Below, piece by piece: positions 1-64,000 of a stretch of 64,000 nt of DNA (the first letter of the stretch is position 1; every line of letters begins with the position of its first letter). The notes under the pieces are model-generated. The model was not told the DNA's origin. It worked only from the letters and a program-made list of their open reading frames with translations, and did not search any database. Origin of the DNA: Notolepis coatsorum (taxonomy: Eukaryota > Chordata > Actinopteri > Aulopiformes > Paralepididae); assembly GCA_963971535.1 (NCBI GenBank), contig OZ020589.1, positions 81,599,184 through 81,663,183 of the forward strand, given 5' to 3'. Position numbers and translations under genes: made by a program.

Positions 1-56
1 TTAACAGTCCTGCAAATGTTGCATAAAACGCCTGTCGATTGCATACCCAAAGTAAT

Positions 57-182
57 TTGCGATTTATTATACTTTATACTTATAGCACATGTATGAGGCT
101 GGTCTCTTTTGAAAGGATACATTCTGAAGTTTCTTACACAAACTTTGAGTGCTAATGTAATAGAGAAACAGAGGTTTGAACA
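57..182. repeat. Dispersed repeat R1, copy 1
   Basis: This segment matches 1540-1690 and 42247-42432. Shared stretches include the words atagcacatg and ctggtctcttttgaaag and the end (a)atagag(t/a)aac. No coding potential is visible. Sequence at 650-720 also matches the part of copy 2 at 1698-1770, so copy 1 may be split by an insertion between about 183 and 650. The family resembles the interior of a DNA transposon, but I see no clear termini. Confidence 0.6.
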
Positions 183-1330
183 CATTGAAATAAAATATTT
201 GCTCCTTACTTTTGTGTTGACTTGTGTTGCCAGATGCCTCTTTTTGGGTTCCAGTTGAGAGGTAGGAGCTGGAATACATAACGGCTCCATAGCCTGAAGT
301 CTTATAGTCATACAGGTCCAAAGTTTATAAAAATCCCACAGAAGATGAGTGTTTTACAAAGGTTTTTGTAATGTGTGTTCAGCGTGATTATCCAAAATGG
401 CCGTCCACTTCCATTCATTCAGACACGCGACTCAAAACAAAGAACTTGGTCTTCTTCTGCACCCCTTCTCATTGCAATCAGCGCTCATCTGGGATCGCTT
501 TCGGAGCAGACGCTCCTTGGCTACAACGGTGGTCAATTATTTTCGCCATCAGCGGTGACTGGTCAATTCAGCACCGTTTACAACCGGACGTGGTCGCTCA
601 TTGGAACGGCTTGTCAAATGATGCTCGCCAGATATTTCGTCTTGTAACTCGAGACCCGAAGCATGCAAGCGGAGCCGACAGACGAGAGCAAAGTGCCGCG
701 TTGTGCGTGTGTCCTGTCGAAAGTTAAGAGGTTAACCTCTTAACTGGTTCGGGGCCAACCACGTATATGTTTGGGAGCCGACGCTTGAAGGCCAACCACG
801 TATATGTGTTTAGCTCGTTTTAGTTTTTATTCCATTTTAATATCCTACTCAATGTCACAGAGCTGTATCTTGGCTGGAAAAGGCATATTGGGACTCGGAA
901 AGTGCAGTACCGGCCAGATCCTGGTATTGGCGCTGTCTCAAGAATGCAGTTTCCCCTGTTGCACACTTGGTGTCACTTTTTTTCGGTCCGGGTGGACTTT
1001 TCTGTTAGCCTCAAGCTATGGCTTCACCAGATCGCCTGGAATACTTTTTGCGACGCCGAATTCAGTATGCAGTAAAGGAATATAGCATTAGCCAATGGAG
1101 ATATCGATTCATGGTGGAACATGATACCGATCATATGTATTTAGATTTTTAACTCTAGCTTGTGTAGGGCCGAAACGCCAATCGATTTAACGTTATTAGC
1201 TTAGCGCCCTATAACTAGCCTTGCAGTAATTATCCCAGACCATTCTGATATAACGTTCATATTCACAACGCTATAAAACGTGAACATATTGATGAAAAAA
1301 AAATCTTTAAGGCATATTGAAGGGAATGTT
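183..1330. other. Unassigned repeat-derived DNA with a TTAA palindrome
   Basis: No gene can be supported here; the short open frames are not conserved-looking. A perfect 20-bp palindrome lies at 724-743 (ttaagaggtt followed by its mirror). A short phrase around 757-770 (ggccaaccacgtatatgt) recurs at 790-808. TTAA-centred sequences also occur beside repeat R1 near 42247, so the stretch may be piggyBac-related debris. That link is inference. Confidence 0.4.
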
Positions 1331-1439
1331 TATACTGTCAATTGACAATGACAATGGCAAGCAATAATATAAAATATAGATTTAGCTCCACAAACAACGT
1401 CACGCACAGTGAAAAGTTGTAATGAAAAGCTGGCGTCCT

Positions 1440-1860
1440 AGAGTGGGGCCCGTTTAATCGAAATGGCCCCGAACGTGTTAACAGGCAGGCAGAAAAGTGG
1501 CCATTTCTTTTACTTGAACTTGAGGACTCCATACTTTTTTTGCAAGGCTTAGCTTTATACTTTATGTGTATAGCACATGCATGAGCCTGGTCTCTTTTGA
1601 AAGATAACATTTTGAAGTTACTAACGCAAAAACGCATAATCACTTTTAATGCTAATGGAATAGAGTAACAGGTTTGAACTTGAGTTGATGTTTTGAGAAA
1701 AACGCAGCCCCGAGCCGGTAGACGCTCGCAAAATGCTGCGACGTGCGTGCATGGGCATGACAGAATAAGCAAAAACCATGAAAAACATTTAACAACACAA
1801 TGACACAGTCTAATTAGTCCCGCCACAGTCTAATTAGTCCCACCACAGTTGTATAATGAA
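1440..1860. repeat. Dispersed repeat R1, copy 2
   Basis: The most complete copy of R1 in the window. The core at 1540-1690 matches 57-182 and 42247-42432; the part at 1698-1770 matches 650-720. Near its end it reads gagtaacaggtttgaac with no interruption. At 42430 the same place is interrupted by a DIRS-like element right after gtaac, so this copy works as an empty-site reference. Confidence 0.6.
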
Positions 1861-2058
1861 CCAATTTTTTTTTTTATTATTATTATTTTTTATTACTATT
1901 TTTTAAATATAAAGTTTACCAATAGGGATGTATCAGTAGTATTAGCAGTGGTAGTAGTCGTAATAGTAATCCACTATATTTTTTTATTTTCTAAAAAATA
2001 AACCAGTTCAACACAGGTAACCACTTTTGCTTAATTTCTTTGATGGCTCAAATGTATG
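1861..2058. other. AT-rich unassigned stretch
   Basis: Long T and AT runs (1866-1910, 1979-2000) with no gene or recognisable element. Confidence 0.6.
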
Positions 2059-2066
2059 CTCTAGTC

Positions 2067-2250
2067 CAGTGGTTCCCAAACCTCTCCTCGAGACACCCCA
2101 GCCGTTCCATGTATTTGTTAAATTCCACCACCAGCACACCTGATTCAACTAATAAAGGGCTAGTTAAGTTGAATCAGGTGTGCTGGTGGTGGAATTTAAC
2201 AAATACATTGAACGGCTGGGGTGCTTCGAGGAGAGGATTGGGAAGCACTA
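2067..2250. mobile_element. Palindromic hAT-type MITE
   Basis: A 184-bp element that is almost entirely an inverted repeat. It opens with cagtggttcccaaacct and closes with the near reverse complement ending gggaagcacta. The arms meet near 2158. The flanks are ctctagtc (2059-2066) and gtctagtc (2251-2258), a 7/8 match to an 8-bp target duplication. CAGTGGTTCCCAA ends with 8-bp duplications are typical of hAT-type MITEs. It has no coding capacity. Confidence 0.85.
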
Positions 2251-2288
2251 GTCTAGTCGATTTCGTGTTTTGAGCACAAAGTTCATCA

Positions 2289-3123
2289 TAGGGCTGGGCG
2301 ATATGGCCAAAAACGTTATCGCGATAAAATTATAAAATTATTTTCATATAACTCGATATCGATAATTATCGTCGATATAATGTCTGTCAAGTTTAATTAA
2401 CTTCTTATGCCCGGCGGCGATGGACGGGCTATTAATAGCATAGATATATATAATAGACTTGTTTTGCTGCTGCGAATGTTGATGTCGTCATCAGTCCGCG
2501 CACGTTAGCAGTTAGCCGACAAGCGGAGTATCTCATGACAATGTACTAAATATTACCCTAAAATACTCTCTTCCGCCCCAATATATTGAAACGACGTCCA
2601 CTGTATACCCCACACTACTATAAACGTGGCCTCAGAATTCACGCCACACACATACTCGGCACGTAAATATATAAAACAGCGCCGTGCAAGCTAGTTATCC
2701 TAGCCAGCCTGTTGTTTCTAAGCGATGTATTCCATGACAATGTACTAAATATTACCCTAAAATACTCTCTTCCGCCCCAATATATTGAAACGACGTCCAC
2801 TGTATACCCCACACTACTATAAACGTGGCCTCAGAATTCACGCCACACACATACTCGGCACGTAAATATATAAAACAGAGCCGTGCAAGCTAGTTATCCT
2901 AGCCAGCCTTGTTTACTACTAGAGTCCTACCTCTCTACCCAGAGGTGCACCGCGGGTCTCCTTCACTGTTGGCCATCTCCTTCACTGATTGGTTGTTAGG
3001 GCGTGTGCTCAAATCCAAGCTTGGAAAATCGATATATCGAAACTTTGCAACCACGTTTCATGTTTATTTCGAGGAAATAATTTATCGCGATAGTTATCGT
3101 TATAGTTTTATCGCCCAGCCCTA
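2289..3123. mobile_element. Non-autonomous hAT element (TAGGGCTGGGCGATA ends)
   Basis: An 835-bp element with terminal inverted repeats tagggctgggcgata and tatcgcccagcccta. It is flanked by perfect 8-bp duplications gttcatca at 2281-2288 and 3124-3131. The subterminal regions are rich in TATCG/CGATA words, probably transposase-binding repeats (inference). It encodes no transposase. A related left end occurs at 45635. The interior holds a 177-bp direct duplication, annotated separately. Confidence 0.92.
2534..2909. repeat. Internal direct duplication within the hAT element
   Basis: The block 2534-2710 is repeated almost identically at 2733-2909, a period of 199 bp. It starts catgacaatgtactaaat and ends tagccagcct. 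Near-identity suggests a recent duplication inside the element. Confidence 0.9.
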
Positions 3124-3189
3124 GTTCATCATAGATCTAGCCTCTTTATTTTGCTCTCAAAGTGCACCAGATTGATGCATTTAACTTTC

Positions 3190-3302
3190 AAATGTACACA
3201 CAAAAATAAGTTCCGGGGGGGCATGCCCCAGGACCCCCCTAGAGGGTCGGAGGTTCACCCCATCACCCCCCATAGTCTCTGAAAATCCTGTGGGAAACAC
3301 TG
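3190..3302. mobile_element. hAT-type element terminus (one end only)
   Basis: The stretch ends cctgtgggaaacactg at 3302. The reverse complement, CAGTGTTTCCCACAGG, is a familiar hAT terminal repeat. It is preceded by a GC-rich palindromic segment (ccgggggggcatgccccagg). I cannot find the matching left end, so this is probably a truncated copy. Confidence 0.55.
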
Positions 3303-4087
3303 CTAGCCCACAAAATAGCTGGCTACCGTAATATGAGAGGCAATTAACAGGGGACATGTGCAGGGATAAAAAGCCACTGGGTGATTCTAATACAGGTCAA
3401 GGGAAGCAAAACATTTTCTGCCTGGCAATACTTACACACAAACAGTAGGGAGACAAGACTAAAACCAGGGAAGGGCGAATCGGACTTGCTCTGCTGAACC
3501 TGCGTCAGTAAAACAACAGTCCGAAGTCAATTTAGGCACAGCTAGCCCACAAAATAAACTGGCTTCCAATACTGCAATCTTCTCTAGTTGTGCAAGGAAT
3601 ATATGTCAACCTGTCAAGGGAGAGCTGAATGAGTGGTGCATTTGTTCACAGTTCAATATCCAACACCGATATGCGGGCAGAAGGAAACATTAGCTGGTTC
3701 TGCGCAGTGGTGGTTGGCTTGGAGAAGGCTGGATTGTCATTGTAAAGGCTGGAAGGACTGCCGCAGATGATGTAAAGAGACGAGATTAGTCCAAGTTCAA
3801 AGTCAAGCTACCTCTCATCTAGCAATCCCAGGCCAATGTTCTCATGCCCAAAATGGTCATTCACAGTCTCAGAAAAAATTATTTGTGCATCCCTAGCAAT
3901 GGCTGAGCTCACTGGGCTTAAGAGATGAAATGATGGCTCATGTTTAAAGCCATATAATTTTAACTGTTTACTATTTAAAAAAATTTTTTTACCCATGATT
4001 AACAGTAATAGCATAATCTCAATATATCTCTCAACAGATTACTCATATTTATGAATTATAACCACTCAAATCTGTGTTTGTTTGATA
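3303..4087. other. Unassigned non-coding DNA
   Basis: No gene or element can be defined. The phrase ctagcccacaaaata occurs at 3303 and again at 3541, hinting at a local duplication. Confidence 0.5.
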
Positions 4088-4626
4088 CAACGTTTTTTTC
4101 ATCGAAAAAACGGATAAATGTTGTTTTTTACCATATTTCTCATATTTTTTTTTAAAACATTACTCGACGAAATATCTCGACAAAATACCTCTGAATACGA
4201 ATCAAAAAAAATATTAAAGATTCGATTACTAGTTCGGCCAGAAACGGCGTTGAGGCGAAACGTTACAACGTTTTTCTTCATCAAGAAAAACGGATAAATG
4301 TAGTTTTTTACCATATTTCTCATATTTATTTTTAAAACATTACTCGACGAAATATCTCGACGAAATACCTCTGAATACGAATCAAAACAAATATTAAAGA
4401 TTCGATGACTAGTTCGGCCAGAAACGGCGTTGAGGCGAAACGTTACAAAGTTTTTTTTCATCGAAAAAAACGTATAAATGTTGTTTTTTACCATATTTCT
4501 CATATTTTTTTTTAAAACATTACTCGACGAAATATCTCGACGAAATACCTCTGAATACGAATCAAAAAAAATATTAAAGATTCGATGACTAGTTCGGCCA
4601 GAAACGGCTTTGAGGCGAAACGTTAC
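4088..4626. repeat. Three-copy 180-bp tandem repeat
   Basis: Three tandem copies start near 4088, 4265 and 4445, with a period of 177-180 bp. Each ends with ttcggccagaaacgg and gaggcgaaacgtt. The period is a multiple of three, so the minus strand stays open through all copies as three similar 60-residue blocks joined to unrelated sequence up to 4851. I regard the open frame as a by-product: it shows no known domain and its N-terminal part is low-complexity. Confidence 0.8.
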
Positions 4627-5469
4627 TAAGCGCTCATACTGACCCAAATGTTTTGCGGGCGGTTCCAATGGTCTCTGCGGCAGGAATCTTGGGCTCGCCT
4701 CGCTGGTGGGAAGAGAACCAGACTTGCTCCGTGCAGTACACTTCCTCGTTGGTGCGCGCCGGCTTTGGGGGTCTTGTGTTTCGGCGTGTGGCCGAATCCA
4801 CTCGCTCCCCCCCCCCCCCCACCACCCCAAACCATGTCTCCGGAGTTTCAATCACCGGCAGCCCGGTACAGCCTATCTCACCTCCCCTGAATTGTGGCAA
4901 AGTTATCTGTAGAGCGATTACGCCACCATGTGTTTTACATCGGTAACAGCACATCCTAACGCTAGACGGGGTTCTTAGCTTGTGAAATATGCAAAGGTTT
5001 GGTAAATATATCGAGAATTGAACGAATGAGAGCAGATTTAAAAATGGTTAAAAATGCCGTTTTAACATGGGAGCGGACGGAGAGTAGAAAACATGACCAG
5101 GGGTAAACAAGGCACTAAATACTGTAACTATTTTTCTAGAGTGTTTCATGTTATAAGCTTTTGAGACAATGAACATATATGTAAAATTAAGATAGTTACC
5201 CAATTTCATGAAATAATAATAAACACAGACACCGCTGTGCTCACACACACACTCAAGACAATGCATGCGTGTGTGTTCCGGTGTGTGTGTGTGCTAACCG
5301 CTAAACATTGAGGATAATTGCATGCCAATTAAAGACCTCTGAACAGGTCCTGCATTATTATTATTAAAATATTTAAGTAGTTTTCATGACCAGGGGTATA
5401 TATTCTGGCAAATTGTGGCAATCTGCTTCCGGAACCACTCTTCTCTTCAATATAGGTCAACCTTAAAAG
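4627..5469. other. Unassigned DNA with short C and GT runs
   Basis: Contains a C run at about 4808-4820 and a GT stretch near 5280-5292. The open frames on both strands between 4630 and 4950 overlap one another and look like chance products of GC-rich sequence. Confidence 0.5.
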
Positions 5470-6356
5470 CAGTGGTTCCCAACGTATGGGGTGCAAGGTA
5501 CTGCAGGTGGGGCGCAACATTTATATTTTTTTTATAAACGCCAATGTCAACAAAAATGTATTTACTGGCATGTGTTATTCCTTATTACAGAGCACATTCA
5601 GAAGCCTAAATACGTTTTGCCACAAAAGGTGTTATTGTCCATTGTAAAAGCATTGTAAGTTTGTGTTTCAGGCTAGCTAGCTATTGTCCAATCAAATGAG
5701 TGAATTAATGGGAATCGAAGAGAGAGTGAGACGTAACGTTATGCTAGCCTGCATGAGAGGAATTTGTGAGAGGAAGCAAACAAAAATGGAGAAGTTTCTG
5801 ATAACAGCTAAAAGACAAGCGGCGGAGCCCACAACTACTCCAGCTACAACTTTTGAGAGTGGCAATCTCAAAACAACTACCCCGCTTTGAGAAGATTTGC
5901 AAGGGAAAGCAAGCACACACAAGTCACTGAATGTATGCTAGAATGTGAATATGAAAAGTGATTTATTTGCAACCTGCAGTAGTTAATAGTAGGCCTACTT
6001 TTAATTAATATATCATGTAAGTTACTATTATTTTAATGTAATGAAATCTACTGCTCAGGGAAGTACTGCAGGCTAATTAGTATTATTTGAATGAAAATAA
6101 ATAACCTACTCAGGGAAGTAGCCTACTGTAGGCCTACAACTACATTTTTAATTAGGCCTAATTATTTCACAGTGACACGGGATCATTTGCCAAGCTGTTG
6201 TTAATTTTCAAATAAAACAAATTGTGTATTTGTGTCTTGTTATGTTAATCTTGTCTTAACACGATTACTTCTAGGTGGGGACCAGGTTTAGGTGGGGGTC
6301 AAAAATATTTCCAACTACCCAAGTGGGGCCTGATTGAAAAAGTTTGGGAACCACTG
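5470..6356. mobile_element. hAT element remnant (CAGTGGTTCCCAA ends)
   Basis: An 887-bp element with ends cagtggttcccaac and gtttgggaaccactg. The flanks are not a clean duplication, so it is decayed or the target duplication has mutated. A short plus-strand frame at 5684-5890 contains a Met-Glu-Lys-Phe-Leu motif followed by a basic stretch. That recalls the N-terminus of some hAT transposases, but it is too short to prove. Confidence 0.7.
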
Positions 6357-6408
6357 GCTTAGAGAGACAGCAGAAGGAGGAGAGAGGGGCAGGCACAAAA
6401 CCTAGTTG

Positions 6409-6571
6409 CCAATACCACACAAACAATAGTAGCTAATAACACACAGTAGCTAATACCGCACAAATAATAGTAGCTAATACCACACAGTAGCTAATATTGC
6501 ACAAATAGTAGCTAATACCACACAAACAATTGTAGCGAATAGTATACCACACAGCTAATACCACACAAATG
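6409..6571. repeat. Minisatellite of agctaatacc units
   Basis: Irregular tandem repeats built on agctaataccacacaaata and shorter variants. Confidence 0.8.
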
Positions 6572-6639
6572 TGGGAGATTCCATATATGAGTTTGCACAT
6601 GTAAATGCCATATACCTTTTGCAATAGCTGGGGTAAGTT

Positions 6640-7214
6640 TATAATAATAATAATACATTTATTTTATATAACGCTTCTCAATGACCAGAAGTCGCTGACA
6701 ATAGGTAAAAGAAAAACAAAGAAACAATGAAACATGGAACCACAGGGAAACAGGGAACAATATGAATACACAAGAACATAGAGCCACGAGTAACAGACAA
6801 CAAATACAGGAGCCAGTAGGGGAGGGGAGGCAGTCGTGGAGTAAGTAAGAGAAACCATGGGGGGGAGAGGAGAGAAAGTAGGGGAGGGGAAAAGGGGGTG
6901 ATAGGTTGGATGAGGGTGGTTATGGGTAGGAAAGGTTAAATTATAGGGAGAACAGGTAGGTTTTGAGACGGGATTTGAGGTGGAGCGTGAGGGAGAGTTT
7001 CTGATGGTCTGAGGGAGGGTGTTCCAGAGTCGGGGTGCAGCACGTGAGAAGGCCCGATCACCAAAATCTTTTAGTTTGGATGACGGGCCGGTGAGGGAAG
7101 CAGTGGAAGAGGACCGGAGGGATCGGGTGGAGTGGTATGGGAGAAGGAGGTCAGTCAGGTAGGGGGGTGTGCGGCAGGCTATGGAGGGCTTTGAAGGTGA
7201 GGAGTAATAATTTT
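6640..7214 (-). pseudogene. L2-like LINE, C-terminal RT region and 3' end
   Basis: Read on the minus strand, this gives the C-terminal part of an L2-clade LINE protein. A leucine-rich TFKALHSLP stretch is followed by the motif YLTDLL, then GDRAFSRAAPRLWNTLP, a signature of this region in L2 LINEs. The 3' end runs into an AATAAT-type tail at about 6642-6655. It is the downstream half of a copy whose upstream half lies at 7785-7948. The two are separated by another LINE end. Nonfunctional and 5'-truncated. Confidence 0.8.
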
Positions 7215-7234
7215 AACTACTGTATATATATATA

Positions 7235-7784
7235 TAGGAGTGATTAAGTTACCTTCTTAGCTTCTATCCCCAGGCCATCAGGCTGCTAAACGAACAATAA
7301 ACACTATGCAACAACCATCAAATGCACACAGCACACACACCCACACGCACACACTCACTCAAACAAACAACACACTGCAGCACCCACTCTCCACACTTTA
7401 GATCACACAAACACACTTTACACTTTATATTTATTGATAAAGGATTTGCACTACAAACTCGTACACCTACTGTGAATTGTACCTAAATTGCACCTCGTCC
7501 CATTTCTGCCTTGCACTATATAGTATTGTATATTAGTACACTGCACAGTATTGTATATTGTATAGTAACTCAGTTACATCTATTCTGCATCGAACATTGT
7601 ACATATGTCTAAACTGAACACTGTGACCTCATTTTTTTTACTTCTAATTTTACTATGTTATTTTATTTCATACTTATCTTGTCTTGCACAGTCTCTGGAG
7701 CGTAACAGTAAGAAGCATTTTGTATAAAAGTATTCTGTACTTCTGTATGACAACTATTAAAGAAACTTGAAACTTGAAACTTGA
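7235..7784 (+). mobile_element. 5'-truncated LINE 3' end inserted in the L2 copy
   Basis: The plus strand begins with the last codons of a LINE protein (S-F-Y-P-Q-A-I-R-L-L-N, stop near 7300). An AT-rich 3' UTR follows, ending in a short tandem tail of ttgaaac units at 7762-7784. Such a simple-repeat tail marks the 3' end of many fish LINEs. The insertion splits the minus-strand L2 copy, and about 20 codons of L2 seem lost at the site. Confidence 0.75.
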
Positions 7785-7948
7785 TGTGGTCACAGGACCG
7801 GGTGTTGTTGAGCAGGCGAGCAGCAGAGTTCTGGACCATCTGAAGTCTATGGAGGGAGCGGGAGATGATGCCAGTGAGGAGGGAGTTGCAGTAGTCTAGG
7901 CGGGAGGAAATTAACGTGTGGATGAGGGATTCAGCAGAGGGGGGGGGG
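7785..7948 (-). pseudogene. L2-like LINE, upstream RT fragment
   Basis: The minus-strand translation contains SSRLDYCNSLLTG and LQMVQNSAARLL, a hallmark of L2/CR1 LINE proteins just downstream of the RT core. It continues into 6640-7214 on the other side of the inserted LINE end. Confidence 0.85.
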
Positions 7949-8292
7949 GAGAGGCAGTGTCTGATTTATATCCAAAGATTCCTGACTAAGGGAAACCCAA
8001 TATCCCTGGGATACCCTTTTTAGTCTGGATGCCATGTTATTGTTATTGTTGCATTCTTCTGACTAATTATTAATTATGTTTCCACAGGGAATACTCACAA
8101 TATTCTGGATCTTCAGATACAAAAATGAATATCTCATGATTGAAGATTATAATATTTATTTGTTTATGTATGTTATATATGGGTTATGTATACCCATTTG
8201 TAGGGGACAACCGAGAGGGAGAGAGAGAGATGTGTGATCCTTTAATCAGGCCTCCCATTGTGTCCCCATGCTGCACATCAAACCTTGGACCA
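7949..8292. other. Unassigned DNA
   Basis: No feature recognised apart from a short GA stretch at about 8212-8228. Confidence 0.5.
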
Positions 8293-8430
8293 GGGGCGGA
8301 CTGGCAACAAAAAGCAGGCCGGGAATTTGTCAATCAATCAAGCAGCCCCCATTTGTCCAAAATAACATATCAAATTGAAAATGCATCAATTAATCAATCA
8401 ACAAATCATCAAATAATTTGGACTGTTCAT
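8293..8430. mobile_element. hAT-type terminus (CAGGGGCGGACTGG)
   Basis: The sequence caggggcggactggcaac at 8293 is a common terminal inverted repeat of fish hAT elements. A run of caatcaatcaa units follows near 8330 and 8390. No matching right end is present, so this is a partial copy. Confidence 0.55.
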
Positions 8431-8439
8431 TGACAGGCA

Positions 8440-10327
8440 TCACATTTCATAGAGCAAAATTGTTTGCATTAATTTTAACTATTGTAATGCAATCACACAT
8501 TTATGATGAATAGTCCAACCTGAACACATTGCTGTAGTATGCTCTAATTCACTTTACACAATGGCACTCAATATTGCACCTGTAGTTTCTACTATGATGC
8601 TGGTTCCTGCAAAGGCCTCTCCTTCCTCCATCCTTTCCCTTTCTGAATTTAATTGCATTAAAACAGACATAATTTGGACTGTTAGTTGCCAACTATTAAA
8701 TATGATAGGTGTAGCTAAGGGGCTACACAACCCTGACTGTATTGAGATATGTTAGATTAAACCACTACTAAAGAATATTAATTTAGCCAGACAGTACAGT
8801 TACTCAAAATGGTGGACACTCCATTAACTGCGCGGGGACAGGGATACAAGTTGAACAAGCATCAGTTTAATGTTAATAGTAAACATACAATATCACGGTT
8901 CTCCTTTAATAATAGAATGTCAGTGCAACAAAGTCAACGGTAACGAATAGTTCCTATACTACGGATACTCGACCAGTGGAGCTCTGAATGGAGTGAGACG
9001 AAACGAGGCGATACAGGGAAAAGCAAGATGGTGGCTGGAGACGGTTGGTTCTCTCTAGAGCTCCTGCTCCAGAGAAACTGTAGACTGGTCGGATAATCCT
9101 GTCGTCGCTGGGAGAAGGGGTCTCGTACGGAACCGGTCCTTGTATTCCTAGCGCCCGATGGCAGGGTTAATAGCTATTAATCCAAAAGCCTGTTGGCATA
9201 GATGGTAGCTAGTTAGCTCCGTTTGTACGTGAAGCTAACCCGCAGGCGGTCTCCAATGAGTAGTTATATCCAAACGTCGCTGGGTTTAACTATAAGTCTC
9301 TCCACGTTACTTCGCTTACACAAGTCACTATACTGTGCCAATAATGGCTCGACAATATTATAGTGGTATCTAATTAGCCATGTGGCTCTCTATAACGATA
9401 CACTGCTATCGGTCTGTGTACAACTGCACCAGACGTCTTCTCTCTCGCTCTGTTAGTTTTCCAATACTTGGTAGTTCATAATGTTAGCTAACTATAAAAA
9501 TGTATTGCAGGGCAATATTTGTGCATCTTCTGACATGACACTGAAGCCAAGTAAACACTATCCACATATTCCCACAACGTTGGGACTTATCATTTACCAA
9601 ACTCATTTCACCACACTGCACAAACGCTTACTAACTCAATCATTCTTATTGATCATCAACACTACTCAGCGAATGGGATTAAAAAGCATGCATACCATTT
9701 AGTAAATGTGTCTGAAATAGCCCGCAAGACAGTCATGAAGCCACCTGTCTCATTCTGCTTGATTGAATGATAATGTTATTCCCAGGCTACTTCACATGCA
9801 CTCAATTAATCTTCCCCATTGACAGTTTAATACACAGGCACGCGCTGTTTAGAGCTCAACAAGTACTCGCCAGCGCATGCCCAGTATAGTGAGGATATGA
9901 GTCTTGAGATGAGTTTCCAGGAGAGCTAGATGGAAATCTTTTCTGGGGCGGAAATTATTTACTCCGCTCTTCCCTCTAAATCGTAGACTTCTAAGTTGAA
10001 ACGTATAGAACGTGCTGTGAATTATTAGTTGCAGATGTGTGAATTAACCATTTAACCGTAAAGGATATCCAGTTAATTTAAAACAACTGGTTAACCGGCT
10101 GAGCGGATATCCTTGCACATCCCTTATTGTGATATCCTCTCGCCAATCGCCACAGACATATCTGGCAACACTGTGAGATTCAAAACCAGCAGGATATGGA
10201 TTTTGCTTCTGAACTCTCCCTGGTTCACCATTGGCACAATGTAGCTGAAGACCAGGTGGGCCCAAAATACAGCTGGTCAATCACAAATCTAATTGTGGGA
10301 TGATTTGATTGCATATGGTTACTGTTA
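8440..10327. other. Unassigned non-coding DNA; short repeat shared with 25415
   Basis: The segment 8465-8512 matches 25415-25461, including the target gaatagtc that is duplicated by the transposon at 25462. It is therefore a partial empty-site relative. I see no gene in the remaining 1.8 kb. Confidence 0.5.
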
Positions 10328-10555
10328 CTCACCCTCATGGCCGTAGCCAGCTATGAGGCCACCGAGGTCTGGACCTCGGTAACTATTTGTAACTATTAAA
10401 AAATATATATATTATTTATAAAAAATTAAATTAAAATAAAAAAAATTTTGTTTGGTCAACGTCCGGCCCACTACTAGGCTGGGACAGCAGCCCATTGGTA
10501 CTGACTGACACTGGGCTGGCCCAATCACATCTCTTACTAAGCACCCCCCAGCCAG

Positions 10556-10766
10556 TCGTGCAGGTACATGACTGAGAGGGGGCTGGCTGTTACATGACTG
10601 AGATGGGGCTGTGGTACATGACTGAGAGGGGGCTGTGGTACATGACTGAGAGGGGGCTGTGGTACTGTACATGACTGAGAGGGGGCTAGTATACAGGACT
10701 GAGAGGGGGCTGGTACATGACTGAGAGGGGGCTGGCTGGTACATGACTCAGATGGGGCTGTGGTAC
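10556..10766. repeat. Minisatellite, left part
   Basis: Tandem units of about 22-27 bp built on ggtacatgactgagaggggg. The same array resumes at 14062 on the far side of the inserted LINE. Confidence 0.95.
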
Positions 10767-10934
10767 ATTCAGATTCAGATTCAGATTCCTTTATTGAGCC
10801 ATTTGTGTAAAACACATTGGTAATTGTTGCAGCAATACAGTGTATGCATTTTCTTTTCTTTTTTCACAGTAAACAACACCAACACAGACACATGACAATA
10901 AACGAAACAGTGCAGTGGAGGATTAATCAATAAA

Positions 10935-11049
<115 letters not shown>

Positions 11050-11094
11050 GAAGAGTGCAGAGTTCCAGTACGGACTAGTGCAGTGCAGTCAGTG

Positions 11095-14052
11095 TCATTG
11101 TGCCAGTGTCACTTGGGGGCAGAGGGGGGGGGGACCTGAGGCATTGATCAGCCTGGCGGCTGAGGGGAAGAAGCTCAGTCTGTGACGAGCTTTCACAGCC
11201 TTTGGGATCCTCAGCCTTCTCCCAGAGGGGAGCAGGGTGAAGAGGCTGTGACCGGGGTGGGAGGGGTCGGCCATGATCTTCCTCGCCCTCTTCAGCACCC
11301 TGGAGTCGTGCAGGGACCTGAGGGAGGGCAGGGGGCAGCCGATCACCCTCTCCGCAGAGCGAATCACCCGCTGCAGCTTGGCGAGATCCTTTGCCGCTGC
11401 AGCGGGGAACCAGGAGATGATGGAGTGGGTAAGGATGGACTCAATGATGGCCGTGTAGAATTGGGCCATCATGGTCCTCGGCAGTTTATATTTGTTTAAC
11501 TGCCGGAGGAAGAACATCCTCCCCTGGGCATTCTTGAGCAGGCCCGTGATGTTGAGCTCCCACTTCAAATCCCGGGAGATGGTCATGCCGAGGAATGATG
11601 GGAGGGGGCAGGGCTGCTTTCTTCCTGAAGTTCACTACCATCTCCACTGTCTTTTGAGCATTTAGCTCCAGGTTGTTGCAGCTGCACCAGCTCTGCAGCC
11701 TCTCGATCTCCCTCCTATAGGCCGACTCGTCCCCCCTGGAGATGAGACCCACCAGGGTGGTGTCGTCAGCGAATTTCAGGAGTTTGACCGAGGGATGTAG
11801 AGAGGCACAGCTGTTGGTGTACAGGGAGAACATTAGTGGGGACAGGACGCAGCCCTGCGGGGAACCGGTGCTGGTGGACCTAGAGCTGGAAATGCTCTTC
11901 CCCAGCCTCACCCGCTGAGACCTGTTGGACAGGGAGTCCGTAATCCACCTGCGAGTGGAGGCCGGCACCTGCAGCAGGGATAGCTGGTGCTCCAGGATGG
12001 GTGGAAGGATGGTGTTAAAGGCCGAGCTGAAGTCCACATACAATATCCTGACATAGTTGCCCGCGTAGTCCAGATGTTCCAGCGTGTAGTGCAGAGCCAT
12101 GTTCACAGCATCCTCTGCGGATATGTTGGGTCTGTACGCGAAATGCAGCGGGTCCAGCACAGGATCAGTAATGAGCTTCAGGTGGGCCAGGACAAAGCGC
12201 TCCAGGACCTTCATGACCACAGAGGTCAGGGCGACAGGTCTGTAGTCATTAAGGCCCGTGACCTTGACCTTCTTGGGGAAGGGGATGATGGTTGAGGCCT
12301 TGAAGCATGCTGGGACATGACACAGCTCCAGCGATGCATTAAAAATGGTGGTAAACACCGGTGCGAGCTGGTCAGCACAGTGCTTCAGGGCAGAGGGGGA
12401 GACAGAGTCCGGGCCGGCCGCCTTCCGGGGATTCTGACTAGAAAACAGCCGTTTCACCTCTCTCACACTGACAGAGAGAGGGGAGGGGGGGGGCCCACTG
12501 GGGTGGGGGGATGGAGGTTGTGACCGAGTGGGTGAAGGAAGAGGGCGGGGGGAACCTCTTTCTCAAACCTACAGTAAAATGTGTTTAGCTCGTTCGCCAG
12601 GGGGAGGTTATCAGGCGCCTGTGGTGACTTCGGCTTATAGTTTGTAATGGTCTTGAGGCCTTTCCAAATGGAGGAGGAATTCCCCTCAGAGAGCTGCTGC
12701 CGCAGTTTCTCTGAGAAGCGAAGTTTCGCCTCCCTCACCTCTTTGGCGAATTTGAACTTGGCCTGCCTGAACCGATGAGCATCACCACTGAGCCTGGCCA
12801 CCTCCTTCTCTGACCTCAGCCGCCTGAGTTGGGCTGAAAACCAGGGCTTGTTGTTGTTGTAGATCTTCCTAGTGCGGAGGGGGACACACACCTCCTCGCC
12901 GAGGCTGATGAAGGATGTCACAGTGTCTGTGTAGTCATCCAGGTTGTTTCCAGCCTCAGGCCCCGCCCACTCAACAAAGTCCTGGTCACAGCCTGCCCTC
13001 TCCAGCCAGGTGCGGAGACACTCGCATGCCTCACTGGACCACACTCTGAAGCTCCGCACTACAGGTTTTGATTGTTTTAATCTCTGCCTGTAGTGAGGGA
13101 TCAGGTGGATGAGATGATGATCACTGTTGCCCAGTGCAGCACGGGGGACAGAATGGTAGGCCTGCCGAATAGTACAGTAGCAGTGATCCAGGGTTTTCAC
13201 TCCCCGAGTTGGGCAAGTGACTTGCTGCCTGTATTTGGGGAGAGACCGGCTCAGATGAGCCTGGTTAAAATCCCCCAATACAACAACAAAACTGTCCGGG
13301 TGGTTACGTTCAACATTCGTCAGCTGTTCGGCTAGTGTGTCTACCGCTGCGGTGACGTCAGCGTCAGGAGGAATGTAAACACAGACGAGGATGTAAGAGT
13401 TGAACTCACAGGGGGAATAGAATGGACGACAGCGGATGAAGAGGGATTCGATAGCAGAGGAACAGTGTTGGTGAATCACTGTCACATCGGAACACCAACG
13501 ATTGTTAATAAAAAACATAAGACCACCTCCGCGCGACTTACCCACCGCCTCGAAGTCCCTGTCGGCACGAAACGCAGAAAAGCCCTCAAGCTGTACAGCC
13601 CCGTCTGGGACTGATGGCTTCAGATGGGTCTCCACGAACGCAAAGACAGCTGTGGAGTGGAAGTCCTTGTTCCCCGCAACCAGCCACCGGAGTTTGTCCA
13701 TTTTATTTGGAATAGAGTTCACGTTTCCGAGGAATATACCGGGAAGTGGTGGCCGCGAGCCCCACCGCCGGAGGCGAACCAGACAGCCACCTCTCCTTCC
13801 CTGTTGCCGTCTGATCCAGCGCACAGCACTGGCGAAGAACGCGGCCCCCCTGACCAGTATATCCAATAAATCCGTGGAACGGGTGAGTAGTGTTGGGAAA
13901 GTGTCCGATGGGTTTGAACACCCGATGTGCAGAAGTTCTTCTTTGGTGTAGGACGTTAGACAGGACACAGATACAACACTGAACAAACAAAACACAGCAC
14001 ACTGTAGCGCCAAGGCAGCCGTGGGCGGCGCCATCTTGTTTCCAGTCACCAT
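11095..14052 (-). pseudogene. LINE endonuclease-reverse transcriptase, frameshifted
   Basis: A single long gene in three frames. From the start at 14052 the first frame carries an apurinic-type endonuclease with motifs FVETHL, VYIPPDAD, VLGDFNQAH and GNSDHH, down to about 12490. The second frame, to about 11600, holds the reverse transcriptase: [31 protein letters not shown] and the catalytic FADDTT. The third frame, to 11095, is the C-terminal region with LSFFPSAARLIN. The frame breaks lie near a G/C run at about 12484-12495 and near 11590-11605. No separate ORF1 is seen. A longer open frame reaching 14745 is only read-through from the minisatellite. The motif set fits the L2/CR1 side of the Jockey group. 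Confidence 0.9.
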
Positions 14053-14061
14053 GACAACGGT

Positions 14062-14955
14062 GCATGACTGAGAGGGGGCTGGTACATGACTGAGAGGGGG
14101 CTGGTATACAGGACTGAGAGGGGGCTGGTACATGACGGAGAGGGGGCTGGCTGGTACATGACTCAGATGGGGCTGTGGTACATGACTGAGAGGGGGCTGT
14201 GGTACATGACTGAGAGGGGGCTGTGGTACATGACTGAGAGGGGGCTGGTATACAGGACTGAGAGGGGGCTGGTACATGACTGAGATGGGGCTGTGGTACA
14301 TGACTGAGAGGGGGCTGGTATACAGGACTGAGAGGGGGCTGGTACATGACTGAGAGGGGGCTGTCTGGTACATGACTGAGAGGGGGCTGGTATACATGAC
14401 TGAGAGGGGGGCTGGTACATGACTGAGATGGGGCTGTGGTACATGACAGATGGGGCTGTGGTACATGACTGAGACAGGGCTGTGGTACATGACTGATAGG
14501 GAGGCTGGTACATGACTGAGATGGGGCTGTGGTACATGACTGAGGTGGGGCTGTGGTACATGACTGAGATGGGGCTGTGGTACATGACTGAGAGGGGGCT
14601 GGTACATGACTGAGAGGGGGCTGTGGTACATGACTGAGAGGGGGCTGGTATACAGGACTGAGAGGGGGCTGGTATACATGACTGAGAGGAGGCTGGTACA
14701 TGACTGAGAGGGGGCTGGTACATGACTGAGAGGGGGCTGGCACATGACTCAGATGGGGCTGTGGTACATGACTGAGAGGGGGCTGTGGTACTGAGAGGGG
14801 GCTGTGGTACATGACTGAGAGGGGGCTGGTAGATGACTGAGAGGGGGCTGGTACATGACTAAGAGGAGGCTGGCTGGTACATGACTAAGAGGAGGCTGGC
14901 TGGTACATGACTGAGACAGGGCTGGTACATGACTGAGAGGGGGCTGGTACCATGT
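14062..14955. repeat. Minisatellite, right part
   Basis: About 38 units of ggtacatgactgagagggggct and variants (gatggggctgt, ggtatacagg). The variants alternate in blocks, suggesting higher-order duplication. Open frames on both strands through the array are repeat translations, not genes. Confidence 0.97.
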
Positions 14956-17116
<2,161 letters not shown>

Positions 17117-18179
17117 GGCCGGATTAGCTTTGAGCTAACTATCTTTCCCGACCCATGTATTCATTTTATTCTAAACATAACGTTAGTTTACAAAACATGA
17201 CCTGTCTATATAACGTTGAGGAACAAATTATAAGTGTGTGGGTGTGTGTTTTGGTGAACATTGGACTGCAAACAGAAAATGCATCACAGTTAGACAGTAG
17301 CTACTGTTAGCTGCCCTTCCGGATTAGCTTTGAGCTAACTATCTTTCCCGACCCATGTATTCATTCCATTCTAAACATAACGTTAGTTTACAAAACATGA
17401 CCCGTCTATATAACGTTGAGGAACAAATTATATAGACGGGTAATGTTTTGAACAACTAACGTTACGTTTAGAATGGAATGCATCGGCAAAGATCGTTAGC
17501 TCAAAGCTATTCCGACCAGTTTATCAACTTCCTGTCATTTAGAAATATGATTTTATAGTGAAAATCATTACCAAAACGTCCGGAAAAACCTCACGGGAGC
17601 ATTATAGACTGTCATACAAATGTACAAATGCTATAAGGTGGCAAGAAATGCACTATAAACAATACTTTGGGTCGGGAAAGATAGTTAGCTCAAAGCTAAT
17701 CCGGAAGGGCAGCTAACAGTAGCAGACAGACCGGCCCAGGCAGTTCAGCGTCGCGGAGCATTTAGCCTGCTGGCTACCTAGCTCCACTCGGGAGCTCCAG
17801 CAGCTTGTCGATGTGCTAATAGCCTCAGCAACCTAACGTTAGCTGCTGGAGCCAGCTAACGTTAGCTTGCTGAGGCTATTAGCACATCGACAAGCTGCTG
17901 GAGCTCCCGATGCTGGTTGAAGTGGAGCTAGGTAGCCAGCAGCTAACGGTGGCTGGCTCCAGCAGCTTGTCGATCTGCTGGAGCCAGCTAACGTTAGGTT
18001 GCTGAGGCTATTAGCACATCGACAAGCTGCTGGAGCTCCCGAGTGGAGCTAGGTAGCCAGCAGGCTAAATGCTCCGCGACGCTGAACTGCCTGGGCCGGT
18101 CTGTCTGTCGAATGCATCACAGTTAGACAGTAGCTACTGTTAGCTGCCCTTCCGGATTAGCTTTGAGCTAACTATCTTT
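17117..18179. repeat. Foldback-like cluster of inverted repeats
   Basis: The block 17117-17235 recurs at 17320-17433 and in inverted form at 17434-17520 and 17670-17710. A second set around gctccagcagcttgtcgat occurs in alternating orientation at about 17795, 17880, 17960 and 18020. The segment 18116-18178 repeats 17287-17347. The whole could fold into large hairpins. No coding potential. The cluster truncates the LTR element at 18180. Confidence 0.75.
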
Positions 18180-18296
18180 GTGAGCTATAGCATGCTGATC
18201 AGGAGGGGCACTGGACCCTACAGCCTGAGGGCCCGGGGGAGACAATCATGCTATCATCAGAGGAGAGCTTCAAATATTAATGAAATATCTTATAAT
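18180..18296 (-). repeat. Truncated 3' LTR
   Basis: The 115 bp at 18180-18294 match 21335-21449 with almost no differences. That makes them the start of the two LTRs. The 3' copy is cut off by the foldback cluster at 18179/18180. Confidence 0.8.
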
Positions 18297-18306
18297 TCCC
18301 CCTTTT
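18296..18306 (-). promoter_or_regulatory. Polypurine tract
   Basis: On the minus strand AAAAGGGGGAA lies directly upstream of the 3' LTR start, the place expected for the plus-strand primer of an LTR retroelement. Confidence 0.7.
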
Positions 18307-19130
18307 GACATTAAATCAATGTTAACACAATAGTTCATTAATGGATCTGTACCTGCCGATTATCATCCATTACACGCATCACACCTAAACCAGGAGGGAT
18401 AAACAACGGTCAGAGAGGAGAGAGAGAGAGATAAAGAGGGAGGGGGGGGAGCGGGAGAGAGAGAGAAAAAAGAGAGAGACACAGATTTGCAACTTTTCAG
18501 AAGAATACACCTACCCCCGAACCCCCCTTACTCAGCTACACCTAACACATAGGATACAACCCCCCCTCTATTACAGTGCACCCCAGGTCCCGTCTTCTAG
18601 GGCGTGGGTCTCCTTCCTGAGCTGGTTCCCGTTCCAGGGCGCAGTCCTATAGGCAAGAGTGTCTCTTCTGGTCTGCTGCTGCCTCAGTGTCTCTGGGCTG
18701 TCCTCTCCACATCTCTCGAGCTGGGCCACCGTCTCTTCAGCTCTGCCTCAGTGCTCTCCCACTGCCGCCGTCTCCTCTCTCTCATCGTAGATGATCTGCG
18801 GTGCCTGGCTGCGGTGCTTGGCCTCGCTGGGAGGAGGGGACATGGGGCAGCGTTCTGGCCCTGCCTCCTCCTCCAGTCTGCCTCTCTTCATCTCCGGCCT
18901 GTCCTCCGTCTCCTCCTGCATGTCTCCTGGTCGAGGGTCATCTGGTGGTCTCGTCACGGACGTCTGAGGGGCTGCTGTTGGCATCTCTCCCCTGATTCAG
19001 ACGCGCTGCAGACAGCTGGTGTGAATGTCTGGATCTTCTGCACCTTTTCTTCTCCGTGTCTCCATTCCTCCTTTCCTCCTTCTGATGTCAGGAGTTCTCG
19101 TTCCGTCCTTGTCGGCTGGCCCAAAAAACT
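18307..19130 (-). other. LTR element leader/internal region
   Basis: A region with GC-rich and GA-rich stretches (18418-18480). A short minus-strand frame at 18748-18984 encodes 78 residues rich in Pro, Glu and Arg with no recognisable domain; it could be a gag remnant. The overlapping plus-strand frame at 18604-19185 is most likely its shadow. Confidence 0.5.
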
Positions 19131-19148
19131 ATCTCAGCAGCGCCTCCA
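19131..19148 (-). promoter_or_regulatory. Candidate tRNA primer-binding site
   Basis: Two bases after the LTR end (…CA) the minus strand reads TGGAGGCGCTGCTGAGAT. It starts with the TGG expected opposite the CCA of a tRNA. I do not assign the tRNA. Confidence 0.6.
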
Positions 19149-19249
19149 TCTGTTAGGTTCTTATCAAACCATCCCAAGTCCTTAGATTGATATATATATG
19201 GACCAGCTGACAGATTCAAGCGACAAAGTTGTATTTCTCAGACGGTGTC

Positions 19250-19255
19250 TTTATT
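19250..19255 (-). terminator. LTR polyadenylation signal
   Basis: AATAAA on the minus strand, downstream of the TATA box, followed by about 100 bp of U5-like sequence to the LTR end. Confidence 0.65.
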
Positions 19256-19329
19256 GTCGAACACAAGAACACAGAACTCCAGCCAGCCCTTCCACGGGGC
19301 TAAGTCTTCCAGAATGAAGACACATGACA

Positions 19330-19337
19330 TATTTATA
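19330..19337 (-). promoter_or_regulatory. TATA box of the LTR promoter
   Basis: TATAAATA on the minus strand, about 80 bp upstream of the AATAAA signal in the same LTR. Confidence 0.65.
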
Positions 19338-20550
19338 CCCTCATGGATGAAGAAGAGAAGGGGAGGGGTGTGTGTGTGTGTGTGTGTGTATGTATGTGCG
19401 TGTGTATGTATGTGTGTGTGTGCTTGTGTCAGAAGAAGGAGGAGGGAGGGGTGTTTAGCTGAGATCATGTCAGCAGGTGGCCCAGGGCAGGGTGGCAGAA
19501 AGGCCAGGGAGGGGAGAGGAGAGGGATGTTTAGGAGACACACAGAGAGAGAGGGGAGACAGAGAGAGGAGGGGAAAGGAGAGACACATGAGACACATGAT
19601 AGCATGTGAGCTATAGCATGTGAGCTGTCGTCATGCTGATCAGGACAAGAGCCAGTGGCGGCCGCCACTGGGGGGCGCTAGGGCAACCGCCCCCCCTGCC
19701 GCCCCCCCTGGTAAAGAAAGCAGCAAGAGAAGAAGAAAATGTTTTATTTTAATTTTTATTTTAGACCCCTAAAAATAAAATAAACATGTTTAAAATGAAT
19801 AATATTTACTAATTTTAAGTATGTTTTATGTTTCCAATGCACAATATAACGTTAAAATATAAAATATTAATAATCGTTTTCCTGAACAGGAAGTGATGAT
19901 TCTGTCTGATAAAGAACGTTCCATTACCTTAGCCGCATTTCTCCTGCCGTATTTCTCTTGGGCTAGACGCAATAGCGCTCTGAGTGCGCGTCACTGTTTG
20001 ATCGCTGTATCCGTTGCAGCCAATCAGTGCGTAATGCGCTGTGCGTTGAAATATGATGTTTATGATGGAAGCCGGGCGCGATTTGAAGCGGTCTAAGCAG
20101 CAGCGTCTATAATTTTTTTCCGTAGCAGCATTTTTTTTTCTTAGCCGCATTTCGCGGAGACGCTCTCTCTGATTGGCCAACACCATTTTCTAGCTTCTAG
20201 GTTGGCAGACTGTGTTGTTGTTATGCAGCTATTTGTCTTAGAGCGTGAAGGCAAGTTCTTTCGACGGTTAACTAAGCTTAGGCACTCTTTCAAAGTTGGT
20301 TAAGGTTAGAGTTTGTCTTAGAGCAGGGCGATAGAACGCCAGGTAGTTTGCAGGCTGTTTGACGAGGAAATGACCAAAGACACAGCTCTTCACAGTACTT
20401 GTTGCCGTTGTTGGTTAACAACAAGCTATATGGATGCAGTGTGGACAACTGGACATGCATGGAAAATGGACATCAACACAATCTGGACAGTGGAGTGGAG
20501 TGGATATACTTTATACTTTACTGCTGGACCACTGTGCGTTTGTATAGTTG

Positions 20551-20581
20551 GATCTCTCTCTCTCTCTTTCTCTCGCTCTCG

Positions 20582-20643
<62 letters not shown>

Positions 20644-20660
20644 CTCTCTCGCTCTCTCTT

Positions 20661-20735
<75 letters not shown>

Positions 20736-20745
20736 CTCTCTCTCG

Positions 20746-20811
<66 letters not shown>
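20551..20811. repeat. (TC)n microsatellite
   Basis: About 260 bp of TCTC with scattered TCGC variants. Open frames here are repeat translations. Confidence 0.98.
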
Positions 20812-20812
<1 letters not shown>

Positions 20813-20915
20813 ATTTCGCCGTGTGTGGGGCATAACCACTCAGACAATGAATGGTAACTTGTTTAAAATGACGAGATATACATATGTGCTTATTATTGAA
20901 TCGATCTGACATCAT

Positions 20916-21044
<129 letters not shown>

Positions 21045-21262
21045 GTGCGTGTTTGTGTTGGGCTATTGGAAACGTGGTTGCATTTGACTGACTGTGATCA
21101 TATATTGATCGATGGCAATGGTGATAATATTCGCCAATGCGTGCCTTGTACATGTTTGCAAAATGTTTGTTATAGCGCCCCTAGTGGAGAAGACAGTGGC
21201 GGCCGCCACTGACAAGAGCTAATTGAGAAAGTGGCTCCATTGACCGGCCTGTGACCAGGCAC

Positions 21263-21293
<31 letters not shown>

Positions 21294-21452
21294 GGGGGGG
21301 GGGCAGATGTACGGAGAGCCACAGAGACGAGCATGTGAGCTATAGCATGCTGATCAGGAGGGGCACTGGACCCTACAGCCTGAGGGCCCGGGGGAGACAA
21401 TCATGCTATCATCAGAGGAGAGCTTCAAATATTAATGAAATATCCTATAACA

Positions 21453-21593
21453 CTATGTATTCCCCAAATAGCCTTAGACATTACTTCCTGCCTCTAACAC
21501 TGCAAGCTGCTTTTTACTGCTGCTCCGTGTCACTTTGCTTTATCGCTACCTTAATGATTAATTATCACTCTTTTAACTTGAAATACTCACTAC
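21453..21593. other. Unassigned spacer
   Basis: No feature seen between the LTR start and the next hAT. Confidence 0.5.
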
Positions 21594-22428
21594 TAGGGGT
21601 GTAACGGTACGTGTATTCATCCCCGCGAATTTACGGTACGGCCGTCACGGTGCGGTACGTGCACCCATGCTACGAATACGGCCCACAGCGCCACACACAC
21701 CCACATGCAGGCACTCGTGAGGTCCGTGTGAGAACAGCGCGCGTGGCCGGGCACACCGAGCTCAGACTTCAGAGCTGCGAAAGTGCACGGAGGAGAAAGC
21801 CAGGCACATTTACATTGGAACAGCTGCAGGGTCATCATTACAGTTTTCTTTCGTTTTCTTGTGCGCCCAATAACGTTAACCAAATGAAACCAATGAAAAG
21901 AAACACACGCGTCGCCGACACACACACACGCGCGCGCCAACAAACACATCAACATTCTCCCCCGCGGCCCGCCGGACAGCCACAGGCACAGCTCATCAAA
22001 TAAAAAGAAGAACCTACTTTTCCGGACAGATCATCTGAGCTCCACTGTGTTTAAATCCAAATAATCCTCTGCCATTGTTGTAATATGTCATCTGTTCTCT
22101 AGTATTCAGTCTTGTGAAGTTAAATTCTCTCTGGAAGTGAAACTGAAACTTAGCAAGGATAAGTTTAAAGGGGCAGTAAGCAAGTGGATGCCTGAACACA
22201 GAATGACACCAGTATCACTAATTACCATGGCAAGCCTATAGAAAATTATTCTATTTAATAATAATAATTATAATAATTATCATAAATATAATATATAGAT
22301 AGAAAATAAAAATAAAATTAAAAATGTTATATTAATAATTATTATTATAGAAAATACAAATCTCTTGTACCGAACCCAATAACGAGGTACGTACCGAACC
22401 GTGGCTTCTGTGTACCGTTACACCCCTA
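21594..22428. mobile_element. Non-autonomous hAT (TAGGGGTGTAACGGTAC ends)
   Basis: An 835-bp element with ends taggggtgtaacggtac and gtaccgttacaccccta. The flanks ctcactac (21586-21593) and ctaactac (22429-22436) match at 7 of 8 bases, an aged 8-bp duplication. Subterminal GGTAC/GTACC words recur. No transposase is encoded. Confidence 0.9.
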
Positions 22429-22436
22429 CTAACTAC

Positions 22437-23136
22437 GCTAACTTTCAGTTCCTACTTCTCTAGAACTTTGAATTTATATTATTTCCGATTTATGACCGCA
22501 GTGCATCATCGAATAGGACTAGCTTAGCCACCAGCTATATCATAGTCTACAAGCTAATGACGAACAGCAAGCTAATGGTACGAAACGCCCAGGACCTGCA
22601 AAAGAAAACAGGCAGCAGAACGGTAAAGCCACTGATGAAAAGGATCTTAACATTGAACCAACAACGCTGATAATTGGTGACTCTGCTGTAGGCTATATCA
22701 ACGTTGAGGGTAAGAGAAATACCAATATATACTGCTACCTGATGGAACTGTTTGTGACATAATAAAACAAAATTCCAATAATAATAACCCATGCCGTCAT
22801 CTGCAGATATTTACATTATATACACATTGAAAAACAAGGATTCTATCAATCCTCCCTTTGAGTACTTTTAGGCAGATTTTCTGAAAATATGGCTGCAGCT
22901 TAACAGGTTAAATTAGAGCCAGCATTAGTCCCGAGGCAAAGAATGATACCATCAGCAAACCCTGCAAAAAAGTAACCATAGGAGAATTCCCATTTACATT
23001 TTGCTGATGCTTTTATCCAAAGTGACTTATAAGTTCTGTACGACAAGTCAGCAGGAAGAGTACAGCTCTTTCAGCTGAGTAACAATGATCATCAAACAGT
23101 AACTTGGGTGCTGCAGTATTGAGTGCATAGACAAAT
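22437..23136. other. Unassigned DNA with a common fish repeat motif
   Basis: At 22993-23035 the phrase gatgcttttatccaaagtga matches a motif widespread in fish repeats. Nothing else is recognisable. Confidence 0.45.
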
Positions 23137-24520
23137 TACCTCCATCTCGAAAGTTATGGAAAATAATTTCTACAAGCAGGTCAAAAAGTACCTTGCGGAA
23201 AAAAAGCTAATCTACGAATACCAATCTGGCTTCAGAACATCCCATTCCACTGACACATGCCTTCTCTATTTGAACGACCACATCAAACACAAGGTGGACG
23301 TGGGCAAATAATGCGGCATGGTCATGCTGGACCTCCAAAAGTCATTCGACACTGTCAATCACTCCATTCTGATTGATAAGCTAAAAGCAATTGGTTTTGA
23401 TAGTTCATCAGTGAGCTGGATGCAACCCTACCTGGAGGGGAGAGAACAGATGGTGGAGTTGAACGGTACACTGCCCCCCCCCCCCCCTCCCAGTGAGCTG
23501 TGGTGTTCCACAAGGAAGCATACTAGGACCTTTACTGTTCCTAATTTATGCAAATTACATGTCATCAGCTTGTGACTGCTCGCGGACAACTCAGCCCTAC
23601 TGGTCTCTGACAGGGACAAGTTGCAGGTTGAAAAAGCCCTCAGCTCTGAACTCGGCAGAATCTGCACATGGCTCGCTGATAACAAACTATCATTACACCT
23701 GGGTAAAACAGAATGCATTTTCTTTGGATCAAATAGCAAACTCAGCAAGGCCAACAGCTTCTCTGTTACAGTGGGTGACAATATTGTCACAAGGAAAGAT
23801 GATATTACCTACCTGGGTTCCATCCTAGAGGCAAATCTGTCCTGTGACAGAATGGCAACCAATGTAATAAAAAATGTCAACCAACAAACAAGATTCTTGT
23901 ACCGGATCTCCTCTCTAGTAAACAAGAATACCTTGAAGACTCTAATAGGAGCACTCATTCAAGGGTACTACAACTATGCTTGCACCTCATGGTACCAAAG
24001 CACATCAAAGGCCCTAAAAACAAGGCTACAAACATCACAAAACAAACTGGTCAGACTACTGCTTGGCCTTACTCCTAAAACCCACCTTACCCCTTGCCAT
24101 TTTGACAACCTAGGATGGCTTAGAGTAGACAACAGAGTATAGCAACATGCAATGGGCCTGGTCTACAAGATACACTACACCACTAATATACCCATGTACA
24201 TGTCGAAATACTTCCCAAAGGTCAGTGAATTCCACAACCACAACACCAGAGGGAGTTCCACAAATCATGTTCAACCCAGATTCGGCTCAAACAAGGGACT
24301 AATCACGTTTCGCAATTATGCCACATCAATGTGGAACGCCCTACCCACAGCCATAAAGGAATGTGAATCCCTACCTCTTTCAAAACCGCTCTCAAAGAGC
24401 ACCTACGGGTAGCTGCAATTAGAAACAGGCCCCCCGGTAAATGTCCAAATCCCCCCCAATTAGTATGTGTCTGGCATAATATTGAATCTTTATAAAACAA
24501 AACAAAATGTTTTATTTGGT
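23137..24520 (+). pseudogene. LINE family E, 5'-truncated RT copy
   Basis: Homologous to the LINE at 63350-64000 and continuing beyond it. It starts abruptly in the RT (SISKVME). It continues with YQSGFRTSHSTDTCLLYL, MLDLQKSFDTVNHSILIDKL, GVPQGSILGPLLFL, then LADNKLSLHLGKTECIFFG and the C-terminal WNALPTAIKECESL near 24331. It is broken by a stop where the other copy has a tyrosine codon (near 23308), by a frameshift at the C run near 23475, and by further shifts. The 3' UTR boundary is approximate. Confidence 0.88.
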
Positions 24521-25453
24521 TAATCAATCAGGCTTACAAATAACGCCATGCAACGTCAGTACTGTAGTGGGACATGAGCCGACTTCAGAGCACTTCAAAG
24601 CATTTCCTCTATTAGACTATATGACTGGTTTGAATGCATATAGTATAGACCGTTTTTACAAATTGATTCTAAATTAACCCAAGTTTATTTCCTCTTGCAA
24701 TGTTGTTAATACAGTAACTGACATAATGTAAAAATAAATTTCGGTCCAAACTGTTTCCTAGCTAAATAATTCCAGTGGAACTGTCTATAGGACAGTACTC
24801 TGTGTTCATAGTGCTACTGCTAACGTTATGCATCAAGAGTAGCTACACATAATGGCTGAACTCCACCTAAACTACCTTCAGTTCCCTCTCTCATATTGTT
24901 CTCTCTGGTGTGATGGGCAGTAGTGTGGTGATTTGTAGCTTATTGATATGTTCACTAAGTTGTGGTTTACATTAGGCCATTTCTGTAGCTTTACCAAGTG
25001 AGGTAACATTTTGCTAGCGTTTCAAGGCAATGTCTAACAAATAGTGGCAGTGCAGTGGCTAGAATACATTGCTGATTCAGCACTGCCCTGTTGTACAGCG
25101 CTAGCCAGAATCCGGTTTTGTAAGTGACGTCTGGCACAGAGTCCCTTCATTTGGATCGTCTTATTCCTCATCATATATAAGATCCAAAGCTTCTTATTTT
25201 TGCTCCAACACAGTTTGCAGTTTAGTTTATATCCCATTTAACATTTATATAAAACGTTTATATAACTCTTGAATGAAGTAAATAATGTAGTATTTTTTAT
25301 TTTCCATTTAAAATGTATTATGATAGATACAGTACGATAGTTCACCTCACGTTGAACGGGGGATTCTCAGTTCTCTCTCTCTCCAATTAATTAGTCTGTT
25401 AAACATATCTTACATTCATTTTAACTATTGTAATGCAATCACACATTTATAAT
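24521..25453. other. Unassigned DNA; short repeat at 25415-25461
   Basis: No gene recognised. The last 45 bp match 8465-8512 and include the target site of the next transposon. Confidence 0.5.
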
Positions 25454-25545
25454 GAATAGTCGGTAACACTTTATAATAACACTCAGTTATAAGACCTTTA
25501 CAAGGTATTTGTAGTAATGAACTAATCATGAGCAAACCATTTATA

Positions 25546-25994
25546 AGGGCCGGCTGATTGGCACAGTGGGCAAGGCGCTCGCCACTAACGCAGGAGACGC
25601 TGGGCTCTCGGTTGTTCATACTAACACAATTGGCAAATGTTAGAGGGTGGGAAAGCCGTGGGTGGGGATTGGACGTTGTGGACAGCGACTCCTACAGGTC
25701 GGTTTGGTGACGCCAGTGCGGCGGAAGCAGGAAGTAGCGGGGGCAGCGTGAGCCTCCCACGCGTTACTCCTCACCACTGAGAGTTCGAACTGCTGCGGTG
25801 AAAAGACGCGACAGGCTGCCTCCTCGTGTACCGGAGGGGACACGTGATGCAAGGCTTCTGTCCTCACTACAGCCGACCAGTGGGAGGCATAGTCTAGCAA
25901 CGTTCAAGACAGGGGAGGGAAGAATTGGATAATACGAAATTGGGATAGGAGAAAAAATTGAAAATGTGGAGAAAAAGTGGATAAAAAAATAAAA
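25546..25994 (+). mobile_element. tRNA-derived SINE, copy 1
   Basis: It starts with a tRNA-like head: an A-box region (ttggcacagtgggcaagg) and a degenerate B box (tctcggttgttc). A conserved body with cgactcctacaggtcgg follows, ending in an A-rich tail. catttata occurs on both sides (25538-25545 and 25995-26002), a target duplication. The opposite arm of the host transposon lacks the insertion, confirming its limits. Confidence 0.85.
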
Positions 25995-26269
25995 CATTTA
26001 TATACATTCGTAAATTATTATTAAATAATTTATAACTATATTTGTATAACATTTACAAATTAGTTCTACATTATTTATAACTCATTATCAACATTGTTTG
26101 TACTTGATTTGTTCATCCTTAAATAATGTTGTTTAATGTGTAGTAGTAACACATTTGTAGATGCTTTGAAAAATGGATATAAAAAAACAACTATACTGTA
26201 CCTCCATTAATGTGTTCATGTTCAAGAAATAATTTATAGATGTTTTATGTCTTAACAAATCATTTGTTG

Positions 26270-26977
26270 GGCTGGGTAGCGCAGCGGACTAATTGATTGA
26301 TTGATTGATTGATTGGGTGGGGGACACTGTACAACTGTACAAGCAAAACTGTACATTGGAATATTGACAAAACCATACTTGGTCATTTACTGTACATTGG
26401 AGGGGGTTGGGTTAGGACATTTACAGGGGCCAGTTTCGAATTGCAGTCTCCCGTCGGTGTTCTTTGAGAGTGGTTTTGAAAGTGGGTAGTGATTCACATT
26501 CCTTTACAGCTTGGTAGGGTGTTCCACATTGAGCACCTGCCTACCACCGCAGAGACACTGGGATCGAATCCAGCTGTCAGCGGTTCCTCCGGCTTGGTCG
26601 GTCATCCATACTAACACAATTGGCAGTGTTAGCGGGTGGGAAGCCGGTGGGGTATGTATCCTGGTAGTTGTAAACAGCGACTCCTACAGGTCGGTCAAGG
26701 CGCCTGCTCAGCAAGGAAGGGAACTGGGGGAGGTAGTGTGATCCTCCCACGCGTTACACTCCCCCAGTTAGAGTCCTCGCTGTCAGGTGAAAAGAAGCGG
26801 TTGGTTGACTCCACATGTGTCAGAGGAAGCGTGTGGTCTTCACCCTCCCCAGACCGACGGTAGGGGGTAAGTGCGCAACAACCAGGAAGGGAATTGGCAT
26901 AACGACTAACATTGGGATGGGAGAAAAAATGCAGGAAAGGGGGAAAAAATATATTTTTTTGTATGTAATTCAAATCC
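26270..26977 (+). mobile_element. tRNA-derived SINE, copy 2 (split by a LINE end)
   Basis: The A-box side (ggctgggtagcgcagcgg) is at 26272. The B box (gggatcgaatcc) is at about 26569. Between them is a 5'-truncated LINE end. The body shares cgactcctacaggtcgg with copies 1 and 3, and the A-rich tail is near 26930-26975. Confidence 0.8.
26291..26533 (-). mobile_element. LINE family E 3' end inside SINE copy 2
   Basis: The minus strand matches the C-terminal codons and early 3' UTR of the LINE at 24331-24470 (WN-LP followed by KE-type residues). It ends in a tail of caat units at 26291-26313. This shows that family E uses a CAAT-type tail. Confidence 0.78.
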
Positions 26978-27461
26978 TTTTTTTTATCCACTTTTTCTCC
27001 TTATTTTTTCTATTTTTCTCCCATCCCAATTTTGCCTCGCCAAATCTCCCTTCAATTCTCCCCTCCCCTGTCTCAAACGTTGCTAGACTATGCCTCCCAC
27101 TGGTCGGCTGCAGTGAGGACCAAGCCTTGCATCACGTGTCCCCTCCGGTACACAAGGAGGCAGCTGTCGCATCTTTTCACCCGAACAGCGCGATCTCTCA
27201 GTGGCGAGGAGTAACGTGTGGGAGGCTCATGCTGCCCCCGATACTTCCTGATTCTGCTGTACAGGCGCACCAACCGACCTGTAGGAGTCGCTGTCCACAA
27301 CGTCCAATCCCCACCCACCGACTTTCCCACCCCTAACTGCCAATTGTGTTAGTATGAACGACCAGCCAAGCCGGTAGCAACGCCGAGAGCTGGGCTCGAA
27401 CCCAGCATCTCCTGCGTTAGTGGCGAGCGCCTTGCCCACTGCGCCACTTAGCCGCCCAATT
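26978..27461 (-). mobile_element. tRNA-derived SINE, copy 3
   Basis: The best preserved head. The minus strand reads aagtggcgcagtgggcaagg (A box), then gggttcgagccc (B box), near 27440-27390. The body with cgactcctacaggtcgg and the A/T-rich tail extend to about 26978. Copies 2 and 3 lie tail to tail. Confidence 0.85.
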
Positions 27462-27692
27462 AAAATCATTTGTTGAACATGAACACATAAATGGAGGTAC
27501 AGTATAGTTGTTTTTTCATATCCATTTTTCAAAGCATCTTAATGTGTTACTACACATTAAACAACATTATTTAATGATGAACAAATCAAGTACAAACAAT
27601 GTTGATAATGAGTTATAAATAATGTAGAACTAATTTGTAAATGTTATACAAATAGTTATAAATGATTTAATAATAATCTACGAAAGTATATA

Positions 27693-27765
27693 AATGGTTT
27701 TTATTTAACCTTTATTTTACCAGGTAGTCAGTTGAGATCAAAGATCTCTTTTTCGAGCAAAACCT
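27693..27765. repeat. Short common fish repeat in the right arm
   Basis: The phrase tttatttaacctttatttta followed by ccaggtagtcagttgag interrupts the right arm relative to the left. It is a widespread repeat fragment in fish. Confidence 0.5.
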
Positions 27766-27850
27766 GGACAATTATGATTAGTTCATTATCTACAAATACC
27801 TTATAAAGGTCTTATAACTGAGTGTTATTATAAAGTGTTACCGAATAGTC

Positions 27851-29265
27851 TGTTAGGAGCCGGTTATATTGTTTTGAATTGAATAGCCCTCCAACCCGGC
27901 GTGGCAACTTGACTTTGCAACTCCTGGCGGCATATAACAGAGTAGCAACCTGGTTACCACAAGCACCACCGACACAGCATGATCAATGCATGATTAACGC
28001 GGTAGCAGAGCTCAGAATACTGAGAGCTGCATCTGTACATTGTACTTATTTTTTCTATTTGTCTGCACTCAGCATGAGTGTGTGTGCTTCTTCTTAAGTG
28101 GAGAAAAAAAACAAGACAAAAACAAGTATTTCCTTTTCCTCACTAGGTTTCTATTTTTTTATAAAACTATTTCTTTCTCTGTCACTTTATATTTATATTG
28201 TCTTCTCCATTCACGCAGGCGGCAAAAACAAGATGGCTGTGTTTCCAAACATTCTCATTCTCAGGTCGATTGAAGTCACAGGTCATGTGAATCTAGTGTT
28301 GCATGTTACACCAATTGGTCATCCACACCAGGCATCCGATCTAGCACCAGTTCTCTGTCATCAAAGTGCATCTGTGGAGTTCTATCACTAGTGGCATAAC
28401 TAAAAAAATTTAATTACTTCCACGGGTGACAGTTTTTTGTGTAGCATGCAAAGGTGTCCTTAATTTGATTATTTTCAAAAATAATTAATGAGTTGAAATG
28501 AGGTGTGAAAAGTCAGGGTAGACAATACTAAGAAGACAATGACACGGGGGGGTTGCTATTTCTTGGGATAAGCAGGAGGAACCATTATTTAGAATGCAGT
28601 CGATTATAGACGTAGAATTGTGGAGCAGCTATAGGCGTCTCGCCTGCACCACTTAATGGAATGGAATGATCTTGGAGCTTGGGCACCGCTAATCAAAAAT
28701 CAATGACTTGGCAATGATTTTGGTGGCTCAGTTGGAGTCTCATATCACAACAAGTAAATCATGCATGACGGGTAAAACAATGACTCTAGCCAAAGTCAAC
28801 TCGGCTCCTAATTGCCAATTAATGTGGTCGGTTTGAGGAATATGGTGTGAAATTAAGTTCAGATAATTGATCTTCAGCCGAGGAAAGTGTTCGGACAGGG
28901 GTAGTTCATCCAATTTTTTATTTTTTTTATAAAACAATTTAAGATTACTGTATATATATAGACATTTTTTGTGTGATCAGGCATGTTGGAAGTGGGGGTG
29001 CGTCAGCTTCCCCTTACTGCACGTAAGTCTTTATTTATTTTATTACCTTTATTTGTCAAAAGAAATACACTTCTTGAAATACTCTTTCCAGAAATCCTGA
29101 CACAGTTACACAAGATAATCCACGGACCTTGTTGTGAACAGTTCCATTAAGAATTATTGACGGGTGTATGGGTAGAAAATAGGCTAGTTCCCAATAAAAC
29201 TGTATTTTTTGGCACTTTGAGTGACAGCAGACATCTCTATGGCAGATACTTCCAAAACTCAGCAA
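27851..29265. other. Unassigned non-coding DNA
   Basis: About 1.4 kb with no gene or element that I can define. Short T-rich and AT-rich stretches occur near 28150 and 28915. Confidence 0.5.
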
Positions 29266-29478
<213 letters not shown>

Positions 29479-30306
29479 ATTTATATGTTGGCGGGTTTGA
29501 ATGTGTGTGCCTGTGCAGAACTGAGCATAATGTTTTCTAGAAAACAGTTTCTATGTTTGACTTTTTAAGGGAACCCTGCTTGTTTTTTATTTCTTTTTTT
29601 AGTTTGATCTGCTACTGCTGCTGTGGGGACCTGTATTATTTAATCTGTACTTCTTTGTGATAGCATGCAAACACTTGGAATTAAAACCACACAGGCTAGA
29701 AGGCTGACAGTAACGGAGCGTTTGTTCTCGCCATTAAAGATAATCATCCAATCATAGTGCCTAAGGGGGGGACCTAGAGGGAATTTGAAAGGTAACATTC
29801 GGAATGCGAAGAGTACCACTTCAGTCAGGCAAAAACAATTACCTTTCTAATAACAATCTGCCGCTGCGGTATTAGCATCGTAGCACTTGTTGCTTGGTAA
29901 CTGCGTGCTGGATTATTATTTCTGAGAAAGGGAATTGTTTGTCAGAACATTGCTGTCATTCGAGCTCAATCTGATTGAATCTGCAGCGGGCCACCCAGCA
30001 AGGTCTTTCTTGATGTGTGCCATGTGTTTACACAGATCTAATAATACCACTCCTATGTGATCGGGCCTCTGGAGTAAAGCAGTTCTGCTGGTGTGCATAA
30101 TGTCCACATTGTTTTTGATTGACTGCTGTATGCCTTGGATCAGGACACATGGAAACACATTGTGTTTGATAACCCATACAGCAGGCTACCTACAGTGGTA
30201 AACAGTACCCAGTTGGACTGCATGAAACTATAAACTGATTATTAAAACTGTATAGACAATCCCATGGACCAAAGTTGCCTTGAGGCTCCAGGTATGATGT
30301 ATGCAG
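29479..30306. other. Unassigned DNA
   Basis: No feature recognised. Confidence 0.5.
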
Positions 30307-31266
30307 TTAAAGGCGCTCCCATAGTCCAGCAGACTGTACACAGAGCAGACTCGCGGATGTCCGCGCGGACTCTTGAGCTTTGATCTCAGCGGACAGCAGA
30401 CCCACAGGTGGGAAGCTCCTATTTTCTGACGCACGGACATCCGCGCCGCTGACTTGGTGTCACACAAAACGCTGCTCGGCGTTTTGGTTGACATCGAACT
30501 GCATTTAATGTGACGCCGATCTGCATTTTACTCTGAACACTCGCTCTGTGCCAAGAGAGATGTTTGAATGGCTTTTCTAAATGAAGTGTGTAAAATTGCC
30601 AGTTTTATTTCGAAATATTGGAAATGGAGATAACATAGAATGTTATCTCCGTTTCCAATATTTTGAAATAAAACTGGTGCTTTTATTTCATGCAATGTGT
30701 GTCTTTTCAGCACCACGCGCTGTCCACCTCAAGCCTATACGGTACATTGCATCTCCTGCCTATATACCTGTTATTCAAGTTCGTAAAACTGCCAGTTTTA
30801 TTATCGAAATATTGGAAACGGAGATAACATACTCTTTATTTTGACATCGGATGACGACGACATGACAGAAGTTGAACAGCGTGGGGACAATTGTGTAAAC
30901 TGCCGCGTGACATGTAGGAAATTGGTCCGCGGAGGTCCGCTCGACTAGGAAGGCTCAAAGAGTCCGCGCGGACCTCCGCGGGGTCTGCTCTGTGTACAGT
31001 CTGCTGGACAAAGGCGCTCCCATAGTCCAGCAGACTGTACACAGAGCAGACTCCGCGGATGTCCGCGCGCGCGGACTCTTGAGCTTTGATCTCAGCGGAC
31101 AGCAGACCCACAGGTGCGACGCTCCTATTTTCTGAGGCGCGGACATCCGCGCCGCTGACTTGGTGTCACACAAAACGCTGCTCTGCGTTTTGGTTGACAT
31201 CGAACTGCATTTAATGTGACGCTGCGCGAGCGATTGGTGGCGCGAGGAGAGAGATGAGCCCGTGAA

Positions 31267-31356
<90 letters not shown>

Positions 31357-31547
31357 ATGTTCCCTCTGATCTGTACAGTAGAACAGACAGAATTGTGGGA
31401 AATGTAGTAAAACTGGTGCGAGAAATGTAGGAAATAGACCGCGAACGTCCGCTGAGATCTGCTCGACTATGAAAGCTCAAAGAGCCGCGCGGACATCCGC
31501 GGAGTCTGCTCTGTGTACAGTCTGCTGGACTATGGGAGCGCCTTTAG
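30307..31547. mobile_element. Tandem pair of long-TIR foldback elements
   Basis: The terminal block beginning aaggcgctcccatagtcc appears at about 30310 and 31013 in direct orientation. Its reverse complement ends the units at about 31010 (truncated) and 31545. Arms of roughly 90-200 bp include tgtacacagagcagactc and gcgcggac. Outer flanks suggest a TA target. The first unit also contains an internal hairpin with 40-bp arms at 30599-30677, whose half recurs at 30785. Confidence 0.75.
31271..31352. repeat. (CT)n microsatellite
   Basis: About 40 CT units inside the second foldback unit. Confidence 0.97.
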
Positions 31548-31689
31548 ACACGCTCTGAATTGCAGTCCAAAAAAAATATTGTAGAGATCTGACAAACTTT
31601 ATAAAAATAAACAAGATGTATTTTAAAGCAAAGTATTTATTTTCACAACAGCCCCAATAGCTTGCTGTTGAAAGGCCAGCACCTTTTAA

Positions 31690-32110
31690 CATGCGGATAC
31701 GTGGCTGTGTTTGCAGGCCTAAAGCTATATTATATATTATAGCTATGGATCTAATAATATAGTCGATTGTCATTGAGTTTCTTCCGGTCAAGATGCAAAA
31801 AACAGATCATTTTTCCATCCATACATTTCCGTTTTATACCGTCGTGAATATGAGTGTAGTTTCAGGGTGGTCTGGTGTCATTTCCAAAATGACAGACACC
31901 GCCACATCGTTTCAAATGGAGTGCAATAACGGCCGCAAGTTATTAGGCGGCGGTGTTGGACTTTTGAGATCTCAGACCCATCCCCAGTGATAACACAGGC
32001 TGCCGGCATGTCTTTATGAATGGAAATATCGAATAAAAGAAACAACGATGAAAACCCGACTATACTCTGGTTTTCGGGAGTCCTGGCACTCAACGTTCGG
32101 CGAGTTAACC
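31690..32110. repeat. Dispersed repeat R2, copy 1
   Basis: Matches 32690-32915 plus 33385-33650. Shared features are ttttccatccatac, taccgt-gtgaatat, aatatcgaataaa and the end ggcgagttaaccc. No coding potential. Confidence 0.65.
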
Positions 32111-32129
32111 CTAGATCTTAGATCCTAAT

Positions 32130-32689
<560 letters not shown>

Positions 32690-33650
32690 GCTAGGCCGCT
32701 CTTTAAACAATAGGACTGCGTCACCTTGTTTGTAGAGCTATAACTATATTCTATATTATAGTTATGGATACAATACTATGGCCCATTTGACATCACCTAT
32801 CTATCGTTCAATATGTGAAAAATAATGAATTTTCCCATCCATACGTTCCTGTGTTATACCGTGGTGAATATAAGTATGGTTTTAGAGCGGTCTAGGGTAA
32901 TTCATGAAATGCTCCATGGTGGGAGTCGAGCTAGAGGTGATGGCAGAGAGGGGGATGGGAAGGAAGCTGGCTTCTATCCTGGAGAATCCCTCCCACCCCC
33001 TCTACGACGACCTAGTCAAGATGAGAAGCACGTTCAGCCACAGACTCATACCCCCCCGACACTCAACTAACCGCCTCGGACAGTCCTTCATACCAGTGGC
33101 CATCAGGCTCCACAACATGGACTGCTGCCAGACATCCAACTAGAACTAATAGGAACCTAAAAAGGACAATAACAATACCTTATGCATACTGCACCTTATG
33201 TGAATACTGTGATACTGTGAATACTGTATATTTCTTTCAGTTAGTTAGATAGTAAATTATATTGACTTATTTGTTTACACTGCTTGTGTTGTTTTTACTA
33301 GCCGACCCCCCCCCCCCCCCCCCATGCTGCTATGATGCCTGAATTTCCCCAAGGGGATCAATAAAGGAATATCTTATCTTATAGCCCTATACGTCAATTC
33401 CACAGACGTTGCCATTTCTTGCCTGTACACGCTATTATTCCGAAATCAAGCGGGATGCGGCCGGTATTGCACTTTGGCGACCTCAGACTCATTCCCTATG
33501 GTAACACAGAGGTCCGTGGATGAATAATGAATAAAAATATCGAATAAAGGAATAAACTACCAAAACCCGAGAAATCTCGGTTCTTGGCGCCCAACGCATG
33601 GCGAGTTAACCCAGGATATCTCGGGTCTGGCACCCAATGTGTTAAGCAAA
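32690..33650. repeat. Dispersed repeat R2, copy 2, split by a LINE end
   Basis: The two halves 32690-32915 and 33385-33650 together match R2 copy 1. The interruption is a 5'-truncated LINE. Confidence 0.6.
32916..33384 (+). mobile_element. 5'-truncated LINE 3' end
   Basis: It encodes the last residues of a LINE protein: SILENPSHPLYDDL, then RLIPPRHST and VAIRLHN, with a stop near 33143. A 3' UTR with a C run (33307-33323) follows. The end is aataaaggaatatcttatct, a simple tail. The protein stretch is a recognisable C-terminus of a fish LINE family. Confidence 0.8.
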
Positions 33651-33721
33651 ACAGGGCCCAATGTTTCAAAACACTACACACAATTAGCACAACCACACAC
33701 ACAATTAGCAGAACACCTTTG
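33651..33721. other. Flank with 5' copy of an 18-bp direct repeat
   Basis: acaattagcagaacacct at 33704-33721 recurs at about 34240-34257. Confidence 0.6.
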
Positions 33722-34241
33722 ATCATGTTTGTAAAAAAGCAATGAAGTCAGTAGGTATAATTAGGAAGGTGTGTTCATTGATAAATAGAAGTTGTTTTTT
33801 AATCCTGTATTATAGTCTTATCTTTCCTTACATATCTTATTGTAACATAATTTGGGCTATTTTTAAAGCAAACTACAAAGAAATTCTCATCCAAAAGTAG
33901 TAGATAGATAACAGGTCATACATGTAGGTATGTATCTGGTTATGTGGGTGGGTAGGTTTATAGGCAGGTGGGTGGGTTGTTATATATTATTATGTACACA
34001 GTATATCCATGTATGTACTGTGTGTATGTATGTTTGTATTAACACGAATCTTTTAATGTATTCTGGTATTTTATAATATGCATATTCTTGTATTTTTGTA
34101 TGTTTGATTTTATAAAACGGGGGACGTTCTTGATAAGCCTCTAGGCTTCTAACTTCTCCTTCACAATCGTTATAACTTATTATGTATTGTTTTTACTTCT
34201 GTTTAACTGTGTTAATAAACAAACAAACAAACAAACAAACA
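33722..34241 (+). mobile_element. Probable LINE 3' fragment with AAAC tail
   Basis: AT-rich non-coding sequence that ends in about six aaac units at 34216-34241. It is bracketed by the 18-bp direct repeat acaattagcagaacacct. A simple tail plus a long direct repeat fits a target-primed LINE insertion. No protein remnant is visible. Confidence 0.5.
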
Positions 34242-34257
34242 ATTAGCAGAACACCTC

Positions 34258-35202
<945 letters not shown>

Positions 35203-35203
<1 letters not shown>

Positions 35204-35242
35204 GTGTGGGTGACCTGGCGAAGCCAGGTTGCCACCCACACT
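35203..35242. repeat. 40-bp near-perfect palindrome
   Basis: Arms agtgtgggtg and acctggc pair with gccaggt and cacccacact around a small loop. It sits directly at the end of the ATT array. A similar cacccacact phrase lies at 39057. Confidence 0.8.
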
Positions 35243-36099
35243 ATACATATCCATACTCTTTTTATTCTTTATTCTTTATTCTTTATTCCACCGATTTTGC
35301 AAACACTTTGCAACACGTAAGCGTTCGCGCCCCATACACGTGAAAGGTATCAAAACGAGCGGCTTGCCTATGGCAACACCGGTCTCCGAACTCGTAAAGT
35401 TTCACCGCACCGTCTGGCTACGAATCGACTTTAAACGGTAAAATTTCGGTCCCATTGGGAATGCATTGCATTTTAGAGTGTAGCAGCTGAAATAATCTTT
35501 TTCCCCCTACCTTGGGTGAATTGCGAGTGTGATCTCAATTTTGGACGTAGAAATAAAACAAACACATCGAAACGATGACACGGCTGTCAACCCGCTCACA
35601 AAAGAAAAATAAATGGAATTGGACATTTCTATCTCAACTGACGACCATTTGTTTGAAGGTTCTCCTCCCCATTGACCGCCATGCAATCGCACTCTAGAAA
35701 TCACATTTTTCACACTATTTTTTAGCCTTCTGTTCCGATCGCCGAAGGAGTGCCACAATATCGCACGAATGTCACAATATCGCGCACAACCCTTCGCCTA
35801 CTCGTTGTAGTGCTCATGTGCGCGTCACAACGCTTCATCTCTTATAGTTTTCTTTTAATCAATGTGACAATGCAGTCATGCATCTGCCTCCATAGAAATG
35901 CATTGGATAGAAAATATGCAAGTCATAGTGATTGCTTCACCTGTGTGGCTCATGGCTCACTCATGATTGGTTCAGCTGTGTGGCTCGTGGCTGAGCTGCC
36001 AATGACATCATCCACTTAACCCATCATTGGCCATCACTGTGTTGCAGTACTGAATTGCTGACAGCGCCCTCTGTCTTGTGGGTTGTGTCATTGTACTCA
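35243..36099. other. Unassigned DNA
   Basis: Contains short ttctttattctttatt repeats at 35262-35288. No gene recognised. Confidence 0.5.
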
Positions 36100-36466
36100 G
36101 TAGGGATATCCTCTTTCATTTTTCATTGGTCCATGTTGACCACCTTTCATTGGTCGATGTTGACCACTCCCCCGATCCTTAGACCACGCCCCCTTAGGCC
36201 ACACCCCCTCAGTGTATCTCTTGAACCGTTTGCCACACCCCCTCAGTGTATCTCTTGAACCGTTTGTCGTAGAGACTTGCGGATTGTGCCATTGGTCGAT
36301 GTTGACCACCTTTCATTGGTCGATGTTGACCACTCCCCCTGTTGACCACCTTTCATTGGTCGATGTTGACCACTCCCCCGATCCTTAGACCACGCCCCCT
36401 TAGGCCACACAGTGTATCTCTTGAACCGTTTGTCGTAGAGACTTGCGGATTGTGCCATTGTACTCG
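36100..36466. repeat. Partially duplicated unit before the GTGTAATA array
   Basis: The phrases cattggtcgatgttgaccac, cccccgatccttagacca and ttgaaccgtttgtcgtagag each occur two or three times. A related copy lies on the far side of the array at 38893-39030. Confidence 0.85.
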
Positions 36467-38892
36467 GTGTAATAGTGTAATAGTGTGTAATAGTGTAATA
36501 GTGTAATAGTGTGTAATAGTGTAATAGTGTGTAATAGTGTAATAGTGTGTAATAGTGTGTAATAGTGTAATAGTGTGTAATAGTGTAATAGTGTAATAGT
36601 GTGTAATAGTGTAATAGTGTAATAGTGTGTAATAGTGTAATAGTGTGTAATAGTGTAATAGTGTAATAGTGTGTAATAGTGTAATAGTGTAATAGTGTAA
36701 TAGTGTGTAATAGTGTAATAGTGTAATAGTGTGTAATAGTGTAATAGTGTGTAATAGTGTAATAGTGTAATAGTGTAATAGTGTGTAATAGTGTAATAGT
36801 GTGTAATAGTGTGTAATAGTGTGTAATAGTGTAATAGTGTGTAATAGTGTGTAATAGTGTAATAGTGTGTAATAGTGTAATAGTGTAATAGTGTAATAGT
36901 GTGTAATAGTGTGTAATAGTGTAATAGTGTGTAATAGTGTAATAGTGTGTAATAGTGTAATAGTGTAATAGTGTGTAATAGTGTAATAGTGTAATAGTGT
37001 GTAATAGTGTAATAGTGTAATAGTGTGTAATAGTGTGTAATAGTGTAATAGTGTGTAATAGTGTAATAGTGTAATAGTGTAATAGTGTGTAATAGTGTAA
37101 TAGTGTAATAGTGTGTAATAGTGTAATAGTGTGTAATAGTGTAATAGTGCAATAGTGTGTAATAGTGTAATAGTGTGTAATAGTGTTATAGTGTGTAATA
37201 GTGTAATAGTGTAATAGTGTGTAATAGTGTAATAGTGTAATAGTGTGTAATAGTGTGTAATAGTGAAATAGTGTGTAATAGTGTGTAATAGTGTGTAATA
37301 GTGTAATAGTGTGTAATAGTGTAATAGTGTGTAATAGTGTAATAGTGTGTAATAGTGTAATAGTGTAATAGTGTGTAATAGTGTAATAGTGTGTAATAGT
37401 GTAATAGTGTGTAATAGTGTGTAATAGTGTAATAGTGTAATAGTGTGTAATAGTGTAATAGTGTAATAGTGTGTAATAGTGTAATAGTGTAATAGTGTGT
37501 AATAGTGTAATAGTGTAATAGTGTGTAATAGTGTAATAGTGTGTAATAGTGTAATAGTGTAATAGTGTGTAATAGTGTAATAGTGTAATAGTGTGTAATA
37601 GTGTAATAGTGTGTAATAGTGTAATAGTGTAATAGTGTGTAATAGTGTAATAGTGTAATAGTGTGTAATAGTGTGTAATAGTGTAATAGTGTGTAATAGT
37701 GTGTAATAGTGTAATAGTGTGTAATAGTGTAATAGTGCAATAGTGTGTAATAGTGTAATAGTGTAATAGTGTTATAGTGTGTAATAGTGTAATAGTGTAA
37801 TAGTGTAATAGTGTGTAATAGTGTAATAGTGTGTAATAGTGTAATAGTGTAATAGTGTGTAATAGTGTAATAGTGTGTAATAGTGTAATAGTGTGTAATA
37901 GTGTAATAGTGTAATAGTGTGTAATAGTGTAATAGTGTGTAATAGTGTGTAATAGTGTAATAGTGTAATAGTGTGTAATAGTGTAATAGTGTAATAGTGT
38001 GTAATAGTGTAATAGTGTAATAGTGTGTAATAGTGTAATAGTGTAATAGTGTGTAATAGTGTAATAGTGTGTAATAGTGTAATAGTGTAATAGTGTGTAA
38101 TAGTGTAATAGTGTAATAGTGTGTAATAGTGTAATAGTGTAATAGTGTGTAATAGTGTAATAGTGTGTAATAGTGTAATAGTGTGTAATAGTGTAATAGT
38201 GTGTAATAGTGTAATAGTGTGTAATAGTGTAATAGTGTGTAATAGTGTAATAGTGTGTAATAGTGTAATAGTGTAATAGTGCAATAGTGTGTAATAGTGT
38301 AATAGTGTAATAGTGTTATAGTGTGTAATAGTGTAATAGTGTAATAGTGTAATAGTGTGTAATAGTGTAATAGTGTGTAATAGTGTAATAGTGTGTAATA
38401 GTGTAAAAGTGTGTAATAGTGTAATAGTGTAATAGTGTGTAATAGTGTAATAGTGTAATAGTGTGTAATAGTGTAATAGTGTAATAGTGTGTAATAGTGT
38501 AATAGTGTGTAATAGTGTAATAGTGTAATAGTGTAATAGTGTGTAATAGTGTAATAGTGTAATAGTGTAATAGTGTGTAATAGTGTAATAGTGTAATAGT
38601 GTGTAATAGTGTAATAGTGTAATAGTGTGTAATAGTGTTATAGTGTGTAATAGTGTAATAGTGTGTAATAGTGTAATAGTGTGTAATAGTGTAATATTGT
38701 GTAATAGTGTGTAATAGTGTAATAGTGTAATAGTGTGTAATAGTGTTATAGTGTGTAATAGTGTAATAGTGTAATAGTGTAATAGTGTGTAATAGTGTGT
38801 AATAGTGTAATAGTGTGTAATAGTGTAATAGTGTGTAATAGTGTGTAATAGTGTGTAATAGTGTGTAATAGTGTAATATTGTGTAATAGTGT
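36467..38892. repeat. 2.4-kb quasi-periodic GTGTAATA array
   Basis: The array is built from two words, an 8-mer gtgtaata and a 10-mer gtgtgtaata, in irregular alternation. Rare variants gcaata (37149, 37737, 38281) and gttata (37185, 37771, 38315) recur in the same order at intervals of about 588 and 544 bp, a higher-order repeat. Minus-strand open frames of up to 250 residues are only repeat translations. Confidence 0.97.
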
Positions 38893-39096
38893 TGCGGGTT
38901 GTGTCATTGCACTCAGTAGGGATATCCTCTTTGATTGGTCTATGTTGACCACTCCCCCGATCCTTAGGCCGCGCCCCCTTTTTGTATCCTTTGAACCGTT
39001 TGTCATAGAGACTCGCGAGAGACCCTCTCCCCCGTTGGCCGGCGGTGCACAGGCGTCACCCACACTTTCACAATTTCCCCCGCGCGGAATTGTCTA

Positions 39097-39098
<2 letters not shown>
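38893..39098. repeat. Right flank, copy of the pre-array unit
   Basis: Matches 36070-36130 and 36160-36290 (actcagtagggatatcctct, cccccgatccttaggc, gaaccgtttgtcatagagac). The array therefore sits between two copies of one unit. Confidence 0.85.

Positions 39099-39160
<62 letters not shown>
39099..39160. repeat. (ATT)n microsatellite
   Basis: About 20 ATT units, followed by a spacer (accggcgtaggggcgaaac) akin to the one at 35090. Confidence 0.95.
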
Positions 39161-39161
<1 letters not shown>

Positions 39162-39329
39162 CTAGGCTCATGCGCGCTCATACCGGCGTAGGGGCGAAAC
39201 TAGCGTAGATCAGTGGCCAATCAGAGCAACGCGGAAGGACAAGCCAGTTGCCGAAAGCATAGACGCAACCCAGACCTCACAGTCTCTGAGTACACAGAGC
39301 TTCACAGGCTTGTACTGTATACTGCCACT

Positions 39330-39335
39330 TACACA

Positions 39336-39433
<98 letters not shown>
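39330..39433. repeat. (AC)n microsatellite
   Basis: About 50 AC units with one AT interruption. Confidence 0.97.
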
Positions 39434-39434
<1 letters not shown>

Positions 39435-40120
39435 CCAATGTCCACTGGTAGTAAACCTCTTAGGCAAAATTACACCGCGTGTTTATTTGAGCTGGACCAA
39501 GCATTGACATTTTGTATTTTTTGTGGGAAGGTGAATGGTCAGTAGCCTCTCTCTGCAACTAAATACAAATTCCAAACAGTCAACAGCACTGATGTTAACC
39601 AATCACATGAGAGGCAGGTGTGTTTGCTTGTCCTTTCATTAAACCTCTGCGTTGGGTGTAAAAGGCTGAGAGCCAAATGGTATTAAATGTTGTAATACTT
39701 CAGTGCTTCACCCACATACTCTTATTGTAATAAGTCATTCTACAGAAGCGCATACTTTTCTGTCCCCAGCCTTTGCAGAAAGCATACACTTTAAACAGAC
39801 TTTGTAGTCACATTTAATTTATATATACGAATAAAGTAAAATGTTCTTTGAACAATTATACCTATTTGAGCCAAGAATTGGGCAATATTAGTTTTTAATC
39901 AATTATATGAAATTCCAAGTACAAGAAAAGTGATTGTCCCCAATGTCATGTATTGAGGTTTAGGGGCATATTTAGAGTTTACAAATATATTTCCCTCCCA
40001 TTTTAAATGCAATAATGTATACACCACTATCACATTTATGAAGTGGATAACATAAAAAAATTAAATACCAACTAATATTATAAATAATATAATGGAAATA
40101 GCTGTCCCCTGGTGTCATGT
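39434..40120. other. Unassigned AT-rich DNA
   Basis: No gene or element ends recognised; it may be the upstream part of the element coding at 40661. Confidence 0.45.
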
Positions 40121-40534
40121 CACTGGTGTTACCGCTTAACAAAAATCCCTATTCTGAAAAAAATCCAAAGACTTGTGACATCACTTCCTACTTCCTACGT
40201 CCTACTTCCTGAAGAACTGTCAAGAAAGGTACATTGTCAGTCTGCTGTCTTTTTTCAAATGTTGGAAATGTTCTCATTTATCTCATAATTTCATACGAGA
40301 CATTTAGAGTCACTGGTATGACCTATTTTTTAAGAAGAGAAATGTAAAAAATATATAATACAAATTGATTAAATTATATAATATGAGTTTAGCATGATTA
40401 GCAACATGTGGTTTGAGGTACTGTAGCTGCCATTTTGTAAAATACACATTTCATGAAAATGGTCACTGGTGTTACCATCACTGGTGTTACTGCTCCTCAT
40501 GGTAACACCAGTGACGACCAGTAACATCAGTGAC
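40121..40534. promoter_or_regulatory. Cluster of cactggtgttacc motifs upstream of the DDE-like gene
   Basis: The motif occurs forward at 40121 and 40464, forward with one change at about 40479, and reversed at about 40500 (ggtaacaccagtg) and 40518 (taacatcagtg). Repeats in both orientations close to a transposase-like gene recall subterminal transposase-binding sites. That is inference. Confidence 0.5.
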
Positions 40535-40660
40535 TATCTTGTGTAAATAAGCTTTAGTAAAAGCTTTTAAAGAAGTTGTTATGCATAACATATAACTCAT
40601 TAGTTCCTATTTCATGATCACAACTTCCTATTGTCATTGTTATTGTTCCTTTTGTCAGTT

Positions 40661-42131
40661 ATGGCTAAATTAAGTGCAGCTGAAAAGCAGATAATGTACA
40701 GACAGCGCAGGGATGCAGATCCAGAGCGCAGAGCAGCATACAGCATAAGAAATTAAGTGACCAAAGTGCAACAGAGAAGAGAAGTGAACGCAAGGCATGG
40801 CAGGTCCGCCAGGAAAGATGCAGGCAAAGACGCAGAGCAGGAGCATTGACCCCCCCATCATCACCAGATAGATCACCCAGCATTTCAAGGTATATATGGA
40901 ACTTGAGATGTTACGAATCCACTCTGACACAGTGGTGCCAGGAGAAGGTGGACTACTCCAAACCAGGCGAAGAGACGAGGATGAGCACAATCAATGTGAA
41001 GAAAGATGTCCCAATACAAGAGGATAAACTTGTGGCACAATTCCAGGACAGGCTCTTCAATTTTCTGAGACATAATTCAATATCCGATGGCAATACAATG
41101 CCTACAAAAATCTCAGAGAGAACCTGACCACCAAGGACTGCCTCATCCATGTTGATTTTTGTGAAAATTACACATGTAAATATTCTAATGAGATCCAGTC
41201 AGTCCACTTTCGGGGATCGCATCAACAGGTGACCCTCCACACCGCAGTCCTATATCTAAAGGACCTGCCAACCATGCCCTTCTGTACCATCTCCCCCAGC
41301 AGAAGGCATGACCCACCAGCTGTATGGGCTTATCTTGACCCCATCCTGGAAATGCTTACAGAGCACCTTCACCTCTTCAGTGATGGCCCTGCCACCCAGT
41401 ACAAAAACCGAAAAAACATCTACATGATTTCCACTGCACCACACCAGAAGGGGTTCTCAAAGATCACATGGAACTTCTTCGAGTCAAGTCATGGTCAAGG
41501 GTGCACTGAAGAGAACAGCTGACATCTTGGTTTGCCAGGGTAAGGACATACCTGATGCAAAGAGCTTCTATCAGCAGCTGAAGGAATCGATCAAGCTGAA
41601 GCTCTTATGTGAGTGAGGAGGAAGTTGAGAAGAAGGATGAAAGTCTACACCAAGTGCCTCTTGTCACAGTTAAAGATGCATCAGGTCCTTAGCATCTCCC
41701 CGACCCCAGGTATCCTGAAATACAGGGACATTAGCTGCTTCTGCCAGGCTGCTGAGGGGGTGTTTGATTGCTCATGCCACAGTCGACAGGAGGTTTCCCT
41801 AGTGGCAACGGAACAAGCAGATAAAGCTCTGGATGTCAGACCAGATGTCATCAAACACCACCACAGTGGGCAGTGGTGTGTTGTGCGCTATGATGACCAG
41901 CCCTAACCAGGCATAATCCTGGAGGTGGAGGAGCACAATGTTAAAGTAAAGTGCATGCACCGGAACGGCATCAATAGATTCTTCTGGCCAAGCCCCAGAG
42001 AAGATGTGAACTGGTATGGGGATGATCAGATCATGTGCCTAATCCCAGAGCCGTTGGCAGTAAACAAGCGATCAGTTCTGAATGTACAGGAACTCTGGGA
42101 GTTCATCATGGGGCAGCTGGATAACAACTAA
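40661..42131 (+). pseudogene. Decayed DDE-transposase-like gene, family unnamed
   Basis: The start at 40661 opens a basic N-terminus (SAAEKQIMYRQRRDADPERR) that shifts frame near 40750. It continues as an Arg-rich stretch ending in TPPSSPDRSPS. After a gap or intron-like AG/GT at about 40890 comes the core, in about two frames: IHVDFCENY (D near 41154), RGSHQQVTLHT, SRRHDPPAVWA, HLFSDGPATQY (D near 41382) and NFFESSHGQG (E near 41481). The second D and the E are about 33 residues apart. The C-terminal part has CFCQAAEGVFDCSC (Cys-rich), CVVRYDDQP and NRFFWPSPREDVNWY, ending at 42131. Similar long proteins are, to my recollection, common and unnamed in fish genomes. At least four frame or stop lesions make it nonfunctional. 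Confidence 0.72.
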
Positions 42132-42246
42132 GCCCCTGTGGTTACATACATAAAGAGGACAGTTCCAAGTTAAGTTTCCCCCTTTAGTCCTGCAACATAG
42201 TTGTAGTAGTAGTAGCAGCCAATGGCACATGAGCTTGAGAATGTAC
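42132..42246. other. 3' flank of the DDE-like gene
   Basis: Short stretch with gtagtagtagtag at 42204-42216. No terminal repeat recognised. Confidence 0.4.
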
Positions 42247-42432
42247 TTTAACCTCTTAACCTGCGCCCCCAAAAGTGGCCATTTTAGTTTTAGTTTTTAA
42301 GGAATGCATACTTTTTTTGGAAACCAAAGCAACATACTTTATACTTATAGCACATGCATGAGCCTGGTCTCTTTTGAAAGATGACATTCTGAAGTTTATG
42401 ATTCACTTTTAGTGCTAATGAAATAGAGTAAC
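42247..42432. repeat. Dispersed repeat R1, copy 3, cut by DIRS-A
   Basis: Starts ttaacctcttaacc and matches R1 to atagagtaac at 42432. In copy 2 the sequence continues with aggtttgaac; here a DIRS-like end begins instead. Confidence 0.75.
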
Positions 42433-42761
42433 AAAGGTTATCCTATAACCCTAGTTATATGAGTAATAGCGAGCGCTCTGCTCTATTGGAACTATCCCTT
42501 TAATCATATTCTATCATGAAAACTTTCACCACGTGTACGCACCTGCCCACCTGCCTGACCACTCCCACATCCGCTCCTATATAAGCGGGGTCATGGCCAT
42601 ACTATCAGCTCCTTCCCCAGTCTTTCACAGCCTAAGCGGAAGACTGTGCGGTCCTCAGTGAGTCAGAGCAGAGCGCTCGCTATTACCCATATAACTAGGG
42701 TTATAGGATGACCTTCGTTATATTTCGTTATAGCTTACGCTCTGCTCTATTGGATCTGAGC
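42433..42761 (-). mobile_element. DIRS-A: 3' inverted terminal repeat and internal complementary region
   Basis: It begins ggttatcctataaccctag directly after AAC. About 200 bp of terminal repeat follow. Then comes an internal complementary region (about 42666-42750) that joins complements of both outer ends: cgctattacccatataacta…ataggatgacc and ttcgttatagcttacgctc. This arrangement defines the 3' side of DIRS-type elements. The element continues, inverted, at 49356 downward. Confidence 0.85.
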
Positions 42762-43626
42762 TAGGCTTGGGCGGTATGACGGTATTACGGTATACCAGGG
42801 TATTTAGAAATCCCGACGGTATTGAAAATCAATACCGTCAAAATCACAGATGCGTTTCAGTTTCTATTACACTGAAACAGAGTTTTGACAGGGACGGCAT
42901 TGGTTGTAGTGCACACACAGCACGCGCCAGCAGAGGGCGAGACCAGTCCTCACTAGTGGAGCAAGCACAGGCAGAGCTGGTTGTCTACACACAGGAGGAC
43001 GGGAAAACCCGCTTCAGTGGTGGAAATTAAATGAGACACGCTTACCGTTGCTGGTGCTGCGGGCTAACTGGCTATTCTGAGAGCTAACGTTACTAGTACT
43101 AGGGTGCTGCAGGCTAACTGACTACCGTTCTGAGAGCTAACGATAGTAGCACTAGGATGCTGCGGGCTTCTGGCTACCTTCTGAGAGCTAACGATAGTAG
43201 CACTAGGATGCTGCAGCCTTCTGGCTACCTTCTGAGAGCTAACGATAGTAGCACTAGGATGCTGCAGGCTTCTGGCTACCTTCTGAGAGCTAACGATAGT
43301 AGCACTAGGATGCTGCAGGCTTCTGGCTACCTTCTGAGAGCTAACGTTACTAGTACTAGGGTGCTGCAGGCTAACTGGCTACCGTTCTGAGAGCTAACGA
43401 TAGTAGCACTAGGATGCTGCAGGCTTCTGGCTACCTTCTGAGAGCTAACGATTGTAGCACTAGGATGCTGCGGGCTAACTGGCCATCGTTCCGTGATTTG
43501 TTTACTTGGTAACACAGGTTTCCCCCCCCCCCTGATGTAAATGAAAGTCATACCGTCATATACCGTATACAGGGGTATTATGTCATGTATGACGGTATGA
43601 AAAAAAAATTATACCGCCCAAGCCTA
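42762..43626 (+). mobile_element. hAT copy X (TAGGCTTGGGCGGTAT ends)
   Basis: The ends are taggcttgggcggtat and ataccgcccaagccta. The left flank is atctgagc (42754-42761) and the right flank is ccactgag (43627-43634). They do not match each other. The left flank matches the reverse complement of the flank left of copy Y, and the right flank matches the reverse complement of the flank right of copy Y. X and Y are therefore recombinants. The interior has ACCGTC/GACGGT words and a 51-bp minisatellite. No transposase. Confidence 0.93.
43100..43475. repeat. 51-bp minisatellite in hAT X
   Basis: Seven or so units containing aggatgctgcaggcttctgg and gagagctaacgatagtagca. The same array, inverted, is in hAT Y at 49470-49865, so it is ancestral to the family. 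Confidence 0.93.
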
Positions 43627-44137
43627 CCACTGAGTTCATCTGACCAGTCGATGCTCTCCAGTTCTTGGTTAAAGGCCTCTCTAGAGTAGGTTTTAAGGTC
43701 TCTAGATGTGACTGTTTTGTGACAGCCGGCCTTCTGTTTTAGCTTTTTGCGGGTACAGAAAATCATATAATGATCACTTAACCCGCATGCTATCACCCCT
43801 TTATTGGAGATCATGGACTTGTCAGAGGTCAAAATGAGGTCAATGGTGGTTTGTGTTGAATCACATACCCTTGTGCGTTGGGTGATTAGCTGGCTGAAAC
43901 CGTGCAGATCAGAAAACCTACTGAAGGCCCTGAAGACGGGTGCTGCTTTATGCAGCATATCCGTGTTCCAGTCCCCAATAAGAATTTTTTCTACACCCTC
44001 CACCCCAGCTAAATACCCATCAAGTGTGTCATAGAAGCCACTCTGTTCTGGCGGTCTATAGATTGTGCGTATTAGTACTGGTTTTGCCCTATCGAATAGG
44101 ATTTCAATCCAAACCGTTTCAATTTCGTCATGGTTAA
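43627..44137 (-). pseudogene. LINE family E, endonuclease C-terminal half (inverted segment)
   Basis: The minus strand carries the second half of an apurinic-type endonuclease: LIRTIYRPPEQSGFYDTL, ILIGDWNTDML, TIDLILTSD and CGLSDHYMIFCTRK, continuing to ESIDWSDEL. It stops at hAT X. The next codons of the same protein begin at 55227 on the plus strand, beyond hAT Y. The first half lies at 45086-45330 across the piggyBac-like insertion, with the reading frame unbroken. Confidence 0.92.
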
Positions 44138-45085
44138 CACATCCACCGCCGGAAACGGCTTACGACGTGTTTCAAGGTCATGTGAATTCCGCCTATCCAC
44201 GGCGTACAACGTTATTGAGATCATATTTCATTTTTTTGCCATGGTATTCATAATTCCCTCACAAGCCTGGTCTGATACAGTCGGAGCCTGCACAACAGTG
44301 CAACGCTTCAATACCGCCGCCTGGTGGATGATCGGGCGAGTTACCAAACCGGAAATGGATCGAGTCGATCTCTGTGCATCTGGGAAATGCGTCCGGCAGT
44401 CACATATTGTTGCGGGACTGTAGACACACATCCGTGTATATGGATCGCTGCCATAACTCAATAATCGATATGATTTGGGCGTTTATTATTATTATACAAA
44501 CCGGAAATGGATCTAGTCGATCCACGTCAAATAAGTGGGATCTTTTTCCTCCAGTCTCATCGGCAAACGGTAAGAGGACAGTAAAGTTACTTTCATCGTG
44601 TTTGTTTATTATTATTAATGCAAACTGCTCTGATCAATATATCACCCATACTACATAAAGCATTTACTGACGATCACGGAATTATAAATGACCCCCCCCC
44701 CGTTCATCCGCGCATGATGAGTCATAACGTTTAGGATCGTATTCAGTTGGATTTTTTAATATAGCGTGTATCACGAAATAAACTGCAATCGATAATCTAT
44801 ATTATGCGTTTAGGCCTATAACTAGCGTTCTAGGAATTACTGCAGAAAACGATAAAAACATATTTATATTCTAGACGGTATTTTCGTATGAATCTATGAA
44901 TGAAAAAGTATAATGTTCCTACATCCTGAACGATAGATAATCGATGTTGAATGGGCCATAGTAATGTCAATTTAGCAATATAATTTAAAAAGTTATAGCC
45001 CTGCAAAGAAGTTGAACATCTCCATAGGCTTAGAGTGGTGGCAGAGAGTGGTATGAGAGGGGCACAATGCCCGGCGGTCAATGTG
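44138..45085. mobile_element. piggyBac-like non-autonomous element in LINE E
   Basis: A 948-bp element with ends cacatccaccgccgg and ccggcggtcaatgtg. It is flanked by TTAA on both sides (44134-44137 and 45086-45089). Removing it with one TTAA restores a continuous LINE endonuclease reading frame (RTDLN followed by HDEIETVWIE). TTAA duplication and CAC-type ends identify the piggyBac superfamily. The interior is non-coding with short C runs. Confidence 0.93.
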
Positions 45086-45634
45086 TTAAGGTCAGTACGG
45101 TTGATGAATTTGGTATCTTTGTGTATATACACACAGATGCCACCTCCATATTGATTCCTATCCCTCCTGACTATTGAGTAGTTTTCGATTTCAATCTCTG
45201 GATCCTGTGCAGATGAGTCTAGCTTTGTTTCTGTGAAACACAATATGTTTGCCTTCCCGTTTAAAAACAATTGTCTGAATTCTGAATATATGAAGTCCAT
45301 TTGTGTTGGTAATCTGATTGATGTCGTCAAGCTGGAAGTATTGCTGTTCCTTTGTGTCCTGTCCTGTGGTGGGGGGAGGGGGGGCGTTGTTGGTGTTTGT
45401 GCCGTGAGTTGGGAGGGGGGGGGGGCGGGGGGTGATCCTTTGTCCTCTGCTAGCGTCTGTATTCCTCGGTGTGAAAGTCCACGATGTGGGGGGGGGGGGG
45501 GGGCTGGTTGTTGCTTACAGATGCGTCTGGATGTCCTCCATTGTGGGGGAGGGGGGGTGGATCTGCCCTTTGTCCTTGACCGGGTAGTCCAGCTAGCCTG
45601 GCGGGGTTAACTGAGCTAACCAGCGGGTCCTTGG
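45086..45634 (-). pseudogene. LINE family E, 5' region and endonuclease N-terminal half (inverted segment)
   Basis: The minus strand starts near 45330 with TSIRLPTQMDFI, then ILCFTETKLDSS (catalytic Glu motif) and YGGGICVYIHKDTKFINRTD. It joins the downstream half across the piggyBac-like element. Upstream, 45331-45634 holds long G/C runs and may be the 5' UTR or a decayed first ORF. Confidence 0.88.
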
Positions 45635-46307
45635 TAGGGCTGGGCGATATGGCCTCTAAAGGATATCGCGATATTTTTTTGCTATATCACGATACACGAT
45701 ATATATCGCGATATTTGGACATTTACTCTAAAGCACTTACAAATGCTTGATTTAACCCTTTGATGCATACAGTCATGCCAATACGATGATTATAATAGTC
45801 CCTGCAACATATGTTTGCATTAAACCATGAAGATGCTTTAAAAATTTATTAAATTAAAAGTTTCAAAAAATTTACTAAGACATTGTCTCTACTGAGATAC
45901 TAATACTTTTTATTTTTTGTATTAAAAATTTTACAATCTACTGTAAGACCATTTATATAAAAAAAAAACACACACACACTTTATATATACACACTACTGT
46001 GAGACAATAATAATCACACACAAAGGGATAATGGCTTATAGCAGACTTGATGATTGTATAATATTTCAGATAATGAAATTAAATGTTTATCATCAACTAT
46101 CCCAGTTTGTATTTATATTGTAACGTGTGGCCACTTTAAATCATTGAGAGCGAGAGCGAGAGCGAGAGAGAGGTTCCTGCTTGCCGCAGGGCTGTATAAC
46201 AGAATATAGGGAGGGCTGGAAATCTATTGTGCTCCCACTGTCCTGTGGAGGGCAGCAATACGCCTATACGTGTAGTCCGCCGGAAATATACAAGAAGAAG
46301 AAGAGAG

Positions 46308-46367
<60 letters not shown>

Positions 46368-46695
46368 CGTTTAGCACGTTAGTTAGATAGTTTAGCGTTA
46401 GCTGAGAAGCTAACAGTGGCTAACGTTAGCCAGTTGATCAATTCAATTCAATTGAAGGTCTGAGCTGGTCTATGTCTAATGAAATGACAATTGCTCATCA
46501 TTGAAGGTTCGCATTGGTCTGTGTCTATAATGAAATGAGAGGAAAACGCTGCGCTAAAGCAAGTCGGTCCGTGTTGATAGTTTGTTTTTAGCCGCGGCGG
46601 CTAACTGACTGCTAATACTCGATGTTCACGATATAGCAATTTACTACATCTCACGTAGAACAAGCCACGATACATCACAATGAGACTGTTTATTT
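45635..46695 (+). mobile_element. hAT end (TAGGGCTGGGCGATA) and truncated body
   Basis: Starts tagggctgggcgatatggcc, the same terminal repeat as the element at 2289, followed by TATCGCGATAT-rich subterminal DNA. No right end or target duplication is found, so it is truncated. The body contains AT-rich sequence and a GA microsatellite at 46304-46362. Confidence 0.7.
46304..46362. repeat. (GA)n microsatellite
   Basis: About 28 GA units; a shorter gagagc stretch lies at 46146-46171. Confidence 0.95.
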
Positions 46696-46871
46696 GCGCA
46701 TTCTTTACTTTCCATTTCTGTCTGGAGTTGATTCATTGGTGAGTTAATGTACAAGTCCATAATCCACAGGAGGGAAAGTAAAAAATGCGCAAAATACCTT
46801 GTTGGTTTGTAGCATCGTTTTTTTTGGCCGGGAGCTCTTTGAAATGCGACCGTCCATGTCGAGTGCCGGAT
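46696..46871. other. Junction zone with a short inverted repeat
   Basis: gcgcattctttactttcc at 46696 is mirrored by ggaaagtaaaaaatgcgc at about 46773. The limit between the truncated hAT and DIRS-A lies somewhere here. DIRS-A's 5' terminal repeat is not found. Confidence 0.45.
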
Positions 46872-49356
46872 CGTGTTTCAGAACCTCCCTCTCAGTGAGA
46901 GAGCCTCCTCAGAGTTTCAGAGCCTCCTCCTCAGATAGTCTTAGTCCAATTGTTACATGAACCTTTTTCAATTGTTTTACTCAGGTTGTGGTCTCTCTGG
47001 GATAATCGCTGTCTTCTCCTCTTACATAAAGAGCAGAATTGACGCGTTTTTATTCCCAGGCTCGAGAGGCCATTGAAGCACAAGCACGTTTTCTTATTGG
47101 CCAAGAGACATGTCCGTGAGTTACAGGGCCTGTGCTGCAGACTGCTGTTATTGTAAAGGATAGGTGATGCAATGCAGTAGCGACAATTTGTTCTTCTTCT
47201 CTGCTCCCTACCACTAGTGTATATTGGGTCAGAGCCTCCTCCTCAGGGAGTTTCAGAGCCTCCTCTGTGAGTTTCAGAACCTCCCTCTCAGTGAGAGAGC
47301 CTCCTCAGAGTTTCAGAGCCTCCTCCTCAGAGAGTCTTAGTCCAATTGTTCCATGAACCCTTTTCAATTGGTTTAGTCACGTTGTGGTCTCTCTGGGAAA
47401 ATCGCTGTCTTCTCCTCTTACATAAAGAGCAGAATTGATGCGGTTGTTATTCCCAGGCTCGTCGTATGTGAGCCCGTGTCTGTGTCTCTAGACCGGCTCC
47501 CTGCTGCAAGTCCCAGACAGCAAGGGGTAACGTTGTGAGGCTCTTTCTTGTTAGAAATTCGCCGTCACTGTTCTCGGGTTCTTTGCGAGCATATACGCTG
47601 TTTTATGAAATCAGCGTATGGTCTTATGAGACTGATCAGCGCTGGCCCAGGGTGTTTTTTCTATGATTGAATATGCTTTGTGGGTCCGGCGCACCTTGGT
47701 TGCCCAACATCATAAAAACTGTGTTTTTATGCGGTCGGCTGGGAAGGAGTTTTTTGTCTCTACCGAGCGCCAGTGCACTAGGTTAGACTCGACGGCTCAC
47801 GTACATCTCTGGGGGGAGATGACGGAGTAGATCAAAACATTGGCAGGGGGGTCTCACGCCCGTTGGGTGGGCCACCAGGAGTAGTGCGTTCGTGTACTGA
47901 CCGTCTTGGTGGTGCCCTCTGTGATGTTTTGGATCGACACGCGTACCTACCCCCCTCTTAGGACTGGGGGCGGCGGCGTGACTAGGGCACAGGACTGGTC
48001 CTGGTCCCGCCGGACCGGATCAGTTTAACCCATTGTCCGTCGGGGCGCAGACAGGTTCTGGTACCCCGAAGGACTCTGTGCTTTTCCGGGGGGAAAATGC
48101 CAGGTCGGGCTGGACGTCACAGGGGTTGATGTCATGAATGTGTGTGTGTCATATAGATGCCACTACGAGTTGCCCTTAACAGTGGCGTGCATTGGTCAAT
48201 ACTGTGTTGTACCTTTTGCACGATGTTAGGGGGTTGGTCCTTCTCCATTTGTTTTCACCCCTCCCTGCTAAACCGGGGATGGGAGGGGGCTGTCGGGGAG
48301 GCTGCTTCTGTCAACTCCTCTATGCATCCCTGTGTAGGTCCCGGTCCGCCAGGCCCAGGTCGGGCCTTGCCCTCAATGACCTGTTGACCTGGGTTAACCC
48401 TTTTTAAACCTGAAATGCTTTAACTGCATTGTATAGTGTATACACGCAGTTATGTTTCTGGGGTTTCTTAGTGGGTTAAGGGAGCAACCACCTCCTGTTA
48501 AAGTAAACATAGGGGGGTGGTTGTCTCCCTGTGTTGGTAGCAGAGTTGACTCTCGGGTTGAGGCCGGGCCTGACCCCGTCTGCCCGAGAGTATGCCCCCG
48601 CATATTTCATGACGTCTGCCAATTGTGTCAAACTCTTTCTCTGAACCTCAACCCCGCCGGATTAATAAATTGGCGGGGTCAGGGTTCGTGGAGATTGTGA
48701 CATGGTGCACAGCATACCAAAACACCCTTTCCGCTGGGATACTGTTCTTACAGTAAGCCCCTTAGGCGCCTGTCTAGTCCACAGTGCTCCGGGCGCAGGT
48801 CGAGTTCTACTCTTGGGACCTGTCGAGTTCTACTCTTGGGACCTGTCGGCCTGGATTGAGGGATCAACCTCCTTGGAGGGGTGTCTCCCCGGCTCGCTGG
48901 CTGGCCCCACAATATTGTGGGGGGGAAGCCTCCTTGGGAGAGCTTTGGAGCGGCGTGCCAAGGGGAGAAGGGCCTTCACCTGGTTTCGGTCCTGTCCGAT
49001 ACACTGGCGATGTGGGGGGTGGTGTCACCAGTGACCGTCTGGTGGGGTCTCGATGCCGCGGCCTCGTTGACCTCACCAGGCCCCTTTTTTCAGGGGGTCC
49101 TAGCCCCCGGGATGTGGCCTGGGGCGGGGACCTCCTCCGTGCCCGCTGCATGTGGCATGTGGGTTGCGCGTCTGAGTAGTCCCACGGTGTGATTACCCTG
49201 TGCGTTTGACGCGCTAAACCCTCTTCGCACAGTCGGGTCCGATCTCCCTCCCGTCCCTCGCTAGGGGGGGCGGGGGGGCCCGGATCCTCCCCGGTATTCT
49301 GATGGTTGTAGGGGACCTCAGCGCGTACATCTGTCGAGCTTCCGCTCTGCTCAGAT
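46872..49356 (+). mobile_element. DIRS-A interior (inverted segment)
   Basis: Homologous, in opposite orientation, to the interior of DIRS-B at about 50400-52700. Matched landmarks include agcctcctcagagt-cagagcctcctcctcag, ggtctcacgcc…gtgggccacc, ccggatcag, gacctgggttaaccc and cttaggcgcctgtct. The last bases, 49321-49356, continue the sequence cut at 42761. No RT, RNase H or tyrosine recombinase motif is found. A 190-bp block at 46872-47062 is duplicated at 47273-47460. Confidence 0.82.
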
Positions 49357-50054
49357 TAGGTTTGGGCTGTATAATTTTTTTCATACTTTTATTTACATCA
49401 GTGGGGGGGGGGGGCAACCCGTGTTACCAAGTAAACAAATCACGGAACGATGGCCAGTTAGCCCCCAGCATCCTAGTACTACTATCGTTAGCTCTCAGAA
49501 GGTAGCCAGAAGCCTGCAGCATCCTAGTGCTACTATCGTTAGCTCTCAGAACGGTAGCCAGTTAGCCTGCAGCACCCTAGTACTAGTAACGTTAGCTCTC
49601 AGAAGGTAGCCAGAAGCCTGCAGCATCCTAGTGCTACTATCGTTAGCTCTCAGAAGGTAGCCAGAAGCCTGCAGCATCCTAGTGCTACTATCGTTAGCTC
49701 TCAGAAGGTAGCCAGAAGCCTGCAGCATCCTAGTGCTACTATCGTTAGCTCTCAGAAGGTAGCCAGAAGCCTGCAGCATCCTAGTGCTACTATCGTTAGC
49801 TCTCAGAACAGTAGCCAGTTAGCCTGCAGCACCCTAGTACTAGTAACGTTAGCTCTCAGAATAGCCAGTTAGCCCGCAGCACCAGCAACGGTAAGCGTGT
49901 CTCATTTAATTTCCTCCACTGAAGCGGGTTTTCCCGTCCTCCTGTGTGTAGACAACCAGCTCTGCGTGTGCTCGCTCCACTAGTGAGGACTGGTCTCGCC
50001 CTCTGCTGGCGCGTGCTGTGTGTGCACTACAACCAATGCCGTCCCTGTCAAAAC
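49357..50054 (-). mobile_element. hAT copy Y, first part
   Basis: Begins taggtttgggctgtat, a diverged end, and runs as the reverse complement of copy X through the 51-bp minisatellite to cctgtcaaaac at 50054. There DIRS-B interrupts it. The left flank gctcagat (49349-49356) is the exact reverse complement of the left flank of X. Confidence 0.93.
49470..49865. repeat. 51-bp minisatellite in hAT Y
   Basis: Inverted counterpart of the array at 43100-43475. Confidence 0.93.
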
Positions 50055-50292
50055 ATTAGGTTATGTATATAACCAAGTTCTGTTAATACTAGTGACGCTC
50101 AGCGTCATATTGCATATATCTCGCTTCAGCATATATACACTGAATACATTTCAAAATGTACCTCTACATGCCAGCATTCATCTGGCCACACCCCCATCCG
50201 CTTACCTACATAAGCGGGGATGGGACCACACACTCATCTCCTTCCCAACAAATTTCACCACAATGAAAAATCAAGGGCCGCAGCGGCGTCTA

Positions 50293-50383
50293 GACGCTGA
50301 GCGTCACTAGTATTAACAGAACTTGGTTATATACATAACCTAACGTTCTGTGTCATACTAGCTCCCGCTCAGCGTCATATTGC
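50293..50383. repeat. Internal complementary region of DIRS-B
   Basis: Reads gagcgtcactagtattaac…acataaccta followed by acgttctgtgtcatacta…gctcagcgtcatattgc. It is the reverse complement of the circle formed by the two element ends, as in DIRS elements. Confidence 0.85.
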
Positions 50384-51528
50384 ATAACAGGAGCTGAGCG
50401 GGAGCTAGAAGCTCGACAAATGAACCCTGCTGAGGCCCCCTACAACCATCAGACCAGGGAGGACCGAGCCCCCCCGACCCCCCCTAATGGAGGGCACCCC
50501 CCCTATTGGAGGTTCCCGGGAGGGCGACGGACCCGACCATGCGAAGAGGCACTCAAGCAACTCAACGCACAGGGTGAGCAGACCGTGGCCTGACCCCACG
50601 ACTACACACACGCACAACCCGCATGCCACCCGGGAACGAACGGAGGGAACAACCTTGTTACTGCCCCCAGAAATCACGGGGTCAAGGGCAAACCCAACCC
50701 CGTGGCAAGGCCGTAGCAGCGGAGCGCGAAGGAAGACCCAGACCCACTGAAGGGACTGGATCCCCTGGAAAACAGGGGCCCGGAGAGGTCAATGACGCCA
50801 GGCATCAAGACCCCACCAGGCGGTCACTTAGTGACACCGCCCCCACATCGCCAGCGTAGTCGGATAAGGCCCCTCCAAGAGCGGGCCCTTTCCCCCCAAT
50901 AGCACACCGCCTGGCACACTGACCCTGCAGAACAGGCAGTCAGCATGGCCGTAAGCACACAAAAAAGGTTAACCAACGGAAGCAGGCAGCGCACCGGGGA
51001 AAACCAGGCAACAGGTTGTAACCTGAGCCTGGAGCACTGCGGACGAGACAGGCGCCAAAGGAGTCAGCTGAAAACAGCCGCCCCGGCGGAAGGGGCGTAT
51101 GCTGGCGTTGTTGCATGACCAAGCCTCCATTTTTTACCTGGTTGAGGCAGAGAAGGCTGACACGATCCGCAGACGTCATGAACGTGCAGGGGCACCCTCA
51201 ACCGGGTAACCCGGGAGTTGACACTGCTCCAACACACCAGGGAATCAACCACCTTGGTGTTACCCAATGCGGTGGTTGTTCCTATAACCCCTCATGAAAA
51301 AACTCCAAAACACACCTGCGGGTATACACCGGCTATACCGCAGTACAAGTGTTTCAGTTTTCAAAAAAGGGTTAACCCAGGCCTACGGGTCGACGAAACA
51401 TTACTTCGGACTGGGCCCGGCGATACGGGAAGCACAGGGTCACCAGATGATGTCAAAGACCACCCCAACAGGCCCCTCTTCGCCATGCGTGAGAGAGGAG
51501 CGAAAAGAATGGAGAACCAGCCCCAAGC

Positions 51529-51643
51529 ACACCGTACTTGGTATTCCCAGGCGGTCTCCCAACCAAGTACTAACCAGGACCAACCTGCGTAGCGGCCGAG
51601 ATCTGACGAGATCGAGTGTGTACAGGTTGGCATGGCCGTAAGC
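51529..51643 (-). pseudogene. 5S rRNA-like sequence inside DIRS-B
   Basis: The minus strand matches vertebrate 5S rRNA over about 113 nt. It runs from ggcttacggccatgccaacc through gatctcgtcagatctcgg and cctggttagtacttgg to gggagaccgcctgggaatac. The internal promoter region is largely kept, with changes such as ccgctacgcaggttgg where 5S has agctaagcagggtcgg. In DIRS-A the homologous place, near 48225, has no 5S sequence. It is therefore an insertion into DIRS-B. Substitutions and the lack of the usual 5S end make a functional 5S gene unlikely. Confidence 0.85.
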
Positions 51644-51650
51644 CATTACG

Positions 51651-52854
51651 ACAGTGCAGAGTACAAAATGTACCCAACCAGGGTCTCCATAGCGCTTAAC
51701 CCTGTGACACCCGGACCGACCTGGCATTTTTCCCCCTGAAAAAAGCCCAAGTCCCTCAGGGTACCAGAACAGCAGATCTGCATCCCCGGCGGACAACGGG
51801 TTTAACTGATCCGGACCAGCGTGACCAGCACCAGTCCCGTGCCCTAACCACGCCGACATGCCTACTCCAGGAGAAGGGGCAGATATGCGTGTTGATCTTA
51901 AACATGAAAAGAAGGCGCCACCCAGACGTTCGGGGCGAACCGCGCCCGGTGGCCCACCCCCAGGGCGTGAGACCCCTCTACATATGTTCAGATCCATTCC
52001 GTCATCATCCCCCAGATATGAACGAGAATCCGTCGACAACCAAAACAGGTCGTCGGAAGAGGAAAAAATCTCCATCCCAGTTGCTTTATAAAAACGCCGT
52101 TTTAACCTCAAGCAACCAAGGCGTGCCAGTCATTCGCCTGATTACAGAACACCCCGAGCTAGCACTATGCGTGCGTCGGGACACAACCACATCAATGAAC
52201 AGGCTATTTAGACCTGACATTGAATCCCCAAGGCACCCAGGGGAACGACAAGAGGGGTGTGATGCTTCCTAACTCCAACTCTTTTTAATAGAAAAGAAGG
52301 AAGCACCAACAGTATGTATCCCAGTCTACACAGCTGGGGGTAAAAATTCTTCACATTTTTACATCCCACCACCCTCCCATAGGGAGGAGACGGAAATCCC
52401 CAGAGAGACTTCCCACGCGAGCTGTACAGATTGAAAAGAATATATTGCAACCTTGAGTCATGTAAAAGTTTGGTTTTAGGGCTCTCCGGGGAGGAGGCAC
52501 TGAACCCATACACACTCAATAATCGAATTGAATCGAATACACACACAATAGAGTAGGACTCCTTTTTGAGGTTCCACTCACCTTGACAATCTGAGGAGGA
52601 GGCTCTGTACTCTGAGGAGGCTCCCTCACATGGAAGGAGAGTCCTAACTCACAGAAGGCCCGAATAGGAGCTTCGTGAGGAGGAGCCCCGACCACCCCCC
52701 GAAACAGACCCATCATATGGACCCGAACAGCTCACGGAAGTCCTACCAACAGAGACGCGCACAGTGACGTACTCTATGGCGGGGGAATTTCTGCGGTGCA
52801 CACGCCCAATATTCCAGGGCGTGGGACCAGGAAACTCCCCACACAGCGCATGTG
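51651..52854. other. DIRS-B middle region homologous to DIRS-A
   Basis: Collinear with 46872-48180 in reverse. Minus-strand open frames (for example down from 52111) run into the 5S-like sequence and show no domain. Confidence 0.6.
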
Positions 52855-54924
52855 CTAACCTGCTATCTGATTTTTACTAAGGAAAAAACACAGAATAGAG
52901 AGGGCCCTCTCAAGAGCCCCGGTACCAGACTTACACATGTGCTTCTGTGGCCAACCCAAACCAGTTGTAGGTCACACGACACACACAACCCATTATCACC
53001 TAAAAAAAATTGCAAAAAACACTCTACAGAGGAACGCCGTTTTTCATAATGAGAGAATACACAATTCTCGATTAGTATCGGCCACAGGCCTTGCTAAGCA
53101 CACACGACAAGTGACCAAAAAATATTTTCCATTGGACAATATAGTTTCTCAAGCGGTTTCAGCACAACCTCAGCAACCAAGCTAAGGGTTACATCGTATC
53201 CCTACAACACAGTGATACAATACATAGTAACCAACATGTCTGATAGGAGGGGAGGAAGCCCAGGGAACCGGGGGGAAAACACCCCTCCTACTTTACCCTT
53301 AATACGGCCAGTTGAACAGGTAAACCTGTTTACTATGTGAACACACTGTTCATTGTGATTACAGGCTGAGAAAATAATTCATTCTTCACTCATATGTCAC
53401 TAAGTATAGCTTTATAGGTTAGTTTAACCCCCTTAGTTGTGAGTACACGGTACATGAACACACATGATGTTGCTCAACACAACAAACCAGATCATTTTCA
53501 CATCTGTAATAAACAACCCGATTTGCATGGAGAAGCTAAATACCAGTGACAAGACAATTCACACATAACTCGCGTTGTATCCTAAATGTAGTGCAGCAAC
53601 ACACGTTTTGGAAAACATCGTTATTTACAAAACATTTAGAAGGGAAAGAAAGAAGAAGTGTTCAAGGTCTCGTCAAGACCTTGCCTACCGGGAGCGCAGA
53701 TCAAGCGAATTGCAGTCTCTAACATGGCACCGAAGTAAACACAGCCTCCTGTGTTTGACGACACGGGCAGCTCGCTGCTCCAACCCGCCGCTACGGTGCT
53801 CCTTGTTGACGCAGTCCTCGCCGGCCTGGCTCAGGGCAGGTTCGACGAACATCCTCTGTCAAAGATGACGTTGTAGTCAAGAGTGTTTAAAACATGTTAT
53901 AGTCACAGCACGTTCAACAGTGTAGCATTAAGCTAACGGCCGCTCTCGGCCGATAGCAGCAAGCTAACGTTTCCTAGCCTAGCCTAGGTAGGCCACAACT
54001 AGCACGCAAGTTAACGTTTCCTAGCCTAGTGACACAACAGGCTAACGCCGCAGCTAACAGCTGACTGGCTAACAGTAGGCCACCACTAGCACGCAAGCTA
54101 AGCAGCTATCACCTGAACTTGTACACAATGATATAACAAGCCACACTCAGACAGGCCGCCGTTCTGAAACCATCCTCACTGTTTAAGAGAGAAGAGAAAT
54201 GAGATGTTAACACAGTTTTACACCCGTGATTTTACCAACATCCGACGGAGCCAGCACAAGTCCCATCTGGGCTGTAGCTGACTTGAACACGGATCTTCCG
54301 ATAACGAACATCCATGCCCATATTTGATCGTGAGGGTATACTCTCATTTGTATGAAGACGGGGCCTACACGGTGACAGAGAAACATCCACTCGTCCAGAA
54401 AACACAGGGATCACCAGTGTTACTGGTCGTGGCCCACTAGTTAACTATAATGGGCTTCAGACCAAGGTCCTCCGCCGTTGCCTAAGAGGCTGAACAAAGG
54501 ACCCTAATCTGGGGCCGGTTTTCGTAAACATTGTCAGCTAGCCCCCATAGCACTAACAGACAAGCGGCGCTCGCAAGCAACATTACTCACCAACCTGGAA
54601 CCCACCGCTTCTCACAACAGTCGGTGTGTCACTACAGTCCAGCTGCACCGTCGGAGGGTTTCACCCCGTCCAGCCGCAGCAAGGAGGACTGTAGTTGGGA
54701 GGCATGTAGCGGCGTGAACTCCCAATACGAAAACCGGTGGAGGTTTTTAGAATGATCACCATCTTCCAGACACTCCAGTGACGAAGACAATATCGCCGTA
54801 TTTTCTCGAAAATAGTGAGAGAGAAAATAAAGATATGATGTCAACGTATCTCCTTGTTCTTCGTTTCCTCAGAGTAAATATTTTTCTCCACGTCAAGTGG
54901 GCATGTGAGCAGCACGTTGTTTGT
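52855..54924. other. DIRS-B 5' interior, unassigned
   Basis: About 2 kb with no recognisable coding domain. agctaacg-type words cluster at 53930-54120. Confidence 0.5.
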
Positions 54925-55106
54925 GATGAAATTTGAGAAGGAGATGAGTGTGTGGTCCCATCCCCGCTTATGTAGGTAAGCGGATGGGGGTGTGGCCAGA
55001 TGAATGCTGGCATGTAGAGGTACATTTTGAAATGTATTCAGTGTATATACGCTGAAGCGAGATATATGCAATATGACGCTGAGCGGGAGCTAGTATGACA
55101 CAGAAC

Positions 55107-55226
55107 TCTGTTTCAGTGTAATAGAAACTGAAACACATCTGTGATTTTGACTGTATTGATTTTCAATTCCGTCGGGATTTCTAAATACCCTGGTATACCG
55201 TAATACCGTCATACCGCACAAGCCTA
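55107..55226 (-). mobile_element. hAT copy Y, last part
   Basis: Resumes tctgtttcagtgtaatag and ends ataccgcacaagccta at 55226. The right flank ctcagtgg (55227-55234) is the exact reverse complement of the right flank of copy X. Confidence 0.93.
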
Positions 55227-55676
55227 CTCAGTGGTACACAGGTTGAAGAAACATGGCTTGGTTTCAAAACCAAATTCACAACAATACTCAACAACATGGC
55301 ACCTCTAAGAACCATCAGGGTTAAAAATCGCACTGAGCCATGGATGCACACTGAAATACTGGCCGCTATGAAAACCAGAGACAAAAAATGCTCGGAACTT
55401 CATAAAAGTCAGACAAAGCTTTCCAAAAGCTCAAACAGTGAACTCCAAGCCCACATGGTTGAACAAAAAATTCAAAGAAACAGACTAAAAAATGACGTAA
55501 ACACCATGATCAAAACCGCAAAAAAATATTTCATCAATGACAAAACTGAGGAAAACAAAAACAAACCACGTGAACTTTGGAAACTACTCAATAATCAACT
55601 AGGCTGCAGTAAAAAACTTAAAACCAGATTCTCAAACATAAACATAAAGACGGACAACACGCTCATCACAAACAAT
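55227..55676 (+). pseudogene. LINE family E, linker between endonuclease and RT
   Basis: Directly continues the protein interrupted at 43627. It runs LSGTQVEETWLGFKTKF, NMAPLRTIRVKNRTEPWM, a long Lys-rich helix-like stretch (TAKKYFINDK), then PRELWKLLNNQLG. It ends at LITNN (55676), where LINE D begins. The RT domain of the same LINE resumes at 63350. Confidence 0.9.
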
Positions 55677-55721
55677 GTAATTTTAGCTGACGATACAAAT
55701 GTCTTCTGTGAGGGAGAGAAC
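55677..55721 (+). pseudogene. LINE D, first part (RT catalytic motif)
   Basis: A 5'-truncated LINE inserted in LINE E. It starts at ILADDTNVFCEGEN, the RT catalytic loop, and is at once interrupted by DIRS-C after GAG AAC. It resumes at 62105. Confidence 0.85.
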
Positions 55722-55937
55722 GATAGGTTATGTATATAACCTAGTTATATGAGTACTGGCTGAGCGTCCCGCTCTTAAGCGTATCGAGATATACCTCATC
55801 TCATGTACCTATTGTACTCCATCACGAATAAAAACCGGTACACCCACACCTGCCGTGTCCCGCCTCTATGGAGGCGTAGCCTATAAGACAGTAGGCATGG
55901 TCACCAATACACTCTTCCTCGCCAAAATCTCGTTTCC
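55722..55937 (-). repeat. DIRS-C 3' inverted terminal repeat
   Basis: From gtatcgagatatacctcatc onward it is the reverse complement of 60800-60956. The outermost 30 bp, starting gataggttatgtatataacc, differ from the other end, as is usual in DIRS elements. Confidence 0.9.
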
Positions 55938-55966
55938 AGTAAAGATCCCTCAAGGGGACTCAGGGC

Positions 55967-56080
55967 CGCTTAAAAGCGGGACGCTCAGCCAGTACTCATA
56001 TAACTAGGTTATATACATAACCTATCATTATATATCGTACTTGGCTTATCGCGTCCCGCTCTTAAGCTTATCGAGATATG
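55967..56080. repeat. DIRS-C internal complementary region
   Basis: Joins the complement of the 3' end (tactcatataactaggttat…ataaccta) with the complement of the 5' end (atatatcgtacttggcttatcgcgtcccgc). It also records the pre-insertion sequence gctcttaagc of the 5' end, now broken by the insertion at 60957. Confidence 0.88.
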
Positions 56081-56288
56081 GGTAAGAGCGGACGCGAGGC
56101 CCGACCAATGTACCCCCTGAGGACCCGGGGGTTTGGGGAGTACTGTCACCCCATCCTTCCTAACGAAGGGGGGGCGCAGTCAACTCCACCGGAGTGCGAG
56201 CAAGGAGGAACTAGAACCCCTTGAACACACAGCACAGGCGGAACCACGTGTGACTTAACACACTGTGGCCCATACCCACACACTCCTG

Positions 56289-57749
56289 CTACCCGACCAA
56301 AGGACGGGAAGCAGGAAAGGCCACAGACCCCAGAACCGCCTGGGAGACAGAACCCCCGGTCATGTCCATGTGGTAAAACCTTACAAAGGGGCCCGGGGAG
56401 GACCATGAAGCTGCAGCACAGATGTCCTCCACCAAAGCCCCACCCAGGAGAGTGACAGAGGCAGCCACCCCACGAGTGGAGTGCGCCCTGACGCCCCCAG
56501 GGGGATCCTGCCCAGCCAACGTGTAGCAGAGGGCAATGCCCTCGCACAACCAACGGGACAGGCGCTGTTTCGACAGTGCCTTACCGGCACGAGAACCACC
56601 GTGACAGACAAAAAGCTGGTCGGTAACCCTGAAGTCCTGAGTACGGCTGAGGTAAATTCCCAAAGCACTGACCGGACATGACAGGTGAAGGCCCGCATCT
56701 AACTCACTAGTGTGAGGAGGAGGACGAAACGCCTGAACCACAATATCCCGGGAGCGGAAGGAACTCCGGATATTCTTAGGCATGAAAGCAGGATTAGGTC
56801 GCAGAGTGGCACCGCAATCGGCCCGAAAAGACAGGCACTCTGGACGTACCGAAAGAGCACAGAGCTCACTCACGCGTTTAGCGGAGGTAACAGCCAGCAG
56901 GAACGCGGTCTTGAAGGACAGCTGTCCCAACGGCGCCTGCTCGAGCAGGTCAAACGGGGCCAAGGACAACCGACCGAGGACCAATTGAAGATCCCAAGTC
57001 GGAGCCAAAGAGCGTTGCACCGGCTTAACGCGTCGAGCGCCAAGCAGGAAACGCTTCACAAGAGGGTGGCTGAACAAGACAGTCCCCTCAAACCCCTCAT
57101 GATAGGAGGATATAGCCGCCGCATATACCCTCACCGTCGAAGCCGACAGTCTACCAAGGAGAGACTGGAGATAACTCAGGACAGCATCCAGGGGGCAAGA
57201 GACTGGGTCCCAGCCCCCCGCCTTACACCACTCTTGGAACATACGCCATCTACACGCGTAAAGCGCGACAGTGTGTGCATTCCGGATGGTATCAACCACA
57301 GAAGGGTCCATCCTCTCCAGACTCACCCTCCCACCAGCCACACCAACAGGCGTTGGCCCAACATCGGGTACTGAAACAGTGACCCGTTGTGCTGTGAGAG
57401 GGTCATCGCCGACCAAGGAATAACCCAAGGAGGAGCGACCAGAAGCTGGATCAAGACCGGGAACCACACTGCCATGCCCCGGTCCGGTGCGACCAGGATC
57501 ACCGTCCTGTGCTCCCTCCGTATCAACTCCAACAGCTGACCCAACAGCTGTACAGGAGGAAAGGCGTACAGAAGACCGGGCGGCCATGGAAAGGTCGAGA
57601 AGGCATCCACTCCCAAGGGGGGATGATCTGCTCGACTGACCGAGAACCACAAGGGGCACTTGTGAGAGTGTCGGCTCGCAAACAGATCTACCGAGGCCTC
57701 CCCGAACCGATCCCAGATCTGTCTGACTATGTCGGGGCGGAGTTCCCAC
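56289..57749 (-). CDS. DIRS-C tyrosine recombinase
   Basis: An open frame of 486 codons. About the first 150 residues overlap the RNase H/linker region in another frame and are probably not all used. The recombinase proper starts near SLERMDPSVVDTIRN and has an N-terminal SAM-like DNA-binding part (WRMFQEWCKAGGWDP, VLSYLQSLLG). The catalytic domain carries an Arg in TSAKRVSELCAL, the His-x-x-Arg box AHSTRGVA and the Tyr in FVRFYHMD. All key residues are present and no stop interrupts the frame. In DIRS elements this enzyme integrates a circular DNA copy, replacing the usual DDE integrase. It follows RT on the same strand, as in the family. Confidence 0.9.
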   Translation of the reverse strand: MGTPPRHSQTDLGSVRGGLGRSVCEPTLSQVPLVVLGQSSRSSPLGSGCLLDLSMAARSSVRLSSCTAVGSAVGVDTEGAQDGDPGRTGPGHGSVVPGLDPASGRSSLGYSLVGDDPLTAQRVTVSVPDVGPTPVGVAGGRVSLERMDPSVVDTIRNAHTVALYACRWRMFQEWCKAGGWDPVSCPLDAVLSYLQSLLGRLSASTVRVYAAAISSYHEGFEGTVLFSHPLVKRFLLGARRVKPVQRSLAPTWDLQLVLGRLSLAPFDLLEQAPLGQLSFKTAFLLAVTSAKRVSELCALSVRPECLSFRADCGATLRPNPAFMPKNIRSSFRSRDIVVQAFRPPPHTSELDAGLHLSCPVSALGIYLSRTQDFRVTDQLFVCHGGSRAGKALSKQRLSRWLCEGIALCYTLAGQDPPGGVRAHSTRGVAASVTLLGGALVEDICAAASWSSPGPFVRFYHMDMTGGSVSQAVLGSVAFPASRPLVG

Positions 57750-59267
57750 CCGTCGCGACGAGGACCGCCCGAGACATCATATCCGCGCCCATATTCTCTG
57801 CCCCAGGAATGTGGAGCACCCTCAGACTGCGCAGCCTGCGAGATGCCCATAGCCAAAGTTCGACCGCCGCCCGGTGCAGGTGGGCCTGTTGATATACGCC
57901 GCTGCCGTCACACTGTCTGTCCTGACCAAAACGTGCTCGCCTAACACCAGGTGGTCGAACCGTTTGAGGACCAGGAGGACCGCCTTCAATTCCAACACAT
58001 TGATGTGCGGGGCAGATGGGCCAGCATGAACCGCCGTCAAGCTGCTCCCCACTGCGTGGGTCCGACACGTCCCTCCCCAACCCGTGAGAGAGGCGTCGGT
58101 GAAGACCGCAACGTGTAAGCGCCTGCTGCCCATGGGGACCCCAATGGTGAGGATACCCAGCCTCCTCCAATGGGCGAGATCTCCCCATATCGACAAAGGA
58201 ACTGTCAACCGTTTCCATTTGTCCCTCACCGGATCTATTCTCATAGAGAAAAACCACCTCTGTATCCTCCTCATGAAGAGGAGGCCTAGAGGAACCACCG
58301 TGTGAGCAGATGCCATCATACCGAGCAGACGCATCACTTGCAGCGCCGTGACCGTCCCTCCCAGACGGAAACCCCAGAGCGCGCGAATGATAGACACCCG
58401 GCGCTGCTCCGAGAGGGTTACAATCATGGGCCTCGACCTCAACGTCAAGCCCAAGTACTCCACCTGTTGACTGGGAAGAGGTGTACTCTTCTTCCAATTC
58501 ACAGCAAAACCCAGCCTGGTGAGGAATTCCACCACCAGCCTGGTATGAGACCTGGCAACCTCCTCCGAACGACTGAGGAGTAGAATGTCGTCGAGATAGA
58601 ATAGAACCCGTATCCCCTGACGACGTAGAGGCTCCAGTGCAGTCGCCACGCACTTGGTGAATGTGCGGGGAGCCAGAGAATAGCCGAACGGCATCCTCTG
58701 ATACTCGTACGCTACGCCCTGAAACAGGAACCGTAGGAACTTCCTGTGAGGAGGGAAAATCGGGATGTGAAAATACGCATCCTTCAGGTCTATGGAGGCG
58801 AACCAGTCTCCCCTTCTGACAGTAAGCAGAAGGAGTTTGACGGTCAACATCCTGAACGGTCTCGCTACAATCATACGATTGAACGCGGACAGATCCAGTA
58901 TAGGTCTGACCCCCCCTGTTTTCTTGGGTACCAGAAAATAACGGGAGTAGACGCCTGACATCGCGTCCCCTCTTGGAACCACGACGACGGCCTGCTTCGC
59001 CAACAGAGATTGGATCTCGTCGGCCAGGGCTGTCACTGCTTCTGACCCTGACAACAGGGTCGGCACCAAACCTGAGAACGGAGGGTGGGGTTGTGCGAAC
59101 TGCCACACAAGCCCCTCCCTCAATGTTCTCCCTATCCACCCCTCCAAACGGCATTCTTGTCGCCATATGTGAAAATAATCCCACAGCGCACCCGCCGTCA
59201 ACTGACGCTGGGCCGCAAGGAACAGTAGATAGTTGGCCCGGTCCCTCCCGCTGTGCGACGCACCCAA
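57323..59267 (-). pseudogene. DIRS-C reverse transcriptase-RNase H, frameshifted
   Basis: From 59267 down to 57822 one frame encodes the RT: YSRYFLVPKKTGGVRPILDL, FASIDLKDAYFHIPI, YQRMPFGYSLAPRTF and the catalytic VLFYLDDILLL. The RNase H start follows (AVFTDASLTGWGGT, INVLELKAV, RTDSVTAAAYINR). The protein then shifts frame near 57870 (VELWLWASRRLRSLRVLHIP) and again near 57760 (PDIVRQIWDRFG, VDLFASRHSHKCPLWFS). It ends with FPPVQLL and WFPVLIQLL, the conserved region after RNase H in DIRS. An overlapping open frame of similar length at 57727-59352 is mostly a shadow, except for its last part. Confidence 0.9.
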
Positions 59268-59315
59268 GGGGGGACCCCGACAGAAAGGGCCAGTTTGATA
59301 CGGGAGAAGGTGTCA

Positions 59316-60764
59316 TCAAACCGGTTGACACACACCCCCCCCCCCTGAACACCCCTCTAGCGCAAGCTGAGGAGCTGTTCCGCAGCTAGACACGCAAGGC
59401 ATGAGGACCCCATGGGCTCCTACACGCCGAAGCCCTGCAGTGATATTGCTACCACCCAAATCACGCTCGCCTCTTCTTTGCAGACCACTGCCGCTGTAAC
59501 GGGAGTGTGAGTCATCAGCGCGATACCCCGCCTGGCGTAGGTGAGGCCGGGGTAACCCTTGCTGTACATTCAACAGAAGAGGTCTCGAGTCCCCCTGCTG
59601 ACCACCGTAGCTAGTGGCAGCTGTAACACCAGGCTCATCCATCACACAACGTGTGGTGCATGAGCCACGCGACAGAACATTCTCACGGACAGACCCAGGC
59701 TCAGCCATCAACTGGGTGTCAGCCCCTGTCCCCATGAGAAGTGAAGAATGGGGCCGCATGCGCTTCAAGGAAGGTTTGCGGCCCGCAGCCAAAGGAGAAC
59801 GATCAGAGCCCCGCTTCCGTGGGTAACAGAGAGAGGATTGAACAGGGAGCGGGCTGCTCGCGGAAAAGTGACGACGGCTTGTTTTACCAAACTCGAATTC
59901 ACCCAAAATGGCCGATCCCTCGGCCGCCAAGGCTGTCGGCCTTGTGGAACCCTGTTGACTCTCCACCCAGGGCACCACTGGCGGGGGAAACATGGCCGCC
60001 TGTCAAGGATCTCGCCACAGTCGTTGACGAGACCGTGCTCCCACCTCTGGCTGCACAGCGTGAGGCGGTGTAGGACCCAGATCAACAACCGCCTACGCCT
60101 CCACAGAATGACCAAAAATATTTTCTGTGAAAAAATGAGTCGTGAGGAGAGAAAACCTATCCTCTTCCCCAAGAGGAGATTGCTCCAACCAAACATGCCT
60201 AACAACAAACGTTGATAGCATCCTAATCCTCCCCGCAGTTATAGCTTGCGACTGAGTCAAGATCTCTATAACACCACAAACAAATATGACTCAGCGAAAC
60301 CCCCCACATTAGCAACAGACTGACCTTCATCAATTAAGCGGGCAAGAGGAGGGAAAAGCGGAATTGTCCCACGGCGGGGATCATTAGAACAACGACCCAT
60401 TTCAGCGTCTACATTAGCATTTAGCAGTAGTAGCATTAGTAGCATTAGCGTTAGCAGCGTGCTCCAGGATTGCCAGGAAAACGTCCACTGCAGTGGAACG
60501 TTCACCAAGCCACCCCGGCCCTGGCGCCGAAACATACTCCACAGCATTACCAATACCAACATTGATGCCTGATGACACAGGGCCTACCTTTGTACAAGCC
60601 GGCTCGATAGCCAAACCTTGTACGCTGCCCCTTGGTCTGCTGCCGTCAGACAAGGAAACATCAACACAGGCCCGTCGTGTCGCTGAAACATGCCTCGAAG
60701 ATGCCAGGGGTAAGCAAACCTCCGGTAAGCTTTCTACATTACGTAATTTCTCTAATCTTTTCAT
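59316..60764 (-). pseudogene. DIRS-C gag-like region, frameshifted
   Basis: It probably starts at 60764 (KRLEKLRNVESLPEVC). The first frame runs to about 60414, then others continue to 59316. The end borders a C run at 59335-59346 that separates it from the RT frame. DIRS gag proteins are poorly conserved; I infer the identity from position only. The stretch FPPPVVPWVESQQG lies near 59990. Confidence 0.6.
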
Positions 60765-60799
60765 AACAACTAGTTAACATAAGGTGCACTGCATCCGCT

Positions 60800-60956
60800 A
60801 TGATGGAAACGAAAATAGAGGAGTGTATTGATGACCATGCCTACTGTCTTATAGGCTACGCCTCCATAGAGGCGGGACCCGGCAGGTGTGGGTGTACTGG
60901 TTTTTATTTGTGATGGAGTACAATAGGTACATGAGATGAGGTATATCTCGATAAGC
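60800..60956 (-). repeat. DIRS-C 5' inverted terminal repeat, inner part
   Basis: Reverse complement of 55784-55937 with few changes, ending atatctcgataagc where the next element is inserted. The outer part is at 62073-62101. Confidence 0.9.
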
Positions 60957-62072
60957 AACCTGTTCCACTCGACGGGGTCGGTACCGACCCCTTTTGACCT
61001 TATTAAATTATAGTCATATTTTTATGAAGATGCAAAATAATTTGTGATTTTAAAATGTCGAACTACTATTATCACTACTATGTCACAAATACATGTAGAA
61101 TGTAAAACGTTAGGTTGGCAATAGTTTAGCAATAGGTTAAAAGTGTACTTATATCATTTTAAGTTTTCTATTTGCAATCGCCAATTTGACCCGGAACCGG
61201 AAATGGAAATGTTGAACCATGGGAATTGAAGCTTTTTTGCAGCCATTTTGTAGAGGAGCCAGCGTTGGAATTTCTCCGATCTACACTTCCTGGCAAGTTC
61301 TATGGGGGTTCAAAGTTCAGTGTTCTGAATGAATTATGTCAATAATTGTTATGATTCGCGATAATAAGCTACAAAAGGTAACGTTTTTGACAAATATTGA
61401 AACGCAGTCAGTTTCCCCACACTATTGTTAACATGTAGGAAGAATTAGATCTGAAATTAGTTTCAAAATGGTTACACTGTGGGCGAAATAAAATAGTATA
61501 GTCGATTACAGTAAATATCAGTATCTGTTATTATGCACGCCTGGTGATACTATATCCAAATTGAACTCGGCCATTTGAAAGATACTATATGTATATATAT
61601 ATAAATGTGCGAATTGGCTATAATAAGGTAATGTATAAGCATATATTCTATATTCTATAATAATATTTCAAATTGCATTGGTCCGGATGGGAGAATTCAG
61701 TACTGTATATACAGAACCTTCAGTTTGTTCATCTTCCCTTTATAAATTTCCTTAGATCTTTTGTACACATGATCTCAAGAGGGTACTGAATGAGCCAGTG
61801 GCAGTTTTTTAAGTTTGGTCATTATTATCATGGTTTTATTCACTGTCAAAGATGAAAAGAAAAATCATAATTCATATTTTCCTTTGTTTCATCACAATTT
61901 AAGCAAGCCTAGTAATAGACACAATATTTCTGACACTGAGAATACATTCATTGAGGTCCATAGATGTTCCTAGATACCAAGAATTTGCAAATAGCCCTTG
62001 TAGAAGTGGAGCAATATTCAATTTACCTAGGTATACATTTTATGCAGATTTTCACCTGGGGTGGAACAGGTG
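60957..62072. mobile_element. piggyBac-like element in the DIRS-C terminal repeat
   Basis: The left end aacctgttccac and right end gtggaacaggt are inverted. The internal complementary region of DIRS-C shows that the intact terminal repeat read aagcttaagagcggg, so the target was TTAA. The TTAA copies are now shortened to aa on the left and t on the right by small deletions. The interior is AT-rich and non-coding. Confidence 0.68.
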
Positions 62073-62101
62073 CGGGACGCGATAAGCCAAGTACGATATA
62101 T
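62073..62101 (-). repeat. DIRS-C 5' terminal repeat, outer end
   Basis: gggacgcgataagccaagta followed by cgatatat, the complement of the second half of the internal complementary region. AAC of the target follows. Confidence 0.88.
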
Positions 62102-62104
62102 AAC

Positions 62105-62853
62105 CTCCAAATGCTTTTAAAGAATGTTGCAGCTGAGCTATCCAAGCTGAAAGTGTGGTTTGATGTAAATAAATTATCATTAAATATAAAAAAAAAAAAA
62201 AAATCATGATATTTGGTAATCGTGATATACAAGTAAATACACCGGTTGAACTAATGATTGATAGTATTAAACTGGAGAGGGTATTTGAGAATACATTTCT
62301 GGGTGTGATAATAGACCACAAACTCAACTGGAAACCTCATATCAAATATGTCAGGACTAAATTGGCACGGAGTGTTGGTGTTTTATGCAAGATAAGACAC
62401 ATTCTAAACCAAAAAACACTGTATACACTGTACTGTACACTCTTCCTACCATATATGAGCTACTGTGCGGAGGTGTGGGGTAATACCTACAAAAGCACTC
62501 TACAGCCAATATGCACCATGCAAAAAAAAGCAATAAGAATAATCAACAATGTAGGATATTATGAACACACCAATAACTTATTTATAAAGCTACAAGCATT
62601 GAAATGTATGGACCTAGTGGATTTCAAAACTGCCCTCATTGTATACAAAGCCAGATACAAACTAATCCCAGGCAACATTAAAAAATGGTTCAGAGACAGG
62701 GAAGGAGAATATAACTTAAGAGGGAGAGGGAATCTTAAACAACCAATGGTACACACCACGCTGAACAGCATGTGCATATCGGTGTGTGGAGTGAAGTTGT
62801 GGAATAATTTACCTGAATACATCAAACTGAGTAAACATGTGGCACAATTTTAA
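62105..62853 (+). pseudogene. LINE D, RT C-terminal half
   Basis: Continues LINE D after DIRS-C: LQMLLKNVAAELSKLKVWFD, VNKLSLNIKK, a frameshift at the A run 62190-62203, then SMIFGNRDIQVNTPV, FLGVIIDHKLNWKPHI, LYCTLFLPYMSYCAEVWGNT, QKKAIRIINNV and the C-terminal SVCGVKLWNNLPEYIK. Stop near 62853. These are the thumb and C-terminal regions of a Jockey-group LINE of a family different from E. Confidence 0.88.
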
Positions 62854-63349
62854 AAGCAGCTAACAAGATACACATTAGAGAAATACAGAAATGAGTAATT
62901 AGAATAAACAAAGTTATGCTATATTGTGTTATGTAGTGCTGTACTATATTCACTGCTGTCAAGTGAATCAAGTTTTATTTTTTTAAATATAAGTAAAAGT
63001 ATATTCTATATTGTAATATACTAAATTATGTTATATCTAGTAAAATTAATGGAAGAACAAATATAAATGTAAGGGGGTAGGGATCAATAAGCTTAGCTTC
63101 CCTCTACTCCTTTTTTGGACATGTCTGCTAACCAAACACATTGCTCTTGACCTTTTGTTTATAAATCCTTTTTCTTTTTTTTTAATGTTTTTTTATTTGT
63201 TGTTATGATTGTTTGGTTTGACGGAACAAGATACCGTGATTTGTTGGGAGGAAATGGACAATTACATGTTCAAAAATAAATGTTTCATTCATCATTCATT
63301 CATTCATTCATTCATTCATTCATTCATTCATTCATTCATTCATTCATTC
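62854..63349 (+). mobile_element. LINE D 3' UTR and (CATT)n tail
   Basis: AT-rich 3' UTR ending aaaaataaatgtttcattca, then about 15 cattcatt-type units (63285-63349). The tail ends exactly where LINE E resumes. Confidence 0.88.
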
Positions 63350-64000
63350 AAGCTGGATGTAGCCAATTACTTAAACATCTTTTTCACAAACATAGCCACA
63401 ACACTTGTAAACAAACTACCCTCCCACTCAGGGCATTATGGGGTAGAACACATAGTAGAATACTACAAAAACCTAGGGGTCCGCAAAGACGACTTCAAAC
63501 TAGAAATGGTAACAACCGATGAGGTACTCAAAAAACTGAGCGCCCTCCAACCTAACAAGGCCACTGGCCATGACAACATCCCCTCCAAATTCCTCAGAGA
63601 CGCAGCAGCCGCCATCACCCCAGTCATCACACACATAATAAACCTCTCCATAAAACAGGGACACGTCCCCAAGGACTTCAAAATTGCGAGAGTGACCCCT
63701 CTGCACAAAAAGGGCAGAAAATTAGACCCAGGCAACTACCGCCCTGTTTCTATTCTTACCTCCATCTCGAAAGTCATGGAGAAAATAGTCTACGAACAGG
63801 TCGAAAAGTACCTGGCGGAAAAAAATCTAATCTACGAATTCCAATCAGGCTTCAGAACATCCCACTCCACTGACACATGCCTTCTCTATTTGAACGGCCA
63901 CATCAAACAGGAGGTGGACACGGGCAAATACTGCGGCATGGTCATGCTGGACCTACAAAAGGCCTTTGACACTGTCAATCACTCCATTCTGATTGACAAG
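63350..64000 (+). pseudogene. LINE family E, RT domain (runs off the window)
   Basis: An open frame from KLDVANYLNIFFTNIATTL, through LQPNKATGHDNIPSKFL, DFKIARVTPLHKKG, NYRPVSILTSISKVMEKI, FQSGFRTSHSTDTCLLYLNG to MLDLQKAFDTVNHSILIDK at the edge. No stop or shift occurs in these 217 codons. The same family is present at 23137-24520 and 26291-26533. The upstream parts of this very copy are at 55227-55676 and, inverted, at 43627-45634. Confidence 0.92.

Follow-up and report, generated by a model that had tools for sequence, protein, structure and literature searches.

Inversions flanked by two opposed copies of one transposon, with the target duplications of the two copies exchanged, have a described precedent. 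According to the account of inversion 2z3 of Drosophila buzzatii (Delprat et al. 2009, PMC2775673), inverted copies of a single transposon lie at the breakpoints, their target duplications are exchanged, and later insertions are nested in the copies, all of which is also seen at the locus reported here. The transposon at 2z3 is Galileo, of the P superfamily, with 7-bp duplications, whereas ours is hAT-like with 8-bp duplications; 2z3 is moreover large and polymorphic, was compared with non-inverted chromosomes and has chimeric copies, whereas our segment is about 6 kb long and seen in one genome. In the same source, duplications become exchanged either through ectopic recombination between two inverted copies or through hybrid-element insertion, which starts from two copies at a single site, and the two routes are told apart by chimerism. 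In a study on reversed-ends transposition of maize Ac/fAc (PMC8225341), hAT ends, an inversion and 8-bp duplications at the junctions resemble the present case, but one new duplication marks both junctions, whereas here two pairs are both exchanged; by our reasoning, one pair would stay unmatched if reversed-ends transposition involved two elements at separate sites. That study also states that recombination turns the inner duplications round and gives each element flanks that are unlike. In a human survey (Aguado et al. 2014, PMC3961182), segments between inverted repeats are flipped as here, with signs of recurrence in 11 of the 16 such inversions analysed, but those repeats are called large and many individuals were genotyped, in contrast to the single genome and the 0.8-kb transposon copies of our case. 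Inversion breakpoints with exchanged target duplications were already published in 2009 (PMC2775673).

Against this background the present locus is a small, clean example of a known event involving a hAT-like element, and is unusual only in the cleanness of its record. Literature searches returned no titles concerning it, which is weak evidence, and a second published study (PMC3355041) reportedly also deals with inversions of this type, in which the target duplications of the transposon copies are exchanged. The locus lies in a stretch of 64,000 nucleotides of Notolepis coatsorum, hereafter the window, which contains the following features around the two copies, named X and Y:

42425-42761, plus strand: left part of DIRS-A, broken at 42761, with inverted repeats at 42429-42484 and 42665-42720
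42754-42761, plus strand: target duplication a, first copy, atctgagc; left flank of X
42762-43626, plus strand: hAT-like copy X, 865 bp
43075-43496, plus strand: array within X of tandem 51-53 bp units
43627-43634, minus strand: target duplication b (ctcagtgg), inverted copy, reading ccactgag; right flank of X
43627-44137, minus strand: upstream LINE piece, from the endonuclease region (Pfam Exo_endo_phos_2, slightly over the cut-off)
43627-49356, minus strand: minimal segment read as inverted, 5,730 bp
48864-49356, minus strand: beginning of DIRS-A's right part, with the break at 49356
49349-49356, minus strand: target duplication a (atctgagc), inverted copy, reading gctcagat; left flank of Y
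49357-50054, minus strand: hAT-like copy Y, first part, without about 50 bp near its 49357 end
50055-55106, unstranded: later insert in Y, DIRS-like, 5,052 bp, with aac at its borders (50052-50054 and 55104-55106)
55107-55226, minus strand: hAT-like copy Y, second part; Y totals 818 bp with 49357-50054
55227-55234, plus strand: target duplication b, ctcagtgg; right flank of Y
55227-55675, plus strand: downstream piece of the same LINE

X and Y are copies of one element in opposite orientation, 97% alike and less than 6 kb apart. They differ at 22 of 812 aligned sites, three of which are adjacent (838-840) and edge a gap in Y (49357-49400, against 785-833 of X), where X and most family copies have about 50 bp. 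The element starts with taggcttgggcggtat and X ends in the reverse complement of taggcttgggcggtat, giving short terminal inverted repeats; no open frame of at least 120 aa was found within X or Y. The element, which is short and presumably non-autonomous, reads as a hAT-like transposon from its 8-bp duplications and terminal inverted repeats, and we take duplications of this length and ends of the taggcttgggcggtat type to fit the hAT superfamily. Searching the assembly (3.42 Gb, 4,787 contigs) with X gave at least 70 matching stretches, drawn from the best 40 of 3,304 candidates. The ends were sought in 27 family copies and both were recognised in 19, with 8-bp flanks matching at no more than two mismatches in 16 of these and exactly in 12. 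The three with unmatched flanks are L006, L014, whose right end is a weak match and possibly wrong, and L015 (G000:C7:136257900-136260900), whose flanks tacacatc and tggcatgg may reflect decay of its ends or another recombined copy. The array of 51-53 bp units varies in length among family copies; 5 to 24 pieces were parsed in 31 other copies, some of them undercounted, as pieces of at least 102 bp show. Element matches at L053 (G000:C1:128082000-128085200) are fragmented, with one piece on the minus strand and two on the plus strand, as if rearranged. Copies L021 and L061 (G000:C29, near 120,748,427 and 120,361,830) are separated by about 387 kb; their match statistics are identical, 24 and 23 array units respectively were parsed in them, and they are perhaps a segmental duplication.

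Read in the orientation of the element, the left and right flanks are atctgagc and ccactgag for X, and ccactgag and atctgagc for Y. A first-pass annotation of the window had placed both copies and their flanks, and on re-reading its coordinates and letters are exact to the base; it had also described the flanks as unlike within each copy and as exact reverse complements crosswise, and indeed all eight positions mismatch within either copy and none of eight mismatches crosswise, for both pairs. Two independent ordinary insertions, with flanks that agree crosswise by chance or after decay, might be imagined, given that the flanks of 3 of the 19 two-ended family copies are unmatched; against this stand two 8-mers that are exact crosswise. 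Among the 171 pairs formed by the 19 other family copies, one full cross-match occurred, between L003 and L028, both of which carry the simple-repeat duplication gtgtgtgt, and the next best pair had 5 mismatches in 16. A chance match of the X and Y flanks was rejected on this control, the sole full match being that of a simple-repeat duplication.

The interrupted LINE bears on the same point. The reverse complement from 43627 upward, followed by the sequence from 55235 onward, forms a single reading frame through the join, and in the LINE copy L010 on C6 this join aligns in one piece, with 931 of 952 positions identical and ctcagtgg present once. For the comparison L010 was taken together with the next 20 of 38 further copies listed, the list being drawn from the best 40 of 8,131 candidates. 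Each of these 21 spans, in one aligned piece, the join that an inversion predicts, L048 by 18 bases only; 17 align over nearly their full length, with an exact ctcagtgg in 16 and a single change to it in L034. At the join expected if X were a simple insertion, all 21 loci match the LINE half alone, from the join or from 6 bases before it, and at the corresponding join for Y the LINE half alone is matched in 20 loci, L048 having no match. X and Y as simple insertions in place were therefore rejected, since none of the 21 LINE copies crosses the non-inversion joins. The interrupted elements continue across the flipped joins only and the LINE copies contradict two independent insertions, an explanation to which we give almost no credence. 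Most LINE copies lose their match at 44137 (query base 190), where the piece is joined to something else (44137-44160, minus strand). After 55675 the LINE is broken by a further element (55715-60000, minus strand) with inverted repeats at 55719-55781 and 55967-56029 and a frame at 57822-59312 that matches a reverse transcriptase (RVT_1, E 1.5e-26); by resemblance this element is DIRS-like. Pfam matched three of seven pieces, one of them below the curated cut-off, and the other four had no match of any kind.

On the other side of the segment the interrupted element, around 42425-42761, is presumably a DIRS, labelled DIRS-A, and the insert within Y (50055-55106) also appears DIRS-like by resemblance. 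The left part of DIRS-A aligns with the DIRS sequence inside the window at 50182-50629 no further than the break. A query made of 42562-42761 and the reverse complement of 49049-49348, that is, the predicted join, aligns in one piece (score 283) with 50190-50638, a diverged relative inside the insert in Y, whereas the wrong joins reach best scores of 101 and 183, each the value of one half. Among the other loci compared, L038 alone has a DIRS-A match, which ends short of the join. Continuity of DIRS-A from 42761 to 49356 read backwards is thus indicated by a single diverged relative within the window, together with the exact 8-mers.

The crosswise duplications, the LINE join and the DIRS-A join together imply that at least 5,730 bp between X and Y are inverted. 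Turning 43627-49356 back restores the two interrupted elements and the two duplications, as judged on the DIRS-A side by one in-window relative, and the inverted piece would extend some way into X and Y. That the segment is inverted in this assembly is therefore a supported reading of the sequence. The first-pass annotation had called an inversion of about 6 kb proven, which is fair for this assembly given the crosswise duplications, the LINE join and the DIRS join within the window; its claim that the LINE protein broken at 43627 resumes in frame at 55227 is borne out by the open frame and by the 21 continuous copies elsewhere in the genome, and its parallel claim for DIRS-A holds against the one diverged DIRS in the window and no further. 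Flanks wrongly joined by the assembler at inverted repeats would give the same picture with no flip in the organism, and errors of this kind often arise at inverted repeats that are, as here, 97% alike. At 865 bp, however, X would be short relative to long reads, and the window contains no N, so that a misassembly appears improbable.

As to mechanism, the segment was probably flipped by homologous exchange between two inverted hAT-like copies. Before the flip, two copies of the short non-autonomous element would have lain in opposite orientation, copy A inside DIRS-A with the duplication atctgagc and copy B inside the LINE with the duplication ctcagtgg. Exchange between these 0.8-kb inverted repeats would turn the intervening DNA, so that either copy seen today would combine an end of A with an end of B and the duplications would have changed places. 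Our judgement favours recombination because 0.8-kb inverted repeats that are nearly identical and separated by less than 6 kb would readily recombine; in humans, too, flips between inverted repeats recur, albeit at repeats called large (PMC3961182). The agency of homologous recombination and an odd number of flips are inferred, as would be any placing of the exchange within X and Y or of the arrival of the DIRS-like insert in Y.

Swapped flanks are nevertheless no proof of recombination, since the scars of a hybrid-element insertion are the same (PMC2775673); the word proven in the first-pass annotation is therefore not fair for the crossover. In a hybrid-element insertion a single step would flip the segment, make the second copy and leave both duplications exchanged, with an outcome that the same source gives as strikingly similar to that of ectopic recombination, except that the copies start out identical. 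X and Y are mutually nearest among the compared copies (2.25%), have one change in common that is absent from all 23 other copies compared, and both show the array order AATTTTATA, which occurs in none of 31 other readable arrays (38 tried), all of which would fit such an origin. Other copies are almost as near, however (L011 at 2.6%, L012 at 2.7%), and in the left part X is nearer to L002 than to Y. The proposal that X and Y are clear sisters, drawn from the array order and the one shared change, is weakened by the near-equal closeness of L011 and L012. The same likeness and timing are also predicted by a local jump followed by recombination, and hybrid-element insertion is judged the rarer reaction; we consider it unlikely here, though likelier than the other alternatives. 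An alignment of X and Y, suggested in the first-pass annotation for finding the crossover tract, located no tract. Outside the array, 392 sites were compared with 30 other copies on the left and 23 on the right; X and Y differ at 13 of these, six private to Y, two private to X and five uninformative, and no chimeric pattern relative to the family emerged from them. With 22 of 812 sites differing, X and Y are too similar for the chimerism test to have power.

Timing is in keeping with either route. The LINE copy at this locus has 11 private changes in 952 positions (about 1.2%; 17 other copies compared), 4 of 503 inside the flipped segment and 7 of 449 outside, and X and Y have each changed by about 1.2-1.4% since they parted. 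The closeness of these values would be expected under hybrid-element insertion, in which the second copy would arise together with the flip. Dating by the difference between X and Y against the private changes of the LINE was set aside, as the values are alike and do not separate the mechanisms. The LINE insertion sets an upper bound on the age of the flip.

If hybrid-element insertion were true, a non-autonomous hAT element would have rearranged the chromosome by transposition rather than by serving as passive homology. The X/Y locus can be read as a base-exact fossil of a transposon-mediated inversion, and a single genome suffices to read it, as each target site falls within another repeat of which intact relatives exist. 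Crosswise duplications, combined with uninterrupted copies of the repeats that were split, could be sought throughout a whole assembly, so that small inversions might be counted with no other genome for comparison.
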